DNA of 64,000 bases from Halobellus sp. LT62 (lineage in GTDB: Archaea; Halobacteriota; Halobacteria; Halobacteriales; Haloferacaceae): the NCBI RefSeq assembly GCF_037031285.1, contig NZ_JAYEZO010000001.1:496001-560000 (forward strand). The letters are read 5' to 3'. Below are positions 1-64,000 of this stretch, piece by piece. A program made the position numbers and the translations under genes. The notes under the pieces were generated by a model. It saw nothing but the letters and a program-made list of their open reading frames with translations. It was not told where the DNA came from and searched no databases. Positions within the stretch are counted from its first letter, which is position 1, and each line of letters begins with the position of its first letter.

Positions 1-72
1 ATCGAGTGGTCCCGCTCGAAGCACCCCGACGGAACGGGGCCTTTTACACCCGGGCCGACGAATCGTCGAGCG

Positions 73-1305
73 ATGTTAGACGGGGTCAACGTCGCGCTCG
101 GCGTCTCGGGCAGCATCGCGGCCGTGAAGGTCGTCGAGCTCGCCCACGAGCTGCGGCGGCAGGGTGCGGCAGTCCGCGGAGTGATGACCGAGAGCGCGCA
201 GGGGATTATCCACCCGTGGGCCGTCGAGTTCGCGACCGAGAACGATGTCGTGACGGAACTGACCGGGCGCGTCGAACACGTCGAACTCTGCGGCCGCGAG
301 GGGTGGGCCGACGTGCTGCTGCTCGCGCCCGCGACGGCGAACACGGTCGGCAAGATCGCCGGGGCCGTCGACGACACGCCCGTCACGACCTGCGCGACGA
401 CCGCGCTCGGCGCGGACCTCCCCGTCGTCGTCGCCCCCGCGATGCACGAGCCGATGTACGACCACCCGGGCGTCTTGGACGCGATCGACCGCGTCGAGTC
501 GTGGGGAGTCGACTTCGTCGACCCGCGGATCGAGGAGGGAAAGGCGAAGATCGCGACCGAGGAGGCGATCGTGACGGCCGTCGCGCGGGCGACGACCGAG
601 CCCACGCTCGCCGGTCGCCACGTCGTCGTGACCGCGGGATCGACCGCGGAGGCGATCGATCCCATTCGGATTCTCACGAACCGCGCCTCCGGGAAGACCG
701 GCCGCGCGGTCGCCCGCGCCTGTCACGTCCGCGGTGCCGACGTCACGCTCGTTCACGACGGCGGCGACGTCCACTACGCCGACTCGGTGACCGTCGAGTC
801 CGCCGCCGAGATGCGCGAGGCGGTGCTGGCGGCGCTCGGTGGCGGGGCCGGCGACGACGGCAGAAATAACGACAGCGGCGGGGATGGCGACGACAGCGGC
901 GAGGGGGCAGACGCCGCGGCCGACGCGCTCGTCTCCGCGGCCGCGATCTCTGATTACACCGTCTCGGCGGCCGACGAGAAGCTCCGTTCCGGCGAGTCGC
1001 GCACGCTCGAACTCGAACCGACGCCGAAGCTTATCGACGACGTTCGCGAGGCACATCCGACGCTCCCAATCGTCGGCTTCAAGGCCGAGACCTCCGGCGA
1101 CGACGAGGCGATGATCGAGGCGGCCCGCGGGATCTTATCGCGCTCCGATCTCGCGTTCGTCGTCGCCAACGACGCTTCGGTGATGGGCGACGACGAGACG
1201 TGGACCCTGTTCGTCGATAGCGACGACGCTTCGGAGTTCAGCGGCACGAAGACGGCGCTCGGCGGCGAGATCGCGGCGCGGCTCGCCGCGGTGCTCCGAG
1301 ACTGA
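73..1305 (+). CDS. coaBC: Bifunctional phosphopantothenoylcysteine decarboxylase / phosphopantothenate-cysteine ligase
   Basis: Makes 4'-phosphopantetheine for coenzyme A: the C-terminal CoaB half joins cysteine to 4'-phosphopantothenate and the N-terminal FMN-dependent CoaC half decarboxylates the product. Seen: the flavoprotein motif SGSIAA (residues 12-17), H69 before WAD and PATANT, and PAMHEPMY (122-129). The CoaB half begins near residue 182 with VTAGST and has NRASGKTG (203-210). The length of 410 aa is normal for the fused enzyme. A Gly/Asp-rich linker at about residues 255-283 interrupts the CoaB half and is probably a halophile-specific surface loop. The ATG at 73 is the start that begins just before the flavoprotein fold. 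Confidence 0.95.
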   Translation: MLDGVNVALGVSGSIAAVKVVELAHELRRQGAAVRGVMTESAQGIIHPWAVEFATENDVVTELTGRVEHVELCGREGWADVLLLAPATANTVGKIAGAVDDTPVTTCATTALGADLPVVVAPAMHEPMYDHPGVLDAIDRVESWGVDFVDPRIEEGKAKIATEEAIVTAVARATTEPTLAGRHVVVTAGSTAEAIDPIRILTNRASGKTGRAVARACHVRGADVTLVHDGGDVHYADSVTVESAAEMREAVLAALGGGAGDDGRNNDSGGDGDDSGEGADAAADALVSAAAISDYTVSAADEKLRSGESRTLELEPTPKLIDDVREAHPTLPIVGFKAETSGDDEAMIEAARGILSRSDLAFVVANDASVMGDDETWTLFVDSDDASEFSGTKTALGGEIAARLAAVLRD

Positions 1306-1339
1306 ACGCGGGGCGTCTCACGTCGACTGGGGAGGCCGA

Positions 1340-1609
1340 TCACTCCCGCGAGACCTCGGTAGCGTCGGCGATCACCTTGTAGACCAAGCCGATCAGGCCG
1401 GCGAGAACCGCGAGTGATCCGACGAGAACGCAGACCGCCGCCAACAGCCCTCCGACGAGTCCGGCACCACCACCGCGGAGCGCCCATCCCGACGCGAACC
1501 AACCGCCGAGCAGCGTTCCCGCGTAGCCGGCCAGTACGACCGCGTACAGCAGTACCATCTCCCGACCGAGCGCGTATGTGATCGACTCTCTGGCGGTAAT
1601 CGCGGTCAT
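1340..1609 (-). CDS. Small membrane protein of unknown function
   Basis: An 89-aa protein with about three hydrophobic segments (roughly residues 18-40, 46-66 and 66-80) separated by glycine-rich turns, ending in a short charged tail. I do not recognise the family. It is convergent with coaBC and transcribed alone. A TTAAGA-like TATA sequence lies about 28 bp before the ATG, consistent with a leaderless transcript. No function can be assigned from sequence or context. Confidence 0.7.
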   Translation of the reverse strand: MTAITARESITYALGREMVLLYAVVLAGYAGTLLGGWFASGWALRGGGAGLVGGLLAAVCVLVGSLAVLAGLIGLVYKVIADATEVSRE

Positions 1610-1726
1610 CGTCGGTGTATTCCGTCGACGCGCTCTTAATTCGTCGGGGCGCTGATTCCATCTTCGATCCGAACTGGGGACCGTCGTCTCGGACCGTCGG
1701 AATTCTGTCGAGTCGGCGTCCCGCCG

Positions 1727-2209
1727 TTACTCGTCGCCCTCGTCGAGGCAGGTGTCGAACGCGCTGTAGGGGTTCGTGTACTCGTTTCGGATGATCTCCT
1801 CTTCGACGATCTCGAACCCCAGAGAGCTGAGCTCTCTGCCGATCCGGCTCAGGTCGTCGCTGTCGCGGCCGACGGCCGTGATGTGGACGTTCTCCTCGCC
1901 GGTCATGATCTCGCGAACCGAGATCACGCCCTCGACTTCGAGCGCGCTCTCGGCGAGTCGTTCGCGCTCGGGGATGGGAGCCGTACAGAAGATGATCGTG
2001 TAGAGCTGATACCCCATCTCCTCGTAGTCGACGTCGACGTGCGTTCCGCGGATGATGCCCGCCGATTCCAGCTTCGAGATCCGGTTTCTGACGGTGCTCG
2101 CCGAGACGCCCTTCGCGTCCGCGATGTCGCTACTTGAGGTGTGTCTGGCGTCTTTCTGGAGCGCGTAGACGATGTACCGATCGAGGTCGTCGAGGTCGAC
2201 TGCGGCCAT
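1727..2209 (-). CDS. Lrp/AsnC family transcriptional regulator
   Basis: A 160-aa DNA-binding regulator. The N-terminal winged helix (residues about 5-60) contains the typical recognition-helix stretch KGVSASTVRNRISKLESAGII. It is followed by the RAM/AsnC effector domain (about 65-145). Family members sense amino acids and act as dimers or octamers. The gene sits just beyond the 3' end of an amino-acid permease gene on the same strand, so control of amino-acid transport or metabolism is likely, though the effector is unknown. The start follows a CTAAATA-type TATA box by about 25 bp. Confidence 0.92.
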   Translation of the reverse strand: MAAVDLDDLDRYIVYALQKDARHTSSSDIADAKGVSASTVRNRISKLESAGIIRGTHVDVDYEEMGYQLYTIIFCTAPIPERERLAESALEVEGVISVREIMTGEENVHITAVGRDSDDLSRIGRELSSLGFEIVEEEIIRNEYTNPYSAFDTCLDEGDE

Positions 2210-2230
2210 ACACTGTGTGCCAATCGAACC

Positions 2231-2237
2231 CTAAATA
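2231..2237 (-). promoter_or_regulatory. TATA-like box of the Lrp gene
   Basis: Read on the minus strand this is TATTTAG, about 25 bp before the ATG at 2209. That spacing fits a leaderless transcript. Confidence 0.5.
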
Positions 2238-2288
2238 GGTGTTGTGCTCGCGGACGGCGGGATCGGCGGCGTTCGATACGCCGGCAGG

Positions 2289-4502
2289 TTAGAACAAGCG
2301 CCGTTCGAGCGCGCGCGCGAGGCGGCCCCGTAACTCCGATTCCTGCTGGTGGACGACGAGCACCGGGCTGTCGGTCCCGGTGAGGTACGCGGCGATCGCG
2401 TCGTTCGTCCGTTCGGCCGCGCTGACGACGAGGAGATCCGCGTCCGAGAGGTCGTCGCTCGCGCCGTTTCGGAGGCTGTCGCCGAACGGAACGCAGCTTT
2501 CGACCGGCACGGAACAGAGCGCCGCGACCGCGGCGTGATAATCCCGAAGGGTCTTGCCCTCGATGTCGGAGGCGTCCCCGCGTCCCGCGTACGCGAGCCT
2601 GATCGATCCGCCCGCGGCCACCGCGATCGCGTCGGCGACGGCGATCTTCGCCGGATCGTACGGGCCCTCGTCTGAGAGGACGCCCACGACATCGCACTCG
2701 CCCAACCCGTTCGCGCCGGGGTTCAACAGGCTGACGTCGCAAGGGGCGTGGCGGAGTACCCACTCGACGTCGGAGCCGAAGAGCAGCCCGCGGAGTCCGG
2801 CGGGCGAGGCGGCCTCCTCCATCAAGAGCAGATCCGCTTCCTCGTGGTCGGCGTAGTTGACGATCGCGTGACGGACGTCGTGGCAGACGATCGTTCCGCT
2901 GCTGACGGGAACGTCGAACTCCGCGTCGAGCTCGCTCGTCTGCGCCTCGAACCGGACGTCGGCGGGCGATTCGGTTTCGGAAGCGTACGTCAGCGAGACC
3001 TGATCGGGGACTTGTTCGAACCGCGCGACGACGACCTCGCCGTCGTTCGCGCGGGCGACGGCCGCGGCGATCCGGACGAACCAGCGCTCCTCTTCCTTCG
3101 AGAGTTCGTGATCGAGGGCGACGAGCACGCGGTGGTCGCGCTCGACCACGTCGATCGTCTCCCGCGTCCGGTCGACGGCGTTGCGGCCGACCTGCCTGCG
3201 GACCGCGTCGACGGCCGCGCCCTCGCGGTCGACCCGGTTTCGACCGTACACGGCGAACCAGCCGACGCCCGCGGCGGTCAGCACCACCGCGCCGACGAGC
3301 GGCACGGTTCCCATCTGCGTCAACAGGACGAGGCCGCCGACCGCCCCGGCGACCTGCATCCACGGGTACAGCGGCGCGGTGTAGCTCGGCTCGTACTCTG
3401 CGCTGCCCTCGCGGAACGCGACGACAGCGAGGTTGATCAGGACGAAAACCAGTATCTGGAAGGCGCTCGCGAGCTTCGCGATCTCGAGCAGCGGAACGAA
3501 CGCGATTAGGAGGAGCAACACGACCCCGGTGAGCGTGATCGAGTTCGACGGCGTGCCGAACCGGTCGCTGATCGTAGCCATCGCGTCGGGAACGAGGTCG
3601 TCGCGCGCCATCGCGAAGGGGTAGCGCGACGACGAGAGAATCCCCGCGTTCGCCGTGCTCACGAGCGCGAGAATCGCCGCGAGAACGACCGCGATCACGC
3701 CGGCGGTCCCGAGCGTCGCATCGGCGGCGAGCGCCATCGGCGTGTCGCTGTCGGCGATCGTCACGGGGTCGGTGACGCCGATCATCACCGTCACGATGAG
3801 CGCGTAGAGGATCGTGGTGAACACCAGCGAACCCAAGATCCCGATCGGGATGTTCCGATCCGGATTCGAAACCTCCTCTGCGACGCTCGCGACCTTCGTC
3901 ACGCCGGCGTAGGAGACGAAGACGAGCCCGGTCGCCTCTAACAGCCCGCCCGCGCCGCCGGTGAAGAACGGCGCGTAGTTCGATCCCCGCACCGAGGGCA
4001 CGCCGCCGATCACGAACCACACGAGCGCGGCGAGCATCACGATCACGATGCCGACCTGCAACCGCCCGGTCTGCTTCGCGCCCAGCAGGTTTACGAGGAC
4101 GAGCAGGACCGCGAGCGCGAGCGCAACCGGCGTCGTGACGCTCGGCGGGACGTCGAACAGGAGCAGCAGGTACGGTACGCCGCCGACGAGCGCGAGCGCG
4201 CCCTTGAACGACAGCGCGAACCACGTGCCGATCCCGGCGACGGTGCCGAGAAGCGGGCCCATCCCGCGTTCGATGAACAGGTACGTCCCGCCGGCCTCGG
4301 GCATCGCGGTCGCCATCTCGGATTTCGAGACCGCCGCCGGGAGCACGATCGCGCCCGCGAGGAGGTACGCGAGGATGACCGCCGGTCCGGCGATGTCGAC
4401 TGCGAGCGCGGGCAGGATGAAGATGCCGCTGCCGACCATCGCGCCGATGCTGATCGCGAGCACCGCGTAGAGGCCGAGGTCGCGTTCGAGCTCCTTCGTC
4501 AC
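2289..4502 (-). CDS. APC family amino-acid permease fused to two UspA-like domains
   Basis: A 737-aa transporter. Residues about 1-430 form the APC fold with some 12 membrane segments, beginning with the substrate-site motif GSGIFILP in TM1. Residues about 450-737 carry two universal-stress-protein-like domains in the cytoplasm. This fusion is common in haloarchaea and is thought to couple transport to nucleotide binding. The start is a GTG (ACG AAG GAG follows) with a G-rich Shine-Dalgarno-like stretch upstream. The neighbouring Lrp regulator and the palindrome at 4670-4684 suggest amino-acid-dependent control. The substrate is unknown. Confidence 0.93.
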   Translation of the reverse strand: MTKELERDLGLYAVLAISIGAMVGSGIFILPALAVDIAGPAVILAYLLAGAIVLPAAVSKSEMATAMPEAGGTYLFIERGMGPLLGTVAGIGTWFALSFKGALALVGGVPYLLLLFDVPPSVTTPVALALAVLLVLVNLLGAKQTGRLQVGIVIVMLAALVWFVIGGVPSVRGSNYAPFFTGGAGGLLEATGLVFVSYAGVTKVASVAEEVSNPDRNIPIGILGSLVFTTILYALIVTVMIGVTDPVTIADSDTPMALAADATLGTAGVIAVVLAAILALVSTANAGILSSSRYPFAMARDDLVPDAMATISDRFGTPSNSITLTGVVLLLLIAFVPLLEIAKLASAFQILVFVLINLAVVAFREGSAEYEPSYTAPLYPWMQVAGAVGGLVLLTQMGTVPLVGAVVLTAAGVGWFAVYGRNRVDREGAAVDAVRRQVGRNAVDRTRETIDVVERDHRVLVALDHELSKEEERWFVRIAAAVARANDGEVVVARFEQVPDQVSLTYASETESPADVRFEAQTSELDAEFDVPVSSGTIVCHDVRHAIVNYADHEEADLLLMEEAASPAGLRGLLFGSDVEWVLRHAPCDVSLLNPGANGLGECDVVGVLSDEGPYDPAKIAVADAIAVAAGGSIRLAYAGRGDASDIEGKTLRDYHAAVAALCSVPVESCVPFGDSLRNGASDDLSDADLLVVSAAERTNDAIAAYLTGTDSPVLVVHQQESELRGRLARALERRLF

Positions 4503-4810
4503 GTCAGTTCGCCCCCCTCACCGGTGCCGCGCTCCTCGATATCGCGACCGTTTTGTTCTCTGATCGATCGTCGTCATCGGGTGTGTGTCCTCTCATCGTG
4601 TGGTGTCACGGGACGGCACAGGCAGCAGTCACGTATTCGAACTAACGGACAGAACAAAATAAGAACTTCGAACAGTTGCTGTTCCGTCCTCGAATGTCCA
4701 CTAAATTCTCGAATCGTTAATCGTGTCGAACCGACACGCCGAGCTGTGGTGGTTCATCCAATGGGTGTCGACGAACGCGGAGAGGAGGCGAAGAAGGGGC
4801 GGAATCGTAG
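4503..4810. promoter_or_regulatory. Non-coding spacer with promoter region of the permease
   Basis: A 308-bp gap between the permease start and the end of the mrp operon. The part at about 4620-4720 is clearly AT-richer than its surroundings. It holds a minus-strand TATA-like CTTATTTTG near 4655 and the palindrome at 4670-4684. A permease transcript starting there would have a leader of roughly 120 nt, unlike most genes in this window. I see no conserved ORF in it. Confidence 0.45.
4670..4684. promoter_or_regulatory. Palindrome GAACAG-N3-CTGTTC, possible operator
   Basis: A perfect 6-bp inverted repeat with a 3-bp spacer, next to a TATA-like sequence on the permease-facing strand. Its size and symmetry suit binding of a dimeric regulator such as the adjacent Lrp protein. 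That link is inference. Confidence 0.35.
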
Positions 4811-6643
4811 TTAGAGCAAGCCGACGAGCGTCGCACCCAAGACCGCCAGCACGAGGAGGACGCTCGTCGCGATGCCCGCCCGGAGGCTGCCGTCGCGGAG
4901 CGCGTCTTCGTCGCTGCCGACGAGCGCACGCAGCGGTCCACGGATCGTCCCGTACGGGTCGCCCGCCGCGGCGAGCGCCGCGTTCGCCGTATCGACAGCG
5001 ACGCGGTCGACCGCGGCGAACAGTTCGGTGACGCCCCGGACGAGACCGCGCATTCCGTAGAACGTCAGCGGTTCGATCACGCTATCGACGTCGACGCCGG
5101 GGCCGACCTTCGAGAGCGGCTTTTTGAGAGCCGCGAAGCCGACGACGCCGAGCGCCGCCAAGAGGAAGCCCTCCCCGAGGTGGCCCGTCGTGAACGGGTG
5201 GGCATCGGCCGTGCTGCCGGGCAGCAGTGCGAACAGTGCGTCGGGGTAGAGGCCGAGCGCCACACACAGCGCGGCGACGCCCAGCATCGCGACGCGCTGG
5301 CCGGTGACCGACCGACGAACGTTCCACGATCCTTTGCTCTCCTTGAGGAACGCGTAGTAGCCGAACTTGATGAACGACATGAACGTCCCGACGCCCGCGG
5401 CGAGCAGGATGTAGAAGATCCCGTCTAAGTGCTCGTTGTGCGCGGCCGCGGTGATCATCCCCTTGCTCACGAACCCGTTGAACCCGGGGAAGCCGCTGAT
5501 CGACAGCGCCGCGACAGTGAAGGCGAGCGCGGTCACTGGCAGCGTCCGACCGAGGCCACCGAGGTACTTCAGGCGGTTCTCGCCGGTCCGCGCGATCACG
5601 ACGCCCGCGGTCATGAACAGGAGCGCCTTGTAGAGGATGTGGTTGAACACGTGCGCGAACGCCCCGGCTGTCGCGAGCGCCGTTCCGACGCCGACGCCCG
5701 CGACCATATAGCCGACCTGCGATTGGATGTGATACGAGAGGAGCCGTCGCATATCGTCCTGCAAGAGCGCGTAGACGACGCCGACGAGCGCCATCGCCGA
5801 ACCCATATACGCGATCGCGAGGTTGCCGTCGGGGAAGGCCCGCGCCAGCCCGTATACCCCTGTTTTGGTCGTGTAGACCGAGAGGAAGACGCTCGCGGCG
5901 ACGTGCGGGCGCGGGTAGGTGTCGGGCAGCCACGTGTGCAGGCCGACGAAGCCGACGTTGACGCCGATTCCGACGGCCGCGAGGACGGCCGGAACGCCGG
6001 CGACGATCCCGTCGCTCGCGCTGAAGAGGAACGAGCCGACGCTCGCGTAGTGCCAGACGACCGCAGCCATCAGCAGGCTGCCGCCGAGGCCGTGATAGAT
6101 TGCGTACCGGAAGCCCGCACGGACCGCCTCGCCGCCGTAGTCCCACACGAGGAGGGTGCTCGTGACGGCCATCAGCTCCCAGAAGAACACCATCGTCAGC
6201 CAGTCGCCGGCGAAGACGGCTCCGATACTGGTGCCGACGTAGCCGAGTGCGAACGCGGTCTGACGGTTCCGCGCGTCCGAGGAGTACGAGTACAGCACGG
6301 CGGCAGCGCCGATGAAGCCGAAGATGACGCCCATCAGCTTCGAGAAGGCGTCGACGTGGAACAGCACCGCGTCGAAGCCAAGGAACGTGACGGGGAGGTA
6401 CGTCCCCGCGGGCGCGAGGAGCGCCCAGACGGCGACGCCGCCCGTCGCCAACACCCCGAGTGCGTGGCCGAGTTTCCGCAAGAGGACCGGCAGCACGAGC
6501 GCGACGGCGAGCACCACGAACGCCGGCGGGATCGCGGTCGGAACGTCGGCCGTCGGAATCGACACCGACGGCTCGCTGGCGAGGACCGTCGCGGCGTCGA
6601 GCGTCGACGCGGCGAGTACCGACGTCACAGGCGAGAGACTCAT
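4811..6643 (-). CDS. Mrp/complex I-type proton-conducting antiporter subunit (610 aa)
   Basis: The last gene of the mrp operon, a MrpA/MrpD/NuoL/M/N-like polytopic membrane protein. Motifs of the proton_antipo_M domain are visible: FFWELMAVTSTLLVW, GFVGLHTWLPDTYP, LLQDDMRRLLSYHIQSQVGY, HVFNHILYKALLFMTAG and SGFPGFNGFVSKG. These include Lys, His and Glu residues typical of the proton path. A C-terminal extension with a final membrane helix follows. The chosen ATG (MSLSPVT) overlaps the stop of the upstream gene as ATGA, indicating translational coupling. It acts in the cytoplasmic membrane in Na+/H+ exchange. Confidence 0.93.
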   Translation of the reverse strand: MSLSPVTSVLAASTLDAATVLASEPSVSIPTADVPTAIPPAFVVLAVALVLPVLLRKLGHALGVLATGGVAVWALLAPAGTYLPVTFLGFDAVLFHVDAFSKLMGVIFGFIGAAAVLYSYSSDARNRQTAFALGYVGTSIGAVFAGDWLTMVFFWELMAVTSTLLVWDYGGEAVRAGFRYAIYHGLGGSLLMAAVVWHYASVGSFLFSASDGIVAGVPAVLAAVGIGVNVGFVGLHTWLPDTYPRPHVAASVFLSVYTTKTGVYGLARAFPDGNLAIAYMGSAMALVGVVYALLQDDMRRLLSYHIQSQVGYMVAGVGVGTALATAGAFAHVFNHILYKALLFMTAGVVIARTGENRLKYLGGLGRTLPVTALAFTVAALSISGFPGFNGFVSKGMITAAAHNEHLDGIFYILLAAGVGTFMSFIKFGYYAFLKESKGSWNVRRSVTGQRVAMLGVAALCVALGLYPDALFALLPGSTADAHPFTTGHLGEGFLLAALGVVGFAALKKPLSKVGPGVDVDSVIEPLTFYGMRGLVRGVTELFAAVDRVAVDTANAALAAAGDPYGTIRGPLRALVGSDEDALRDGSLRAGIATSVLLVLAVLGATLVGLL

Positions 6644-8571
6644 CAGAACACCACCCCCGTCGCGTCGGCGACGACGCGCTGGACCAAGGCGAGGAACACC
6701 ATCCCCCGCGGCGCGATACCGAGCGCGATCGCACCGACGACTGCGGCCGTGATCGGTCCGAGCATGAACCACGTGCTCTCCTCGCCGAAGCCGCGGCGCT
6801 CCCAACCGGACGGCGGCGGGCCGCCGTGGTGGTCGTGGTCGCCGTGGTCGTCGGCGTCGTGACTGTCCGGGTCGTCGTGCTCGGCGTCGTGCGCGGTCTC
6901 GGCGTGGTCGCGGTCTCCTCCGTCGTCATCCGCGCCAGTGGTATCCGCGCCGAGATGGTCGCTCGGGTTCCGATCGACCGCGTAGTCGCCCTCGACGCGG
7001 GCGTCGATCTCGACTCGGCCCTCGCCCTCGGACGGTTCGATGTCGGGTTCGATCCGGTCGGCGGCGTCGATCGGGACGTCCGGATCGATCTCGGGCTCGT
7101 CGCTGTCGGCGGCTGCGTCCTTCGGCTCGCTATCGGACGCGTCTGCGTCGCCCTCAGCCTCGTCGACCCGCTCGCCGCCGTCGGCGGCGAGTCGCGTGCC
7201 CCCGATCGGGAACTCGATGAGCGGCTTGGCGTCGGAGTCCTCCGGCGTCTGGAAGAACGCTTGGTAGACGACCGGCCAGAAGTACCCGATATTCAGGAGC
7301 CCCGAGACCAGTAGCACGCCCACGAAGATCGCGTTGCCGCCGTCGATGGCTCCGATTAGGAGATACCACTTGCTCACGAACCCGGCGACCAGCGGGAGCC
7401 CGGCCATCCCGAGGCTGGCGACGCCGAAGGCGGCCATCGTGAGCGGCATTCGTTTTCCAATGCCGGCCATCTCGCTGATGTCGTCGGTGTGCGTCTCGAC
7501 GTGGATCGCGCCCGCGCAAAAGAACAGGGTGAGCTTCATAAACGCGTGCGCCGGGATGTGGAGCAGCCCGCCGATCAGCGCGGCGGGCGAGAGCAGGCCC
7601 AGTCCGAGCACGATGTAGGAGAGTTGGCTGATCGTCGAGTACGCGAGCCGCCGCTTCAGGTTATCTTGACGAAGGGCGATGACGCTGGACACGACGATCG
7701 TAATCGCGGCGACCGCCGCCAGCGGGAGCCCGACGCCCAGCTGTTGGACCGTTTCGGGCCCGAACACGTCGAGGACGACGCGCGCGATGCCGAAGACGCC
7801 ACTCTTGACGACGGCCACGGCGTGCAGCAGCCCCGAGACGGGCGTCGGCGCGACCATCGCGTCCGGCAGCCACGAGTGAACCGGAATCAGCGCGGCCTTC
7901 ACGCCGAAGCCGCCCGCCAAGAGCGCGAACGCCGCGCGGGCAACCAGCGGGTCGGCCGTCGCCAGATCGGCGATGCCGCCGGGGGTGAACGCGACCGTGC
8001 CGGTCGTCGAGAAGACGAGGACCGTCCCCGCCAACACCGCGACGCCGCCGCCGAAGGTGTAGGTGAGGTACTTCCGCCCGGCCGCGCGCGCTTCGTCGCT
8101 CTCGTCGTGGGCGACGAGGGGGTACGTCGCGACCGTCAGCAGCTCGTAGAAGACGTACAGCGCGACGAGGTTCGACGCGAACGCGACGCCGAGCGCCGCG
8201 CCGACGCTGCCCGCGAACGCCGCGAAGTAGCGGGTCTGAGAGTGCTCGTCGAGCCCGCGCATATAGCCGATGCTGTAGAAGCTCGTGACGAGCCAGAGCG
8301 TGCTCGCGAGCAGCGCGAAGATCATCCCGAGCGGGTCCGCGCGCAGCGTCAGTTCGATACCGGGGACGAACGTGCCCAGCCGCGAGACGTGGATCGTTCC
8401 GGACAGCGCCGCCGGGACGAGACTGGCGACGATACCGAACGTCGCGAGCGCGGTGAGGATCGTGAAGCCCTCCCGGACGTTGGGCCTCCGGTGCGATGCG
8501 ACGATCGTGAGAATACCGAGGGCGGGGAGCAGCACCGCCGCCAGCGGCCTGAGAGAGTCAATTTCGCTCAT
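6643..8571 (-). CDS. Mrp antiporter MrpD-like subunit with long His/Asp-rich insert (642 aa)
   Basis: A second NuoL/M/N-type antiporter subunit. The core (residues about 1-440) has FYSIGYM, YELLTVATYPLVAH, GGFGVKAALIPVHSWLPDA, ALRQDNLKRRLAYSTISQLSY and HAFMKLTLFFCAG. From about 445 to 588 the membrane fold is interrupted by a very acidic linker whose end (about 551-585) is rich in His and Asp. A final hydrophobic helix follows. The frame stays open and starts and stops overlap both neighbours (ATGA), so this is a true insertion, not a frameshift. The linker may bind divalent cations or simply solvate in high salt. Confidence 0.92.
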   Translation of the reverse strand: MSEIDSLRPLAAVLLPALGILTIVASHRRPNVREGFTILTALATFGIVASLVPAALSGTIHVSRLGTFVPGIELTLRADPLGMIFALLASTLWLVTSFYSIGYMRGLDEHSQTRYFAAFAGSVGAALGVAFASNLVALYVFYELLTVATYPLVAHDESDEARAAGRKYLTYTFGGGVAVLAGTVLVFSTTGTVAFTPGGIADLATADPLVARAAFALLAGGFGVKAALIPVHSWLPDAMVAPTPVSGLLHAVAVVKSGVFGIARVVLDVFGPETVQQLGVGLPLAAVAAITIVVSSVIALRQDNLKRRLAYSTISQLSYIVLGLGLLSPAALIGGLLHIPAHAFMKLTLFFCAGAIHVETHTDDISEMAGIGKRMPLTMAAFGVASLGMAGLPLVAGFVSKWYLLIGAIDGGNAIFVGVLLVSGLLNIGYFWPVVYQAFFQTPEDSDAKPLIEFPIGGTRLAADGGERVDEAEGDADASDSEPKDAAADSDEPEIDPDVPIDAADRIEPDIEPSEGEGRVEIDARVEGDYAVDRNPSDHLGADTTGADDDGGDRDHAETAHDAEHDDPDSHDADDHGDHDHHGGPPPSGWERRGFGEESTWFMLGPITAAVVGAIALGIAPRGMVFLALVQRVVADATGVVF

Positions 8572-10109
8572 TCGAAGTACACCTCCAGAACCGGTTCGAA
8601 GACGGCAACGAGATCGGTCGCGAACAGCCCGAGGACGACGGCACCGACCGCGGCGGCGACGACTATGAGCTTCGCTTCGAGCGAGATTCCCGACGAGGCG
8701 GATGCAGCGTCGTCGTCGGTCAGCTCCGCCCCACCGTCGGACGCCAGTGCGGCGTCGGAAGCAGACTCGGCAGTGCCGTCGACCGCCGGCTGGGCTGGCG
8801 CGTCGCGGAAGTACATCCGCTCGACGACCCGCGCGAAGTACGCGAGCGTCAGGAGCGTGCTCACGACGGCGACGCCCGCGACGCCCCAGCGGCCGCCCTC
8901 GACAGCGCCGAGGACGATGTGCCACTTGCCGGCGAAGCCGACGGCGGGTGGGACGCCGACGAGTGCGAACGCGAGCGCGGCGAACGCGGCGCTCGTGACT
9001 GGAGCGCGGTCCGCGATCCCGTCGAAGTCGTCGACGGTGCGGCCGCCCGCGACGCCCGCGAGCGCGCCCACGCCGACGAAGAGCCCGGCCTTCATAATCG
9101 CGTGCCCGACGAGGTGGATCAGGCCGCCGGTCACGGCCGTCGCGTTCGCGACGGCGAACCCGGCGACGATCAGCCCGAACTGCGCCACCGAGGAGTACGC
9201 CAGCATCCGCTTGAGGTCCGACTGCAGCACCGCGAGCACCGAGCCGACGACGACGCTCACGGAGGCGAGGATCACCAGCGCGTCGAGCGCGAACGGCGCG
9301 GCGGCGTCGAAGGCGGGAGTGAACACCGCGTAGATGACGCGGAAGAGCGCGTATGCCGCCGCCGTCGAGACGAGCGCCGAGATGTACGCGGTGACGCTGT
9401 CCGGCGAGTCGGCGTACGCGTCGGGCTGCCACGTGTGCAGCGGGAACAGCGCGGCCTTCACGGCGAGACCGACGACGATGAGTCCGAAGCCGGTCAAAAT
9501 CAGCGGCGAGTCGTAGCCGACCTCGGGGATCGTCGCCGCCAGATCGGCCATGTTCAGCGTCCCCGTCGAGATGTACAGGTAGCCGACGCCGAGCAGGTAC
9601 AGCGACGCGCCGATCGTGCCGACGAGGAGGTACTTCAGGCTCGACAGGGCCGCGGCGGGCGAGCGCCCGGTCGCGACCAGCGCGTACGTCGCGAGCCCGG
9701 TGATCTCGATGAAGACGTAGAGGTTGAACAGGTCGCCGGTGACGAACACGCCCGAGATCCCCGCGGTCAGCAGCAGCAGCCCGCTGTAGAACTCGTTGGT
9801 GTCGGGACCGGCCCGCCGGGCGTAGGCGACGACCGCGAGCGTCACGACCGATACGAGAAGCGCGAGCGTCGCGCTCACGCCGTCGGCGACGAGCTCGATG
9901 CCGAACGGCGGCGGGTAGTTGCCGACGGCGTAGGTGAACCGCCCCGTCGCGAACACTGTCGCCGCGACGACGAGCGCGAGCCCGAGGTGCGTCACGGCGG
10001 CGACGAGCGCCGCGAGCCAGCCGGTCCGGCCCCACAGGCGGCCGAACGCGATCGGCGCGAGCGCCAGCACGATCGGGACGACGACGAGCAGCGCGATCGC
10101 GTCAGTCAT
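8568..10109 (-). CDS. mrpD: Na+/H+ antiporter subunit D
   Basis: A 513-aa MrpD-type subunit with some 14 membrane segments. Family motifs are NLYVFIEITGLATYALVA, GLAVKAALFPLHTWQPDAY, VLQSDLKRMLAYSSVAQFG and HAIMKAGLFVGVG. The C-terminal tail carries an acidic, Ala/Ser-rich cytoplasmic linker before a last helix. It overlaps the next gene by four bases and MrpC upstream by eight. MrpD-type subunits are thought to supply one of the ion channels of the complex. Confidence 0.93.
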   Translation of the reverse strand: MTDAIALLVVVPIVLALAPIAFGRLWGRTGWLAALVAAVTHLGLALVVAATVFATGRFTYAVGNYPPPFGIELVADGVSATLALLVSVVTLAVVAYARRAGPDTNEFYSGLLLLTAGISGVFVTGDLFNLYVFIEITGLATYALVATGRSPAAALSSLKYLLVGTIGASLYLLGVGYLYISTGTLNMADLAATIPEVGYDSPLILTGFGLIVVGLAVKAALFPLHTWQPDAYADSPDSVTAYISALVSTAAAYALFRVIYAVFTPAFDAAAPFALDALVILASVSVVVGSVLAVLQSDLKRMLAYSSVAQFGLIVAGFAVANATAVTGGLIHLVGHAIMKAGLFVGVGALAGVAGGRTVDDFDGIADRAPVTSAAFAALAFALVGVPPAVGFAGKWHIVLGAVEGGRWGVAGVAVVSTLLTLAYFARVVERMYFRDAPAQPAVDGTAESASDAALASDGGAELTDDDAASASSGISLEAKLIVVAAAVGAVVLGLFATDLVAVFEPVLEVYFE

Positions 10110-10461
10110 TCAGCTGCACCTCCCGAATGGCCTCCTCGTCGAGCGTCCCGTAGGCGTCGTAGATCCGGACGATCAGCGCGAGCGCCACGGCCGTCAGGCT
10201 GACGCCGACGACGATGGCCGTCAGGATGAGCACGTGCGGCAGCGGGCTCGCGTACGGCCCGGAGCCGTGGCCGACGACCGGCGGGGCCGCGCCGTCGACG
10301 TAACCGCTGGTGACGAAAAACAGGAATATTCCGACTTGGAAGATGTTCAGCCCGATGATCTTCTTCACGAGGTTCGAGCTCGCGGTCACGCCGTACAGCC
10401 CGATCCCGACGAGCGCGACGAATACGAGGTAGTTGTAGTGAGTTCCGAGGAGGTCGATCAC
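10102..10461 (-). CDS. mrpC: Na+/H+ antiporter subunit C
   Basis: A 119-aa NuoK-like protein with three membrane helices. The NLVKKIIGLNIFQVGIFLFFV stretch is characteristic of MrpC/MnhC, and the C-terminal helix reads LILTAIVVGVSLTAVALAL. It overlaps both MrpB and MrpD genes by a few bases, as expected for a coupled operon. Confidence 0.93.
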   Translation of the reverse strand: MIDLLGTHYNYLVFVALVGIGLYGVTASSNLVKKIIGLNIFQVGIFLFFVTSGYVDGAAPPVVGHGSGPYASPLPHVLILTAIVVGVSLTAVALALIVRIYDAYGTLDEEAIREVQLND

Positions 10462-11018
10462 GCGCGCTCACCCCCCGCGGCTCCGACGGCGGTGTCGGTC
10501 CCGCTGTCGCCGCCGTTCACATCGCCCCCGCCGTTCTCAGCGTCGGATTCCTCCGCTGCGTTGCCGGGAGTGGCTGCTTGGAAGTCCCCGCTTGCGAGGC
10601 TGAAAAAGAGGCTGATGAGGACGCCCGAGACGATCGCGCCGATCGCGAGTTCGACGAGTTCGATGCCGTATTTCACCCCGAACGTGCCGAGGCCGTACGC
10701 CTCGTATTCGAGGAACGCACCGGATCCGAGCAGCGCGCCGAGGCCGACGAACGCGAACGTCGCGCCGCCGACGGCGATCGAGGACTTCACGAGCGGCCCT
10801 TCGAGCCACGCGCGCGTCGGTTCGATGCCGAAGGCGAACGCCAAGAGGAGGACGGCGGCCGCGACGAGGACGCCGCCTTGGAAGCCGCCGCCGGCCGACG
10901 AGGCGCCGTGGAACATCACGAACACCCCGAAGGTGAAGACGAACGGCGCCACCACGCGGACGGTCGTCATAATGATCGTGCTCTCGACGTAGGTTCGGTC
11001 CGAATCAGCGTGACTCAT
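10458..11018 (-). CDS. mrpB: Na+/H+ antiporter subunit B
   Basis: A 186-aa MnhB-domain protein. The diagnostic stretch is VAPFVFTFGVFVMFHGASS followed by GGGFQGGVLVAAAVLLLAFAFG. About four helices are followed by an acidic Gly/Asp-rich C-terminal tail of some 35 residues. The ATG (MSHADSD) overlaps the stop of the preceding MbhD-like gene by four bases. A longer reading frame upstream is a shadow of that neighbour. Confidence 0.92.
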   Translation of the reverse strand: MSHADSDRTYVESTIIMTTVRVVAPFVFTFGVFVMFHGASSAGGGFQGGVLVAAAVLLLAFAFGIEPTRAWLEGPLVKSSIAVGGATFAFVGLGALLGSGAFLEYEAYGLGTFGVKYGIELVELAIGAIVSGVLISLFFSLASGDFQAATPGNAAEESDAENGGGDVNGGDSGTDTAVGAAGGERA

Positions 11019-11557
11019 ACGTAGGCCTCCTGTCTGAGAACGAGAAGTACCGCGACGCCGGCGGCGATGACCACCGTCGCCTCCCCGAGCGTGTCGAAGC
11101 CACGGTAGGCGGCCAACACGGCGGTCACGACGTTCTCGACGCCGGTCTCGGGGTAGGCGTTCTGCAGGTAATACTCCGTGACCCGCGAGGTCGCGACGGG
11201 CGAGTCGGCCGCGCCGACCGCCGGGAGCGATCGGACCGTGGCGAGGAGCGACCCGACCAACAACACGACGACTGCGACCGATCGCCACTCGACGGATTCG
11301 AGCAGCCGTTCCCCGCTCGGGCGGACGGTCTTCGCGATCGTCACGAGGAACAGGACCGTCGTGATTCCCGCTCCCACGGCCGCCTCCGTCAGCGCCACGT
11401 CGGGTGCGGCCAGCAGGACCCACGCGACGGCGATACCGAAGCTGAACGCAGCGAAGGCGATGATCGCGTTGAGGACGTCTCGCAGCAGGATCGCCGCGAG
11501 CGCCGCCAGCACGGAGAACGTGAGGACGATGGCGAGCGTGGTCGACACTGCGGTCAT
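11015..11557 (-). CDS. MbhD/MrpA C-terminal-like (DUF4040) antiporter subunit
   Basis: A 180-aa membrane protein with the DUF4040/MbhD core: LRDVLNAIIAFAAFSFGIAVAWVLLAAPDVALTEAAVGAGITT. This region is the C-terminal part of bacterial MrpA, encoded separately here as in archaeal Mrp and MBH-type complexes. The last third contains another helix pair and corresponds to the MbhE-like section. It overlaps MrpG and MrpB genes as ATGA. It helps join the antiporter core to the small subunits. Confidence 0.88.
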   Translation of the reverse strand: MTAVSTTLAIVLTFSVLAALAAILLRDVLNAIIAFAAFSFGIAVAWVLLAAPDVALTEAAVGAGITTVLFLVTIAKTVRPSGERLLESVEWRSVAVVVLLVGSLLATVRSLPAVGAADSPVATSRVTEYYLQNAYPETGVENVVTAVLAAYRGFDTLGEATVVIAAGVAVLLVLRQEAYV

Positions 11558-11931
11558 TCCGCTCCCTCCGCCGGCCGCCCCGCGTCGTCTGCGGCGTTGG
11601 TTCCGTCGTCGTCCGCGGCGTCCGTGCCGTCTTCGGTCGTCCACGGTTCGATGCCCTGATCGTGTGCCGCGCGCGTGATCGCGTGGGCGGCCGTCGGGTT
11701 CGTCACGAACAGGAACACCCCGAGGAGGGCCGTTTTCGCGACGGAGACGTCTGCGCCCAACACCAGCGCGACGCCGCCGAGCGTCAGGATGGTGCCGAGC
11801 GTGTCGCTCTTAGATGTCGCGTGCGCTCGCGTGTAGAGGTCGGGCAGGCGGACGATGCCGACGACGGCGACGAACGCGAAGAACGTCCCCGCGGCGACGA
11901 GACCGATCGTCAGCAGTTCGACGGGCGTCAT
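11554..11931 (-). CDS. mrpG: Na+/H+ antiporter subunit G
   Basis: A 125-aa PhaG/MnhG/YufB family protein. The typical sequence is VGIVRLPDLYTRAHATSKSDTLG, followed by LFVFVTNPTAAHAITRAAH-like residues (here LGVFLFVTNPTAAHAITRAAH). Three membrane helices are followed by an acidic tail. It abuts mrpF directly and overlaps the DUF4040 gene by four bases. Confidence 0.94.
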   Translation of the reverse strand: MTPVELLTIGLVAAGTFFAFVAVVGIVRLPDLYTRAHATSKSDTLGTILTLGGVALVLGADVSVAKTALLGVFLFVTNPTAAHAITRAAHDQGIEPWTTEDGTDAADDDGTNAADDAGRPAEGAE

Positions 11932-12216
11932 TCAGATCACTCCTCCGCGCTCGACGGTGAACTTCGAGATGGCGATGCTCATCAGGAAGTTCAACATCCC
12001 GTAGACGAGCGCGATGTCGAGGAACCCGGGCTGATCGAGCGCCGCTGCCAAGAGCGCGAGGACGACGACCGCGTTCGTTCCGATGGCGTTGACCGCGATC
12101 ACGCGGTCCTGCATCGTGGGGCCGGCGACGATGCGGTAGACTAACACGATGGCGAACAGGACGAACGCGCCCGCGGCGGCCAAGAGCACCGCGTCGACGA
12201 CGCCGGAGACCGCCAT
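11932..12216 (-). CDS. mrpF: Na+/H+ antiporter subunit F
   Basis: A 94-aa MnhF-type protein with three helices and the family hallmark YRIVAGPTMQDRVIAVNAIGTNAVV. It lies between mrpE (one-base overlap) and mrpG (no gap). It is a small structural subunit of the Mrp complex. Confidence 0.94.
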   Translation of the reverse strand: MAVSGVVDAVLLAAAGAFVLFAIVLVYRIVAGPTMQDRVIAVNAIGTNAVVVLALLAAALDQPGFLDIALVYGMLNFLMSIAISKFTVERGGVI

Positions 12217-13313
12217 CAGTCACCGTCCTCCCGAAGCTCCGGCGGCGTTTCGGTCTCCTCGTCGCCGCCGAGAAGCGAGATGCTCTCGCGCTCGACCGGC
12301 GTCGGGATCCGCGCGCCCGTTCGCCCGTAGAAGACGAACCGGACGGCGCGCTCTAACCCCCCCGCCGCGAGGTCGTCGCGGGCGTCGGCCGTCAGCGTGT
12401 GAATGACGAGGCCGTCGCGGTCGACGTCGACCGTCAGCGTTCCGGGTGTGAGCGTGATGCTGTTGCCGAGCGTCGTGACCGGGAGACTCCCCCAGACCGC
12501 CCCGCGGAACTGTCGCATCTCCGGATCGATCGGGAGGTCCGGATGGAGGATGATGTACGCGATGGTGACGTTCGCTTTGGTGATCTCCCAGACGAGATAC
12601 GGGACGAAAATCATCAACCGAACGAGCCGTCGGCTCGTTCGTCTGAGGGAGGGAGAGGTGACGAAGGAGACGTTCGAGAAGGCGGCGGCCGCCAAGAGCG
12701 CCGTCAGCCCGCCGGTCGCGAGTTCGAACGGAGCCAGCGAGCCGGCGATGGCGAGGTAGAACGCGTACGTTGCCCCGAACGTGAGCACTCCCTTCGAGGG
12801 CGTCGCGCGCGCAACGAGGCGCGTGCGCGTCGTCTGCCGCTCGACGGGTGCCTCTTCGACGGCGAGCTCCGAGCGGGTCAGTTCGACCTCGAACGAGCGG
12901 AGCATCGGGGCGTTGCCGCCGGGCTGAAACTCGGGGTCGACGACGACGCGGTCGAGATCGTTCCGCCTCGCGTACTCGGCGAGTTCGTCGGCGAAGTCGC
13001 CGGGACTGAACAGGTAGCGATCCGCGCCGACGATCGCGGTCTCGACCTCGACGTCGGTCTCCTCTTCGTCGTCGTATTCGAGGTCCTCTTCGGCCCACAC
13101 GGACACCCGTTCGAGGAGGTCAGTCGCGGCCGCAGACTCGTCGACCGCGTTGCCGTCGAGGGCGCGCCACCGCGCGGGGTAGACGAAGTGGACGGCGGCG
13201 GGTTCGCCCGCCTCCGCGCCGGCCTGCGCCTCTCGCAACGCGTATGCCACCGTGTTGCGGAACGTGGAGGATTCGCCGACTGGAACGAGAATGCGAGAAC
13301 TGTCGGCCCCCAT
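12216..13313 (-). CDS. mrpE: UspA-MrpE fusion, Na+/H+ antiporter subunit E
   Basis: A 365-aa protein and the first gene of the mrp operon. Residues about 1-140 resemble a universal-stress domain: RILVPVGESSTFRNTVAYALREA near the start and a Val-rich VVVDPEFQPGG strand. Residues about 180-345 are MrpE: YLVWEITKANVTIAYIILHP, SLPVTTLGNSITLTPGTLTVDV. MrpE normally has about 160 aa, so the extra length is the stress domain. The fusion may let a cytosolic nucleotide or stress signal reach the antiporter, which is inference. The leader region at 13314-13400 holds a TTAGTAAAC stretch on this strand as a possible promoter. Confidence 0.9.
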   Translation of the reverse strand: MGADSSRILVPVGESSTFRNTVAYALREAQAGAEAGEPAAVHFVYPARWRALDGNAVDESAAATDLLERVSVWAEEDLEYDDEEETDVEVETAIVGADRYLFSPGDFADELAEYARRNDLDRVVVDPEFQPGGNAPMLRSFEVELTRSELAVEEAPVERQTTRTRLVARATPSKGVLTFGATYAFYLAIAGSLAPFELATGGLTALLAAAAFSNVSFVTSPSLRRTSRRLVRLMIFVPYLVWEITKANVTIAYIILHPDLPIDPEMRQFRGAVWGSLPVTTLGNSITLTPGTLTVDVDRDGLVIHTLTADARDDLAAGGLERAVRFVFYGRTGARIPTPVERESISLLGGDEETETPPELREDGD

Positions 13314-13471
13314 CAGCCACCACTCACCTCGATAGATACCGAGCGATACCCGTCTGACTCACGACTCATACGTTACTGTATCGTTTACTAAGGGGGTCAA
13401 ATACGTCTTCCGCTCTCGCGTTACGGCGCTCTCGAAGCGAGACTCCACTTTTAAGGGGAACTGACGATCTG

Positions 13472-13487
13472 TCCGCATATTCGCGGA
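13472..13487. promoter_or_regulatory. Imperfect palindrome between mrpE and pilin gene
   Basis: TCCGC-N6-GCGGA lies in the spacer between the divergent mrp operon and the pilin gene. A CTTTTAAGG stretch lies just before it. It could be an operator for either gene. The evidence is symmetry only. Confidence 0.2.
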
Positions 13488-13532
13488 ATCGATAGCGGGA
13501 AGCGTGCGCTATGCTACGTTACCTCTAAATAC

Positions 13533-13539
13533 TATTATA
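13533..13539 (+). promoter_or_regulatory. TATA box of the pilin gene
   Basis: TATTATA lies about 27 bp before the pilin ATG, inside a markedly AT-rich stretch (13525-13563). It suits a leaderless transcript. Confidence 0.5.
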
Positions 13540-13563
13540 CCCTCATAAATTGTATAACTTACT

Positions 13564-13995
13564 ATGAAGATAATTCGATTATTCAACGACGAGAAGGCGG
13601 TGTCTCCGGTTATCGGTGTCATCCTGATGGTCGCGATAACCGTCATCCTCGCGGCCGTCATCGCTGCGTTCGTTCTCAACCTCGGACAGGGGCTCCAGCA
13701 GATCACCCCGCAGGCGAGCTTCGGGTTCGATTACAACAGCGACACCAACGTCACGATCACCCACGAGAGCGGTGACTCGATCGACGCCGCGCGCCTGAGC
13801 ACGAGCGGCCTCGAAGCCGGATCGGCCGAGTGGGACGGGCACAACGGCCTGACCGGAACGGTTTCGGCGGGAACGAGCGCGGAGTTCAACAACACGGCGG
13901 ACTGGAACGGTGAAACCGTCCGCGTCGTCTGGGAATCCGCCGACGGATCGTCCTCGGCGACGCTGAGCCGATCGACCGCGCCCACGATCAACTGA
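13564..13995 (+). CDS. Archaeal type IV pilin (PilA-like)
   Basis: A 143-aa secreted structural protein. The class III signal region is clear: a short basic start, then KAVSPVIGVILMVAITVILAAVIAAFVLNL (DUF1628/arCOG pilin N-terminus). The prepilin peptidase PibD should cut just before the hydrophobic helix. The rest is a small beta-rich, Asn/Thr/Ser-rich head with possible N-glycosylation sites (NVT). No assembly ATPase or PilC is encoded nearby, so it relies on genes elsewhere. It is monocistronic with its own AT-rich promoter. It may serve in adhesion or biofilm. Confidence 0.9.
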   Translation: MKIIRLFNDEKAVSPVIGVILMVAITVILAAVIAAFVLNLGQGLQQITPQASFGFDYNSDTNVTITHESGDSIDAARLSTSGLEAGSAEWDGHNGLTGTVSAGTSAEFNNTADWNGETVRVVWESADGSSSATLSRSTAPTIN

Positions 13996-14104
13996 TCGTA
14001 GCGAGCGGTGAACCGACGCTGATTTTTCGCGGTAACCACTCGCAAGTGCGACCCGATGACGCACACCGTGCGCCGCCGTGTACAGCCGCGCGCCGAACCG
14101 CCAG

Positions 14105-14114
14105 TTTTTATTTT
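14105..14114 (+). promoter_or_regulatory. TATA box of the phosphoribosyltransferase gene
   Basis: TTTTTATTTT centred about 26 bp before the ATG at 14135. The spacing supports a leaderless transcript and this start codon over the in-frame one at 14078. Confidence 0.55.
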
Positions 14115-14134
14115 CGACCCGGAGAACCGTCGAC

Positions 14135-14701
14135 ATGGATAAACTGCGGCAGTCGCTCCTCGAAGCGCCGATCATCGAGAAGGGCGAGTACGAGTACTTC
14201 GTCCACCCGATCAGTGACGGCGTCCCGATGCTCCGGCCGGAACTCCTTCGCGAGATCGTCATCAAGATCATTCGAAAGGCCGAGATCGACGACGTCGACA
14301 AGATCGTCACCCCCGCGGCGATGGGGATTCACATTTCGACTGCCGTCTCACTGATGACCGACATCCCGCTGGTCGTCATCCGCAAGCGGCAGTACGGGCT
14401 GGAGGGCGAACAGCCGCTGAGTCAACAGACCGGCTACTCGGAGAACGAGATGTACATCAACGACGTCGAGGCGGGCGACCGCGTGCTCGTCCTTGACGAC
14501 GTGCTCTCGACGGGCGGCACGATGCGCGCCGTGCTCGACGCGCTCGATCACATCGACGCGGACATCGTCGACACCGTCGCCGTCATCAAGAAGGCCGGTC
14601 CCAACGAACTCGACGACAGCGGACACCACGTCAAGACGCTGATCAACGTCCGCGTCGAGGACGGCGAGGTCGTCATCGTCGACGAGAACGGCGACGACTG
14701 A
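14135..14701 (+). CDS. hpt: Hypoxanthine/guanine (or adenine) phosphoribosyltransferase
   Basis: A 188-aa PRTase for purine salvage, transferring phosphoribose from PRPP to a purine base. The PRPP-binding loop is [16 protein letters not shown]. Upstream is the archaeal Hpt signature region [17 protein letters not shown], and the [10 protein letters not shown] loop follows. The length fits the haloarchaeal HGPRTase-like family (arCOG00030 type), some of which act on adenine. Base preference cannot be told from sequence. The ATG at 14135 is chosen from the TATA spacing and the conserved MDKLRQSL start. Confidence 0.93.
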
Positions 14702-14827
14702 GACGGACGAACAGCCAACGACACCGTAGCCCGCTATCAAAATTGCGACCGCGAAGTCTGCGATGCTGTCCCGATATCCGCCCGATACGACCGGTATTGT
14801 CCGCGATTTTCACTGTATGATCGAAGA

Positions 14828-14836
14828 GTATTTCAG
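14828..14836 (+). promoter_or_regulatory. TATA-like box of the dipeptide ABC operon
   Basis: AGTATTTCA about 27 bp before the ATG at 14859. It is the only good candidate upstream of the operon. Confidence 0.4.
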
Positions 14837-14858
14837 CGGATAGTCGCACGTAGACGCT

Positions 14859-16724
14859 ATGCCATCCGGTACCAATCTCGACGGCCTTCGGTCGACCGCG
14901 CGGGGTCGGTCCCGACGGTCGTTTCTCGAACTCCTCGGTGTCGGCGGGGCGGCCTCGCTGGCGGGCTGTAACGCCCCCAATGAGACTGACGCATCCACCG
15001 TGACTGAAGACCCTTCTGGCGGTGACGGTGCGTCTACAGACCGCGCGGAGTACGTCGAAGGGACGGCGACGGGCACGCGGACGCTGAATTTTCTGAGCGT
15101 CGACGACACCCCGTCGATCAACCGAGTACAGTTGGCGCTCGACGGCGCGTACGCGATCACGCCCGAACAGGAGGTGTTCCCGCTGTGGGCCGACATCTCC
15201 ACCGACGAGGGGCGGGTCTACACGGTCGAACTCAGAGAGTCTCTCGAATGGGGTGCCGATTACGGATCGATGACGGCCGAGGACTGGGTCTATATGATCA
15301 CTGAGGTCTTCCAAGCCGAATCCAACTGGGCGGGCTTTCCGAACGCGGGTGACTGGCAGCAGAACGGAGAGCCGATTCCCGTGGAGAAGACCGGACCGCG
15401 GTCGTTCGAGATCCGGTTGCAGTCTGTCGACCCCGCGTTTCCGCTTCGTCCGATTATGTGGGGCGCGTTCTGTATGCCGAAGGCGCTTATCGAGCAGTAC
15501 AGACCCGACGAGGACCAATCCGGTCTCCAACAGGACGAGGAAGTGCAGACGCTCGCGTACGCGGGGAACCTCGGGCCGTATCGCTTCGAGCGGTGGAACC
15601 GCGAGTCGGAGTTCGTCGCCGTCAGAAACGACGAGTACTACCTCCGCGACGTCGACGATGTCCCCGAGCAGTGGCGGGACGCGCCCTATTTCGACTCCTA
15701 CACCTACGAGGTCGTCCCCGAGGAGAGCACGCGGCTGTCGGCGTTGCGAACGGGAGAACTCACGGCGACGGACGTTCCCGAGACCCAAGTCGAGCAGTTC
15801 GAGGGCCTCGACGACGTCGACGTGAAGGTGTTCCCGCAGCCGTATATGACGTCGCTCATCTACAACCAGCGGGCGAACGGGGCGTTCTACGAGGCGCTGC
15901 GCACGCCCGCGGTCAGACGTGGACTCGCACACGCCGTCGACAAGCGGGCCATCGTCGACGACATCCTTCGCGGGTACGGGAACGTCGCGCACACGTTCCA
16001 GCCGACGTTCTCGAAGTGGTACGACGACAGCGAGGTGACCGAGTACGGCGTCGGTGACGCCTACAGCCACGAACGGGCGCGTGAACTCCTCGATTCGGGG
16101 CTCGACTCGACCCCGTACGGATACGACGGCGACCGCGTCGTCGACGCGGACGGCGAACAAGTGACGCTGCGCCTCGTGTTCGCACAGGGGGCGCAGTCCG
16201 TGCAGACGACGGCGCAGTTCGTCGCCCAAGAGTACGACGCGATCGGGCTGGACGTCGAACTGGTCGGCAAAGAGTACGGCACGCTCGTCGAGCACCACCT
16301 GTTCAACAGTTGGCAGGGCGACGGTGACCCGCCGTGGTCTGCCGGGCCGTACAACAGCGGCCCACGAGACGGCGCGGTGAGCCAAGAGCCGTGGGATCTG
16401 ATACTCGGCGTCACGTTCAACACGTACCCGCGGACGCCCTCGGCGACGCGAGGGTTCACGATCGAGCGCGGCGGTATCAACTTCTACGGGTACGTCCCGG
16501 AGACGGATTTCGCGTCGCTGTTCGAGACGGCCACAAGCACCGTCGACGAGACCGAGCGCAGGGAGACGCTCGCCGAAATCTTTGGGGCGCTCTCGGCGGA
16601 ACAGCCGTTCAACTTCCTCAATATGGGGGTCGATATCGTCGGCTACGACAGCGCGGTCCGCGGTCCCGAGGAAGTGTTCGGGTATACGTGGGACCGAAAC
16701 ACGTGGCGGCTCGGAACGCCGTGA
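14859..16724 (+). CDS. ABC transporter substrate-binding lipoprotein, dipeptide/oligopeptide type
   Basis: A 621-aa SBP_bac_5 family protein. The N-terminus is a Tat signal (SRRSFLELLG at about 18-27) ending in a lipobox LAGC with C37, so the protein is exported folded and anchored by lipid. An acidic Ser/Thr spacer follows. The binding domain includes EWGADYGSMTAEDWVYMI and VRRGLAHAVDKRAIVDDIL. It starts a five-gene operon with two permeases and two ATPases. The substrate is probably a peptide but could be another solute such as a sugar or nickel complex. Confidence 0.93.
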   Translation: MPSGTNLDGLRSTARGRSRRSFLELLGVGGAASLAGCNAPNETDASTVTEDPSGGDGASTDRAEYVEGTATGTRTLNFLSVDDTPSINRVQLALDGAYAITPEQEVFPLWADISTDEGRVYTVELRESLEWGADYGSMTAEDWVYMITEVFQAESNWAGFPNAGDWQQNGEPIPVEKTGPRSFEIRLQSVDPAFPLRPIMWGAFCMPKALIEQYRPDEDQSGLQQDEEVQTLAYAGNLGPYRFERWNRESEFVAVRNDEYYLRDVDDVPEQWRDAPYFDSYTYEVVPEESTRLSALRTGELTATDVPETQVEQFEGLDDVDVKVFPQPYMTSLIYNQRANGAFYEALRTPAVRRGLAHAVDKRAIVDDILRGYGNVAHTFQPTFSKWYDDSEVTEYGVGDAYSHERARELLDSGLDSTPYGYDGDRVVDADGEQVTLRLVFAQGAQSVQTTAQFVAQEYDAIGLDVELVGKEYGTLVEHHLFNSWQGDGDPPWSAGPYNSGPRDGAVSQEPWDLILGVTFNTYPRTPSATRGFTIERGGINFYGYVPETDFASLFETATSTVDETERRETLAEIFGALSAEQPFNFLNMGVDIVGYDSAVRGPEEVFGYTWDRNTWRLGTP

Positions 16725-16760
16725 CTCGCGGGTCGAACACCTGAGGTGCACCACTCATAG

Positions 16761-17744
16761 ATGGGGCTGAAACGGTACACTGCGAGCCGGGTCGCGTGGG
16801 CGGGAGTCGTCGCTGGCGTGATTTTGACGGTCACCTTCGTCCTCCTCGAACTCGCCCCCGACGCGCAGCTGGCGCGAGTGCAGTTCCAAGCGGCCGCGAG
16901 CGGTGGGAACGCGGAGGCCGCCGCGGAGGCGTACGCGCAGCGGCGCGGGCTCGACGGACCGCTCTGGGAGCGTTACCTCGACTACCTCGCGAACCTCGCG
17001 ACGGGCGATTGGGGGTGGTCCGACACCCGTTCACAGCCGGTCAGCGAGGCGATCCTGACCGCGCTTCCGTACTCGCTGCTGTACACCGTTCCGGCGGTCC
17101 TCGTGTCGACGGTCCTCGGCGTCGCGATCGGCCTGTACTCGGCGTTCAACCAGTACACGAAGACCGACTACGCCGCCACGTTCGTCGCGTTCTTCGGGAT
17201 CAGTATCCCCAACTTCTGGTTTGGGATCGTACTCCTGCTCCTGTTCGCGGTGCATCTCGGCTGGGTCCCCGTGCTGTTCGACGCGGAGTTGGCACGGACG
17301 CGCACGTTCTCGCTTGCGAACGCTCGCCAACTCGTGCTCCCGGTGTTCGTCCTCGCGACGAGCGCCATCGCGGGCACGATGCGCTACACGCGCGCGGAGG
17401 CGCTGGAGTACGTCCGCGCGACGTTCGTCAAGACCGCGAGAGCGAAGGGGGCGAGCGAGCGTCGCATCCTCGCTCGGCACGTCTTACGTCCGACGCTCGT
17501 CCCGCTCTCGACGATCCTCGTGGGCGACCTCCTCGGCGTGGTCCTCTCGGCATCCTACCTCGTCGAAGTCGTCTTCGGGATCCCCGGACTCGGCCGCCTC
17601 AGCCTCGATGCCATCCGGCGGCAGGACACCGCCTTGGTGCTCGGCACGACGCTCGTGCCGGTGTTCGTCGCCGTGATCGGAAACCTCCTGCAGGACCTCG
17701 CGTACGCGGTTCTCGACCCCCGAATCGACTACGGTGATCGCTGA
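16761..17744 (+). CDS. dppB: ABC transporter permease, DppB/OppB type
   Basis: A 327-aa inner permease with six membrane helices. The N-terminal TM (RVAWAGVVAGVILTVTFVLLELAPD) and the RGLDGPLWERYLDYL motif are typical of DppB. The EAA loop is YVRATFVKTARAKGASERRILARHVLRPTLVP, which contacts the ATPase. The gene lies 36 bp after the binding-protein gene, and its stop overlaps the start of the next permease by one base (TGATG). Confidence 0.95.
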   Translation: MGLKRYTASRVAWAGVVAGVILTVTFVLLELAPDAQLARVQFQAAASGGNAEAAAEAYAQRRGLDGPLWERYLDYLANLATGDWGWSDTRSQPVSEAILTALPYSLLYTVPAVLVSTVLGVAIGLYSAFNQYTKTDYAATFVAFFGISIPNFWFGIVLLLLFAVHLGWVPVLFDAELARTRTFSLANARQLVLPVFVLATSAIAGTMRYTRAEALEYVRATFVKTARAKGASERRILARHVLRPTLVPLSTILVGDLLGVVLSASYLVEVVFGIPGLGRLSLDAIRRQDTALVLGTTLVPVFVAVIGNLLQDLAYAVLDPRIDYGDR

Positions 17745-19054
17745 TGGTCGGCGAACGCGACCCGAACGGCGACGGGCAAGGAGGACACCGAACCGACGGG
17801 GCGGGACGGGGTCGAGGCGGGACCGATGGCGACGACCGAGAACGAGCCCAAACCGACGGCGAAACGGAGGAACGAGAACGCTTCGAGGACGTCGACTGGG
17901 ACGCGATCGACGCGGACGGGAAGCGACTGACGCTGACCCGACTCGCGGCACTCGCGGTCGGCGTCGTCTACGCCCTCGCGCTCGCTTTCGATCTCTTCGT
18001 CGCGGGCGACGATCCGACGGTCGACGTCGCTCTCGACGTCCCGTGGCAGCCCGCGGCCTCGACCGTCGTCTGGGACGTGACGGCCGTCGACTGGCTGTTC
18101 GTCGCGACGCTTCTGGTCGGCGGGTTCGCGCTCGTTCCGCTGGCACGAAACAGCCGACTCCGCGAGTACTACTGGCGTCGGTTCCGACGCCACACGCCCG
18201 CGGTACTCAGCGTCTGGTACCTCCTCGGTATCTTCCTGTTCGGTACGGTCGGCACGCTCTTCGTCGAGCAGCCGGGACTGAATCTCGCGGCCGCCTACCA
18301 GCCGCCGGTCTTCGCGAGCGTCGACGCGTCGGTCCCGACGGAGTGCGTCGGCCCCGTCGTCGATGGACGGTGCCACGGCACGTGGGAGTATCCGCTGGGA
18401 ACCACAGGAGAGGGCAAGGGGCTCTTGACGCTCGCGATGTTCGGGATGCGCGTCAGTATGCAGGTCGGCCTGATCGCCACGCTGCTGTCGATCGCGATCG
18501 CGACGTTCGTCGGGACGACTGCCGCCTACGCCGGCGGATGGATCGACGAGGCGCTGATGCGCTACGTCGATGTCCAGCAGACGTTTCCGACGTTCTTCCT
18601 CTTTCTCTTTCTCGCGTATCTCTACGGCGGGAGCCTGTTCGTTCTCATCGTGATCTTCGGCGTGACCGGCTGGGGCGGGATCGCCCGCATCGTGCGGAGC
18701 GAGGCGCTCCAGCGTCGCGAGGAACTGTACGTCGAGGCCGCGCGGGCCTCCGGCGCGTCGACGCTGTCGGTCGTCCGGCGGCACGTCGTCCCGAACGTCT
18801 CGAACTCGATCGTCACCGCGGCGACGCTGAACATCCCCTTTCTCGTCCTCTCGGAGGCCGCGTTGTCGTTCATCGGACTCGGCGACGTGACGCTGCCGTC
18901 GTGGGGGCAGACGATCGCGGCGGGGCGCGGCGACCTCGCCACCGCGTGGTGGATCTCGACGGTCCCGGGGCTGTTCCTCTTCGCGACGATTCTCGCGTTC
19001 AACTTCCTCGGCGACGCGCTCAGGGACGCGCTCGACCCGAGACAGGAGGTGTGA
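17744..19054 (+). CDS. dppC: ABC transporter permease, DppC/OppC type, with acidic N-terminal extension
   Basis: A 436-aa permease. The first 50 or so residues are a Gly/Asp/Arg-rich hydrophilic extension absent from bacterial DppC. The body has six helices, and a long external loop around GPVVDGRCHGTWEYPLGTTG-like residues, which is the OppC signature 'H.LGTD' region in modified form. The EAA loop reads YVEAARASGASTLSVVRRHVVPN. The C-terminus ends NFLGDALRDALDPR, typical of DppC. It pairs with DppB to form the channel. Confidence 0.94.
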   Translation: MVGERDPNGDGQGGHRTDGAGRGRGGTDGDDRERAQTDGETEERERFEDVDWDAIDADGKRLTLTRLAALAVGVVYALALAFDLFVAGDDPTVDVALDVPWQPAASTVVWDVTAVDWLFVATLLVGGFALVPLARNSRLREYYWRRFRRHTPAVLSVWYLLGIFLFGTVGTLFVEQPGLNLAAAYQPPVFASVDASVPTECVGPVVDGRCHGTWEYPLGTTGEGKGLLTLAMFGMRVSMQVGLIATLLSIAIATFVGTTAAYAGGWIDEALMRYVDVQQTFPTFFLFLFLAYLYGGSLFVLIVIFGVTGWGGIARIVRSEALQRREELYVEAARASGASTLSVVRRHVVPNVSNSIVTAATLNIPFLVLSEAALSFIGLGDVTLPSWGQTIAAGRGDLATAWWISTVPGLFLFATILAFNFLGDALRDALDPRQEV

Positions 19055-19057
19055 TCG

Positions 19058-19951
19058 ATGGGGAATCGAGACGCCGACGCGACGAATGTTTCGACCGGCG
19101 ACGCCACGGATGCTTCGACCACCGGAGAGCCGCTGCTCCGCGTCGAAAACCTGCAGACGCGGTTCCACACCGAGGCCGGAACGATTCGCGCGGTCGACGG
19201 CGTCTCCTTCGCAGTCGATCGCGGCGAGACGGTCTGTCTCGTCGGCGAATCCGGAAGCGGGAAAACCGCCGTCTGCGAGTCGATCACGCGGCTGCTCTCG
19301 GAGCCGCCGGGGGAGATCGCCGGTGGATCCGTCGTGTACGACGGACGTGACTTGCTCTCGCTCTCGGCGTCGGGGCTGCGGGAGATCCGCGGGAACAGGA
19401 TCGCCCATATCTTCCAGAACCCCCAGGGCGCGTTCAACCCCGTCTACTCCGTCGGCTGGCAGCTGATAGAGGCGATTCGGCTCCACGGCGAGTACTCGAA
19501 GTCGGAGGCGCGGGCGCGCGCGATCGACCTCCTCGATCGGGTGGGGATTCCGAACCCGGGACATCGAATCGACGACTACCCGCACGAACTCTCCGGCGGG
19601 CAGAAACAGCGCGTCGCGATCGCGATGGCGCTGGCGGGCGAACCCGACCTCCTGATCGCCGACGAGCCGACGACCGCGCTCGACGTCACGATCCAAGCGC
19701 AAGTGTTGGACCTTCTCGACGCCGTGCAGTCGGAGTTCGAGATGGGTGTGCTCTTCGTGACGCACGACCTCGGCGTCGTCGCGTCCGTCGCCGAGCGCGT
19801 CGTCGTGCTGCGCGAGGGCCGAGTGGTCGAACGCGGTGACGTCGAAGCGATCTTCGAGCGGCCGTCGCACCCGTACACGCGGCATCTCATCGATTCGATT
19901 CCCGGTGGGACGAAGCGGTTCGCTTCCGATTCGACGGGTGAAGAGCGATGA
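19058..19951 (+). CDS. dppD: ABC transporter ATP-binding protein, DppD/OppD type
   Basis: A 297-aa ATPase: Walker [10 protein letters not shown]-loop [13 protein letters not shown], signature [15 protein letters not shown], Walker [13 protein letters not shown], and the switch His in FVTHDLG. The extreme C-terminus lacks most of the oligopeptide-HPY extension seen in many DppD proteins. The start follows the DppC stop by three bases, and its stop overlaps dppF as ATGA. Confidence 0.95.
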
Positions 19952-21306
19952 CCGGCGACTCTCGGGACGACGCGGCGTCGGATCCGCCGCTCCTCGCGGT
20001 CCGGGGACTGGTGAAACACTACCCGGTCACCGAGGGGCTATTGAGGCGCGAAGTCGGCCGCGTCCGCGCCGTCGACGGGATCGACCTCACCGTCGAGCGC
20101 GGCGAGGTCGTCGCCCTCGTCGGCGAGTCCGGATGCGGGAAGTCGACGGCGGCCCGCGCGGCGCTTCGGCTCGACGAGCCGACCGAGGGGACGGTGCGCT
20201 TCGACGGCGAGGACGTCACGGCGTACGACCGAGCGGCGTTGAAGCGGTTCCGGCGACGGGCGCAACTGATCTTTCAGGATCCCGATTCGAGCTTCGACCC
20301 GCGGCTGTCGATCGGCGAGTCGGTCGCCGAACCGCTCTCGATCCACGGAATGGCCGACCGCAATCGTCGACGAGGACTCGTCGAGGGGACGCTCGAGCGC
20401 GTCGGCCTCGACGCGAGCGACGCCGACCGGTTCCCTCACGAGCTCTCGGGAGGTGAGAAACAGCGCGCCGCCTTGGCCCGCGCGCTCGTCACGGACCCCG
20501 ACCTGCTCGTCGCCGACGAGCCGGTCTCCGCGCTCGATATGTCCATCCAAGCGGACGTGTTGTCCCTGCTGGACCGGCTCAGCGGGAACCTCGGTCTCGG
20601 CGTTCTCCTCGTCACCCACGACCTCGCAGTCGTCAGCGAGTTCTGCGATCGCGTCGCGGTGATGTACCTCGGTGAGATCGTCGAGTCGGGACCGGTCGAC
20701 GCGGTGTTCGACGACCCGCGGCACCCCTACACCCGCGCGCTCCTCGCGTCCGTTCCCGTGCCCGATCCGAGCGTGCCTCGCAAGCCGGTCGACCTCGTCG
20801 GTGAGGTCCCCGACGCCGCCGACCCGCCCGCTGGCTGCCGATTCCACACGCGGTGTCCCGAGGTGATCCCACCCGATGCCTACGACCTCGAACAGGACGT
20901 CTGGCGGCGGCTCTTTCGGTTTCGACTGCGCCTCGAAGGGGACGCAAACGCCGATTGCGACGACCTCTTGGACCTCGCGTCGGCTGAACTCGACTCCGCG
21001 GTCGCCCCCGACGACGCCGGGGACGAAGCGCTCCACGAAGCGATCAGGCGCGCGTTCGATCTCCCCGAGCGGGTCTCCGACCCCGAGGCCGAGTCGGTTC
21101 TCTCCCGGGCCGTCGGGTTGCTCGTCGCGGACGAGCGCGACGCCGCGGCGGACTTGCTCGCAGCCGAGTTCCGGACCGTCTGCGAGCGCGACTCGCCGAC
21201 GACCCGTCCGGTCGGTGCCGACCACGAGGCGGCGTGTCACTTCGTCGGCGAGGCGGGCTCCGCGTCGGACAACTCTCTCGGAGGAATCGGCGTCGGAGAC
21301 GAATAG
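19948..21306 (+). CDS. dppF: ABC transporter ATP-binding protein, DppF/OppF type, with C-terminal insert
   Basis: A 452-aa ATPase, over 100 residues longer than usual. Walker A is GESGCGKS, the signature is [15 protein letters not shown] and Walker B is [12 protein letters not shown]. The usual C-terminal module starts normally ([15 protein letters not shown]) but its closing part (CERDS...ACHFV) comes only after an acidic, helix-like insert at about residues 310-425. The reading frame is intact. It completes the transporter by energising DppBC together with DppD. Confidence 0.94.
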
Positions 21307-21342
21307 CGGGTGAGATGCGCGTCTCTGTGCGCGCGGATGAGC

Positions 21343-21427
21343 TATCGTAGCGTTTGCAACAGATTACACACCCGATCGTACGCTGTCTGTACGATCGAGT
21401 GCGTGAAGACTTGCAAACGCTACTATA
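21343..21427. repeat. Palindromic element, copy A
   Basis: An 85-bp intergenic element. The outer arms at 21343-21359 and 21411-21427 are complementary over 17 bp with one mismatch and contain GCGTTTGCAA. Inside, CGATCGTA (21373-21380) and TACGATCG (21390-21397) form a perfect 8-bp stem around a CGCTG-containing loop. Two more copies exist at 25945 and 43166. The right arm runs into TACTATATC, a TATA-like box about 29 bp before the hydrolase ATG, so the element may supply that promoter. Confidence 0.85.
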
Positions 21428-21453
21428 TCCCCGCGGCCGACGTAGGAGCGCGT

Positions 21454-22281
21454 ATGCCGACTGTCAGGACCAACGGCATCGAGACGTACTACGAGCGTCG
21501 CGGCGAGGGGCCGCCGATCGTGTTCGTCCACGGCGCGGTGGTCGATCACGGTCAGTGGCTGCCGCAGGCCGAAGCGTTGAGCGACGCGTACACCACGATC
21601 GTCTACGACGTCCGCGGCCACGGCCGGACCGGCGGCTCGGCGATCGATCGGTACTCCTTCGACCTGTTCGTCGAGGATCTCGACGCGCTCATCGACGCGC
21701 TGGAGCTTTCCGCGCCCGTCCTGTGCGGGCTCTCCTTAGGCGGTTGTATCGCACAGGCCTACGCGACGACGTATCCGGACCGGATTTCGGGGCTCGTTCT
21801 CGCGGACACCTTTACACCCGGCGACTGGCGCTGGCCCGAGCGGTTGCAGTGGGGAGTGTTGGGAGCGACGATTCCGCTCGCTCGGGCCTTCGGCTACCAG
21901 CGGATCGAACGGGCGATGGTATGGGGACAAGAGCGGATTCGAGGGGACGAAGCCAGCGGCGACTACGAGGCGATCCGACGGCTCCGCAACACGGGGCCGA
22001 CGATGTCGACCGACGAGTTCGCGAAAGTGATCCGGGCGCTTCGGAGCGTCCCCGAAATGCGAGTCGACTTCACGGCGCTCTCGGTGCCGACGCTGATCCT
22101 CTACGGCGAACACGAGATGGGATTCGTCAAGCGTCACGCGGCGAAACTCGCCTCTGAGATTGACGACGCGAACGTCGTCGAAGTTCCCGGCGGCGCGCAC
22201 GCGTCGAATCTCGACGAGCCCGAGTTCGTGACCGAGGAACTCCGCCGGTTCCTCGCAGAGCGCGTCTTTCCCGGTCGGTGA
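21454..22281 (+). CDS. Alpha/beta hydrolase
   Basis: A 275-aa alpha/beta-fold hydrolase. It has the oxyanion motif VFVHGAVVDHGQW, the nucleophile elbow CGLSLGG (Ser), a downstream LYGEHEMG loop that may hold the acid, and the catalytic His in PGGAHASNLDEP. The substrate is unknown; the family includes esterases, lactonases and haloperoxidase-like enzymes. The ATG at 21454 is preferred because upstream codons lie within palindromic element A, whose right arm has a TATA-like box 29 bp away. Confidence 0.88.
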   Translation: MPTVRTNGIETYYERRGEGPPIVFVHGAVVDHGQWLPQAEALSDAYTTIVYDVRGHGRTGGSAIDRYSFDLFVEDLDALIDALELSAPVLCGLSLGGCIAQAYATTYPDRISGLVLADTFTPGDWRWPERLQWGVLGATIPLARAFGYQRIERAMVWGQERIRGDEASGDYEAIRRLRNTGPTMSTDEFAKVIRALRSVPEMRVDFTALSVPTLILYGEHEMGFVKRHAAKLASEIDDANVVEVPGGAHASNLDEPEFVTEELRRFLAERVFPGR

Positions 22282-22322
22282 GCGCACGGAACGGCACCGG
22301 AGGTCCAGGCGGTTCCGGCCGG

Positions 22323-22625
22323 CTATTCGATCAGAAACCGCGGCTCGGCGATCCGCTCGGAACGACAGTCCGGGCATCGCGAGGGGTCGTTCAGGGGGTC
22401 GTCGAAGCCGTCGAATCCGCACGCGCGGCACTCCGGCGGCGCGACCAGAAACTGCTCGTCGCTGCCGTCACTTCTGACCGTCTGCGCCACGTGATCGAGG
22501 TGCCGATACACCGCCGAGCGCGGGATCCCGACCGTCGTCGAGAGCTCCGCCGCATCGTGCGGTTCCGCCCGCAGAGCGTCCGTGATTCGCTGTCGCGCTG
22601 TCGAGTCCTTGCCCGATTCGGACAT
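22323..22625 (-). CDS. Small HTH protein with C-terminal zinc ribbon
   Basis: A 100-aa putative regulator. Residues about 8-55 form an ArsR-like winged helix (RQRITDALRAEPHDAAELST, then IPRSAVYRHLDHV). Residues about 68-90 have CxxC (CRACG) and CPDC pairs that should bind one zinc. This HTH plus zinc-ribbon architecture is common in haloarchaea. It is divergent from the sugar nucleotidyltransferase gene, and the 154-bp spacer could be the shared control region. The target genes are unknown. Confidence 0.85.
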   Translation of the reverse strand: MSESGKDSTARQRITDALRAEPHDAAELSTTVGIPRSAVYRHLDHVAQTVRSDGSDEQFLVAPPECRACGFDGFDDPLNDPSRCPDCRSERIAEPRFLIE

Positions 22626-22779
22626 ACTTCCAGCAGGCGTCGAATCCGTATATACCGTCCGCTCCGGCGCAGTCGTGGGCCGTTTGGTTCGATCACTCGG
22701 GCCGTTCGACAGCCGTCGGCAACTCTCAAATACCACGCGTTGGGAAACACACTTGAGACTCCGGTCAGACAGTACGAAT

Positions 22780-23739
22780 ATGAAGGCAGTCGTCCTCGCA
22801 GGCGGGTACGCGACGCGGATGTGGCCGATCACCAAACACCGGCCCAAGATGTTTCTCCCCGTCGGGGAGGGGACGGTCATCGACGTCATCTTCGAGGACC
22901 TCGAAGCCGACGACCGGATCGACGAGGTGTTCGTGAGCACGAACGAGCGCTTCGCGGAGACGTTCGAGACGTTCCTCGACGACGCGCCCTACGCGAAGCC
23001 GACGCTCTCGGTCGAAGAGACCGTCGAGGAAGACGAGAAGTTCGGCGTCGTGGGCGCGCTCGCCCAGCTCATCGAGCGCGAGGGCGTCGACGACGACCTC
23101 GTCGTGATCGCGGGTGACAACCTCCTCTCGTTCGACGTCGGAGAGTTCGTCGACTTCTTCGAGTCGAAGGGGACTCCCTGTCTCGCCGCCTACGACGTCG
23201 GATCGAGAGAGCGCGCGAAGTCCTACGGGCTCGTCCAGCTGGACGGCGACCGCGTCGTCGACTTCCAAGAGAAGCCCGACGACCCCCAGAGCACGCTCGT
23301 CTCGATCGCGTGCTACGCCTTCCCCGCGGAGACGCTCCCGGACTTCGAGACGTATCTGGCCGACGGCAACAACCCCGACGAGCCGGGGTGGTTTATGCAG
23401 TGGCTCCAAGACCGCGGCACCGTCCACGCGTTCACGTTCGACGGCGCGTGGTTCGACATCGGCACGCCCGAGAGCTACCTCGACGCCGTCTCGTGGTATC
23501 TCGACGGCGAGACGTACGTCCACGAGAATGCGACCGTCGAGAACTCCGATCTCGGAGAGAACGTCCACGTGATGGCGGACGCGTCGATCTCGAACTCCAG
23601 CCTCGAACGGTCGGTCGTCTTCGCGGACGCGGTCATCCGCAACGCCGACATCCGGAATACCATCGTCGACGAGGACACCCACGTCGAGAACCTCGATCTC
23701 TCGAACGCGCTGATCGGCGCGCACTCGCACCTCGAATAG
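22780..23739 (+). CDS. Sugar-phosphate nucleotidyltransferase with hexapeptide-repeat tail
   Basis: A 319-aa enzyme of the glucose-1-phosphate thymidylyltransferase / mannose-1-phosphate guanylyltransferase type. The N-terminal signature is LAGGYATRMWPITKHRPKMFLPVG. The metal/sugar region is VIAGDNLLSFD, with FQEKPDDP and GAWFDIGTPESYLDA later. From about residue 245 come imperfect left-handed beta-helix repeats (NATVENSDLG, NVHVMADASISNSS). It makes NDP-sugars for surface glycans. The sugar and nucleotide cannot be told from sequence. The ATG at 22780 starts exactly at the conserved MKAVVLAGG. Confidence 0.92.
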   Translation: MKAVVLAGGYATRMWPITKHRPKMFLPVGEGTVIDVIFEDLEADDRIDEVFVSTNERFAETFETFLDDAPYAKPTLSVEETVEEDEKFGVVGALAQLIEREGVDDDLVVIAGDNLLSFDVGEFVDFFESKGTPCLAAYDVGSRERAKSYGLVQLDGDRVVDFQEKPDDPQSTLVSIACYAFPAETLPDFETYLADGNNPDEPGWFMQWLQDRGTVHAFTFDGAWFDIGTPESYLDAVSWYLDGETYVHENATVENSDLGENVHVMADASISNSSLERSVVFADAVIRNADIRNTIVDEDTHVENLDLSNALIGAHSHLE

Positions 23740-23780
23740 CGGGGCCCGTCTCGGACGGGCGCAACACCCCTTCGACGTGC

Positions 23781-24512
23781 CTACGCAGCGTCGCCGAGCC
23801 ACGCGTCGGTCACGCGGATGTGCCCCCGCGTTCCCTCCCAGACGGTCTCGTATTCCAACTCGATCGGGCGGGACATATGCGGACCGTCGGTGACGAGCGT
23901 CTCGAACTCGCCACCCTCCCCGAGGACGTGGACGCCGTATCTGTCGTTTAATTCGACCAGCTCCGCGACGGCGTCGGCGTCGAGCGTCCGGCCGAGCCAC
24001 GACTCGTCGAGTCCGCGCGCGGCGACTTGAACGATCGTGATCTCGAAGCCCGCATCGAGCATCTCCGCGGCCAACTCGCGCGGATCGCGCTGCCACAGCG
24101 GCGCGAAGAGGTCGATTCCGAGTCGGTCGCACATCGCCCGGATTCGCGAGGTCTGAAACTCGCTCTCGACGGCACCCGCGGTCACGCCCGCGATGTCGCC
24201 GTCGAGGTCGGACTGGAGCTCCGAGAGCGCGGCTTCGAGCGGCTCCAGCTCGCGGTCGCCCTGCGCGCCCGCGTCGTCGACGTCGTCGGCTCCGAGGTCG
24301 CCGGGTTCGACTTCGAGGAGCTCGATTCCGAGGCTCTCGGCGGCGAGCCCGGCGAGCCGTGTCTCGGGGACGTGATACATATACGAGTCGTCGCCGGGAT
24401 GCACCGTCAGGAGGTGTGAAACGTCCAGCCCCTCAGCCAGCGCGCGATACAGCGCCCACGAGGAGTCTTTGCCGCCGGAGAAGAGGCTCACCCACGAACC
24501 GGACTCGGTCAT
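23781..24512 (-). CDS. Dph6-like diphthine-ammonia ligase / ATP pyrophosphatase
   Basis: A 243-aa N-type ATP pyrophosphatase. The PP-loop SGGKDSSWALYRAL is near the N-terminus, followed by the family stretch HLLTVHPGDDSYMYHVPE. Later come TAGAVESEFQTSRI and APLWQRDP, which match the Dph6 (TIGR00289/arCOG00035) family. In eukaryotes and archaea the enzyme amidates diphthine in EF-2. The ATG at 24512 is chosen over the longer frame because the conserved part starts at once. Confidence 0.9.
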   Translation of the reverse strand: MTESGSWVSLFSGGKDSSWALYRALAEGLDVSHLLTVHPGDDSYMYHVPETRLAGLAAESLGIELLEVEPGDLGADDVDDAGAQGDRELEPLEAALSELQSDLDGDIAGVTAGAVESEFQTSRIRAMCDRLGIDLFAPLWQRDPRELAAEMLDAGFEITIVQVAARGLDESWLGRTLDADAVAELVELNDRYGVHVLGEGGEFETLVTDGPHMSRPIELEYETVWEGTRGHIRVTDAWLGDAA

Positions 24513-24586
24513 TGGGGGCGCTACGTCGTCGTCGTACAAACGGCCACCGGTTCAGGCGTCGTCAGTGCTCACGTGACATCGGCAGG

Positions 24587-24943
24587 TTAGGCGTCATCGG
24601 AGCGAGTCGCTCCGTCCGCAGAGTGAGTTGGTCCATCATCGGATCGGGTCGCCTCGTCGACGGCGACGCTGTCGACATCGACTCGTTCCGTCTCGGTCGG
24701 TCGGTCACCGCGTCCGACCTCCGTCTCCTTCGCCGCGGCGAGGCGCTCGACCGCCTCGACGAGTCGGAACACCGCGAGCACGAGCAGCCACGCGATGTAG
24801 ACCCCGGCGACGATTCCGACGAAGAGGAACCACAGCAGGAGCTGTCCGGCGATGACGAAACTGTACGCCATCGTTACGAGCAAGAGGACCGCGACGGCGA
24901 CTTTCGTTCGACGTGACAGCGTTGGAGGGTATTCGGGGGGCAC
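24587..24943 (-). CDS. Small membrane protein of unknown function
   Basis: A 118-aa protein with two membrane helices (about residues 14-36 and 38-60) followed by an acidic, Asp/Thr/Arg-rich cytoplasmic tail. The last 25 residues contain three imperfect copies of a (T/A)RSDDG-like motif. I do not recognise the family. It is 74 bp upstream of the Dph6-like gene on the same strand, so both may share a transcript. Confidence 0.65.
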   Translation of the reverse strand: MPPEYPPTLSRRTKVAVAVLLLVTMAYSFVIAGQLLLWFLFVGIVAGVYIAWLLVLAVFRLVEAVERLAAAKETEVGRGDRPTETERVDVDSVAVDEATRSDDGPTHSADGATRSDDA

Positions 24944-25041
24944 GTTCGGACCTCTCCAGCGGCAGTTGTAACTCTGTCGACGAACGCATCCGCCGTCTAT
25001 CGGTCCGAGGGCTCACACCGGAGCGACGTTCGGGGCTCTCC

Positions 25042-25773
25042 TCAGTCGTCCTGACCGACGTCCGACTCGTCTCGGGCGATGTCGGATTCGTCGTCGATCG
25101 CGTGGTCCATCTCGGGGACCTCGCTTTCGAGCCACTCGCGGAACCACTTGACGCGCGTCAGCCGTTTGTGTGCGATGGTTTCGGCGGTGTCCGAGTTGAC
25201 TCGGTCTGCGGCGTCGTGACCGCGCTCGAGGACTCGTTCGACCATCTCGGCGGCGTCCATATGCGTCCGGGCTTCGTACCCCATCCGAAGCAGCATCAGC
25301 GCCGTGCCGTTCGCGCCGACTTTGTCGAGGATGTCGGCCTCGATGAGGCTCTGGGTTTCGAGTGACACGTCCGAGAGCGGACCCTGATAGGAGTGGTCGG
25401 CGACGACCTGACACACCTGCTCGACGAACGACTGTGGGAAGTCCCCGTGGGCCGTCAGGTACTCGCGGGCGACGCGCGCGCCCTCCTCGGCGTGGACCTC
25501 TTGGTCGGCTTCGAGCTTCGAGATGTCGTGAAAGAGCGAGGCGACGCGGACGACGTCCGTATCCGCCCCCTCGCGCGCTGCGATGTCCGTCGCGAGCTCG
25601 ACGACGTTCAGGATGTGGTTGAACCGGTATTCGGCGCTGTGCCACGGGTACCACCGCATCCGACCGCCGTCGTCTTCGCCCTCGACGCTCGCCGCGAGGT
25701 AGTCGCGGACGAACCGCTTCATCTCTTCGAACTCCGCGTCGCTGACCGTCGATTCCTTGATCTCAACGCCCAC
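25042..25773 (-). CDS. HD-domain phosphohydrolase
   Basis: A 243-aa metal-dependent phosphohydrolase. Visible HD motifs are HSAEYRFNHILNVV (first His), ASLFHDISKLE (the H-D pair), HAEEGARVARE, and ADHSYQG. The substrate is not predictable; the family covers nucleotidases and cyclic-nucleotide hydrolases. A GTG start at 25773 is preferred over an upstream TTG because GAGGTGG lies just before it at ribosome-binding distance. Confidence 0.88.
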   Translation of the reverse strand: MGVEIKESTVSDAEFEEMKRFVRDYLAASVEGEDDGGRMRWYPWHSAEYRFNHILNVVELATDIAAREGADTDVVRVASLFHDISKLEADQEVHAEEGARVAREYLTAHGDFPQSFVEQVCQVVADHSYQGPLSDVSLETQSLIEADILDKVGANGTALMLLRMGYEARTHMDAAEMVERVLERGHDAADRVNSDTAETIAHKRLTRVKWFREWLESEVPEMDHAIDDESDIARDESDVGQDD

Positions 25774-25944
25774 GGAACCACCTCTCGTTTCCGTCGGTGG
25801 GGGGCCCAACGACGTCCGCGTTCGACTTCGAATTCATTACCTGATAGAATGGTTCTCCGGTTCTTAGGCGTTACGACGGCCGAGGCGATACCGCGTCGGC
25901 GGAAACCGTCCGACGCCTCGGCCCCTCCGATTTCGCGTCGAATC

Positions 25945-26028
25945 TATCGTAGCGTTTGCAAGTCTTCACTCACCCGATCGAACGCTGTCGTGCGATCAGG
26001 TGAGCAATCCGTTGCAAACACTACGATA
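25945..26028. repeat. Palindromic element, copy B
   Basis: An 84-bp element. The outer arms at 25945-25961 and 26012-26028 are complementary over 17 bp with one mismatch (G-T type on one strand). The inner stem pairs CTCACC (25969-25974) with GGTGAG (25999-26004), and GATCG (25976-25980) with CGATC (25993-25997), around a loop containing AACGCTG. It lies between the HD gene promoter side and the 3' end of the surface-protein gene. Confidence 0.85.
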
Positions 26029-26063
26029 TGCGCGCCGACTCCGTGCGCGTCGTCGATGCGCTC

Positions 26064-29000
26064 TCACTCCCGCCGAGCGGCGAACAGCGCGACCGTCGTC
26101 AGCGCACCCAACGACACGAGCACGTCGAATCCGAGCAATCGGCTCCGGAGCGATTCCTCGTCGGAATCGTCGATGAACGTCCCGAGCACGCCACCGACGA
26201 AGTCCCTCGTCGAGTTGAGCACTGAATCGTCGGAGTCGGCGTTCGAATCCGGCGTTTCCGTCGGCGTTTGAGTGGTCTCTCGATCTGATCCCCCAGATCC
26301 GCTCTCGGCGCTGCCGCTCGCGCCAGTCTGGCCTCCTGCTCCGCCTTGTCCACCGGCACCACCGCCCGACGTATCTGTCGTTACGTTCACTGTAACGGGC
26401 GTCACCGCCGGAGCGACCGCGCGGACCGTCCCGTCCACGAGCAGTTCGTCAACCGGAGCCACCACGTCGACTGCGGACGTCACGACGAACTCGTCTCCGA
26501 CGCGCTGCGCGTCGAAATCGACCGTCGCGGACCAACTCCCGTCGGAGTCGACGGTCGCGCTGGCGGTCTTGAGAAACGCCGGATCGGTCTCGTCCGTCGA
26601 GCGGAGTCGAAGGTCGAGTTCGGTTCCGGGCGCGGCGTTCGTCGTTCCCGTAATCGACTGGTTGGTCGCGTTTGCGACGACGACGGGGTCTGCAACCGTC
26701 GAAATCGCTCCCTCGACGAGCGCGTACTCGGCCGTGAGCGTTCGGACCTCCTCGTCGAGACCGTCGTACGCGCCGGTCTCGTTCGCCGCGAACGACGCGG
26801 TGATCGAATCGTCGGCCTCGAATCCGGACACGCCGTCACTGCCGTACGTGACGTAGTAGGTGTCGTTCGCGAAGTCCGCGACAACGGTGGCGTTTTCCTC
26901 CGTCAGTTCGAGTGAGTGACCCGCGTCGTTCTCGGCGTCCGATGCTGTGAGGTCGATCGCGTACCGCGAATCGGTCTCCACCCCGGCCAGCGCGAAGAAC
27001 GCTTCGGTCGGCGTACCGGTCTGGTTGGCGAACGCGCCCGCGAGCCCGGGGCTCACGATCCGATGGACGACAACGTCGCCGACTGCGACCGTGGACGCCC
27101 TCGTCAGCCGTCCGGAGTCGAGCGCATCGACCAGGTCCTCGCGCGTCGAAACGTCGGTCTCCATCGGTGCGACCCAGTTTGTCAATTCGGTCGGTGCGGC
27201 CTCCCCGACAACGACCGATCCGGTGTGCTCGGCCGGGATCGTCGGGTCGTCGCCGGTGCGCACGGTGAGCGGATATTCGCCGGGGTCGATCGCCTCCGAG
27301 AGCGACTGCTCCCGGTCGATGTCGGCTGCGACGACCGCATTGTCGGAACCGTCGCCCGCTTCTCGTGGGTCGCCCACGCCGAAGACGTCGCCGCCGTCGG
27401 CCGGGAGGTCGCTCGCACCGACCGCCGCGGCGGTGTTGAACCACACGTCGACGGTCCCGTCGCCGCTCTCGTCTGCGACCGTCACGTTGGCGCGGAATCC
27501 CACGTCTGGGCTTCCGATGGTCACGGTCGCCGTGTCGGCGTACCGTAGATCGACGCCGAATCGCACGACGTCGCCGGCGTGTTCCTCGACGGTCGACGTT
27601 CGGAACGCCGCGGTCCGCTCGTCGGCGTCGACGGCGCGGATTCGCTCGGATTCGACCGCCGCGCCGCTCCCGGCGTCCGTGACGGTGACGGTGTAGTTTC
27701 CGGGACCGGCGGACGCGATGGTCGGCGAGGCGAACGCGAACGGCGTCTCCCCGTTGCCGTCGAGCGTGAGGTTCTCCCGTTCGACGACCTCGCCCTCCGC
27801 GTCCTGAAGCGCCGTTTCAACGACTCGCCCGCCCGTGTTCGCGGTGATCGTCCCCTCGATTTCGTCCGCTGTCGTGACGTTTCGATTCTCGACTTCTACG
27901 CCCAACGCCAGCGTTCGCATCGTCACGTCGAGCGTCCGATCGCGCGTCCCGTCGTCGAGCAGCGTCGTGAACACGTAGCCGTCGCTCCAGTTCCGCGCGG
28001 CGGTGTCGACGGCGAACACCTGACTTCCTTCCCCGGTCGCGCCGGCGAAGACGAACGATCCCGACTCGTCTTCGACCTCGAAGGACTGATCGAGGTCTGC
28101 GGATCCGTCGGTGGCGAGGAACGCCAGCGTCTCGCCCTCGTAGACGTTCGAGGCATCTTCGTCCTCTGGGACGGTCGCACTCGTGGTTGTCACGTCAACG
28201 ACGCCCGGTTCGATCGTTTCGGTGTCGAGCGAGTCGTTCACGGCGTTGATCTCGACGCGGACCGTCGCTCGGGGGTCGACCGCGGTCGACGAACTCAACA
28301 CCACCTGCCCGTCGTCCGATCCGTCGGCGTCGAGCGAATAGCGGTCGGTCACGTCCTCGCCGTCGACGGAGACGGTGACGTTCTCCGGCAGCGTCAGACC
28401 TCCGGATTCTCCGCCCGCCTTCGAGACGTCCTCGCTGAACGGGATTTCGATGACGCTCTCGCCGTGCGTCAGCGTCGTTCCGGCGATTGCGTCGGCTTCG
28501 AATTCTGTGAGCGGGCCGAGCGTCAATGGTTCGGGGTCTTGATCGACAAGTGCAGATTCCGTTCTTATTGAGTTTGAACTCTGATCAAAATACTCTGAAA
28601 TAACTGTGTCTCCATCCGCGACTTGTAATCTCCCTATCTTATCGTTACCGCTGATTTGCTTTGTGCCTGTAAATATTGAACCAGAATTGTGTGTTAATAA
28701 AACAGTTTCTCCTCTCGTATAATACAGTGCATCTTTCGATGCGGGTGGATTTTCGAATATTATCGTAACTGTCCCATTCTCATTTCGTTGTAAACTTTCT
28801 ATTTTGTTGTCCCCTCCGTCACTATCTCTGTATTCAATATCTGATTCTGTAATTCGATTATCTGAATCTTCATCGGCAACACTCGTGTTTGTAGTGTACG
28901 TAGTTGAGGTGCCTGGACGTTCTCCAAAGACAGATAATTGTGACTCCGTATCCGACTCAATATTGACGACGTAGTCCTCGCTCGTCGCTAGATCATCGTC

Positions 29001-29165
29001 ATCGACGGTGACCGTAACCGTGTCTTCCTCTTCATACGTTGATGCATCAAAAGAGATCGACCCCTGTGTCGCCACGACAGGCGTTACTCCTGTGCCCGCG
29101 AGAAGGCTGAGTAGGAGAAGTACTACGAGAGAGACCGCTCGGACGTGGGTTGTATCGTCTATCAT
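26064..29165 (-). CDS. Large secreted surface protein, BGTF/S-layer-like, with C-terminal membrane anchor
   Basis: A 1033-aa exported protein. A Sec signal (about residues 8-33, ending near VVATQG) is followed by a long beta-sandwich ectodomain with many N-glycosylation sequons (NTS, NGT, NVT, NDS, NWS, NLT, NYT, NQS). The middle matches the repeat style of haloarchaeal BGTF surface-domain proteins. A Gly/Ser/Thr linker precedes a last hydrophobic helix with an ARRE end. The PGF motif of PGF-CTERM proteins is not present; LGF stands at that place. Residues about 65-205 are encoded by AT-rich DNA unlike the rest, suggesting exchange of the outer section. Confidence 0.85.
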   Translation of the reverse strand: MIDDTTHVRAVSLVVLLLLSLLAGTGVTPVVATQGSISFDASTYEEEDTVTVTVDDDDLATSEDYVVNIESDTESQLSVFGERPGTSTTYTTNTSVADEDSDNRITESDIEYRDSDGGDNKIESLQRNENGTVTIIFENPPASKDALYYTRGETVLLTHNSGSIFTGTKQISGNDKIGRLQVADGDTVISEYFDQSSNSIRTESALVDQDPEPLTLGPLTEFEADAIAGTTLTHGESVIEIPFSEDVSKAGGESGGLTLPENVTVSVDGEDVTDRYSLDADGSDDGQVVLSSSTAVDPRATVRVEINAVNDSLDTETIEPGVVDVTTTSATVPEDEDASNVYEGETLAFLATDGSADLDQSFEVEDESGSFVFAGATGEGSQVFAVDTAARNWSDGYVFTTLLDDGTRDRTLDVTMRTLALGVEVENRNVTTADEIEGTITANTGGRVVETALQDAEGEVVERENLTLDGNGETPFAFASPTIASAGPGNYTVTVTDAGSGAAVESERIRAVDADERTAAFRTSTVEEHAGDVVRFGVDLRYADTATVTIGSPDVGFRANVTVADESGDGTVDVWFNTAAAVGASDLPADGGDVFGVGDPREAGDGSDNAVVAADIDREQSLSEAIDPGEYPLTVRTGDDPTIPAEHTGSVVVGEAAPTELTNWVAPMETDVSTREDLVDALDSGRLTRASTVAVGDVVVHRIVSPGLAGAFANQTGTPTEAFFALAGVETDSRYAIDLTASDAENDAGHSLELTEENATVVADFANDTYYVTYGSDGVSGFEADDSITASFAANETGAYDGLDEEVRTLTAEYALVEGAISTVADPVVVANATNQSITGTTNAAPGTELDLRLRSTDETDPAFLKTASATVDSDGSWSATVDFDAQRVGDEFVVTSAVDVVAPVDELLVDGTVRAVAPAVTPVTVNVTTDTSGGGAGGQGGAGGQTGASGSAESGSGGSDRETTQTPTETPDSNADSDDSVLNSTRDFVGGVLGTFIDDSDEESLRSRLLGFDVLVSLGALTTVALFAARRE

Positions 29166-29605
29166 AGAGCAAGTGGTAGAAAATCAGCAGTTCGCGGATC
29201 GAACTATCGTGCGCAGCATCGAAAGCAAGTGACCGTTCGAGCTGATCGCTTCGTCTGAACGGGACGTTTGGACCGTCACACCGCTTTCGCTCGTGTGCCG
29301 TAACTCGAGAGTGAGTCTGTCGCCGAGATCTCTGCGGGTGATTCCGCAGCAGTCTACCGATCTTCAACCTACGTATGACGTGCGAAATTTGTTATAAGTA
29401 TCCTTGTGTTCAATTCTCAACACAGATAATTCCACAATATTTTTCACTATTTTAACATTAGTTTTATTGAAATTATCACTGAGGTCAGAGGTCGACGAGT
29501 TCTCGTACAGTCGAGGAACGGGACTTCAGCAGAGCGTAGTAATTCGTAATGATCTACAAATAACGTGGCCCATAGTTATGTAGCTGCAAAAACATTAGCA
29601 AGACT
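29166..29605. other. AT-rich intergenic spacer
   Basis: A 440-bp gap between two divergent genes, with the strongest AT bias in the window at about 29375-29480. It includes a minus-strand ACTTATAAC TATA-like sequence near 29395 that could give a long leader for the surface-protein gene, and short runs of TTTT/AAAA. I see no protein, tRNA or repeat copy in it. With the AT-rich start of the surface gene it forms one low-GC patch. Confidence 0.5.
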
Positions 29606-30007
29606 ATGACTCGATCCCCGAGAGAGTACGGTTCGAATGTCGTCGAACGGTGGAACTGCATCTTCAGGTGCGTCTCTGCGGAACCTCGACGACAGGTGAT
29701 CACTTCGCTATTGGACATCGCACCGGGCGAGTCCGTGTCGCTTCCCGAGGCGGCCGTCAACCCGAACACCGCCACCGACCGTGATTCGCTACGAATTTCA
29801 CTCTGTCATCAGCACCTTCCGCTGATGGCGGAGATGGGGTTCATCGAGTGGGAGAAGGATCCACTAACCGCGACTCACGGCCCACAGTTCGAGGAAATCG
29901 GCGTCCTGTTCGAGGCGCTGTTCGAGTATGCGGAGCAGTTGCCTACTCCGCTCGTCAACGGTTGTCAGCGACTCGAAGTCGAGCGACAGCCCTCATCATC
30001 TGACTGA
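29606..30007 (+). CDS. DUF7344-type winged-helix protein
   Basis: A 133-aa small protein. The central stretch FRCVSAEPRRQVITSLLDIAPGESVSLPEA and LRISLCHQHLPLMAEMGFIEWEKD match the haloarchaeal DUF7344 family, an ArsR-like HTH where CHQHLPLMAEMG is the end of the recognition region. Such genes often lie in accessory regions. It is alone and divergent from the surface-protein gene. The family name is from memory. Confidence 0.75.
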   Translation: MTRSPREYGSNVVERWNCIFRCVSAEPRRQVITSLLDIAPGESVSLPEAAVNPNTATDRDSLRISLCHQHLPLMAEMGFIEWEKDPLTATHGPQFEEIGVLFEALFEYAEQLPTPLVNGCQRLEVERQPSSSD

Positions 30008-30112
30008 TCGATCCTTCGCAGCGATAGTTCCTAGTCGCGTTCGACGTCGAATGTTCGAATCTCGTCGTCCGAGGGCCGTCGTCCGGGAGATAGTTTAGCG
30101 TTAGTCGACAGA

Positions 30113-30120
30113 ATATTTTA
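30113..30120 (+). promoter_or_regulatory. TATA box of the FAD oxidoreductase gene
   Basis: ATATTTTA about 26 bp before the ATG at 30142. Confidence 0.5.
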
Positions 30121-30141
30121 TCGATAGTTCGTAATCCGACT

Positions 30142-31308
30142 ATGGGGAGCCCTCATTTCGAGGTCGGAATCGTCGGTGGCGGCGCGATCGGCGTGAACCT
30201 CGCGTATTTTCTCGCCGAGAGAGGGATCAGCGTGGGACTGTTCGAGGCCGACCGTCTGGGTGGTGGATCGACCGTCCGCTCGGCGGGCGGGATCCGACAG
30301 CAGTTCGGGAGCGAGCGGAAAATCAGGCTCGCGATGAAGAGTCGGGAGCACTTGGGCGAGTATGCCGCCGAGAGCGATTCCGTGGAAATCCGAGAGAACG
30401 GCTATCTCTTTCTCGCCCGTACGGAGTCGGAAGCAACGGGGTTCGAGACCGACGCGGAACGGCAGCGCGACCTCGGGCTCGACGTGGAACTCCTCGACCC
30501 CGAAGAGTGCGAGCGCTTCGTACCCGACCTCGTCACTGACGATCTCGTCCTCGGTAAGTACTGTCCGACGGACTGCCTCGTCGATCCGGCCGCGGTCACG
30601 GATTGGCTCGGGGACCGCGCAGCCGCGATGGGCGCACAGATCTCCGAGGGCGAACCGGTGACCGACGTTCGCGTATCCGACGGTGCAGTGACTGGAATCG
30701 AAACCGAGCAGGGGACGTACGACTGCGACGTCGTCGTCGATGCCGCCGGCGTCTGGGCCCCGACTGTCGCGGCGACCGTCGACGTCTCGCTCCCGATCAC
30801 GCCGTCGCGAATCCAACTGTTGTTCACCGAGGAGGCGCACGTCCCCACGGACGCCCCGTTCGTCGTCGATATTCACGAACGGAGGTACTTCCGACCGGCC
30901 GACGGCCCCGGGGCGACGATGTTCGGCGGCGCGAACGTCGACGACGACGACACGGCAGATCCCGATTCCTACGACACGGACTACGACGATGCTTTCGTCG
31001 ACCAGACTGTCGATTTCGCTCGGAAGCGGCTTGGAACCACCGACCTGTCGGTCATCGATGGGTGGGCCGGCCTAAAGGGACTCACCCCGGACGGCAATCC
31101 GCTCGTCGGCGAGGTAGACGGTGTCAACGGGTTCTACGTCGCTGCCGGGTGCAACGGACACGGACTTATACTCGCGCCAGCCATCGGCGAGATACTCGCG
31201 GGCTATCTCGACACCGGATCGTGGGGCGAGATCAGCCTCGCACCGTACGATCCCGACCGCTTCGATGGGGACGAGACCAACGCCGCTGGGTTTATGGATG
31301 TCTCCTGA
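30142..31308 (+). CDS. FAD-dependent amino-acid/sarcosine oxidase-like oxidoreductase
   Basis: A 388-aa DAO-fold enzyme. The FAD Rossmann motif is VGGGAIGVNLAYFLAERG with E at the end of the second strand (GLFEAD). RSAGGIRQQFG is the usual FAD-contact loop. VVVDAAGVWAP precedes the substrate domain, and GWAGLKGLTPDGNPLVGEV leads to the C-terminal FAD loop. Glycine, sarcosine, proline or another N-methyl amino acid could be the substrate. The amidohydrolase gene 64 bp downstream on the same strand suggests a short catabolic operon. Confidence 0.9.
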   Translation: MGSPHFEVGIVGGGAIGVNLAYFLAERGISVGLFEADRLGGGSTVRSAGGIRQQFGSERKIRLAMKSREHLGEYAAESDSVEIRENGYLFLARTESEATGFETDAERQRDLGLDVELLDPEECERFVPDLVTDDLVLGKYCPTDCLVDPAAVTDWLGDRAAAMGAQISEGEPVTDVRVSDGAVTGIETEQGTYDCDVVVDAAGVWAPTVAATVDVSLPITPSRIQLLFTEEAHVPTDAPFVVDIHERRYFRPADGPGATMFGGANVDDDDTADPDSYDTDYDDAFVDQTVDFARKRLGTTDLSVIDGWAGLKGLTPDGNPLVGEVDGVNGFYVAAGCNGHGLILAPAIGEILAGYLDTGSWGEISLAPYDPDRFDGDETNAAGFMDVS

Positions 31309-31372
31309 CGTAGCCTTCTTGACCTCGCGCGTCCCATCGCGGGTATGGATCGCACACGCCTCGTGATGACCC

Positions 31373-32638
31373 GTGTCTGACTCGATAGCATTCACCGACG
31401 CTCGACTCGTCGATGGGACCGGAGACGACCCGGTCACCGACGCGACGGTCGTCGTCGAGGGCGGCGAAATCACGGCCTCGGGCCCGAGTGAGGGGATCTC
31501 CCCGGATGCCGATCGAACCGTCTCCTTGGGCGGACGGACCATTATGCCGGGGCTCATCGACGCGCATCTCCACCTCACGCTGCCGGAGACGCTCCCGTTC
31601 CACTTGGAGTGGGCGGATATGTCGCCGGCCGAACACGCGCTGCGCGCCGCCGACGCTGCGCAGCGATGCGTTCAGGCCGGATTCACGACCGTCCGAGACG
31701 TCGGTGCGACAAGCTACATCGACGTCGACGTCCGCGAGTCCATCGCTCGCGGCGATCTGGTCGGCCCTCGGGTGCTCGCGAGCGGGCCGGGGATCTGTCA
31801 GACGGGCGGTCACGGGAACTACGAACCGCCGTGGCTCACCCTCCCGGCCGGCAGTATCTCCGAACCGGCGGACGGAACCGATGGCATTCGCGTCGCCGTC
31901 CGCGAGCGCCTCGAACGTCACGTCGACAACGTCAAGACGTTTCTGACGGGCGGTGCCTCGGACGCCGCCGAGAAGCTCGATACGCGGGAGTTCACCGACG
32001 AGGAGATCGCCGCGCTCTACGACGAGAGCCACGCGGCGAACAAGCCCGTGGCCGCCCACTGTATGACCCCGGACCCCTGTCGACGAGCGATGCAACAGGG
32101 GCTGTCCGGCGAGCACGGCGACACGGTCGAGCACGGGATCTTCTTCCATCGCGACACCGAAGTCCTCGATCTGCTCGCCGAGAACGACGTGCCGCTGATC
32201 CCGACGCTCACGGTTTATCGATGTATGGCTGACGGGCTCGGATCAGGCGTCCCGGAGGAGGCTGCACTGAACGCGAAAGAGAGCCGCGAAGATCACGTGA
32301 AGTCGGTGCAGGCTGCGCTGGACGCGGGCGTTACGGTCGCCTGCGGGACCGATATGGGCGGTCCGCAGGCCTACCACGGCGAGAACGCGCAGGAACTCGT
32401 CGAGTTCGTCGAGGCGGGGATGTCACCGCTGCAGGCGATCACCGCCGCCACGCGCGACACCGCGCGCGCGCTCGGCATCGAAGATACCGTCGGGACGCTC
32501 GAACCCGGAAAGGAGGCCGACCTCCTCGTCGTCGACGGCGACCCCACCGACGACGTTCGCGTCCTGCGGCGGACGGACGCCATCGAGCTCGTGATGCGGG
32601 GCGGCGATCCTGTCAGCGGCCACTTGGAACTGCTCTAA
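31373..32638 (+). CDS. Metal-dependent amidohydrolase (prolidase/imidazolonepropionase-like)
   Basis: A 421-aa amidohydrolase-superfamily enzyme. It has DAHLHL (His65 and His67), VKTFLTGG with the likely bridging Lys, AHCMTPDP, HGIFFH, and a late Asp in CGTDMGG. The C-terminal LEPGKEADLLVVDGDP is typical for the family. It probably hydrolyses a cyclic amide or dipeptide. The start is GTG at 31373. Its stop overlaps by four bases the stop of the convergent VOC gene. Confidence 0.9.
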   Translation: MSDSIAFTDARLVDGTGDDPVTDATVVVEGGEITASGPSEGISPDADRTVSLGGRTIMPGLIDAHLHLTLPETLPFHLEWADMSPAEHALRAADAAQRCVQAGFTTVRDVGATSYIDVDVRESIARGDLVGPRVLASGPGICQTGGHGNYEPPWLTLPAGSISEPADGTDGIRVAVRERLERHVDNVKTFLTGGASDAAEKLDTREFTDEEIAALYDESHAANKPVAAHCMTPDPCRRAMQQGLSGEHGDTVEHGIFFHRDTEVLDLLAENDVPLIPTLTVYRCMADGLGSGVPEEAALNAKESREDHVKSVQAALDAGVTVACGTDMGGPQAYHGENAQELVEFVEAGMSPLQAITAATRDTARALGIEDTVGTLEPGKEADLLVVDGDPTDDVRVLRRTDAIELVMRGGDPVSGHLELL

Positions 32639-33495
32639 CCATCAACCTCGACGATTCCGAAGCGCCCGCCGATGTCGTCGGCGACCGGGAACCAGCCGAC
32701 GCGCTGGTCCCGCCACACCTCCGTCTCGGCGATCCCACACCGATCGACGCTCGCGTCGAAGTCGGTCGTCCCGATGAGAAACGCACACACGAGGTCGCCG
32801 AAACGACGGGTTCGCTCGGAAAGCCAGCCGGTTTCGGCCGTCGCGATCACCAGCGGTGTTTCGGGGAACACCGCGACCGTCGCCTCTAACGCTTCGGAAC
32901 GCTCGCGGACGGGCTCAGGAAGCGCGAACGCTCGCCTGAAAGTCGAGATCGCTCCCGACGGGTCGGCGGAACCGACGATGACGCGATCGATGCCCGTGAG
33001 TTCGGTGCCGGTGATGCCTTCCGTCGGTTGGATGCGAGTCGAGCGCGGCGTCACGTCCTCGATGAGAAACGGGAGCGCCGCGCCGGGTTCGCCCGTCCCG
33101 AGGTAGACGAGGTTCCACTCCGTCCTCGTCCCGTCCGGTCGCTCGCGACCGAGACTGACCGGCCCCTCGACCGTCACGCCACGACCCCTGAACCGGTCGG
33201 CGGCCTCCTCGGCGTCGGCGGTCTCCAGCGCCCAGCCGCAGGGTCCGACGTTCGACCGGAGGTACGCGTTTCGGCGCGGCGACTCCCGTTCGGCATCGTA
33301 GAGGGCCAACAGTTCGGCATACGAGCCGTCGTCGAATCCGACGACGGCGTTGTGGGTGACGCGGTTCCCGTGAACGCCGCCGTAGTCGGGGGGCAGTTCG
33401 ACCGACTCGAAGATCGCTTCGAGCCGATCGAGGTCCCGACCGGCGTACAGCACGTGATCGAGTCGGATCCCGTCGAGTCGCACTCGCTCGGTCAT
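32635..33495 (-). CDS. VOC/glyoxalase-like domain protein
   Basis: A protein of about 286 aa. The N-terminal half (LDHVLYAGRDLDRLEAIF, then THNAVVGFDDGSYAELLAL) matches the glyoxalase-like Pfam family PF13468. The second half (GIDRVIVGSADPSGAISTFRRAF) is a second VOC module. Some metal-ligand His and Glu positions are present but not all can be seen, so it may be a binding protein instead of an enzyme. The ATG at 33495 is used; an in-frame ATG three codons upstream is also possible. Confidence 0.82.
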   Translation of the reverse strand: MTERVRLDGIRLDHVLYAGRDLDRLEAIFESVELPPDYGGVHGNRVTHNAVVGFDDGSYAELLALYDAERESPRRNAYLRSNVGPCGWALETADAEEAADRFRGRGVTVEGPVSLGRERPDGTRTEWNLVYLGTGEPGAALPFLIEDVTPRSTRIQPTEGITGTELTGIDRVIVGSADPSGAISTFRRAFALPEPVRERSEALEATVAVFPETPLVIATAETGWLSERTRRFGDLVCAFLIGTTDFDASVDRCGIAETEVWRDQRVGWFPVADDIGGRFGIVEVDG

Positions 33496-33649
33496 AGCTC
33501 CCATTCGACGCCGTGGATAACGACTCTTGCCCTCCGGTGCAGTATCGGAGTCCCGCCTCGCGGCAACGACACGTCTTTGTCCTGATCGGTTCAGTATCTA
33601 GTATGAGCGGAACGGGTAGCTGGCGGCGCGCGGCGGTGGTGGTTGCGTG

Positions 33650-34114
33650 ATGAGCCTCCTCTCCTCCGCCAAGACGTGGAGTGCCTTCTGCGGCGTGAGC
33701 CAGTCTGTGTTCGAGACGCACCTCTCGAACGCCTTGCAAGCGACGGAGTATGCCCACCGACGAAGCGAGGGGGACGGATCGTTTATGCTCGGACAGGAGC
33801 CGTCGGTGATCTACGCCGTCGACACCCCCGATGGGGAGGCCACGATCACCGTGTTCTTCGCCTCGGGCGACCCGATGCTTCGATTTTTCTCCTCGTTTCG
33901 GACCGGTGGAGAGGAGTCGCTCGGGAACGTCTGCGTGGTGAAAGTGCGGTACGAGGATCCCGACGTCGAACGACACATCCGCGACGTCTTCGCGCGGACC
34001 GCCGAGTCGCTCCCGAAGGACCCCGCGGCCGTCGGACACCATCCTCGATTCCGACTGGCACCGATCGCCCGCTGGCGGACGAAGCGGAAGTGGCGACGGT
34101 GGCTCGATAACTAA
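33650..34114 (+). CDS. Haloarchaeal hypothetical protein
   Basis: A 154-aa soluble-looking protein with no motif I can name. The middle (SVIYAVDTPDGEATITVFFASGDPMLRFFSSF) looks beta-rich. The C-terminus is very basic (RWRTKRKWRRWLDN), unusual for a haloarchaeal protein and possibly for contact with nucleic acid or membrane. An in-frame GTG lies one codon before the ATG at 33650. It is not clearly linked to its neighbours. Confidence 0.6.
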   Translation: MSLLSSAKTWSAFCGVSQSVFETHLSNALQATEYAHRRSEGDGSFMLGQEPSVIYAVDTPDGEATITVFFASGDPMLRFFSSFRTGGEESLGNVCVVKVRYEDPDVERHIRDVFARTAESLPKDPAAVGHHPRFRLAPIARWRTKRKWRRWLDN

Positions 34115-34170
34115 TCAATATTTGACAGTATTTCGTCATAGTTACCGGCATTATAGCGGGCGAATGCGCA

Positions 34171-34178
34171 TTTTTATG
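34171..34178 (+). promoter_or_regulatory. TATA box within a small inverted repeat, symporter operon
   Basis: TTTTTATG lies 30 bp before the ATG at 34205 but only about 12 bp before the ATG at 34187, which argues for 34205 as the start. The sequence AATGCGCAT-TTTTATGCGTGTT around it is an imperfect palindrome and might bind a repressor over the box. Confidence 0.45.
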
Positions 34179-34204
34179 CGTGTTCTATGAAATTTCCACC
34201 GACT

Positions 34205-34462
34205 ATGACAGCAGATGACACTACCGATCGATTCGCGGCGATGGAGGACGTCCGTGTCTCGAAGTTCGGCTTGATCAACTTCTTGGTTGTTCACGCGATC
34301 GTCCTGGCCATTTTCGGCTTCTGGTACGTCAGCAGAGGCGGCGCGGAGTTCGCCGGCCTCTCGGTATCGGTGTGGGCGATGCTACTGGCGCTTCCGATCG
34401 TGTGGCTTCAGTTCTGGTACTTCATCCGCAACTCCGAAGCCCGACTCGGCGGAGGTGCGTGA
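34205..34462 (+). CDS. Small two-helix membrane protein, symporter partner
   Basis: An 85-aa protein with helices at about residues 22-42 and 53-73. The small size, two helices, and overlap with a downstream sodium:solute symporter gene match the DUF3311/DUF4212 kind of small symporter subunits. Its stop TGA overlaps the GTG start of the symporter (GTGA), so the two are translated together. It probably stabilises or gates the transporter. The exact DUF is uncertain. Confidence 0.78.
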   Translation: MTADDTTDRFAAMEDVRVSKFGLINFLVVHAIVLAIFGFWYVSRGGAEFAGLSVSVWAMLLALPIVWLQFWYFIRNSEARLGGGA

Positions 34463-35880
34463 CAGTGGTCCGTTGGCTCGAATTCTCCGTGGTCCTGGCC
34501 TATATGCTGGGAATGCTTGCGATCGGAGCGTACATCTCACAGCGCGCTCGCGAGTCGGAGGCGATGTTCTGGGTAGCCGACCGCTTCTTGGGGAAGTTCG
34601 GCGGTGCGTTCGCCATCTTCGCGGTCATCGGGAGCACGAGTACGGTGCTGGGTGCGGCCGGACTCACCTACGCGCTCGGGATCCCGGTAATGGCGATGGT
34701 CGCCCTCGGATTCTCCCTGCAGTTCCCCATCTTGGGATACGTCATCCTCAATCCGATGATCCGCGGGAAGTACTTCACGCTCGGCGACTTCTTCAAGCGC
34801 CGCGGCGGACTCGATTCGACAGTTGCCGTCTACTCGGTTCTGACAGCCGTCTTTATGACGGCGTACGTGATTCCGCAGTTCGTCGCGACCGGACTGCTCG
34901 GACAGCGCGTCCTCGGCATTACCACGACGCAGGCGATCGTTCTCACCGGCATTATCATCGTCCTCTACGGCGCTTTCGGCGGGATGTGGGCGATCACGTG
35001 GACGGACATCATCCAAGGCGTCCTTATGATTCTCCTCCCGGGGATGCTCGCCGTTGCCGCCATCGTCAGCAGCGGCGGGCCGATCGGACTCCTCCAAGAG
35101 GGACTGGAAGCGAACTCCGCGATGGCGACATCCGCGTGGACCGCTCCCTCTGTCCTCGGACTCGCGCTTACGTGGGCGTGGTTCTCGATGGGTAACCCTC
35201 AGTCGATGCTCCGCGTCTTCACCTTCGAGAACGACGAGTCGGGGCGACGGTCGCTCTTACTGGCATCGATCCTCGCCGGTCTATCGGTCGTCATCGCCAT
35301 TATCATCGCCCTCGTCGCCGCGTCGGCGACGCCAAGCGGACTCGACAACCCCGACCGGGCCTTCCTCGTCGCTATGGACGCCCTCTTCCCGCCGATCGTC
35401 CGCGGCGTCGCCGTCGCCGCGCTCTTTGCCGCCGCGATGTCGACGACTGACTCGCTTCTCATCACCGCGAGTTCGGCGATCTCTCACGACGTGTACAAGA
35501 ACATCTACAATCCCGACGCCCCCGAGAAGCGCGTCACTCGACTCGGATCCGCGTCGATCCTCGTCCTCGGCGCGATCACCGTCGCGATCGCCGTCACGCC
35601 CGGTCTCCCCCTCATCTCTATTCTCACCGGCATCGCCGCGGGTGCTATCATCTCGGCGTTCAGCGGCCCCGTCGTCCTCGCGCTCCACTGGCGCGCGGTG
35701 ACGAGCCACGGGATGACTGGCGGGATGATTGCGGGCGCTGGCGTCTACATCCTGCTGTTCCTGTTCGGCAACCTCCCGCCGCTCTCGCCGATTCTCATCG
35801 GCGTCCCCGCGTCGTTCCTCGGCACGGCGCTGGTGAGTCTCGCCACGGATCACGTCAGCGCCGAATCCGTGCCTGCGTAG
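34459..35880 (+). CDS. Sodium:solute symporter (SSS family)
   Basis: A 473-aa transporter with about 13 helices of the LeuT-like SSSF fold. Typical parts are GAYISQRARESEAMFWVADR near the start, IYGAFGGMWA-like residues (here LYGAFGGMWAITWTDIIQGV) and the sodium-site region AALFAAAMSTTDSLLITASSAISHDVYK. The GTG at 34459 is chosen because it overlaps the stop of the small partner gene. An earlier start in the frame would lie wholly inside that gene. The substrate could be a carboxylate, proline or pantothenate. Confidence 0.93.
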   Translation: MTVVRWLEFSVVLAYMLGMLAIGAYISQRARESEAMFWVADRFLGKFGGAFAIFAVIGSTSTVLGAAGLTYALGIPVMAMVALGFSLQFPILGYVILNPMIRGKYFTLGDFFKRRGGLDSTVAVYSVLTAVFMTAYVIPQFVATGLLGQRVLGITTTQAIVLTGIIIVLYGAFGGMWAITWTDIIQGVLMILLPGMLAVAAIVSSGGPIGLLQEGLEANSAMATSAWTAPSVLGLALTWAWFSMGNPQSMLRVFTFENDESGRRSLLLASILAGLSVVIAIIIALVAASATPSGLDNPDRAFLVAMDALFPPIVRGVAVAALFAAAMSTTDSLLITASSAISHDVYKNIYNPDAPEKRVTRLGSASILVLGAITVAIAVTPGLPLISILTGIAAGAIISAFSGPVVLALHWRAVTSHGMTGGMIAGAGVYILLFLFGNLPPLSPILIGVPASFLGTALVSLATDHVSAESVPA

Positions 35881-36032
35881 CTCCTCGTCCGTTTTCGCGT
35901 TGACGCCGGAGATTGGAGGAGCCGGAACCTATTCTCGTCCCGTGTAGATTTGGCCCGCGAAGGCTCGAATCCGCTCGTCTTCTGGGCTCGACTCCGAGGG
36001 ATATCTCTCGCTCACCTACGTTCGCGAGAAGA

Positions 36033-36105
36033 TAGTCCCGGGCGGATTCGAACCGCCGTCATAGGCTCCAAAGGCCCATATGATTGGCCACTACACCACG
36101 GGACT
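36033..36105 (-). tRNA. tRNA-Gln (anticodon TTG)
   Basis: A 73-nt cloverleaf on the minus strand. The acceptor AGTCCCG pairs with CGGGACT; the discriminator is A and CCA is not encoded. The anticodon stem TGGGC/GCCTA closes the loop CTTTGGA with anticodon TTG at 34-36. The T arm is GGCGG-TTCGAAT-CCGCC. The D arm GTGT...TCAT is weaker, with a G-T and a T-T pair. A TTTTCAAA stretch lies about 26-33 bp upstream as a likely TATA box. No intron is seen. Confidence 0.92.
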
Positions 36106-36173
36106 GCATACGTTACTCTCGTCGCGGTGTTTGAAAACCCATCGGGTTGCGACGCCGACCGCTCGCGACGACC

Positions 36174-36407
36174 TCACTCGGCGGTGGCGTCGTCGTCGGT
36201 TCCCGGTTCAGCGCGTTCGAGTCCGTCGGCCGCGCGTCGTTCGACCGAGAAGCCGCCACAGTCCGGACAGACGTGGTACTGCACGGCGTAGATCGATTCA
36301 CAGCCCAGACACTGGTATCGAGTCGGTCGGTCGACCGCGGCCACTGATTCGCGAGGTCCCACTCCCGCGAATTCGAGGAGACGGCTAATCGCCGCTGTCC
36401 CATCCAT
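36174..36407 (-). CDS. Small zinc-ribbon protein
   Basis: A 77-aa protein. The middle holds CLGCE and CPDCGG, a four-Cys zinc ribbon. The N-terminal 25 residues look helical, and the tail is acidic. The ATG (MDGTAAIS) is taken as the first start that keeps the conserved part; a longer frame is basic and unlikely for a haloarchaeal protein. It belongs to the many haloarchaeal CxxCG small proteins. Function unknown. Confidence 0.75.
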   Translation of the reverse strand: MDGTAAISRLLEFAGVGPRESVAAVDRPTRYQCLGCESIYAVQYHVCPDCGGFSVERRAADGLERAEPGTDDDATAE

Positions 36408-36472
36408 ACGCGCCTCTGTTTCGGAGGGGCCTTGAAGATATAGGCTTCGGCGTCGACGTGGACGAGGCTCGT

Positions 36473-36922
36473 TTAATCGGCGCGCTGTTCGGTCTCGGGG
36501 TTTTCGGAAGCAAGCTGGAGGTGACAGCACGCGTCGGTCTCGGGGTCGAAGCAGTCCGGACACTCGTCGTTCCGGTCGATGATGGTGTCGAGTCGCTCTG
36601 CGACCAGATCGTCGATGACCGGTTCGAGCTCGCGCGCTTCCGTGCGAAACTCCGAGACCGACAGGACGTTCGCGAGGAAGCGCTCGATGATGCAGTACGT
36701 CTGGAGCGCGTCGCGGGCCTGAACGATCCCCTCGTCGGTGAGTGCGACGCCCTTGTACTTCTCGTGCTCGGCGAGTCCTCGGGCTTCGAGTTTGCCGATC
36801 ATCTCGTTGGCGCTCGCGGGACTCACGTCCAGTCGATCCGCCAGCGCGCCCGTCGATGCGGGGCCGTTCTCCATCTGCTGGAGGAGATAGATCTCCTTGA
36901 CGTACTGGTCTGCCGTGTTCAT
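36473..36922 (-). CDS. DtxR/MntR-family metal-dependent transcriptional regulator
   Basis: A 149-aa regulator. The N-terminal winged helix is KEIYLLQQMENGPASTGALADRLDVSPASANEMIGKLEARGL. The dimerisation/metal domain has HEKYKGVALT, ARDALQTYCIIERFL and ELEPVIDDLVAERLD. Near the C-terminus a Cys cluster (CPDCFDPETDACCH) may be an additional metal site. The family (SirR/Idr in haloarchaea) represses iron or manganese uptake genes when metal is abundant. The ferritin-like gene next to it fits a metal or oxidative-stress role. Confidence 0.92.
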   Translation of the reverse strand: MNTADQYVKEIYLLQQMENGPASTGALADRLDVSPASANEMIGKLEARGLAEHEKYKGVALTDEGIVQARDALQTYCIIERFLANVLSVSEFRTEARELEPVIDDLVAERLDTIIDRNDECPDCFDPETDACCHLQLASENPETEQRAD

Positions 36923-36953
36923 CTCCGTCCTCCGTGTCGCGTCGTGTCTCGTC

Positions 36954-37448
36954 TCATTGGCGGGTGTTCATCAGTTTCGTGACCTCTTCGACGCCGTCGG
37001 CCTCCTCCTCGCGGATCTCGACGAGCGTCTCGATGAGGCGGTCGCGATCGATTCCGAACGCCTCATCCGACGCTCGCAGCGCGCCGATGAGATCGTCGTA
37101 GAACTTGTATGCGGTCTCTTCGTTGCACAGCTGATCGTAGAGGATGTCGTCGAAGTCCTCGGGCTCGGTTCCGCCGTACTGCGCCTCGACGAGCGTCTCG
37201 ATTTCCTCGAACGGGATACTCTCGGCGTCGAGTTCGTCGACGAGGGTTTCGAGCCGTTTGCGGTGTTCGGCTGACTCCGCGGCGGCGTGCTCTAAGAGCG
37301 ATTCGATCTCCGGGTCCAGCGTCGGCGCGTCGTCGAGCGACTGGTAGTGGTGGTACGACCGGGCCTCGACGACCTCCTCGAGGACGATACCGATTTGGAG
37401 GAGCCGCGCGAGTTGGTGATCGGAGGTGACGCGGTGGCCGACGCTCAC
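36954..37448 (-). CDS. Ferritin-like / rubrerythrin-like protein
   Basis: A 164-aa helical protein. Metal-ligand patterns of the ferritin-like fold are LEEVVEARSYHHYQ, HAAAESAEHRKRLETLVDEL and CNEETAYKFYDDLIGAL, giving two E...ExxH pairs. It may hold a di-iron or di-manganese centre and act in peroxide defence or iron storage. The GTG at 37448 is chosen because GGAGGT lies six bases before it, whereas a GTG two codons upstream abuts that sequence. It sits 31 bp upstream of the DtxR gene in the same direction. Confidence 0.85.
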   Translation of the reverse strand: MSVGHRVTSDHQLARLLQIGIVLEEVVEARSYHHYQSLDDAPTLDPEIESLLEHAAAESAEHRKRLETLVDELDAESIPFEEIETLVEAQYGGTEPEDFDDILYDQLCNEETAYKFYDDLIGALRASDEAFGIDRDRLIETLVEIREEEADGVEEVTKLMNTRQ

Positions 37449-37622
37449 GGGCACACCTCCCGGTTCGCGGGCGACACACGGTTCATAGTCGTTCGGTAGG
37501 TAGTGACCGACTTAAGCGGTTCCCTCGTCGGGCCGAGATCCTTCCTTGACTCGGCGTCTCTCGTATTTCGGGGCGCGCGTCGCGTCGGAAACCGTTTTGC
37601 CGGCAGCGTCCCGAGTACGAGT

Positions 37623-38054
37623 ATGTTGTACGACGCGGCCGGAGAGCCCGCATCGCTGACGCCCGCGGAGGTACGCGAGGCGTACGAAGCCCAACTCAGA
37701 GCCGTCGTGACGGATCTCGGCGTCGACGCCGTGACGGCCGAGACCGACGTCGATCCCGAGTCGATCGAAACGGTCGCTGGGGGTCCCGTCCCCCGACTTC
37801 GCGTCGAAGACGCGGCGTCGATTCTCGCGCTCGACGACGACCGCCCCGACGCGGAGTCGATCGTCCTCGAACTCCGCGATCACCTCCTGATGGCGATGAC
37901 CACCGGCGTCGTCGACGTCGACGCCATCGCCTCGAACGTCGACCTCGACCTCACCGGCCAAGAGGTCCAGCAGGCCCTCGAAGGCAGGACGGCGATGACG
38001 CTCGAACAGCTCGCGGCGATCCAGCAGTACCTCGCCGAGCGGAACGACCGCTGA
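37623..38054 (+). CDS. DUF5791-like haloarchaeal protein
   Basis: A 143-aa acidic soluble protein. The pattern LTPAEVREAYEAQLRAVVTDLGVDAVTAETDVDPESIE and DRPDAESIVLELRDHLLMAMTTGVVDVDAI recalls family DUF5791 (from memory). The middle helix-turn-helix-like part (ETVAGGPVPRLRVEDAASILAL) resembles a Cro/XRE-type domain. Its stop overlaps the ATG of the next gene by one base, so the two are likely translated together. Confidence 0.75.
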   Translation: MLYDAAGEPASLTPAEVREAYEAQLRAVVTDLGVDAVTAETDVDPESIETVAGGPVPRLRVEDAASILALDDDRPDAESIVLELRDHLLMAMTTGVVDVDAIASNVDLDLTGQEVQQALEGRTAMTLEQLAAIQQYLAERNDR

Positions 38055-38965
38055 TGGCTCGGGTCGTCATCGTCGGCTGCGGCTACGTCGGCCTCGAACT
38101 CGGTCGACAGCTCCGCGAAGCCGGACACGAGGTGGTCGGCGTCCGCCGGTCCAACGCGGGTCTCGACGCCGTCGCGGCCGCCGGGCTCGACCCCCAGCAA
38201 ACGGACGCGACGGAGCCCGACACGCTCGCGGCCCTTCCCGACGCCGACTGGGTCGTCTTCGCGGCCAGCTCCGGCGGTCGCGGTGCCGACGCCGCGCGCC
38301 GGGTCTACGTCGAGGGGCTCCGGAACGTCGTCGAGGAGTACGCCGCGCGCGAGTTGCCCCCGGACCGTCTCGTGTACACCTCTTCGACGGGCGTTTACGG
38401 GGATCACGACGGCGATTTCGTCGACGAGGAGACGCCGATCGAACCCACGACCGAGAAGACCCGCGTCCTCGCGACGGCCGAACGCGTCGCGCTCGAAGAG
38501 GCGAGCGACGCCGGAATCGACGGCACAGTCGCGCGGTTCGCCGGACTCTACGGCCCGGATCGCTACCGACTCGGTCGCTACCTCGACGGACCGGTGACCG
38601 AGGGCTACCTGAATATGATCCACCGCGACGACGCCGCCGGCGCGGTCGCCTTCCTCCTCGAAGCCGACGTCGCGCGCGAGGAGGTCGTACTCGTCGCCGA
38701 CGACGAGCCGGCTGACAAGTGGGCGTTCGCCGACTGGCTGGCCGAGGAGTGCGACGTTTCCTCGCCGCCGAAACGCACGATCGAAGAACGTCTCGAGGAC
38801 CCCGAACTCTCGTCGGCCGCGCGGCGTCGGCTCCGGACGAGCAAACGCTGCTCGAACGATCGGCTGCGGGAACTCGGGTACGAACTGCGTTTTCCGACGT
38901 ATCGGGAGGGATATCGGGCGGCAGTCGAGTTGTTCCGCTCGGGGGCCGATCCCGGCGAAATCTGA
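38054..38965 (+). CDS. NAD-dependent sugar epimerase/dehydratase family protein (SDR)
   Basis: A 303-aa extended SDR protein. The dinucleotide motif is VGCGYVGLELGRQLREAGHEV, followed by VVFAASS. The usual YxxxK catalytic pair is not plainly visible: VYTSSTGVYGDHDG has the Tyr, but the Lys four residues on is missing. That suggests the atypical NAD(P)-dependent SDR group close to YeeZ. The C-terminal half has FAGLYGPDRYRLGRYLDG. The reaction is unknown. Confidence 0.85.
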   Translation: MARVVIVGCGYVGLELGRQLREAGHEVVGVRRSNAGLDAVAAAGLDPQQTDATEPDTLAALPDADWVVFAASSGGRGADAARRVYVEGLRNVVEEYAARELPPDRLVYTSSTGVYGDHDGDFVDEETPIEPTTEKTRVLATAERVALEEASDAGIDGTVARFAGLYGPDRYRLGRYLDGPVTEGYLNMIHRDDAAGAVAFLLEADVAREEVVLVADDEPADKWAFADWLAEECDVSSPPKRTIEERLEDPELSSAARRRLRTSKRCSNDRLRELGYELRFPTYREGYRAAVELFRSGADPGEI

Positions 38966-39047
38966 GAGCGGAGCGGTAACTGACGAACCCGATCGGGCGT
39001 TCTCGCCCAGTTCAATTGGGCCCCTGCTCTCGGTTCCTCCTCGTCCA

Positions 39048-39071
39048 ATTCCCTCGACAGTTCGAGGGAAT
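39048..39071. promoter_or_regulatory. Perfect 10-bp hairpin upstream of the DHH gene
   Basis: ATTCCCTCGA-CAGT-TCGAGGGAAT, a perfect inverted repeat with four-base loop, ends 31 bp before the DHH start. A weaker GCCCA/TGGGC hairpin lies about 25 bp further upstream. It could end the epimerase transcript, be an operator, or form a 5' leader structure. Confidence 0.5.
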
Positions 39072-39102
39072 CTTCTTGGGGGTGCACCGTAACTCGGGAC
39101 GT

Positions 39103-40296
39103 ATGGGTCTCTCACGCTCCGGCCTCGCGCAGGTCTCCGGCCCGGAGCTCGTCGACTCGATCTCCTCGCTCATCCTCGCGCATCCAGCGCTCGCGCTGGC
39201 TCTCGTTGTCGGTCTGTTCGCCAGCGCCGTCGGGCTGTACGCGATCCGGCGGTTCAAGAGACCGATGGGAACGCGGTTCTTGGAGGCGGTCGCGGGACTC
39301 GACGAGATCGCGGTGCTGCTGCATCCCAACCCCGACCCCGACGCGATGGCGACCGGCGTCGCGCTCGCGAGTCTGGCCGAACAGGCCGGAGCCGACGCCT
39401 CGGTCCAGTATTCGGGGCAGATCCGCCACCAAGAGAACCGGGCGTTCCACAACGTGCTCGATCTCGATATCGAGCAGATCGACCACGTGAGCGACATCGC
39501 CGCCGAACACGTCGTGCTCGTCGATCACAACCACCCGCGCGGGTTCGCCGGCTCCGACAGCGTGCTCCCGTTCGCCGTCGTGGATCACCACCCCGGCGAC
39601 GGCACCGGCGAGGCGTTCACCGACGTCCGAACCGACTACGGGGCGGCGTCGAGCATCGTCGCCGAGTACTTCGAGGACGTGAACGGCGAGCCGGTCCCGC
39701 CGGCCAAGCACGCCAGCGAGGTCGACGCGCCCTACACCGTCCCGTCGGGGGTCGCGACCGGACTGCTCTACGGTATCCTGACGGACACGAAGCGACTCAC
39801 GTCCGGCTGTTCGGCCGCTGACTTCGACGCCGCGGGGTACCTGTACACCGGCGTCGACGAGGATCAACTGGACCGGATCGCCAACCCGGAGGTCTCGACG
39901 GAGGTCTTAGAGCTCAAAGCCCGCGCGATCGCCGGACGAGACGTCCGCGGGCCGTTCGCCGTCAGCGACGTCGGGCGGGTCTCGAACGCCGACGCGATCC
40001 CGCAGGCCGCCGACGAACTCGTCCAGTTGGAGGGCGTCACCGCGGTCGTCGTGCTCGGCGAACGAAACGGCACCGTTCATCTCTCGGGGCGCTCTCGCGA
40101 CGACCGAGTCCATATGGGTCACACGCTCGAAGCGGTGCTCGAAGACCTCCGAGACGGCTCCGGTGGCGGCCACGCGCGGATGGGCGGCGGGCAGGTCTCG
40201 CTGTCGGACGGCGCGATCTACACCGAGTTCGGCGGAACGATCTCCCGGGACGGCCTCCGCGAACGGCTCTTCGAGTCGCTGTCGGGCGACGTGTGA
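39103..40296 (+). CDS. Membrane-anchored DHH-family phosphoesterase
   Basis: A 397-aa DHH/DHHA1 protein. One membrane helix at about residues 28-48 is followed by the catalytic domain: HPNPDPDAMATG (74-85), VLVDHN and VVDHHPGD. The C-terminal DHHA1-like substrate domain ends with GGHARMGGGQV. DHH enzymes cut nucleotides such as nanoRNA, cyclic-di-AMP or pAp. The membrane anchor recalls GdpP-type enzymes, but no sensory domain is present. The ATG (MGLSRSG) follows the hairpin at 39048-39071. Confidence 0.9.
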   Translation: MGLSRSGLAQVSGPELVDSISSLILAHPALALALVVGLFASAVGLYAIRRFKRPMGTRFLEAVAGLDEIAVLLHPNPDPDAMATGVALASLAEQAGADASVQYSGQIRHQENRAFHNVLDLDIEQIDHVSDIAAEHVVLVDHNHPRGFAGSDSVLPFAVVDHHPGDGTGEAFTDVRTDYGAASSIVAEYFEDVNGEPVPPAKHASEVDAPYTVPSGVATGLLYGILTDTKRLTSGCSAADFDAAGYLYTGVDEDQLDRIANPEVSTEVLELKARAIAGRDVRGPFAVSDVGRVSNADAIPQAADELVQLEGVTAVVVLGERNGTVHLSGRSRDDRVHMGHTLEAVLEDLRDGSGGGHARMGGGQVSLSDGAIYTEFGGTISRDGLRERLFESLSGDV

Positions 40297-40365
40297 GGGC
40301 GGCCGGGTCATCTGTTCGGCCCCCGATCCGACGCCGGTTTACCCGACGATCCCGTACGGCCCGCT

Positions 40366-41460
40366 ATGGCGACGAGTCAGGGGACGTGGGCCTACCGCGA
40401 CCGCTTCGGCGACGCCTTCGCGCGGACGTACTTCCGGCGGTTCGGCCCGGGCGTCGCCTCCAGCGTCGGCGTCGGGACGTATCTCGGCGAGCCGACCGAC
40501 GCGATCGACGAGCGCTACCGTGAATGTATCACCGAGGCGCTTTCTTCGGGCGTCAACGTCGTCGATACCGCGATCAACTACCGCTGTCAGCGCAGCGAGC
40601 GCGTCGTCGGCGACGCGCTCCGACGCGCGGACGTCGACCGCGAGGAGGTGGTCGTCGCGACGAAGGGCGGATTCGTCCCCTTCGACGGCTCTCGACCGGA
40701 CGATCCCGCCGAGTACGTACGCGAGCGGTTCCTCGACACCGGGATCCTCGATCCGATCGATCTCGCGCGCGGGAGCCACGCGATCGCTCCCGGCTTCCTC
40801 GATGCGATGCTCGACCGGTCGCTGTCGAACCTCGGCGTCGACGCCGTCGACTGCTACTACGTTCACAACCCCGAGACGCAACTGCTGGCGAGAGGCCGGG
40901 ACGCGGTCTACGATGCACTCGAAGCGGCGTTCGAGCGCCTCGAACGACGTCGCGCCGCGGGCGACATCGACGGGTACGGCGTCGCGACGTGGGAGGCGTT
41001 CCGGGTGCCGCGCGACCACGACGCGTACCTGTCGCTCCCCGAGGTCGTCGCCCGCGCCGAGTCGGCGGCCGAAACCGTCGGCGTCGACGACGTCGGCCTC
41101 ACTGCGATTCAGCTCCCGTTCAACGTTGCGATGGCCGACGCGTTCACCGTTTCCGCGCATCGTCATCCGACCGAAGACAGAGACGTCAGCGCGCTCGAAT
41201 ACGCGCAGGCCACTGGAATCGACGTCGTCGCGAGCGCAACGCTCGCACAGGGTGATCTCGCGTCGTCGATTCCGGAGGCCGTCGACGCCGAGTTGACGGG
41301 TGACACCGCCGCACAACGAGCGATCAATTTCGCGCGGAGCGCGCCGGGCGTCACGACGGCGCTCGTGGGCACGAGTTCCCCCCGTCACGTGCCGGAGAAC
41401 GTCGCCGCCGGGACGTTCGAACCGCTCGGCGCGCGCGCGTTCGATAGCGTGTTCGAATAG
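40366..41460 (+). CDS. Aldo/keto reductase family protein
   Basis: A 364-aa TIM-barrel oxidoreductase. Catalytic residues expected in the family are visible: Asp and Tyr in VVDTAINYR, Lys in VVVATKGG and His in CYYVHNPETQ. The C-terminal NADPH part includes SAPGVTTALVGTSSPRHVPEN. The GTYLGEP motif near residue 38 is typical of the family start. Substrate unknown. It lies 69 bp after the DHH gene and may share its transcript. Confidence 0.9.
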   Translation: MATSQGTWAYRDRFGDAFARTYFRRFGPGVASSVGVGTYLGEPTDAIDERYRECITEALSSGVNVVDTAINYRCQRSERVVGDALRRADVDREEVVVATKGGFVPFDGSRPDDPAEYVRERFLDTGILDPIDLARGSHAIAPGFLDAMLDRSLSNLGVDAVDCYYVHNPETQLLARGRDAVYDALEAAFERLERRRAAGDIDGYGVATWEAFRVPRDHDAYLSLPEVVARAESAAETVGVDDVGLTAIQLPFNVAMADAFTVSAHRHPTEDRDVSALEYAQATGIDVVASATLAQGDLASSIPEAVDAELTGDTAAQRAINFARSAPGVTTALVGTSSPRHVPENVAAGTFEPLGARAFDSVFE

Positions 41461-41549
41461 CGGTGCGTGTTTACGACCGGTGCGTGTCGTCTGATCGGTG
41501 CGTGTCGTCTGATCAGTACGTGCCGTCTGAGCGGTGCCTCATCGTCTGT
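41461..41549. repeat. Degenerate 18-bp tandem repeat
   Basis: About five head-to-tail units of CGGTGCGTGTCGTCTGAT. Units at 41478-41495 and 41496-41513 are identical; 41514-41531 and 41532-41549 have four changes each, and 41461-41477 is a partial first unit. The array fills the space between two convergent genes exactly, starting just after the aldo/keto reductase stop. It is not a CRISPR. Confidence 0.85.
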
Positions 41550-41558
41550 TTTCGGCGG

Positions 41559-41729
41559 CTAGCGGAGTTCTTTCCACTCCCGCTCGCAGTTGGCACAGCG
41601 TCGAACCGTGTAGACCTCGTCGGGATCGTTCTTCGTCTTCAGCGACTCGCCGCAGTCCTTGCAGTTCAACCGGCCATAGGTGTCCTTCTCCAGCTCCCCC
41701 TCTCGAAGCCCCTTCCGCGTCGTCTTCAT
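41559..41729 (-). CDS. HVO_0758-like zinc-finger microprotein
   Basis: A 56-aa protein too short for usual gene finders. It begins MKTTRKGLREGELEKDTYGR and has two Cys pairs, CKDCG near residue 23 and CANCE near residue 46, with NDPDE and EWKEL near the end. This closely resembles the HVO_0758 family of haloarchaea, a four-Cys zinc microprotein reported to affect swarming and biofilm in Haloferax volcanii (from memory). A CTTTTTAC box lies 27 bp before the ATG, fitting a leaderless mRNA. Confidence 0.9.
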   Translation of the reverse strand: MKTTRKGLREGELEKDTYGRLNCKDCGESLKTKNDPDEVYTVRRCANCEREWKELR

Positions 41730-41752
41730 ATTCGGCCCCTAGTGCCCACGGG

Positions 41753-41760
41753 GTAAAAAG
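41753..41760 (-). promoter_or_regulatory. TATA box of the zinc-finger microprotein gene
   Basis: On the minus strand CTTTTTAC, centred about 27 bp before the ATG at 41729. Confidence 0.5.
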
Positions 41761-41852
41761 ATCGGTATCTCCCGCACCCCGTCCGTGATCGAGACGCGCG
41801 CGACGGGCACCTGAACAGTCACGATGAAGTCCCCCGACGGCGAAGCATCCCC

Positions 41853-43016
41853 GTGTCCCGGCGACGGCTCTTCGGTACGCTGTGTCTGCTGATCTTCCTC
41901 GTCAATCTGGGGAGAGTCATTTTCGCGCCGCTGCTCGGGGAGTTCATCGCCGTGTTTCGGATCGGCGAGGGGACGGCGGGGCTGATCGCGACGCTCGCGT
42001 GGTTGGGCAGTGCGCTCCCGCGCGTTCCGACGGGATGGCTTCTCACCCGCGTCCCGCGTCACCGCGTGATCTTAGCCACGGGCGGCGTTCTCACGGGCGC
42101 GTCGGTGTTCATCGCCAGCGCGACGTCGGTCGCGATGGTCGCCGTCGGCGCGCTCTTGATGGGACTCGCCGCGGGCGCGTACTTCGTCGCCGCCAACCCG
42201 CTCGTCAGCGAACTCTATCCCGAGCGGGTCGGCTGGGCGATCGGAATTCACGGGATGACGAGTCAGATCGCCGCGGCCGCGGCCGCACCGCTTGTCACGC
42301 TCGTCCTCGCGCTCTTCGTCGACTGGCGGTTCGTCTTCGCCGCGATCGCGGTCGCGGCCGCGGCCGTGACGACGCTGCTGTTCTTCGTGGCCCGGTCGAC
42401 GACGCTCCCCGACGCCGGGTCGGCCGACCGCGACGTGATCGCGGCAATCCGTTCGGAGTGGCGAGCCGTCCTCCTCGGCGTCGTCGTCGTCGGCACGACG
42501 GGGTTCCTCTGGCAGGGACTGTTCAACTTCTACGAACTGTATATGATCACGAAGGGGCTCTCGGAGACGACGGCGAAGAATCTCTTGACGGTGATCTTCG
42601 CTGCTGGCGTCCCCGCTTTCGTCGTCTCCGGTAAGCTCGCGGATACGCTTCCCCGCGTCCCGTACATTCTCGCGATCATCACGGCCTTCACCGCCTGTGT
42701 GCTCGCGCTGACGGTCTCCTCCGGACTCGTCGGTATCGTCGCGCTTACGGCGGTGATCGGGTACGTCCTCCACAGCCTGTTTCCGGCGGTCGACACCTAC
42801 CTGCTCGATACGCTCCCCGACGAGTCGCGAGCGAGCGCGTACGCGTGGTACTCCGGCGGGATGATGGTCATCCAAGCCACGGGCTCGTCGGCCGTCGGGG
42901 CGCTCCGCGAGGCGGGACTCGCGTACGACGCCATTTTCACCCAGTTGTCACTCGGGCTCCTCGTCGTCGCCGCCGGACTCCTCGTGCTCCAGCGCGCCGG
43001 TCGACTCCCGCAGTGA
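41853..43016 (+). CDS. Major facilitator superfamily transporter
   Basis: A 387-aa MFS protein with 12 membrane helices. The loop after TM2 reads GWLLTRVPRHRVILATGG, the MFS motif A region. A central cytoplasmic loop (TLPDAGSADRDVIAAIRSEW) divides two six-helix halves. The NFYELYMITKGLS part begins the second half. The substrate is unknown. The start is a GTG with no better ATG in frame. It is divergent from the zinc-finger microprotein gene. Confidence 0.88.
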   Translation: MSRRRLFGTLCLLIFLVNLGRVIFAPLLGEFIAVFRIGEGTAGLIATLAWLGSALPRVPTGWLLTRVPRHRVILATGGVLTGASVFIASATSVAMVAVGALLMGLAAGAYFVAANPLVSELYPERVGWAIGIHGMTSQIAAAAAAPLVTLVLALFVDWRFVFAAIAVAAAAVTTLLFFVARSTTLPDAGSADRDVIAAIRSEWRAVLLGVVVVGTTGFLWQGLFNFYELYMITKGLSETTAKNLLTVIFAAGVPAFVVSGKLADTLPRVPYILAIITAFTACVLALTVSSGLVGIVALTAVIGYVLHSLFPAVDTYLLDTLPDESRASAYAWYSGGMMVIQATGSSAVGALREAGLAYDAIFTQLSLGLLVVAAGLLVLQRAGRLPQ

Positions 43017-43416
43017 CGGGCCCGGCCGTCGTCCCTCGGTCGGGTTCGATCCGTTCTCGATGGCGTACAGTCGGCACCCGCAGCGGCCGCGACGTCCCGT
43101 CTCAGCGCCCCGTTTCGGTCGCCCGGACGTCTGACCGCGCTCGTCCCCGCGTCGACGTGCCGAGCCTCACCGCGTTTGCAAGGCTGCAGCCATCGGTCGC
43201 ACGCTGACGTTCGATCAGATGCAACAACAGTTGCAAACGCGGTGAGACCGCGGCCCGACGCGGAGTGATCCTCACGTCACGGGGGCGTTGGCCGCGGGTT
43301 GGTACATAAACGTTCGTCGCCGGTGCGGTCGTCGCCGCTTTCGACCCGGTTCGACGTTCCGGGGGAGGCCGCCGGAACCCCCGCGCTTTTGCTCGTGCCG
43401 TCCCGAGGGGACCCCG
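43017..43416. other. Intergenic region holding palindromic element C
   Basis: A 400-bp gap between the MFS gene and the glycosyltransferase. The palindromic element occupies 43166-43246. A GCTTTTGC stretch at about 43385 is 28 bp before the glycosyltransferase ATG and may be its TATA box. GTACATAAACG near 43303 is another candidate. I see no gene in it. Confidence 0.55.
43166..43246. repeat. Palindromic element, copy C
   Basis: An 81-bp element whose outer arms (43166-43181 and 43231-43246) are perfectly complementary over 16 bp, reading CTCACCGCGTTTGCAA. The inner part pairs CATC-GGTCG with CGATC-A-GATG (one bulged A and one G-T) around a loop with ACGCTG. Only the GCGTTTGCAA part of the arm is shared with copies A and B; the arm end differs on both sides together. 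Confidence 0.85.
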
Positions 43417-44562
43417 ATGGAGTACGTGCAATCGCGGGTGACGACGCTCCACGACCTCGTCGACCCGCTGCCGACCGCGCCGACCGACCGGACGGCGGTC
43501 GTCGTGCCGGTAGCCGAGCGCGAGTTCGAGACGCCCGCCGCAACCCGGGTGTTCCGCGTTCTGGAAGGTCTCGACCCCGCTCGGGTCGTCGTTCCGCTTC
43601 GTGCGACTCCCGACCGTATCGGGCCCGTCCACGAGTGGCTCTCCGGGTTCGACCTCGACCTCGATCTGCTGTGGTGTGACGGATCGCGAGTCGCGTCGCT
43701 GCTGTCTGACGTCGGTCTCGACGGCGAACGCGGCAAGGGTCGCGACGTGTGGCTCGGTCTCGGTCGCGCGGCCGACGAGGAGTTCGTGGTCGTTCACGAC
43801 GCCGACACGGTGACGTACGACGAGTCGTTCGTTCGACGGCTGCTGTTTCCCCTCACGCGCGGCTACGACTTCTCGAAGGGCTACTACGCCCGGGTCGAGG
43901 ACGGCCGCCTCTACGGGCGGCTCTTCCGACTCTTCTACGCCCCGCTGGTCCGAGCGCTCGTCGACGCCAACCCCGATCCGTACCTCAAATACCTCGACGC
44001 GTTCCGATACGCGCTCGCGGGGGAGTTCGCGGCGACGGCCGAGACCGCCCGCCGTCTCCGCCCGCCTCGGAAGTGGGGGCTCGAAGTCGGGACGCTCGGC
44101 GACGCGTTCGACGTTGCCGGCTTCGACGGCACCGCACAGGTCGACCTCGGCGTCTACGAACACGACCACCGCGCGGTCGGCGGGTCGACGGGGCTCTCGG
44201 ATATGAGCCGCTCCGTCGGTGAAACGCTTCTACGAGGCGTCCTCGAACACGGCGTCGACGTCGACTTCGCGACGCTCCGAGAGCGCTATCGGGACGCGGC
44301 GGAGACCCTCGTCGAGCAGTACGCGCTGGACGCGGCGTTCAACGACCTCGAATTCGATCGGGAGCACGAACGCTCACAGGTGGCGGCGTACGCCGATGCG
44401 ATCACGAAGCCGTCGCCGACTGACAATCGACTGCCGGCGTGGAACGAGACGCCGCTCTCGGCGGACGCGCTCGCGGCCGCGGCCGCGGCCGACGTCGACG
44501 AAGCGACGAATACGAGACACGGCGGCATCGCCGCCGCCGACGCGGGGGGCTTCGGCGAATGA
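43417..44562 (+). CDS. GT81/GpgS-like glycosyltransferase
   Basis: A 381-aa GT-A-fold enzyme. The metal-binding DAD is at residues 128-130 (VVHDADTVTYDESFV), followed by FSKGYYARVEDGRLYGRLFRLFYAPLVRAL, which recalls glucosyl-3-phosphoglycerate synthases and related GT81 enzymes. ALAGEFAATAE and KWGLEVGTLGDAF are also in the usual order. It might make a glucosylglycerate-type compatible solute or another glycoside. An Ala-rich tail ends the protein. Its stop overlaps the next gene as ATGA. Confidence 0.85.
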   Translation: MEYVQSRVTTLHDLVDPLPTAPTDRTAVVVPVAEREFETPAATRVFRVLEGLDPARVVVPLRATPDRIGPVHEWLSGFDLDLDLLWCDGSRVASLLSDVGLDGERGKGRDVWLGLGRAADEEFVVVHDADTVTYDESFVRRLLFPLTRGYDFSKGYYARVEDGRLYGRLFRLFYAPLVRALVDANPDPYLKYLDAFRYALAGEFAATAETARRLRPPRKWGLEVGTLGDAFDVAGFDGTAQVDLGVYEHDHRAVGGSTGLSDMSRSVGETLLRGVLEHGVDVDFATLRERYRDAAETLVEQYALDAAFNDLEFDREHERSQVAAYADAITKPSPTDNRLPAWNETPLSADALAAAAAADVDEATNTRHGGIAAADAGGFGE

Positions 44563-45035
44563 CGACGGAACTCCAGACCGACGAACTGGCGGGCGTCGTC
44601 GGCCTCTTCGGCACGCTCACGCCCGAGGAGACGGCGCGGGCGCTCGACGAACTGGCGTTCAAGCAGGGCGGGGGAATCGACGAGTCGGTGTCCTCGGCGG
44701 CCATCGCGGACGCGATCGACGCCTACGCGCTCGTCAGGTACGAACGCGACGGCGAGACGCTTCTCGCCCCCGGTCCGACGGCGTTCCCGACGCTGCCCGA
44801 GAACGCCGAGGACCTACCGCACATCCTCGATATCCCCGAGCGCGATGTCGACCGGGAGGCCGCGGCCGACGCGGTCGCGAAGCGACTCAGAGCGGAGGCG
44901 GCACGCGCCGTCGACGCGGGCGACGAGTCGTCGATGCGGGACCTCCTCGACGTGACGTACGACGTGGCGGTGTGGTCCGATGCGGTCGCCGTCGACGACG
45001 TGCGATCTCGGCTGGCTGACGCGCTCGAAGCGTGA
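44559..45035 (+). CDS. DUF7109-like haloarchaeal protein
   Basis: A 158-aa acidic, mostly helical protein starting with TDELAGVVGLFGTLTPEETARALDELAF. I recall this pattern as DUF7109, but the identification is from memory. The ATG overlaps the glycosyltransferase stop by four bases, so the proteins are co-translated and possibly partners. No catalytic motif is visible. Confidence 0.72.
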   Translation: MTTELQTDELAGVVGLFGTLTPEETARALDELAFKQGGGIDESVSSAAIADAIDAYALVRYERDGETLLAPGPTAFPTLPENAEDLPHILDIPERDVDREAAADAVAKRLRAEAARAVDAGDESSMRDLLDVTYDVAVWSDAVAVDDVRSRLADALEA

Positions 45036-45097
45036 CTCCTCGTTCTCTCGGCGTGAACTCCCGCGCTCTCGAATCCTTCACGAACCCTCAGCACACA

Positions 45098-45104
45098 GTA
45101 TAAG
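45098..45104 (+). promoter_or_regulatory. TATA-like box of the Nudix gene
   Basis: GTATAAG about 32 bp before the ATG at 45133. Confidence 0.4.
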
Positions 45105-45132
45105 CCCCTTCAGGTCCTACGTCTCCGCGAAT

Positions 45133-45732
45133 ATGGATCTCTCGCGGGTGGCAACCCACGCACCGAACGCGGTCGACGGTGCGGGCCAGCAGGCGGCGGT
45201 TCTCGCGCCCATCCTCGAACGGGGCGGTGAGCCGTATATCCTCTTTACGCGCCGCGCCGACCACCTCGGCGAGCATCCGGGGCAGATGAGCTTTCCGGGC
45301 GGGTCGCGAGAATCCGTCGACGCCGATCTGTGCGCGACGGCGCTCCGCGAGGCCGACGAGGAGATCGGGCTGCGGGCCGATGAGGCGCGGGTCATCGGTC
45401 GCATCGATGACATCCAAACGGTCACCGATTACGCCGTTCGCCCGTACGTCGCGCGCGTCCCCGACCGCGAGTACGATCCCGACGAGCGCGAGGTCGCAGA
45501 AGTCGTCGCGCTCTCGGTGGCCGAACTCACGGACCTCGACAACTACGAGTCCGAGCGGCGCGAGCACCCGACCTACGGCGCGCGCCGGATCCACTTCTTC
45601 CACGTCGACGGCTACACCGTCTGGGGCGCGACGGGCGTGATGCTGCTGCAACTGCTCGAGCTGACGACCGACTGGGCCGTTCCCGACGAGCCGGACCGCG
45701 TGGTCGACCCCGACGCGGAACTGCCGGTGTGA
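45133..45732 (+). CDS. Nudix hydrolase, CoA pyrophosphatase-like
   Basis: A 199-aa Nudix enzyme. The box is SFPGGSRESVDADLCATALREADEEIGL with the READEEIGL core, and the preceding TRRADHLGEHPGQMSFPGG is the signature of the CoA-diphosphatase (UPF0035) subfamily. It should cleave CoA or a related nucleotide. The first Glu position of the classical Nudix box is replaced, as in many members of this subfamily. The start is chosen from the TATA spacing. Confidence 0.9.
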   Translation: MDLSRVATHAPNAVDGAGQQAAVLAPILERGGEPYILFTRRADHLGEHPGQMSFPGGSRESVDADLCATALREADEEIGLRADEARVIGRIDDIQTVTDYAVRPYVARVPDREYDPDEREVAEVVALSVAELTDLDNYESERREHPTYGARRIHFFHVDGYTVWGATGVMLLQLLELTTDWAVPDEPDRVVDPDAELPV

Positions 45733-45762
45733 AGGGGCGATCGCTGCCTACCCGTCGGCTAC

Positions 45763-46191
45763 CTATTCGTCGTCGCCGCGCTTGGGGATCTCCACTTCGA
45801 GCGTTCCGGACTCGGTGACCGTCGCCGAAGCGTGTTCGGGGTCGACCGCGACGCCCTCCGGAAGCGGCACCGCGCCGTCTAGGGAGAGCCCGCGGCCGGG
45901 AAATCGCATCTCGAACCCCTCGTGGAACTCGCGGAAGCGATCGACTATCACGCGTACCTCGTTGTCGACGAAACGCACCTGCACGTCCTTCTGGCGCACG
46001 CCCGGCGCGTCGAAGACGACGAGGAACGCCTCGTCGCTCTCCAGTAAGTCGTACGGCAGCGGTGTCCGTTCTTGGAACCGCGCGACGCCGCGGCCGACGC
46101 GTTCGAGTGCGTTGTTCGCGATCGTCTCGCCGAGCTCCTTCAGTCGGCGCGGGGCGTCTTCGGGGGCGATGATCTGGTCGTGCTTGGTCAT
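45763..46191 (-). CDS. Hsp20/alpha-crystallin-family protein
   Basis: A 142-aa small heat-shock protein-like chaperone. The alpha-crystallin domain spans about residues 45-138, with FLVVFDAPGVRQKDVQVRFVDNEVRVIV and LPEGVAVDPEHASATVTESGTLEVEIPK. The N-terminal arm is short and amphipathic. The usual C-terminal IxI motif is not evident. The ATG overlaps the stop of the upstream microprotein gene (ATGA). Confidence 0.88.
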   Translation of the reverse strand: MTKHDQIIAPEDAPRRLKELGETIANNALERVGRGVARFQERTPLPYDLLESDEAFLVVFDAPGVRQKDVQVRFVDNEVRVIVDRFREFHEGFEMRFPGRGLSLDGAVPLPEGVAVDPEHASATVTESGTLEVEIPKRGDDE

Positions 46192-46346
46192 AGCTCGATT
46201 GCCTCCAAACTCTCCGTCCCCCGGCAGTACGGGCAGACGAAGTCCGCGACGCCGACGTCCTCGGGCATATCGTAGGTGTAGTGCAACTCGAACATATCCA
46301 TCTCGCACTCGTCGTCGGTGCAGCGTACTTCGAGCGTCGTGGGCAT
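46188..46346 (-). CDS. DUF7559-like CxxC microprotein
   Basis: A 52-aa protein. Cys pairs CTDDEC near the N-terminus and CPYCRG near the C-terminus suggest one zinc site. It starts MPTTLEVRCTDDECEMDMFE. The name DUF7559 is from memory. It overlaps the Hsp20 gene by four bases, so both are translated together, and lies downstream of the trp cluster. A longer start at 46394 gives a basic, unlikely N-terminus. Confidence 0.78.
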   Translation of the reverse strand: MPTTLEVRCTDDECEMDMFELHYTYDMPEDVGVADFVCPYCRGTESLEAIEL

Positions 46347-46403
46347 ATCCGCGGGTTGGCCCGCCACGCTCATAAGCGCGCGGGCTCGGGACAAAGAGGA
46401 GTG

Positions 46404-47198
46404 TTAGGCTTCGAGTCCGAGGCCCGCCGTGCCGATCGCGGCGTCGACGTCGTCGTCGTCGTGGACGATGGCGCTGACCGCGCGGGTGATCGCCTCGGGC
46501 TCTTCGTGCTGGAAGATCGATCGACCCATCGAGACGCCGGCGGCCCCGGCGTCCATCGCGCCGCGGACCATCTCGACGGTATCGCGGTCGGTGCCGCGGC
46601 TGCCGCCGGCGATGACGACCGGCAGGCGGGTCGCCGCACAGACGCGCTCGAAGGAGTCGGCGTCGCCGGAGTAGGCGGTCTTGACGACGTCCGCACCGAG
46701 TTCCTCGGCGATGCGGACGGCGTGAGCGAGGCTGTCGGCGTCGTGTTCGTCGATGCCCGGACCGCGCGCGTAGCTCATCGCGAGCACCGGAACCCCGAAT
46801 TGGTGGGCGGTCTCGGTCAGATCGCCGAGCTCGGTCAACTGGTCGGGCTCGTGGTCACTGCCGACGTTGATGTGGAACGAGACGGCGTCCGCGCCCGCCC
46901 GCAGCGCCTCCTCTACTGTCCCCGTCCGCCGCTTGTCGTTCGAGTCGGGGCCGATCGAGGTCGATCCGTTGAGGTGGACGATGTAGCCCTTGTCGTTCTT
47001 GTTCGGGTGCACGCGCGGAGCGACGCCCTTCTGCGTGAGGACGGCGTCCGCGCCGCCGCGGGTGATCGAGTCGACGGTCGATTCGATGTCGACGAGCCCC
47101 GTTACGGGCCCGAGTGTGATGCCGTGGTCCATCGGGACGACGAGGTATCGCCCCCCTGTCGAGATGCGGCGGAGCCGCGCGGAGAGTCCTGCGTTCAT
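46404..47198 (-). CDS. 2-amino-3,7-dideoxy-D-threo-hept-6-ulosonate synthase
   Basis: A 264-aa class I aldolase-type TIM barrel, the first step of the archaeal route to 3-dehydroquinate used when erythrose-4-phosphate is lacking. Seen: LVVPMDHGITLGP, TQKGVAPRVHPNKNDKGYIVHLNGSTSIGPDSNDKR, the strand VLAMSYARGPG, DVVKTAYSGD with the expected Schiff-base Lys, and VIAGGSRGTD. It directly follows trpA, linking the start of aromatic synthesis to the tryptophan end. The fold also includes fructose-bisphosphate aldolases, but context favours this role. Confidence 0.9.
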   Translation of the reverse strand: MNAGLSARLRRISTGGRYLVVPMDHGITLGPVTGLVDIESTVDSITRGGADAVLTQKGVAPRVHPNKNDKGYIVHLNGSTSIGPDSNDKRRTGTVEEALRAGADAVSFHINVGSDHEPDQLTELGDLTETAHQFGVPVLAMSYARGPGIDEHDADSLAHAVRIAEELGADVVKTAYSGDADSFERVCAATRLPVVIAGGSRGTDRDTVEMVRGAMDAGAAGVSMGRSIFQHEEPEAITRAVSAIVHDDDDVDAAIGTAGLGLEA

Positions 47199-47225
47199 CG
47201 TGTGTTATCCTGTGGCAATCGGTGG

Positions 47226-48104
47226 TTATGTGCGTTCCGCTTGGGGCACACGTTGTTCGTACCCGCGCAGCGCTCCCCCCTTCAGCTCCCGGGCCTTCGA
47301 TTCGAGGCGTGAGGCGACGGTGTCCGCCGATTCGCCCGCCTCGGCTCCCTCGGCCACGATGTCGACGAGCGCGCTCCCGACGATGATCCCGTCCGCGCCG
47401 CCGGCGACGATTCGCTCGGCGTGCTCGCCCGTCTTGATCCCGAAGCCCACCGCCTTCGGCACGTCGTAGTCGGCGAGGCGGTCGAGACTCGCTTCGGTCT
47501 GCCCGGACACGTCGTCCTGTGCGCCGGTGACGCCCAAGCGCGCCTGCACGTAGACGTACCCCGACACCTGCGACATAATCCGCTCCAGCCGCTCCCCGCG
47601 CGTCGTCGGCGCGACGATGAACACGAGGTCGAGGCCGAACTCGTCGCAGGCCTCGCGGAGCGGGTCCGCCTCCTCGGCCGGGAGGTCGGGGACGACGAAC
47701 CCCGAGAGGCCGACCTCGGCGGCGCGCTCGACGAACGGACGCGGGCCGGGCTCCGAGCCGAATTGGTAGATGAGGTTGTAGTAGGTCATACAGACCAGCG
47801 GCACGTCGACGTCGAGGTCCTCGACGAACTCGAAGAACCGCTCGGGCGTCATTCCGCCCTCCAGCGCCCGCACGACGGCGCTCTGGATCGTCGGCCCCTC
47901 GGCGATCGGCTCCGAGAAGGGCAGCCCGAGTTCGATCACGTCGGCACCGCCGCGTTCGAGCGCTTCGACGTATTTCAACGAGGACTCGTAGTCGGGATCG
48001 CCCGCAGCGAGGTAGGGGACGAACGCCGGACCATCGGCAAAGGCCTCGGCGAGTTCCGGGTTTGCAGCCGTCCCGTTCGCGGCCGTCTCGTTCGCGTCGC
48101 CCAT
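47226..48104 (-). CDS. trpA: Tryptophan synthase alpha subunit
   Basis: A 292-aa TIM barrel that cleaves indole-3-glycerol phosphate and passes indole to TrpB. The catalytic region reads [22 protein letters not shown]58 matches Glu49 of Salmonella TrpA, while E69 stands where Asp60 is expected (the usual sequence is ADGP). [16 protein letters not shown] and [12 protein letters not shown] follow normally. The stop is 27 bp before the ADH synthase gene, and the gene lies one base after trpB. Confidence 0.94.
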
Positions 48105-48105
48105 C

Positions 48106-49404
48106 TCAGAACCCCCCCGAGAACTCCGAGAGCGACGGTGCGGCCTCGATGTCGCGCTTCTCGGTCTCCTCGATCACGGTTTCGAGGTCCTTGTCGCCGC
48201 GCCCGGAGACGTTCACGAGGACGACGTCGCCGAGGTCCTCGTAGTTGTTCTCCAAGTAGCCGAACGCGTGCGCCGACTCCAGCGCGGGGATGATTCCCTC
48301 TAACTGTGAGAGCCGGTGGAACGCTTCCAACGCGCCGTCGTCGTCGACGTTGACCGCGTTTACCCGGCCGTCGTCGACGAGCTGTGCGAGCTCGGGGCCG
48401 ACGCCCGCGTAGTCGAGTCCGGCGGAGACGCTGTGGCTCTCCATAATCTGGCCGTCGGCGTCTTGGAGGATCTTGGTGCGCGCGCCGTGGAGGACGCCCT
48501 CACCCCCGGTCGACAGCGACGCCGAGTTCGGTGCGACGCCCGCCTCCTCGTCGACCGACAGGCTGGAGCCGCCCGCTTCGACGGCGTAGAGGTCGACGCC
48601 CGCGTCGTCTCGCGGCTCGCCGCCGCTCGACCCGTCCGCGGAACGAGGTTCCGCGTCGTCGACGAAGTGCGCGAACGCGCCCATCGTGTTCGAGCCGCCC
48701 CCCGCGCACGCGAGAACGGAATCGGGCAGACCGCCCGTCTTCTCGCGGAGCTGCTCGCGGGCCTCCTCGGAGATGACCGCTTGGAAGTCCCGCACCATCG
48801 CCGGGAACGGGTGCGGCCCGACGACCGAGCCGATGACGTAGTGGGTGTCCTCGACGTTCGTCGCCCAGTCGCGCATCGTCTCCGAGATCGCCTCCTTCAG
48901 CGTGCCGCGGCCGGTCGTCACCGGATTTACCTCGGAGCCGTTGAGCCGCATCCGGAAGACGTTGGGACGCTGGCGGTTGATGTCGGTCTCGCCCATGTAT
49001 ATCTCACAGGGCATATCGAGGTGCGCCGCCGCCATCGCGGTCGCCGTGCCGTGCTGGCCCGCGCCCGTCTCGGCGACGATCCGCTCTTTGCCCATATATT
49101 TCGCCAAGAGCACCTGCCCGAGCGCGTTGTTGAGCTTGTGCGCGCCGCCGTGGACGAGGTCTTCGCGCTTCAGGTAGACGTCCGTCCCGTACCGGTCCGA
49201 GAGTCGCTCGGCGTACTGCGTCGGGGTCGGTCGCCCGCCGAAGTCACGGAGTCGCGCCCGAAAGTCGTCCATAAAGCCGTCTTCGTTCTCCAGTACGTAT
49301 CGCTCGTAGGCGTCGGTCAGCTCCTCGATCGCCGGCATCAACGCCTCGGGTACGTACTGTCCGCCGTACTCGCCGAATTTCCCGTCCGCGTATGTCTGTG
49401 TCAT
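48106..49404 (-). CDS. trpB: Tryptophan synthase beta subunit
   Basis: A 432-aa PLP enzyme joining indole and serine to tryptophan. K90 in [12 protein letters not shown] is the PLP lysine, [13 protein letters not shown] is the substrate loop, and [12 protein letters not shown] binds the PLP phosphate. An acidic Ser/Gly-rich insertion around residues 250-265 ([13 protein letters not shown]) is a surface loop. Start and ribosome region are made of a 21-bp tandem repeat shared with the end of trpC. Confidence 0.95.
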
Positions 49405-49466
49405 CGTGTTGAGTCGGTGTGTTATCGTGTTGAGTCGGTGAGTTACCGTGTTGAATCGACGTGTTC
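49404..49466. repeat. Three-unit 21-bp tandem repeat joining trpC and trpB
   Basis: Units at 49404-49424, 49425-49445 and 49446-49466. The first two differ at one base; the third differs at five and encodes the last codons of TrpC. On the coding strand each unit contains GACTCAACACG or a close variant followed by TAA, TAA or the ATG of trpB. The array therefore includes the trpC stop and ends one base into the trpB start codon. Confidence 0.85.
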
Positions 49467-50258
49467 CGCCTGTGGTTTCCCGTCTGCGGCCCCCGCCGTC
49501 AGTCGTTCGGTGTTCGATTCGACGTCGCCGTCCATAATCGCAGTCCCGATCAGGAGCGCGTCCGCGCCCGCCGCGCGCATCCGCCGGACGTCCTCGACCG
49601 TCGAGACGCCGCTCTCGGCGAGGAGGGTCACGTCGTCGGGGACGCCGGGAGCGATCTCCTCGAAGGTCGCGAGATCGACCTCCAGTTTCCCTAAGTCGCG
49701 GTTGTTGACGCCGATGATTTCGGCACCAACGTCGATCGCGCGCTCCAGTTCCTCGCGCGTGTGGACCTCGACGAGCGGTTGGAAGCCCCGTTCGCGGGCG
49801 GCCTCGTACAGCGTCGCCAGCGAGTCGGTCCCCGCCTCGTCGAGAAAGCGCGCGATGAGCAGGATCAGATCGGACTCGACCGCGTCGAGTTGCGCTTCGC
49901 GGACGACGAAATCCTTCCTGAGGACGGGGACGTCGACCGCCTCTCGGACCCGCCGCAGGTTCTCCGCCGACCCGCCGAAGTGCTCGGGTTCGGTGAGCAC
50001 CGACAGCGCGGTCGCGCCGCCGGCGACCATCTGTTCGGCGAGATCGACCGCGTCGTCGGTCCGCTCGCCGTCGGTCGTCGGACTCGTCGGTTTCACTTCC
50101 GCGACGACTGGCACGCGACCCGCCGCCTCGGTCGCCGCGACGGCCTCGGGGAACGAGCGCGCGTCGACGTCGACCCGCGTCTCGCCGCCGGGTCGCTCGC
50201 GCGCCGCCGCGAGGATCGATCGCACCGCGGGGGCAAGTTCCCCCTCATTAGCGTTCAT
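49443..50258 (-). CDS. trpC: Indole-3-glycerol-phosphate synthase
   Basis: A 271-aa (beta/alpha)8 enzyme. Expected residues are [11 protein letters not shown] (catalytic Lys), LRKDFVV (Lys), [29 protein letters not shown] (Asn) and LLAESGVST (Glu/Ser). It begins the trpCBA operon; trpD, E, F and G are not in the window, as in Haloferax where trpDFEG is a separate operon. An ACATAAGG stretch 30 bp upstream may be the operon TATA box. The C-terminus EHVDSTR is the source unit of the downstream tandem repeat. Confidence 0.95.
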
Positions 50259-50284
50259 CTATGTTCATTAACGGACTCTTTTGC

Positions 50285-50292
50285 ACATAAGG
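50285..50292 (-). promoter_or_regulatory. TATA-like box of the trpCBA operon
   Basis: On the minus strand CCTTATGT, about 30 bp before the trpC ATG. Confidence 0.4.
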
Positions 50293-50373
50293 CTTGCGCG
50301 TCGAGATCGGAGGCAGCGGTGACACACCGTGCGCGCTGAGAAGGTTGAAGTCCGATCCGGCGGAAGCCGGAGT

Positions 50374-50835
50374 ATGGACGCCTCTGACGTCGGCATCTTC
50401 GCTCGCGAGTCGGAGCTGTTGGATCGAGCGGTCGAAATCGGCGTGGCGAGCGGCCGCGTCGTCGGCGTGTCGTTTCCGGCGTCGCTACCGGCCGACGCCG
50501 AGACCGACCATCCGCTGCTCGATCGCGTTTTCGCGTATCTCGACGGCGAATCGGACCACTTCGACGACGTCGAGGTGGCGCTCACGGTCCCGACCGACCA
50601 GCGCCGCGTGCTGGACGCCGTCCGCAACGTTCCCTACGGCGAGACTGTCTCGCTCGACCGGGTGGCTCGAATGGCCGGACTCGACCCGGACGAGACTGGG
50701 GACGTCGAGACGGCGCGAAGGGCCCTCGCGGAGAATCCGATCCCGCTGTTCGTCCCCGATCACCGCGTCCGCGACGCGCCCGGCGGTGCACCGGACGCTG
50801 TGGCGAGACGGTTGCGAGCGCTCGAGGCTGACTGA
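50374..50835 (+). CDS. MGMT-like protein lacking the active-site Cys
   Basis: A 153-aa protein with the DNA-binding winged-helix domain of O6-alkylguanine-DNA alkyltransferases: QRRVLDAVRNVPYGETVSLDRVARMAG, then ARRALAENPIPLFVPDHRV. In active enzymes the last part is PCHRV; here D129 replaces the Cys, so methyl transfer is not possible. That resembles alkyltransferase-like proteins, which bind O6-alkylguanine and hand it to repair. The N-terminal half is acidic and short. The ATG at 50374 is used; upstream codons are basic. Confidence 0.85.
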   Translation: MDASDVGIFARESELLDRAVEIGVASGRVVGVSFPASLPADAETDHPLLDRVFAYLDGESDHFDDVEVALTVPTDQRRVLDAVRNVPYGETVSLDRVARMAGLDPDETGDVETARRALAENPIPLFVPDHRVRDAPGGAPDAVARRLRALEAD

Positions 50836-50873
50836 CCCCGGCTGCGACTCGGGGAGCGCTCGGACGTGAGCGA

Positions 50874-51221
50874 TCAGCGCTGTTGCGGCCGGGAACCGCG
50901 ACGCAGGTAGAAGTACCCGACGAAGCCGACGAGGAAGAACGCTGTCGCCGCCAGTGCGGCGGTACCAAAGCCAGGGAGCAACCCGAGCACCTGCGCGACG
51001 GCAGCGATGACGAACGCGCCGGCGGTCAGACGGACGATTCGCTCGTCGTCCGACGCCGAGCGGCTCGTGTAGACGACGTACCCGAAGACCGCTGAGACGA
51101 TCGCGAATCCGAAGTCAGCGGCCCGGGAGACGATCGGGTTCCCGGTGAGGATCGACGCGACGAGCAACACGAGATAGCCGATGAGTACCGACTGGAGTAT
51201 CGACCGCGAGCGAAATTCCAT
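50874..51221 (-). CDS. Small membrane protein of unknown function
   Basis: A 115-aa protein with four predicted membrane helices (about residues 9-26, 33-52, 65-82 and 88-107) and basic ends. I do not recognise the family. It lies downstream of the CPBP protease gene on the same strand, with a 54-bp gap. Confidence 0.65.
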   Translation of the reverse strand: MEFRSRSILQSVLIGYLVLLVASILTGNPIVSRAADFGFAIVSAVFGYVVYTSRSASDDERIVRLTAGAFVIAAVAQVLGLLPGFGTAALAATAFFLVGFVGYFYLRRGSRPQQR

Positions 51222-51275
51222 ACGCTCTCAGGTCCCCGGAGCGGCAAAAAGCATCGGTTCGGCTTCCCACCGACC

Positions 51276-52304
51276 TCACCACTCGACGCCGAGGCCCTCG
51301 TGGACGACGAACTCTGCGGCGTTGATGACGTAGTGGGCCACGATGACGACGAACAGGCTCTCGGTCAGGATGAACGCCGCCGCGAGGGCGAAGCCGAGCG
51401 TCGCGGTCACAAGTATACCAATCCGCCCCTGCGCGCCGTGACCGACGCCGAACGCCGCCGAGGAGCCGAGCGCGAGAAGCCACGGGGAGACGTCGTAGCC
51501 CGCCGCGAGCGCGCCGACGAGCGCGCCGCGAAAGAGCAGTTCCTCGAAGGCGGCGATTATCGGGAGGACGACGAACAACAGCGCCGCCCACCCGAGAAGC
51601 GAGTCGGGGGCGAGCGCGCTCCGGAGGCGCTCGCCGTCGCCGAGACCGAACCGCGCGCCGACGGTCGCCCCGGCCTCGTTGGCGACGTAGAGCCCGAGAC
51701 CGACCCCGCCGCCGAGCAGCAGCGTTTCAAGTGTAATCGCGTCGCGAGCGACGCCGAACGCCCACGCGGGGATCTCGGCGTACCACGCTCCTGCTAGGAG
51801 CAGGAGGCCGAACAGCCCCTGCGATACGGCGACGTTCGCGAGCAGCGACGCGGTCGAGAGCTCCGGGATCGGCTCCGTCGCCGTCGAGTCTACCGGCTCC
51901 GCCGTCGCTGTCGAGTCTGCCGTCGCCGGCTCCGCCGTCGCGGTCGGTCCCGTCGGCGACACGTCGCTGCCGACCTTCCTCGACGGTTCTCTGTCGTTCG
52001 AATCCGGTTTCGGTTGCAGTCCCGGTTCCGATCCCCGTTCCAGTCTCGATTCCGGGCCCGTCTCGGCTTTCGGTCCGTCGGCGTCGCCGTCGTCGCCACT
52101 CGAATCGCGGACGCGCAGTTCGATACCGGATTTCGGGAGGACGATCGTCTCCTCGCGATCGGATCGCGTCTCGACGCCCGGACGCCCGCGGTCGTCGCTG
52201 TCGGGATTCCGTCCGTCGATGACGCCGCGCGACGCGTGCGAGAGAACAAGTAGGCCCGCGGTGACGACGATCGCGAGTCCCGCGAACGTCGCCCACTGGG
52301 GCAT
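51276..52304 (-). CDS. CPBP-family intramembrane metalloprotease
   Basis: A 342-aa membrane protein. The ABI/CPBP motifs are EELLFRGALVGAL near residue 253, FGVGHGAQGRIG near 285 and HYVINAAEF near 322. One N-terminal helix is separated from the catalytic core by a long Ser/Thr/Asp/Pro-rich hydrophilic region (about residues 35-165). The family cleaves substrates within the membrane, for example in prenylated proteins. The gene lies only six bases after lonB, suggesting joint membrane quality control. Confidence 0.88.
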   Translation of the reverse strand: MPQWATFAGLAIVVTAGLLVLSHASRGVIDGRNPDSDDRGRPGVETRSDREETIVLPKSGIELRVRDSSGDDGDADGPKAETGPESRLERGSEPGLQPKPDSNDREPSRKVGSDVSPTGPTATAEPATADSTATAEPVDSTATEPIPELSTASLLANVAVSQGLFGLLLLAGAWYAEIPAWAFGVARDAITLETLLLGGGVGLGLYVANEAGATVGARFGLGDGERLRSALAPDSLLGWAALLFVVLPIIAAFEELLFRGALVGALAAGYDVSPWLLALGSSAAFGVGHGAQGRIGILVTATLGFALAAAFILTESLFVVIVAHYVINAAEFVVHEGLGVEW

Positions 52305-52310
52305 TCTCGA

Positions 52311-54479
52311 TTACTGCGGGCTCGGGCTGGACGGGCCGGAGACGTTCTCGCCCTGTCCCTGTGAGAGCGCCGAGCCGGTGATGCTCTTGAGGCGGTCGAC
52401 GAGCGAGTCTTTCTCGGGCTCGCCTTCGAGGGCGATGTCGAGGACCTCGCTGATGTGGCTGACGGGGATGATCTCGACCATCTCCTCGTACTCCTCTTCG
52501 ATCATCACGTCCTGCATATTGGCCGCGGGGATGATGACCCGCGTGCAGCCGGACTTCGCGGCGGCCTCGATCTTGTGGGTGACGCCGCCGACCGGGAGGA
52601 CGTCCCCGCGGACCGACAGCGAGCCGGTCATCGCAAGCGACTGGTCGACGCCGACGTCTTCCAGCGCGGAGATGACCGCGGTCGCGACCGTGATCGACGC
52701 GGAGTCGCCGTCGACGCCCTGCCCGCCCGTCTGGACGAACTGGATGTGGATGTCCTTCTCGGAGATGTTCTCGTCGGAGAACTTCTTGATGATCGCCGAG
52801 ACGTTCGAGACGGCCTCCTGGGCCATCTCCTTTAACTGTCCGGTGGCGATGACCTCTCCGGGGCCCTGCGAGGGCGTCACCTCGGCCATCACGGGGAGCA
52901 TAATCCCCGAATCCTCGCCCATCACGGCGAGGCCGTTGACGCGGCCGACTTGGTAGCCGTCGGAGACCTGCAGCTCGTAGTCCTTGCGGCGCTCGATGTA
53001 GTCGTCGGCGAGCTGCTGCTCGATCGAGCGACTGCGGCCCTTCGCCTGCAGCACGTGCTGTCTGGTGACGATGTCGACGTTCTCGTCGGCCCGCGCGATG
53101 TCGCCCGCGACGCGGACGAGTCCGCCGAGGTTGCGCAGTTTGAGGGTTAGGTGACCCTTCCGCCCGGCGCGACGCCGCGCTTCGAGGATGACTTCCTCGA
53201 TGGCCTCCGCGGAGTACTCCGGCAGGCGGCCGTCCTTCGCGACCTCTTGGGCCACGAAGCGGGCGTATTTCCGGCGCATCTCGGGGGTGTCCTCGATGGT
53301 GTCGTCCATGTACACCTCGTAGCCGTAGCCCTTGATACGGGAGCGCAGCGCGGGGTGCATGTTCTCCATCGCGTCGAGGTTCCCCGCGGCGATCATGATG
53401 AAGTCCGTCGGGACGGGCTCGGTCTGGACCATCGCGCCCGAGGAGCGCTCGGACTGGCCGGTGATCGAGAACTCGCCCTCCTGGATCGCCGTCATCAGGT
53501 GCTGCTGGCTGCGGATGTCGAGCGTGTTGATCTCGTCGATGAACAGCACGCCCTTGTTCGCCTTGTGGATCGCGCCGGGTTCGACGCGGTCGTGGCTCGG
53601 CGTCTCCATTCCCCCTGATTGGAACGGGTCGTGGCGGACGTCGCCGAGCAGCGCGCCGGCGTGCGCGCCCGTCGAGTCCTCGAACGGTGCGGTCGTCGTC
53701 TCGGCGTTGTTGACGATGAGGTTCGGCACCATCGCGTCGCCGCCGCGCGAGCCGTAGCGGAACGCGAGGTAGATCACACCCGCGGCGAGGATCCCGAGGA
53801 GGACCTGCCCGGCGATGATAAAGGAGTAGCCGATGACGATCGCGATGATGATCCACATGAGGAACGAGCGCATCTGGTTGCGCTTTCTGGCCTCCTCCTT
53901 GTGGGCCTCGACGATCTGGTCGCCTTTCCCGGCCGGAACGGTCCGGACCTTCGGGTTGTTGCCGTCGTCGGGGTTGTGATAGACGAGGACGTCCTGCAAC
54001 TCCTCCGGCGGGAGGAGCTCGGACATCGCCTTCGCCAGCATCGACTTGCCCGTCCCGGGCGAGCCGATCATCATCACGTGTCGCCGCTGTTTCGCGGCCT
54101 TCATCACCACGTCGCGGGCGTGTTCCTGCCCGATGACTTGGTCGACGAGTCGGTCCGGGACGTCGATCTCCTCGGTGGAATCGATCCGCAGACCGCCGAG
54201 GAGATCGTCCTCGTCGACGTCCTCGACGACTTCCGCGTCGACTTCGACGTCGCTCCCGAGATCGTCGATCGTCGGCTCGGCGGGCTCTCCGGACTGTCCG
54301 TTCTGGCTGCCGGGGGCCTCGCCGCGCTCGTCGGGTCCGACGGGTGCGTCGGACGGTTCGTCAGCGCCGTCGCGAGGGACCTCGTCACCGTCGTCTGACG
54401 GCGGCGACTCGGGGGCCTCGTCGGTGACGCCACCCCCCGTTTCGGGGGCGTTCTCGTCGGCTTCCGTGTCGTTACTCAT
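52311..54479 (-). CDS. lonB: Archaeal membrane-anchored Lon protease (LonB)
   Basis: A 722-aa ATP-dependent protease. A 95-residue acidic N-terminal extension leads to Walker A GSPGTGKS (139-146). Two membrane helices follow (MWIIIAIVIGYSFIIAGQVLLGILAAGVIYLAF, about 207-240) inserted in the AAA domain. The Walker B region is GVLFIDEINTL. The Ser-Lys proteolytic domain has GDSASITVATAVISAL with the catalytic Ser and VGGVTHKIEAAAKSG with the Lys. It degrades misfolded and regulatory proteins at the membrane and is essential in Haloferax. The ATG at 54479 is the conserved MSND start; a longer frame is weaker. Confidence 0.96.
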   Translation of the reverse strand: MSNDTEADENAPETGGGVTDEAPESPPSDDGDEVPRDGADEPSDAPVGPDERGEAPGSQNGQSGEPAEPTIDDLGSDVEVDAEVVEDVDEDDLLGGLRIDSTEEIDVPDRLVDQVIGQEHARDVVMKAAKQRRHVMMIGSPGTGKSMLAKAMSELLPPEELQDVLVYHNPDDGNNPKVRTVPAGKGDQIVEAHKEEARKRNQMRSFLMWIIIAIVIGYSFIIAGQVLLGILAAGVIYLAFRYGSRGGDAMVPNLIVNNAETTTAPFEDSTGAHAGALLGDVRHDPFQSGGMETPSHDRVEPGAIHKANKGVLFIDEINTLDIRSQQHLMTAIQEGEFSITGQSERSSGAMVQTEPVPTDFIMIAAGNLDAMENMHPALRSRIKGYGYEVYMDDTIEDTPEMRRKYARFVAQEVAKDGRLPEYSAEAIEEVILEARRRAGRKGHLTLKLRNLGGLVRVAGDIARADENVDIVTRQHVLQAKGRSRSIEQQLADDYIERRKDYELQVSDGYQVGRVNGLAVMGEDSGIMLPVMAEVTPSQGPGEVIATGQLKEMAQEAVSNVSAIIKKFSDENISEKDIHIQFVQTGGQGVDGDSASITVATAVISALEDVGVDQSLAMTGSLSVRGDVLPVGGVTHKIEAAAKSGCTRVIIPAANMQDVMIEEEYEEMVEIIPVSHISEVLDIALEGEPEKDSLVDRLKSITGSALSQGQGENVSGPSSPSPQ

Positions 54480-54613
54480 AGAATTGTTCGCTACCGTAAC
54501 GGAAGGCCGCGCGACTGATATACTTTCTCCTCGCGTGTGTTGGGGCTGCATCTACGAAATCAGGCACCTCGACCCGTTTATACTGCGTTTTCGGAAATAA
54601 TTAAAACTCGGGG

Positions 54614-54622
54614 TATTTATAA
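54614..54622 (+). promoter_or_regulatory. TATA box of nadM
   Basis: TATTTATAA centred about 28 bp before the ATG at 54646. Confidence 0.6.
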
Positions 54623-54645
54623 ACGAAGCGACCGATCGGTGAGGT

Positions 54646-55173
54646 ATGCGGGGGTTCTACATCGGCCGGTTTCAGCCCTATCACAACGGGCACCACCGGA
54701 TGGTCGAGGAGATCGCAGACGAGGTCGACGAGCTCGTCCTCGGGATCGGATCGGCGGGGGACTCACACAGTCCCCGGAATCCGTTCACGGCCGGCGAGCG
54801 CGTGATGATGGTGACGAAGTCCGTCGTCGATCTCGACGTCACCACCTACGCCGTGCCGATCGAGGACCTCGACCGGAACTCGGTGTGGGTGAGCCACGTT
54901 CAAAGCATGTCCCCGGCGTTCGACGTCGCGTACTCGAACAACCCGCTCGTCATCCAGCTGTTCTCGGAGGCGGGCGTCGAGGTCCGGCAGTCGCCGATGT
55001 TCAACCGCGACGTCCTCGAAGGAACCGAACTGCGGGCGCGGATGATCCACGACGACGACTGGCGGCACCTCGTTCCGGACGCCGTCGTCGACGTCGTCGA
55101 GGAGATCGACGGCATCGAGCGCATCCAGCGCGTCAGCGCGAGCGACGCCAACGGCGACGCGACAGACGAGTGA
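54646..55173 (+). CDS. nadM: Nicotinamide-nucleotide adenylyltransferase
   Basis: A 175-aa archaeal NMN adenylyltransferase, making NAD+ from NMN and ATP. The nucleotidyltransferase motif is GRFQPYHNGHH (7-17). SPRNPFTAGERVMM is next, and GTELRARMIHDDDWRHLVP replaces the ISSTxxR motif, as in other archaeal NadM. The gene lies 13 bp before the SAM hydrolase gene, and both may be in one transcript. It is divergent from lonB. Confidence 0.96.
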   Translation: MRGFYIGRFQPYHNGHHRMVEEIADEVDELVLGIGSAGDSHSPRNPFTAGERVMMVTKSVVDLDVTTYAVPIEDLDRNSVWVSHVQSMSPAFDVAYSNNPLVIQLFSEAGVEVRQSPMFNRDVLEGTELRARMIHDDDWRHLVPDAVVDVVEEIDGIERIQRVSASDANGDATDE

Positions 55174-55186
55174 GGGTGCGACGGCG

Positions 55187-56020
55187 ATGATCACACTCGC
55201 CTCCGACTTCGGCTCGCCCTACCCGGCCGCGATGAAGGGCGTCATCCTCCGCCGTTCCGACGCGCGCCTCGTCGACATCGCCCACGACCTCCCCCGTCAA
55301 GACGTTCGCGCGGCCGCGTTCTGGTGTCGCGAGACGCTCCCGTACTTCCCCCCTGCGACGCATCTCGTCGTGGTCGACCCCGGCGTTGGGACCGACCGCG
55401 ACGCGCTCGTCGTCCGCGTCGGCGAGCACGCCCTCGTCGGCCCCGACAACGGCGTGTTGCTCCCGGCGGCCCGCCGGATCGCCGACTGGGACGACGATGA
55501 ACCACAAATCGAGTGCTTCGTCTACGAGTACGACGATCCCGCGTCGTCGACGTTCCACGGCCGCGACGTGTTCGCGCCCGCGGCCGCCGCGGTCCACGAG
55601 GTCGGCGTCGACTCGCTGGAGTCGCTCGCTGCCGTCTCCTCGGTCGAGTCGTTCGCGGCGGCGGACGACCACGATTCGCTCGCGACGGGCGACGGTCCCG
55701 ACTCGGTCGTCGACTGCCGGTTTCCCGAGCCCGCCGTTGATGACGACACTGCGACGGCCCGCGGCGAGGTGCTCGTCGTCGACGACTTCGGGAACGCGAT
55801 CACGAACGTCCCCGGCTCGTTCCTCGACGGTCGCGAGGGCGAGACGCTCGACGTGAACGGCGTCTCAGCCCCGGTCGCGAGCGCCTTTGCGGACGTCGCG
55901 GCGGGCGAACGGCTGCTCACCGTCGGCAGTCACGGCTACGTGGAATGCGACGTCAACCGCGGCCGCGGCGACGACGCGTTCGGGCTCGCGGTCGGCGACG
56001 AGGTCGTCATCTCGGCGTAA
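55187..56020 (+). CDS. SAM hydroxide adenosyltransferase (DUF62 family)
   Basis: A 277-aa enzyme of the family that hydrolyses S-adenosylmethionine to adenosine and methionine. The N-terminal LASDFGSPYP and VVVDPGVGTDRDALVV (Asp and Arg) with FHGRDVFAPAAA (His) give the D-R-H set known for the family. PDNGVL is the adenine-binding part. An acidic insert (about residues 150-185) separates the two domains. It may remove excess SAM; the role in archaea is not settled. Confidence 0.92.
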   Translation: MITLASDFGSPYPAAMKGVILRRSDARLVDIAHDLPRQDVRAAAFWCRETLPYFPPATHLVVVDPGVGTDRDALVVRVGEHALVGPDNGVLLPAARRIADWDDDEPQIECFVYEYDDPASSTFHGRDVFAPAAAAVHEVGVDSLESLAAVSSVESFAAADDHDSLATGDGPDSVVDCRFPEPAVDDDTATARGEVLVVDDFGNAITNVPGSFLDGREGETLDVNGVSAPVASAFADVAAGERLLTVGSHGYVECDVNRGRGDDAFGLAVGDEVVISA

Positions 56021-56141
56021 CCCGAGGCTGTAGCGGTCGGCGTACGCCGTCGAGGTACCGGGACCGAGATATTACTGACAGACGGCCGTCGCGGGGGAAT
56101 AGGGCCAGTATGCTCCGATTACGGCGGGTAGGAGAACCCGA

Positions 56142-56148
56142 CTAATAC
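56142..56148 (+). promoter_or_regulatory. TATA-like box of the E1 operon
   Basis: CTAATAC about 27 bp before the E1 alpha ATG at 56172. Confidence 0.4.
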
Positions 56149-56171
56149 GCCTGTCCGCATACTCTACCGGT

Positions 56172-57245
56172 ATGGTCCGCGAGCAAATCGCCGAGTTCAC
56201 CGTCGACTCGATTCGGGTTCTCGCCGAGGACGGCTCCGTCGACGAAGCGCTCTTCCCGTCGCTAGACGACGAGCAACTGCTGGAACTGTACGAGTCGATG
56301 AAGCGGGCCCGTCGGTTCGACGAGCGCGCCATCGCGCTCCAACGGCGCGGCGAGATCGGGACCCACGCGCCCGCCATCGGACAGGAGGCCGCACAGGTCG
56401 GGAGTGTGCTCGCATTGGAGCCGGACGACTGGGTCGTGCCGTCGTTTCGCGAACAGGGTGCGGCACTCGCACGCGGGGTCCCGGCGTACCGCCTCCTCCA
56501 GTACCTGATGGGAATGGAGGAGGGGGCCGAAATCCCGCCCGACGGGACGATGCTGCCGCCCTCCGTTCCGGTCGGTTCACAGACGCTTCACGCCGCCGGA
56601 ATCGGATGGGCGAAGGCGATTCGGAACGATCCGGCCGTGGCGCTCACCTACTTCGGCGACGGCGCGACGAGTCAGGGGGACGTGGCCGAGGCGCTCAACT
56701 TCGCGGGCGTCTACGACGCGCAGACCGTCTTCTTCTGTCAGAACAACCAGTACGCCATCTCGACGCCCCGCAGCGAGCAGACCGACGCCGAGACGCTCGC
56801 GCAGAAGGCCGTCGCCGCCGGGATCGACGGCGTGCAGGTCGACGGAAACGACGTCCTCGGCGTCTACGCCGTTACGCGAGACGCGTTGCGGAAGGCCCGC
56901 GAGGGCTCGCCCGTCCTCGTCGAGGCGCTCACGTATCGCCGGTCGATGCACACGACGTCGGACGATCCCTCGGTGTATCGAACGGATGCCGAAGAAGCGG
57001 AGTGGGAGCAGCGCGATCCGATCGCGAGATACGAGACCTATCTCGAAGACACGGGGCTCCTGACGGCTGAGCGCGTCGACGAGATCGAGGATCGGATCGA
57101 ACGGGAACTCGACGAGGCGGTCGATCGGGCGACGGCGGATCGCGAGCGGATCGATCCGCTCGACGTGTTCGAGCACGCGTACGCCGAACTACCGCTGGCG
57201 CTCCGCGAACAACTGGCCGAACTCCGAGGTGAGGTCGATGACTAG
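56172..57245 (+). CDS. 2-oxoacid dehydrogenase E1 alpha subunit
   Basis: A 357-aa TPP enzyme. The TPP motif GDGATSQGDVAEALNFAGVYDAQTVFFCQNNQYAIS gives the GDG...NN pair. RSMHTTSDDPSVYR is the conserved phosphorylation-loop region. TLHAAGIGWAKA lies before. Pyruvate, branched-chain or other 2-oxoacids are possible substrates; the SRSRG and long-chain features cannot settle this. Its stop lies eight bases into the E1 beta gene. No E2 or E3 is encoded here. Confidence 0.93.
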   Translation: MVREQIAEFTVDSIRVLAEDGSVDEALFPSLDDEQLLELYESMKRARRFDERAIALQRRGEIGTHAPAIGQEAAQVGSVLALEPDDWVVPSFREQGAALARGVPAYRLLQYLMGMEEGAEIPPDGTMLPPSVPVGSQTLHAAGIGWAKAIRNDPAVALTYFGDGATSQGDVAEALNFAGVYDAQTVFFCQNNQYAISTPRSEQTDAETLAQKAVAAGIDGVQVDGNDVLGVYAVTRDALRKAREGSPVLVEALTYRRSMHTTSDDPSVYRTDAEEAEWEQRDPIARYETYLEDTGLLTAERVDEIEDRIERELDEAVDRATADRERIDPLDVFEHAYAELPLALREQLAELRGEVDD

Positions 57246-58209
57246 CAGTAACGACCTTCGGATCGTCGGGGCCGTTCGCGAGACGCTGCGAGCCGAACTG
57301 GAACGCGACGACCGAATCATCGTCTACGGCGAGGACGTCGGCCGCGACGGCGGGGTGTTTCGGGCGACGGAGGACCTACAAGACCGGTTCCCCGAGCAAG
57401 TGTACGACGCACCGCTGGCCGAGGCGGGAATCATCGGCGTCGGTGTCGGACTCGCGGCGGCGGGGTTGGTCCCGGTCCCCGAAATCCAGTTCCAGGGCTT
57501 TATCTACCAAGCGTTCCATCAGCTCCAGCAGCACGTCTCGCGGATTCGCAGTCGGTCGCGCGGGACCGTCACCTGTCCGATGACGATCCGAACGCCCTAC
57601 GGCGGCGGCATCAACGCGCTGGAGCACCACGGGGAAAGTTACGAGGCCGGGTTCGCCCACATTCCCGGGCTGAAAGTCGTGATACCCTCGTCGCCGGTGG
57701 AAACCGCGGGACTCCTGCGCGCGTCGATACGGGATCCCGACCCCGTCGTGTTTATGGAACCGACGCGGCTGTATCGCACGTTCCGCGAGTCCGTTCCGGA
57801 CGAACACGTGATTCCGCTTGGGGAGGGCCGGATCGTCGAAGCCGGAAGTGATCTGACGGTCGTGAGCTGGGGTTCGATGCTCAGAGAAACGCTGGACGCG
57901 GTCGAGTCGGTCGACGCCGACGTCGAAGTGATCGATCCCCGGACGATCACACCGTTCGACACCGAACTCGTCGCCTCCTCGGTGAAGAAGACCGGCCGGT
58001 GCGTGGTCGTTCACGAGGCACCGCGGACGGGCGGGTTCGCGGCCGAAATCGCCGCTCGAATCAACGAAGAAGCCCTCCATTACCTCGAAGCCCCTGTGGG
58101 ACGGGTGACCGCGTACGACGTCCCCCAGCCGTTTTTCGCCCGCGAGGACGCGTACCGTCCGGACGCGGCCCGGATCGCACGGACGATTCGAGAGACGATG
58201 CAGGACTGA
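57238..58209 (+). CDS. 2-oxoacid dehydrogenase E1 beta subunit
   Basis: A 323-aa partner of E1 alpha in the heterotetramer. Family motifs are YGEDVGRDGGVFRATEDLQDRFP, APLAEAGIIGVGVGLA, IQFQGFIYQAFHQL, GGGINALEHHGES and VVHEAPRTGGFAAEIAA. The ATG at 57238 overlaps the end of the alpha gene by eight bases. The gene ends the unit, and the next gene (thermosome) is convergent, so the E2/E3 components must be elsewhere if this is a complete complex. Confidence 0.94.
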   Translation: MTSSNDLRIVGAVRETLRAELERDDRIIVYGEDVGRDGGVFRATEDLQDRFPEQVYDAPLAEAGIIGVGVGLAAAGLVPVPEIQFQGFIYQAFHQLQQHVSRIRSRSRGTVTCPMTIRTPYGGGINALEHHGESYEAGFAHIPGLKVVIPSSPVETAGLLRASIRDPDPVVFMEPTRLYRTFRESVPDEHVIPLGEGRIVEAGSDLTVVSWGSMLRETLDAVESVDADVEVIDPRTITPFDTELVASSVKKTGRCVVVHEAPRTGGFAAEIAARINEEALHYLEAPVGRVTAYDVPQPFFAREDAYRPDAARIARTIRETMQD

Positions 58210-58257
58210 GAGGCTCGGAGGCCAAGAAGGGCCTACTCGGAAGCGAAGGCGGACCCC

Positions 58258-59826
58258 TTACTTCGCGGCGATGACGTCGTCGATGCGGACGATCATTGTC
58301 GCCGCCTCCGTCGCCGCAGTGACGGCTTCGCGCTTCACCGCCGCGGGGTCGAAGACGCCAGCCGCTATGGGGTCACCGATCGCGCCCGCTTTGCCCTCGG
58401 AGATGATGCCCGCGATGCCCTCGCGGTCGAACGTCGCGCGGAGTTCGACGACGGCATCGATCGGGTCCATTCCAGTGTTCGTCGCGAGCGTGCGCGGGAT
58501 GGCCTCGACCGCGTCGGCGAACGCCTCGACGGCGAGTTGCTTGCGCCCCTCGACACCGCCCGCATTCGAGCGGACGTACTCGGCGATGGCGACTTCGACC
58601 GCACCAGCGCCGGGCACGACGCCGCCGGAGTCGATCGCGGCGACCGTCACGTCCACCGCGTCGTTGATCGCGCGTTCGAGTTCGTCGACGACGTGCTCGG
58701 TGCCGCCGCGGAGCAGGAGCGTGACCGTCTTCGCCGCCTCCCCGCCCTCGACGAAGGTGAGTTCGTCCTCGCCGAACCGTCGGATCGAGACGCGCTCGGC
58801 GCGCCCGAAGTCGGAGGCGTCGAGATCGTTCACGTCGCCCAGCTGTTTCGCGCCGGTCGCGCGGGCGATTGCACGCGCGTCGGAGGTCTTGAGGCTCTCG
58901 AAGGCGACGATGCCGTGTTTCGCGAGGCGGTTCTGCACGCGGTCGGAGATCTTCTTCGTGCAGAAGAGCACGTCGACGCCCGCGTCAGCCAGCGCGTCGG
59001 CGTAGCGTCGGAGTTCCGAGTCCTCGGCCTCGATAGCCGCTTCGAGCTGGTCGACCGAGGAGATGGTGTATTCCGCGTCGGTCTCGCCCTCGCGGACGTC
59101 GAGCTTCGTCGTGAGGACGGCGACCGTGGCGTCCTCGACGGAGCGGGGCATCCCGTCGTTGACGCGCTCTTTGTCGATGACGACGCCCTCGACCAGTTCG
59201 GTGGCCGACGACGACGCGCCGGTGCGCGTCAGGACGCGAACGTCGTCGGGATCGAAGCGGTCACTGCCGTCGTGAACCGCGCGAACGGCGTCGACGACGT
59301 GCCGCGCCAGCGCGTCGGCGGTGACGTCGCCGGTTCCCTTCCCGGTCATCGACGACTCGGCGACCGACGCGAGTACGTCGTCGTCGAGTGCGACGTCGAG
59401 GACCTGCTCGTCGATCGCCTCCTGCGCCAGCCGCGCGGCCTCGTTGTACCCCTCGACGATGACCGTCGGGTGGAGGTCGTCGTCGAGGAGGTCCTCCGCG
59501 TGCGAGAGGAGTTCGCCGGTCAGGACCGACGCCGTCGTGGTGCCGTCGCCGACGCTGTCCTCCTGCGTCTGGGCGACCTCGACGATCATCTGCGCGGCGG
59601 GGTGCTCGATGTCCATCTCCTCGAGAATTGTCGCGCCGTCGTTGGTCACGACGACGTTGCCCGAGGAATCGACGAGCATCTTGTCCATCCCGCGCGGCCC
59701 GAGTGTCGTCCGTACGGCGCTCGCGACGGCTTTGCCCGCTCGAATGTTCGAGCGCTGGGCGTCGTCGCCGTGGGTCCGCTCGCTGCTCCCGGAAAGAACG
59801 TACAGTGGCTGCATACGTGTCGACAT
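58258..59826 (-). CDS. Thermosome subunit (group II chaperonin)
   Basis: A 522-aa CCT/thermosome-type chaperonin. Motifs: [44 protein letters not shown], and [21 protein letters not shown]-binding residues are intact. It is slightly shorter than CCT1/CCT2 and lacks the GGM-rich tail often seen in haloarchaeal subunits, so it may be the third (CCT3-like) paralogue. The start could be the ATG at 59826 or the Met four codons later. A TATA box lies about 41 bp upstream. Confidence 0.95.
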
Positions 59827-59862
59827 AGTTATGAATCCTCACGGAAAATGACGTTAGCAGTT

Positions 59863-59872
59863 CTATATATAG
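59863..59872 (-). promoter_or_regulatory. TATA box of the thermosome gene
   Basis: CTATATATAG is a perfect palindrome, centred about 41 bp before the thermosome start. Just upstream on the minus strand is CGAAAT, which could be a TFB recognition element. The spacing predicts a short leader of some 10-15 nt. Confidence 0.55.
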
Positions 59873-59973
59873 ATTTCGGATATTGTGGCCTTAGATAGTC
59901 TTAGAGAACCGCTAACACGAGTACTGGCCGTCTAGTTCCTCTCTTTGCGGGAATCCGACCGATGTCGACAAGG

Positions 59974-59981
59974 TATATTTA
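59974..59981 (+). promoter_or_regulatory. TATA box of the amidohydrolase-like gene
   Basis: TATATTTA centred about 27 bp before the ATG at 60005, divergent from the thermosome promoter. Confidence 0.55.
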
Positions 59982-60004
59982 GGTCGGCGCGACAGTCTTT
60001 GACG

Positions 60005-60838
60005 ATGCTGGAGTTGAACCACGGGTTCCGGGTCGTCGACTTCCACGCCCAGTTGGAACCGAGCGACCAGGCGGAGGTCGCGAGCCGGGGGCGCGAGACG
60101 ACGCCGGAGGCGCTCGAACGTGAGCTCCACCAAGCGGGCGTCGTCAGGGCCGTCGTCTCGCCGGGCGAGCGCCCCGAGGGCGAGGGCTACCTCCGCGCCA
60201 ACAACGCCGTCGCTCGTCTGAGCGTCGACCGCCCGTTCCTCGCGTTCGCCCGAATCGACGGGCCGCGCGATCCGGGGTCCCGTGCCGCGTCCCGACTCCG
60301 AAACCTCACCGCGTCGCGCGCGCCGCATCACGTCAGCCCGGGAGACGTCGAGCAGTACGCCTACGACGACCGGTTCCACGGGTTCACGCTCGCGCCCGAG
60401 CGCGACGGCCTCCCGGACGCGGAGACGCTGGATCAACTCGACGACGTCGGCCTCCCGGTCGTCGTCCGCGCCGGGCGGTCGTTCCCGCCGGCGGCCGTCG
60501 CCGAGACGCTCCTCGGGCGGGACTTCCCGGTCGTCCTCGCGGGGTTCGGCGGCTACCCGCTCGACCGCGAGCTGATGTCGGCGTCGATCGATCTCCTCGA
60601 CGAGCACGACCAGCTGTATCTGGACACGCGGTACGTCCGGTTCCGGAGCGTGTTAGAGCGCGCGCTCTTAGAACATCCCGACAGGGTGCTGTTCGGCAGC
60701 GGCGCGCCGGAGACGCACCCGAACGTCGGCGTGATGGAGATCCTGACGCTCGACGTGAGCGAGGACGCGATGCGCCGGGCGTTCTCGACGAACCCGGCGC
60801 GGGTGGTTCCCGCGCTCGCCCCCGGCGAGACGTCGTGA
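60005..60838 (+). CDS. Amidohydrolase-like (metal-dependent hydrolase fold) protein
   Basis: A 277-aa TIM-barrel protein of the amidohydrolase_2 type. VVDFHAQLEP near the start is a degenerate form of the DxHxH metal motif with the second His changed. GFTLAPERDGLPDA, VVLAGFGGYPLDRELM and RVLFGSGAPETHPNVGVMEI follow in the usual order, but several metal ligands look missing. It may be catalytically altered or a binding protein. A good TATA box lies 27 bp upstream of the chosen ATG. Confidence 0.82.
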   Translation: MLELNHGFRVVDFHAQLEPSDQAEVASRGRETTPEALERELHQAGVVRAVVSPGERPEGEGYLRANNAVARLSVDRPFLAFARIDGPRDPGSRAASRLRNLTASRAPHHVSPGDVEQYAYDDRFHGFTLAPERDGLPDAETLDQLDDVGLPVVVRAGRSFPPAAVAETLLGRDFPVVLAGFGGYPLDRELMSASIDLLDEHDQLYLDTRYVRFRSVLERALLEHPDRVLFGSGAPETHPNVGVMEILTLDVSEDAMRRAFSTNPARVVPALAPGETS

Positions 60839-60862
60839 CCCCGTGGCTCACCGACGTCCGAC

Positions 60863-61765
60863 TCACCGCCAGTCGTACTTCGCGACCGCTCGGTCCGCCC
60901 GCTTCGAGCAGCCGTGCGGGTTGCGCGCTGGCGTCCGGTCTCGCGCGCGCGCCACGAGGCCATCCGACCAACCGGCCGCGACGCCCGAGACGACGTCGCG
61001 GCCGGTTCCGACCCACCCAGTCGGCGTCGCGTCGCCGGCGACGACGTCGCGGGCGGCCGAGATCGCGTCCGCGCCCGCGTGAGAGGCGATCCGACGGACG
61101 ACCGTCGGTCGCAGTCCGTAGTTCTTGATCAGCCGGTACGTCAACGCGCGATACTTCCAGCCGTGGCTCCGCTCGTCGACGCCCCCATCGGCCTCGTACT
61201 CGGTCCGCACGCAGAGTCCGGATTCCCAGCCGACGTCGTGGTCGAGGGCGGCCAAGCGGTGGGCGGCGTCGCGCGCGCCGCCGGTTTCGAGGTACTCGTC
61301 GAAGCCGTCGAGGTCGTCTAACACCTCGGCCCGGAAGGCCACGTTGCCGCCGTTGAAGTACGTCACCGCTCTGTTTTGGATCCGACGCGTCTCCGGTGAT
61401 GTCGTCGTCATTCCCGCGGGCAGCGTCTCGTGAACGGGGCCGGTGACGACCGGCGCGCGCTCGATGCCCGCTTCGATGGCGTCGCGCCACGTCTCTTCGA
61501 CGGCGAGGTCGTGTCGAAGGAACGCGACGACGTCGCCCGAGGCCGCGCGGATTCCGGCGTTACGCGAGACGTTCAGCGTTCGGTCCGATATCTCGACGAG
61601 CACGTCGACGTCGTCGCGCTCTCGGATCATTCCGGTCGTGCCGTCCGCCGACGGGCCGTTGACGACGACGACTTCGGCGTCGGGCGCGTTCGCGGCCAAC
61701 CCGTCTAGCGTGGCCGCGAGGTGGTCCCGTCCGTTCAGCGTCGGGACCACTACCGAGAGCTCCAT
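60863..61765 (-). CDS. Family 2 glycosyltransferase
   Basis: A 300-aa GT-A-fold transferase. It starts ELSVVVPTLNGRDHL, has VVVNGPSADGT, LRHDL as a modified DxD region and FNGGNVAFRAEVLDDLDGFDEYLETGG as the acceptor-side motif. The last quarter has no membrane helix, so it is likely cytosolic or peripheral. It probably adds a sugar to a lipid-linked or surface glycan. It lies about 100 bp downstream of the methyltransferase gene on the same strand. Confidence 0.9.
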   Translation of the reverse strand: MELSVVVPTLNGRDHLAATLDGLAANAPDAEVVVVNGPSADGTTGMIRERDDVDVLVEISDRTLNVSRNAGIRAASGDVVAFLRHDLAVEETWRDAIEAGIERAPVVTGPVHETLPAGMTTTSPETRRIQNRAVTYFNGGNVAFRAEVLDDLDGFDEYLETGGARDAAHRLAALDHDVGWESGLCVRTEYEADGGVDERSHGWKYRALTYRLIKNYGLRPTVVRRIASHAGADAISAARDVVAGDATPTGWVGTGRDVVSGVAAGWSDGLVARARDRTPARNPHGCSKRADRAVAKYDWR

Positions 61766-61868
61766 ACCGGTCGGTTGCGATACGAGAACTTAAATGTCGC
61801 ACCTCGGAGCGACCGCCGCCCAGCCGCCGCGGGCGACTCCCGAAGGCGGTCGTGCGCTCGCTAACGGA

Positions 61869-62591
61869 TCACTGGGCGTCGTCGCCGTCGACGGTCGCGG
61901 TCCAGTACGACACCGACGCCAGCGCGTCCCCGATCGACGTCGCCCCGATCGAGGTGTCGACGTCGCGGAACTCCCTCGCGATCCCGTTGGGGATCTTCCG
62001 GTAGAACCCGTACGGGAGGAGGAAGTCGTGTTCGCCGTTCACCAGTCGTAATCCGGCGTCGTCGACCAATCGTTCGACTTGCGACCCCGAGTAGAGGTGC
62101 GACCCCATCGGAAGCAGCCAGTTGTACGCGACGCGCGCGCTGCGGCCGTTGAACGTGTCGAAGAAGACGATATCGTTCGAGACGCGGGCCATCTCGGCCA
62201 TAAACTTCGCCGGCGTGTCCGCGAGGTGGAAAAACCGCATCGCGAAGACGGCGTCGAAGTGGTCGTCGGGGAACGGCAATCGGGCGGCGTCGCCGCGGAG
62301 GAACTCGATGTGGTCTGCGACGCCGGCCCGCCGGGCCTTCTCGCGGCCCTGCGCCAGCATCGCGTTGGAGATGTCCAGTCCGATGATCTCCGCCCCACGC
62401 TCGGCCAACATCGCGGTGAACCGTCCCGTCCCGCAGGCGATCTCGAGGACCTCCTTGTCCTCGACCGGTCCGAGCGCCTCGAGGACCGCGCGCTTTTCGC
62501 GGTCGTCGATGAGTCTCCCGCCGCGCGAGAACCGCTTCGAGTCGTACTCCTCGGCGACCTCATCGGCCTGGTACCACTCCTTTCCTTTCAC
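61869..62591 (-). CDS. Class I SAM-dependent methyltransferase
   Basis: A 240-aa methyltransferase. Motif I is LEIACGTGRFTAMLAERG (about 49-66), followed by GLDIS, FLRGDAARLPFPDDHFDAVFAMRFFHL and a C-terminal SAM fold. The sequence resembles the UbiE/Coq5-like group, but the substrate is unknown. The start is a GTG (GTG AAA GGA AAG). A GGTTTTAG stretch about 30 bp upstream may be its TATA box. Confidence 0.9.
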   Translation of the reverse strand: MKGKEWYQADEVAEEYDSKRFSRGGRLIDDREKRAVLEALGPVEDKEVLEIACGTGRFTAMLAERGAEIIGLDISNAMLAQGREKARRAGVADHIEFLRGDAARLPFPDDHFDAVFAMRFFHLADTPAKFMAEMARVSNDIVFFDTFNGRSARVAYNWLLPMGSHLYSGSQVERLVDDAGLRLVNGEHDFLLPYGFYRKIPNGIAREFRDVDTSIGATSIGDALASVSYWTATVDGDDAQ

Positions 62592-62784
62592 GCTATCTCC
62601 CAGTGCTCACTCGCAGACTAAAACCGTACTGGATGCGCGCCGCATTGCGTGAGCGGGAGACCGCCGGCACTTGCCAGTCGATGCGGACGCACCCGACGGC
62701 GGTTTTCGCGACTGATCTTGTGACTCTGTCGCATCCTTGTATGTGTATAAGGTCTACGGATTGTATTGACACACTTGTAGGCAA

Positions 62785-62792
62785 CCTTTACC
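62785..62792 (+). promoter_or_regulatory. TATA-like box of the small HTH gene
   Basis: CCTTTACC about 28 bp before the ATG at 62817. Confidence 0.4.
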
Positions 62793-62816
62793 AAGCGCGC
62801 CCCGGTTTCGGGTGGT

Positions 62817-63089
62817 ATGAGCACCAGTACCGCAGAGCTCGACGGTGACCACCTGCTCTCGGAGTCGGAGTACCGCGAACGGCTTCGAGAGCTTCCACCG
62901 AGCGCAAAACTCGTCGCGAAAGTCCTCGAAAGCGACGCACCGCTGTCGCAGGGCCAACTCGCCGAAGAATCGCTGCTGCCGGATCGGACGGTCCGCTACG
63001 CACTCAACCGCCTCGAAGACGCCGACCTCGTGGGGTCGCGCTACAGTTTCAAAGACGCCCGCAAGCAGGTCTACTACCTGAACACGTAG
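62817..63089 (+). CDS. Small winged-helix transcriptional regulator
   Basis: A 90-aa protein. Residues about 25-85 form a winged helix: PPSAKLVAKVLESDAPLSQGQLAEESLLPDRTVRYALNRLEDADLV, then a wing GSRYSFKDARKQVYYL. It is MarR/TrmB-like and lacks an effector domain, so it may be constitutive or partner-regulated. Highly similar small HTH proteins appear in most haloarchaea. The target genes are unknown. Confidence 0.85.
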   Translation: MSTSTAELDGDHLLSESEYRERLRELPPSAKLVAKVLESDAPLSQGQLAEESLLPDRTVRYALNRLEDADLVGSRYSFKDARKQVYYLNT

Positions 63090-63212
63090 TCGGCCGGAGG
63101 ACCGTCGCCGCCGTCTGACGCGACTGCGACGAGTCACGCCTCAGCGGTATCCTCTCTCCCGTCTCACCCGAGCCTGCGGCAACGTTTTCTATCCCCGAAT
63201 CGAGTTCCGAAT

Positions 63213-64000
63213 GTGACCGCTGCGTCCGCCGATCTCGTCTCGATACGCCGCATCTCCGTCCCGCTCGATAAGCCCGTTCCGACCGGCGCGACCAACGCGT
63301 ATCTCGTCGGCGACGACGAGGCACTGCTCCTCGACCCGGCGGCTCGGACGTCCGAACTCGACAAAGCCGTCGCCGAGAGCGACGTCGAACACGTCGCGCT
63401 CACGCACGCGCACCCGGACCACGTCGGCGGCGTCGCCGCGTACGCCGAGGAAACGGACGCGACCGTCTGGTGTCGCCGCGGCCGCGAGGACCGCTTCGCC
63501 GAGTACACCGGCGTCGAACCCGACCGGACGTTCGCCGAGGGATCGACGCTCCCCGTCGCGGGCGGCCTCGACGTCATCGACGTCCCCGGCCACGCCCCGG
63601 ACCACGTCGCCTTCGAGGCCGACTTCGGCACGATCTGCGGCGACGTCGCCATCGCGGAGGGGAGCATCGCGGTCGCCGCGCCCGACGGCGACGTGCGCGC
63701 GTACCTCGTCGCGCTTCGGCGGCTCTACGCCCGCGATCCGCCGCGATTGTTCCCGGGCCACGGCCCGGTCATCGAGGAGCCGCGGGCGGCCTGCGAGCGG
63801 CTGCTCCGACACCGACTCGCCCGCGAGCGCGACGTCCTCGCGGCCGTCGAGGCCGGCGCGCGCGATATCGACGCCGTCGTCGACGCCGTCTACGACAGGG
63901 ACCTCACCGGGGTCCGCAAGTTCGCGCGGGCGACGGTCGTCGCGCACGTGGAGACGCTCGCGGCGCACCGTCGCGTGCGCTTCGACCGCGAGGCCGAGAC
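63213..64000 (+). CDS. Metallo-beta-lactamase-fold hydrolase, cut at the window end
   Basis: A partial gene with at least 262 codons. It begins with GTG at 63213. The zinc motif is THAHPDHVGG, with PGHAPDHV, GDVAI and FPGHGP following in the right order. A C-terminal helical part with ARERDVLAAVEAGA and KFARATVVAHVETL resembles the LACTB2-type extension. The end lies outside the window. Likely a thiolesterase or nuclease-type hydrolase; the substrate is unknown. Confidence 0.88.
   Translation, partial: MTAASADLVSIRRISVPLDKPVPTGATNAYLVGDDEALLLDPAARTSELDKAVAESDVEHVALTHAHPDHVGGVAAYAEETDATVWCRRGREDRFAEYTGVEPDRTFAEGSTLPVAGGLDVIDVPGHAPDHVAFEADFGTICGDVAIAEGSIAVAAPDGDVRAYLVALRRLYARDPPRLFPGHGPVIEEPRAACERLLRHRLARERDVLAAVEAGARDIDAVVDAVYDRDLTGVRKFARATVVAHVETLAAHRRVRFDREAE

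Follow-up and report, generated by a model that had tools for sequence, protein, structure and literature searches.

The window analysed here, a stretch of 64,000 nucleotides from the genome of Halobellus sp. LT62 (G000), contains palindromes at positions 21343-21427, 25945-26028 and 43166-43246 (copies A, B and C, Table 1), each of them where the first-pass annotation had placed it. Copies A and B represent the common form of the element (type 1), which starts with TAGTAGC, ends with GCTACTA and is flanked by TA, with the layout [TA]TAGTAGCGTTTGCAA...TTGCAAACGCTACTA[TA]. Copy C belongs to a second, divergent subtype (type 2, CTCACCGC...GCGGTGAG). The family consensus is TA-TAGTAGCGTTTGCAACTGATTGCTCATCCGATCGCACG-nnnn-CGTGCGATCGAGTGAGTGAAGACTTGCAAACGCTACTA-TA, in which an outer stem of 17 bp, the TA counted in, is separated by a small internal loop from an inner stem of 18 bp closed by a loop of 4 bases. 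As the inner arms are not identical (CTGATT... and ...GAAGAC), the element has an orientation, and these asymmetric arms place copy A on the plus strand and the other two copies on the minus strand. The earlier statement that the copies always have the same orientation is correct for the CGCTG loop of the three copies but not for their arms, and the orientation of the loop itself varies across the family.

Table 1. Features of the three palindromic elements in the window and of the repeat that hosts copy C.
Feature	Position	Strand	Remark
Copy A, type 1 MITE body, 81 bp, TCGTAGCGTTTGCAA...TTGCAAACGCTACTA	21345-21425	+	Empty site GAGCTATCCC in H. rufus (G009)
Copy A, left TA of target duplication	21343-21344	.	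Compared with the empty site
Copy A, right TA of target duplication	21426-21427	.	Compared with the empty site
Copy A, loop region ACGCTGT	21380-21386	+	Family loop found in both orientations
Copy B, type 1 MITE body, 80 bp	25947-26026	-	Reversed relative to copy A
Copy B, left flanking TA	25945-25946	.	
Copy B, right flanking TA	26027-26028	.	
Left half of the repeated hairpin (CCCCGCGTCGACGTGCCGAGC) hosting copy C in its loop	43145-43165	.	
Copy C, type 2 element, 80 bp inserted, CTCACCGC...GCGGTGA(G), no TA duplication	43166-43245	-	Exactly absent in G009 and G005
Right half of the copy C host repeat: hairpin arm, conserved CTCACGTCACGGGG, TTGGCC, TATA-box-like TACATAAAC	43246-43312	.	Upstream of a predicted gene starting near 43417

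The family extends far beyond the three sites originally described. Within the window, GCGTTTGCAA occurs 8 times when up to one mismatch is allowed, against 1.7 occurrences expected, and none of 100 shuffles reached 8. An exact arm pattern matched the complete genome at 20 places, and the reversed control pattern at none. A covariance model was built from these 20 places; the search of this genome and of its relatives with such a model, a check proposed in the first-pass annotation, detected at least 65 distinct places in the 3.23-Mb genome (E<0.01, both strands merged). Copies were found in 12 of the 17 genus genomes, in 49 of 148 genomes of a family-level sample, and in 82 of 194 genomes of a class sample, the last corresponding to 30 of 65 genera. 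Hosts include Halobellus inordinatus, H. rufus, H. clavatus and H. rarus, as well as Haloferax mucosum, Hfx. gibbonsii, Hfx. denitrificans and Hfx. prahovense. Plasmids of Halobellus limi, Haloferax mediterranei, Halorubrum, Halostella, Halomicrobium and Natrialba also carry the element, with 26 places on a single 505-kb plasmid of Hfx. mediterranei. One genome (G014), which we take to be that of Haloquadratum walsbyi, gave no R1 match. Copies from other families are the same element of about 84 columns, with the ends TATAGTAG...CTACTATA. The viral and phage collections contained no exact or similar copy, and a literature search for the core sequence returned only papers on unrelated subjects. 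We are apparently dealing with a large, previously undescribed family of elements of about 80 bases that encode no protein and are found in many haloarchaeal genera.

With genes called by simple codon usage, 118 of 120 examined copies were situated outside predicted genes. The neighbouring gene pairs were tandem in 54 cases, convergent in 25 and divergent in 20, which is close to 2:1:1 and indicates no preference for orientation. Copies in LT62 depart from the consensus at between 4 and 30 of its 84 positions, and the family has therefore long been present. At several points of the genome, clusters of two or three copies span no more than a few kilobases (G000:C2:726286-729698, G000:C1:581984-584832 and G000:C1:33704-35898).

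Comparison of orthologous spacers, another of the proposed checks, revealed that copies A and C are exactly missing in H. rufus (G009). At copy A, GAGC[TA]TCGTAGC...GCTACTA[TA]TCCC in LT62 corresponds to the empty site given in Table 1, so that a single TA in the empty site is present as two in the filled site. The same was observed for three copies nested in a second palindromic repeat, L105 and L043 (CCTCA[TA]GATTTC) and L101 (AAATC[TA]TGCGGA). One TA becoming two is a hallmark of IS630/Tc1-mariner elements. The orthologous spacers of G009, G006 and G012 contain no copy B, and as these spacers have diverged and align poorly, a clean empty site is not available. With copy A and the nested copies sitting at a duplicated TA, the common type is a MITE with TA target duplication: the elements are short, multi-copy and non-coding, have terminal inverted repeats, duplicate their target (type 1) and possess ends related to those of an autonomous transposon, the relation to IS630-type ends being one of moderate similarity and not identity. 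Among the readings offered at first, that of a REP/MITE-like unit proved right in its MITE form, considering the exact empty sites, the TA duplication, the dispersal and the IS630-like ends. We also noted a third palindromic repeat, ATAGGGATTATCGTAAGTCCTCATAGATTTCTCGCC..GGCGAGA..., with a MITE landing site at its TA (L095 394-479 and 6343-6420, L092 2788-2888, L102 7765-7864, L043, and L049 at about 3039).

Haloarchaea of the taxonomic family to which LT62 belongs carry a 1,059-bp IS630 (Tc1/mariner) element that encodes a DDE_3 transposase, is flanked by TA and has the ends TAGTAGnCrTTAGAAnTArTTGCTCA. This element (L134, L144 and many of L184-L211) shares with the MITE the TAGTAG ends, AA at positions 14-15, TTrCTCA at positions 20-26 and the TA target. 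It differs in encoding the transposase, in having TTAGAA in place of TTGCAA, and in not being palindromic over its whole length. The left end of the MITE, TAGTAGCGTTTGCAACTGATTGCTCA, shares 19 of 26 positions with several IS630 left ends, and the right end, TAGTAGCGTTTGCAAGTCTTCACTCA, 18 of 26 with the right end of the L211 element, while overall the ends match at only about 16-21 of 26-28 positions. When only positions 7-26 were considered, omitting TAGTAG, none of the 2,112 TA sites of the window reached the score of the left end, and a single one reached that of the right end. Shuffling the letters of the ends gave an equally good match in 30 of 20,000 (0.15%) and 126 of 20,000 (0.6%) cases. 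Among the 17 genus genomes, 11 gave a DDE_3 match. No IS630 transposase was detected by DDE_3 match anywhere in the LT62 genome, in agreement with the earlier remark that no transposase is nearby, and its MITE copies are therefore probably stranded. An autonomous element with TTGCAA-type ends was not found; at genus, family and class level, the IS630 loci have ends of the TTAGAA type or similar ones, and the absence of a partner with a TTGCAA-type end is the main gap in the IS630 link. The lack of a detected IS630 transposase in LT62 also counts against this link; a partner in the same genome would be an aid, though old copies do not need one. Further points against the proposed origin are that copy C and its three sisters show no TA duplication, and that copy B lacks a clean empty site. 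Among the IS630 loci, L134 (1438-2452) and L140 (1438-2451) have the transposase in two overlapping or adjacent frames, which would fit programmed frameshifting, and at L265 an IS630 copy from another taxonomic family appears to be inserted beside or inside a MITE-like TAGTAGCCACTGCAAG... element.

Taking these results together, we regard it as very probable that the family is a non-autonomous, fully palindromic haloarchaeal MITE that inserts at TA with duplication of the TA, most likely moved in trans by an IS630-type enzyme. The transposase (Tc1/mariner type) would recognize ends of the form TAGTAG.....TTGCAA..TGATTGCTCA, and would since have been lost from the LT62 genome. GTAG close to the ends and the hairpin shape also recall REP-like single-strand elements moved, as PATEs are, by a Y1 transposase (IS200/IS605, RAYT), and IS605/PATE elements are numerous in haloarchaea (PMC3119063). 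We nevertheless consider this route very improbable: the family has true terminal inverted repeats whose sequence resembles IS630 ends, and the TA duplication disfavours it for type 1, since insertions of IS605-type elements and PATEs give no duplication (PMC3119063).

The pairing of the arms is real and covarying. The 17-bp terminal arms are paired in 96.9% of cells, and for the three window copies either strand gives a much stronger fold than shuffled sequences do (z -4.6 to -8.3). Among 30 diverse copies, 91% of cells pair, and compensatory changes occurred at 22 of 35 stem pairs, amounting to 86 compensated cells where shuffles gave 22.7; the signal was lost when the partner was shifted by 1-3 columns. 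In the outer stem, compensated cells numbered 32 against 10.9 expected in the LT62 genome and 21 against 1.9 in other genomes. Such conserved pairing, with compensation in both stems and stable folds, is what would be seen if the element were a structured or cis-acting RNA hairpin, for instance a terminator or an RNase III-type processing site, maintained by selection and spread by duplication. We consider this unlikely. Both strands fold similarly, the loop is unconserved and found in both orientations, the adjacent gene pairs show no preferred orientation, and insertion with TA duplication accounts for the dispersal. The family has no match in Rfam, where the only match above the gathering score in the window was a tRNA. 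The structured RNA suggested at the outset thus found nothing specific in its favour, and secondary RNA effects of individual copies are possible. A role as terminator was dropped, as there was no enrichment between convergent genes in the simple codon-usage gene calls; attC/integron sites were likewise dropped, the copies being dispersed and single and the order of boxes wrong.

The loops point to another origin of the covariation. The commonest loops form reverse-complement pairs: ACAG (21 copies) and CTGT (13), CAGT (16) and ACTG (14), and ACGG (3) and CCGT (7). ACAG is not easily changed to CTGT by substitution, but can be by inversion. Homogenization of the arms together with inversion of the spacer has been described as the mark that template switching leaves at inverted repeats (PMC8794818, PMC8604942), and gene conversion between oppositely oriented copies would give the same trace. 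By either route covariation would be expected without RNA function, and its presence here need not mean such a function. We presume that the palindrome is kept by copying arm from arm, either by a template switch at the hairpin or by gene conversion from one copy to another, and not by selection for an RNA.

A cruciform or palindrome bound by a DNA-binding or nucleoid protein would agree with the nearly constant TTGCAA core within Halobellus palindromes and with the more than 60 dispersed copies. The core, however, varies with full compensation among clades (CGTTTGCAA, AATTTGAAA, CAACTGAAA, CCATTGAAA), which a fixed site would hardly allow, copies are missing at orthologous sites of close relatives, and the anatomy is that of insertion and duplication; we give this explanation very little credence. 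For the family, action as an RNA or as a binding site is no more than a candidate role.

Type 2 is represented in LT62 by four copies (C, L012, L016 and L165) with the ends CTCACCGC or CTCGCCGC. Each of these copies occupies the loop of one repeated hairpin, CCCCGCGTCGACGTGCCGAGC^nACCGCGGCCCGACGCGGGG, with a conserved stretch and a TATA-box-like TATATAAA following the hairpin. None shows a duplicated TA, and the insertion point of L016 is 1-2 bases away from that of the other three. Type 2 was not recognized in the other genomes of the genus, where the sole end matches, at 2 mismatches, were single arms. The near-identical insertion points in the loop without TA raise the possibility that type 2 inserts by a hairpin-loop-directed route without duplication, as for SMR-A of Haloquadratum, which is about 110 bp long, has inverted ends and inserts without duplication into near-terminal palindromes of PATE/IS605 elements (PMC3119063). 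This is conceivable, but we do not favour it: there are only four copies, the 86% agreement of copy C with L012 over 173 bp means that the composite may have been duplicated as a whole, and type 2 is possibly a TA insertion whose ends changed later. Type 2 may instead be a decayed TA insertion copied along with its host repeat. We also observed a second dispersed repeat, which includes the host of copy C and consists of a hairpin CCCCGCGTCG...CGACGCGGGG, a conserved CTCAnnTCACGG, CTGGCC and, at constant spacing, the TATA-box-like TATATAAA; TGGCGAACAGTCGGCACCCGC often lies farther off on the opposite side. It has many copies per Halobellus genome (window 43145-43312 minus 43166-43245, L117 2785-2960, L119 2770-2970, L049, L177, L068 and L004) and looks like a repeated promoter-linked element.

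Several known repeats resemble the family. ERIC and REP of enterobacteria are also dispersed intergenic palindromes, but are unrelated in sequence; REPs are not known to duplicate TA and are tied to Y1 transposases. RUP of pneumococcus combines an IS630-type link with a TA target. Bacterial MITEs of this kind, linked to IS630/Tc1-mariner elements, are, as here, short, palindromic, intergenic and gene-less, nest in other repeats, insert at TA and have ends related to an IS630-type element. The present family differs in being archaeal and palindromic over almost its whole length, and in that its end sequence changes between clades while the arms stay complementary. RUP, BOX and SPRITE have been found to cluster together (PMC10969869). 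SMR-A and SMR-B of H. walsbyi (HqIRS40-43, 55; PMC3119063) are likewise gene-less, 80-110 bp long, with inverted ends and tens of copies, and resemble type 2 in sitting in the palindrome of another repeat without duplication. Compared with the published descriptions of the SMRs, type 1 differs in duplicating TA and in its IS630-like ends, whereas SMR ends were reported to be unrelated to any transposon (PMC3119063).

Judging from the sequences, the elements are best classified as a new MITE family of archaea, linked to IS630 through the TA target and the ends. They look like ordinary parasites that borrow the enzyme of another element, and appear to constitute an abundant, class-wide haloarchaeal repeat absent from Rfam and the open literature searched. 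With stem compensation and loop inversion countable in dozens of copies per genome, the family offers a natural archive of the persistence of long palindromes, and cautions that covariation by itself is no proof of a functional RNA. It is a rather speculative proposal that the whole-length palindrome is part of the life cycle, through rewriting of arms and loop, and that the subtype of copy C evolved insertion into the loops of other hairpins in the genome without duplication. If true, it would supply a class of mechanism for the unexplained 'small mobile repeats' of haloarchaea, on which the family provides a concrete lead.
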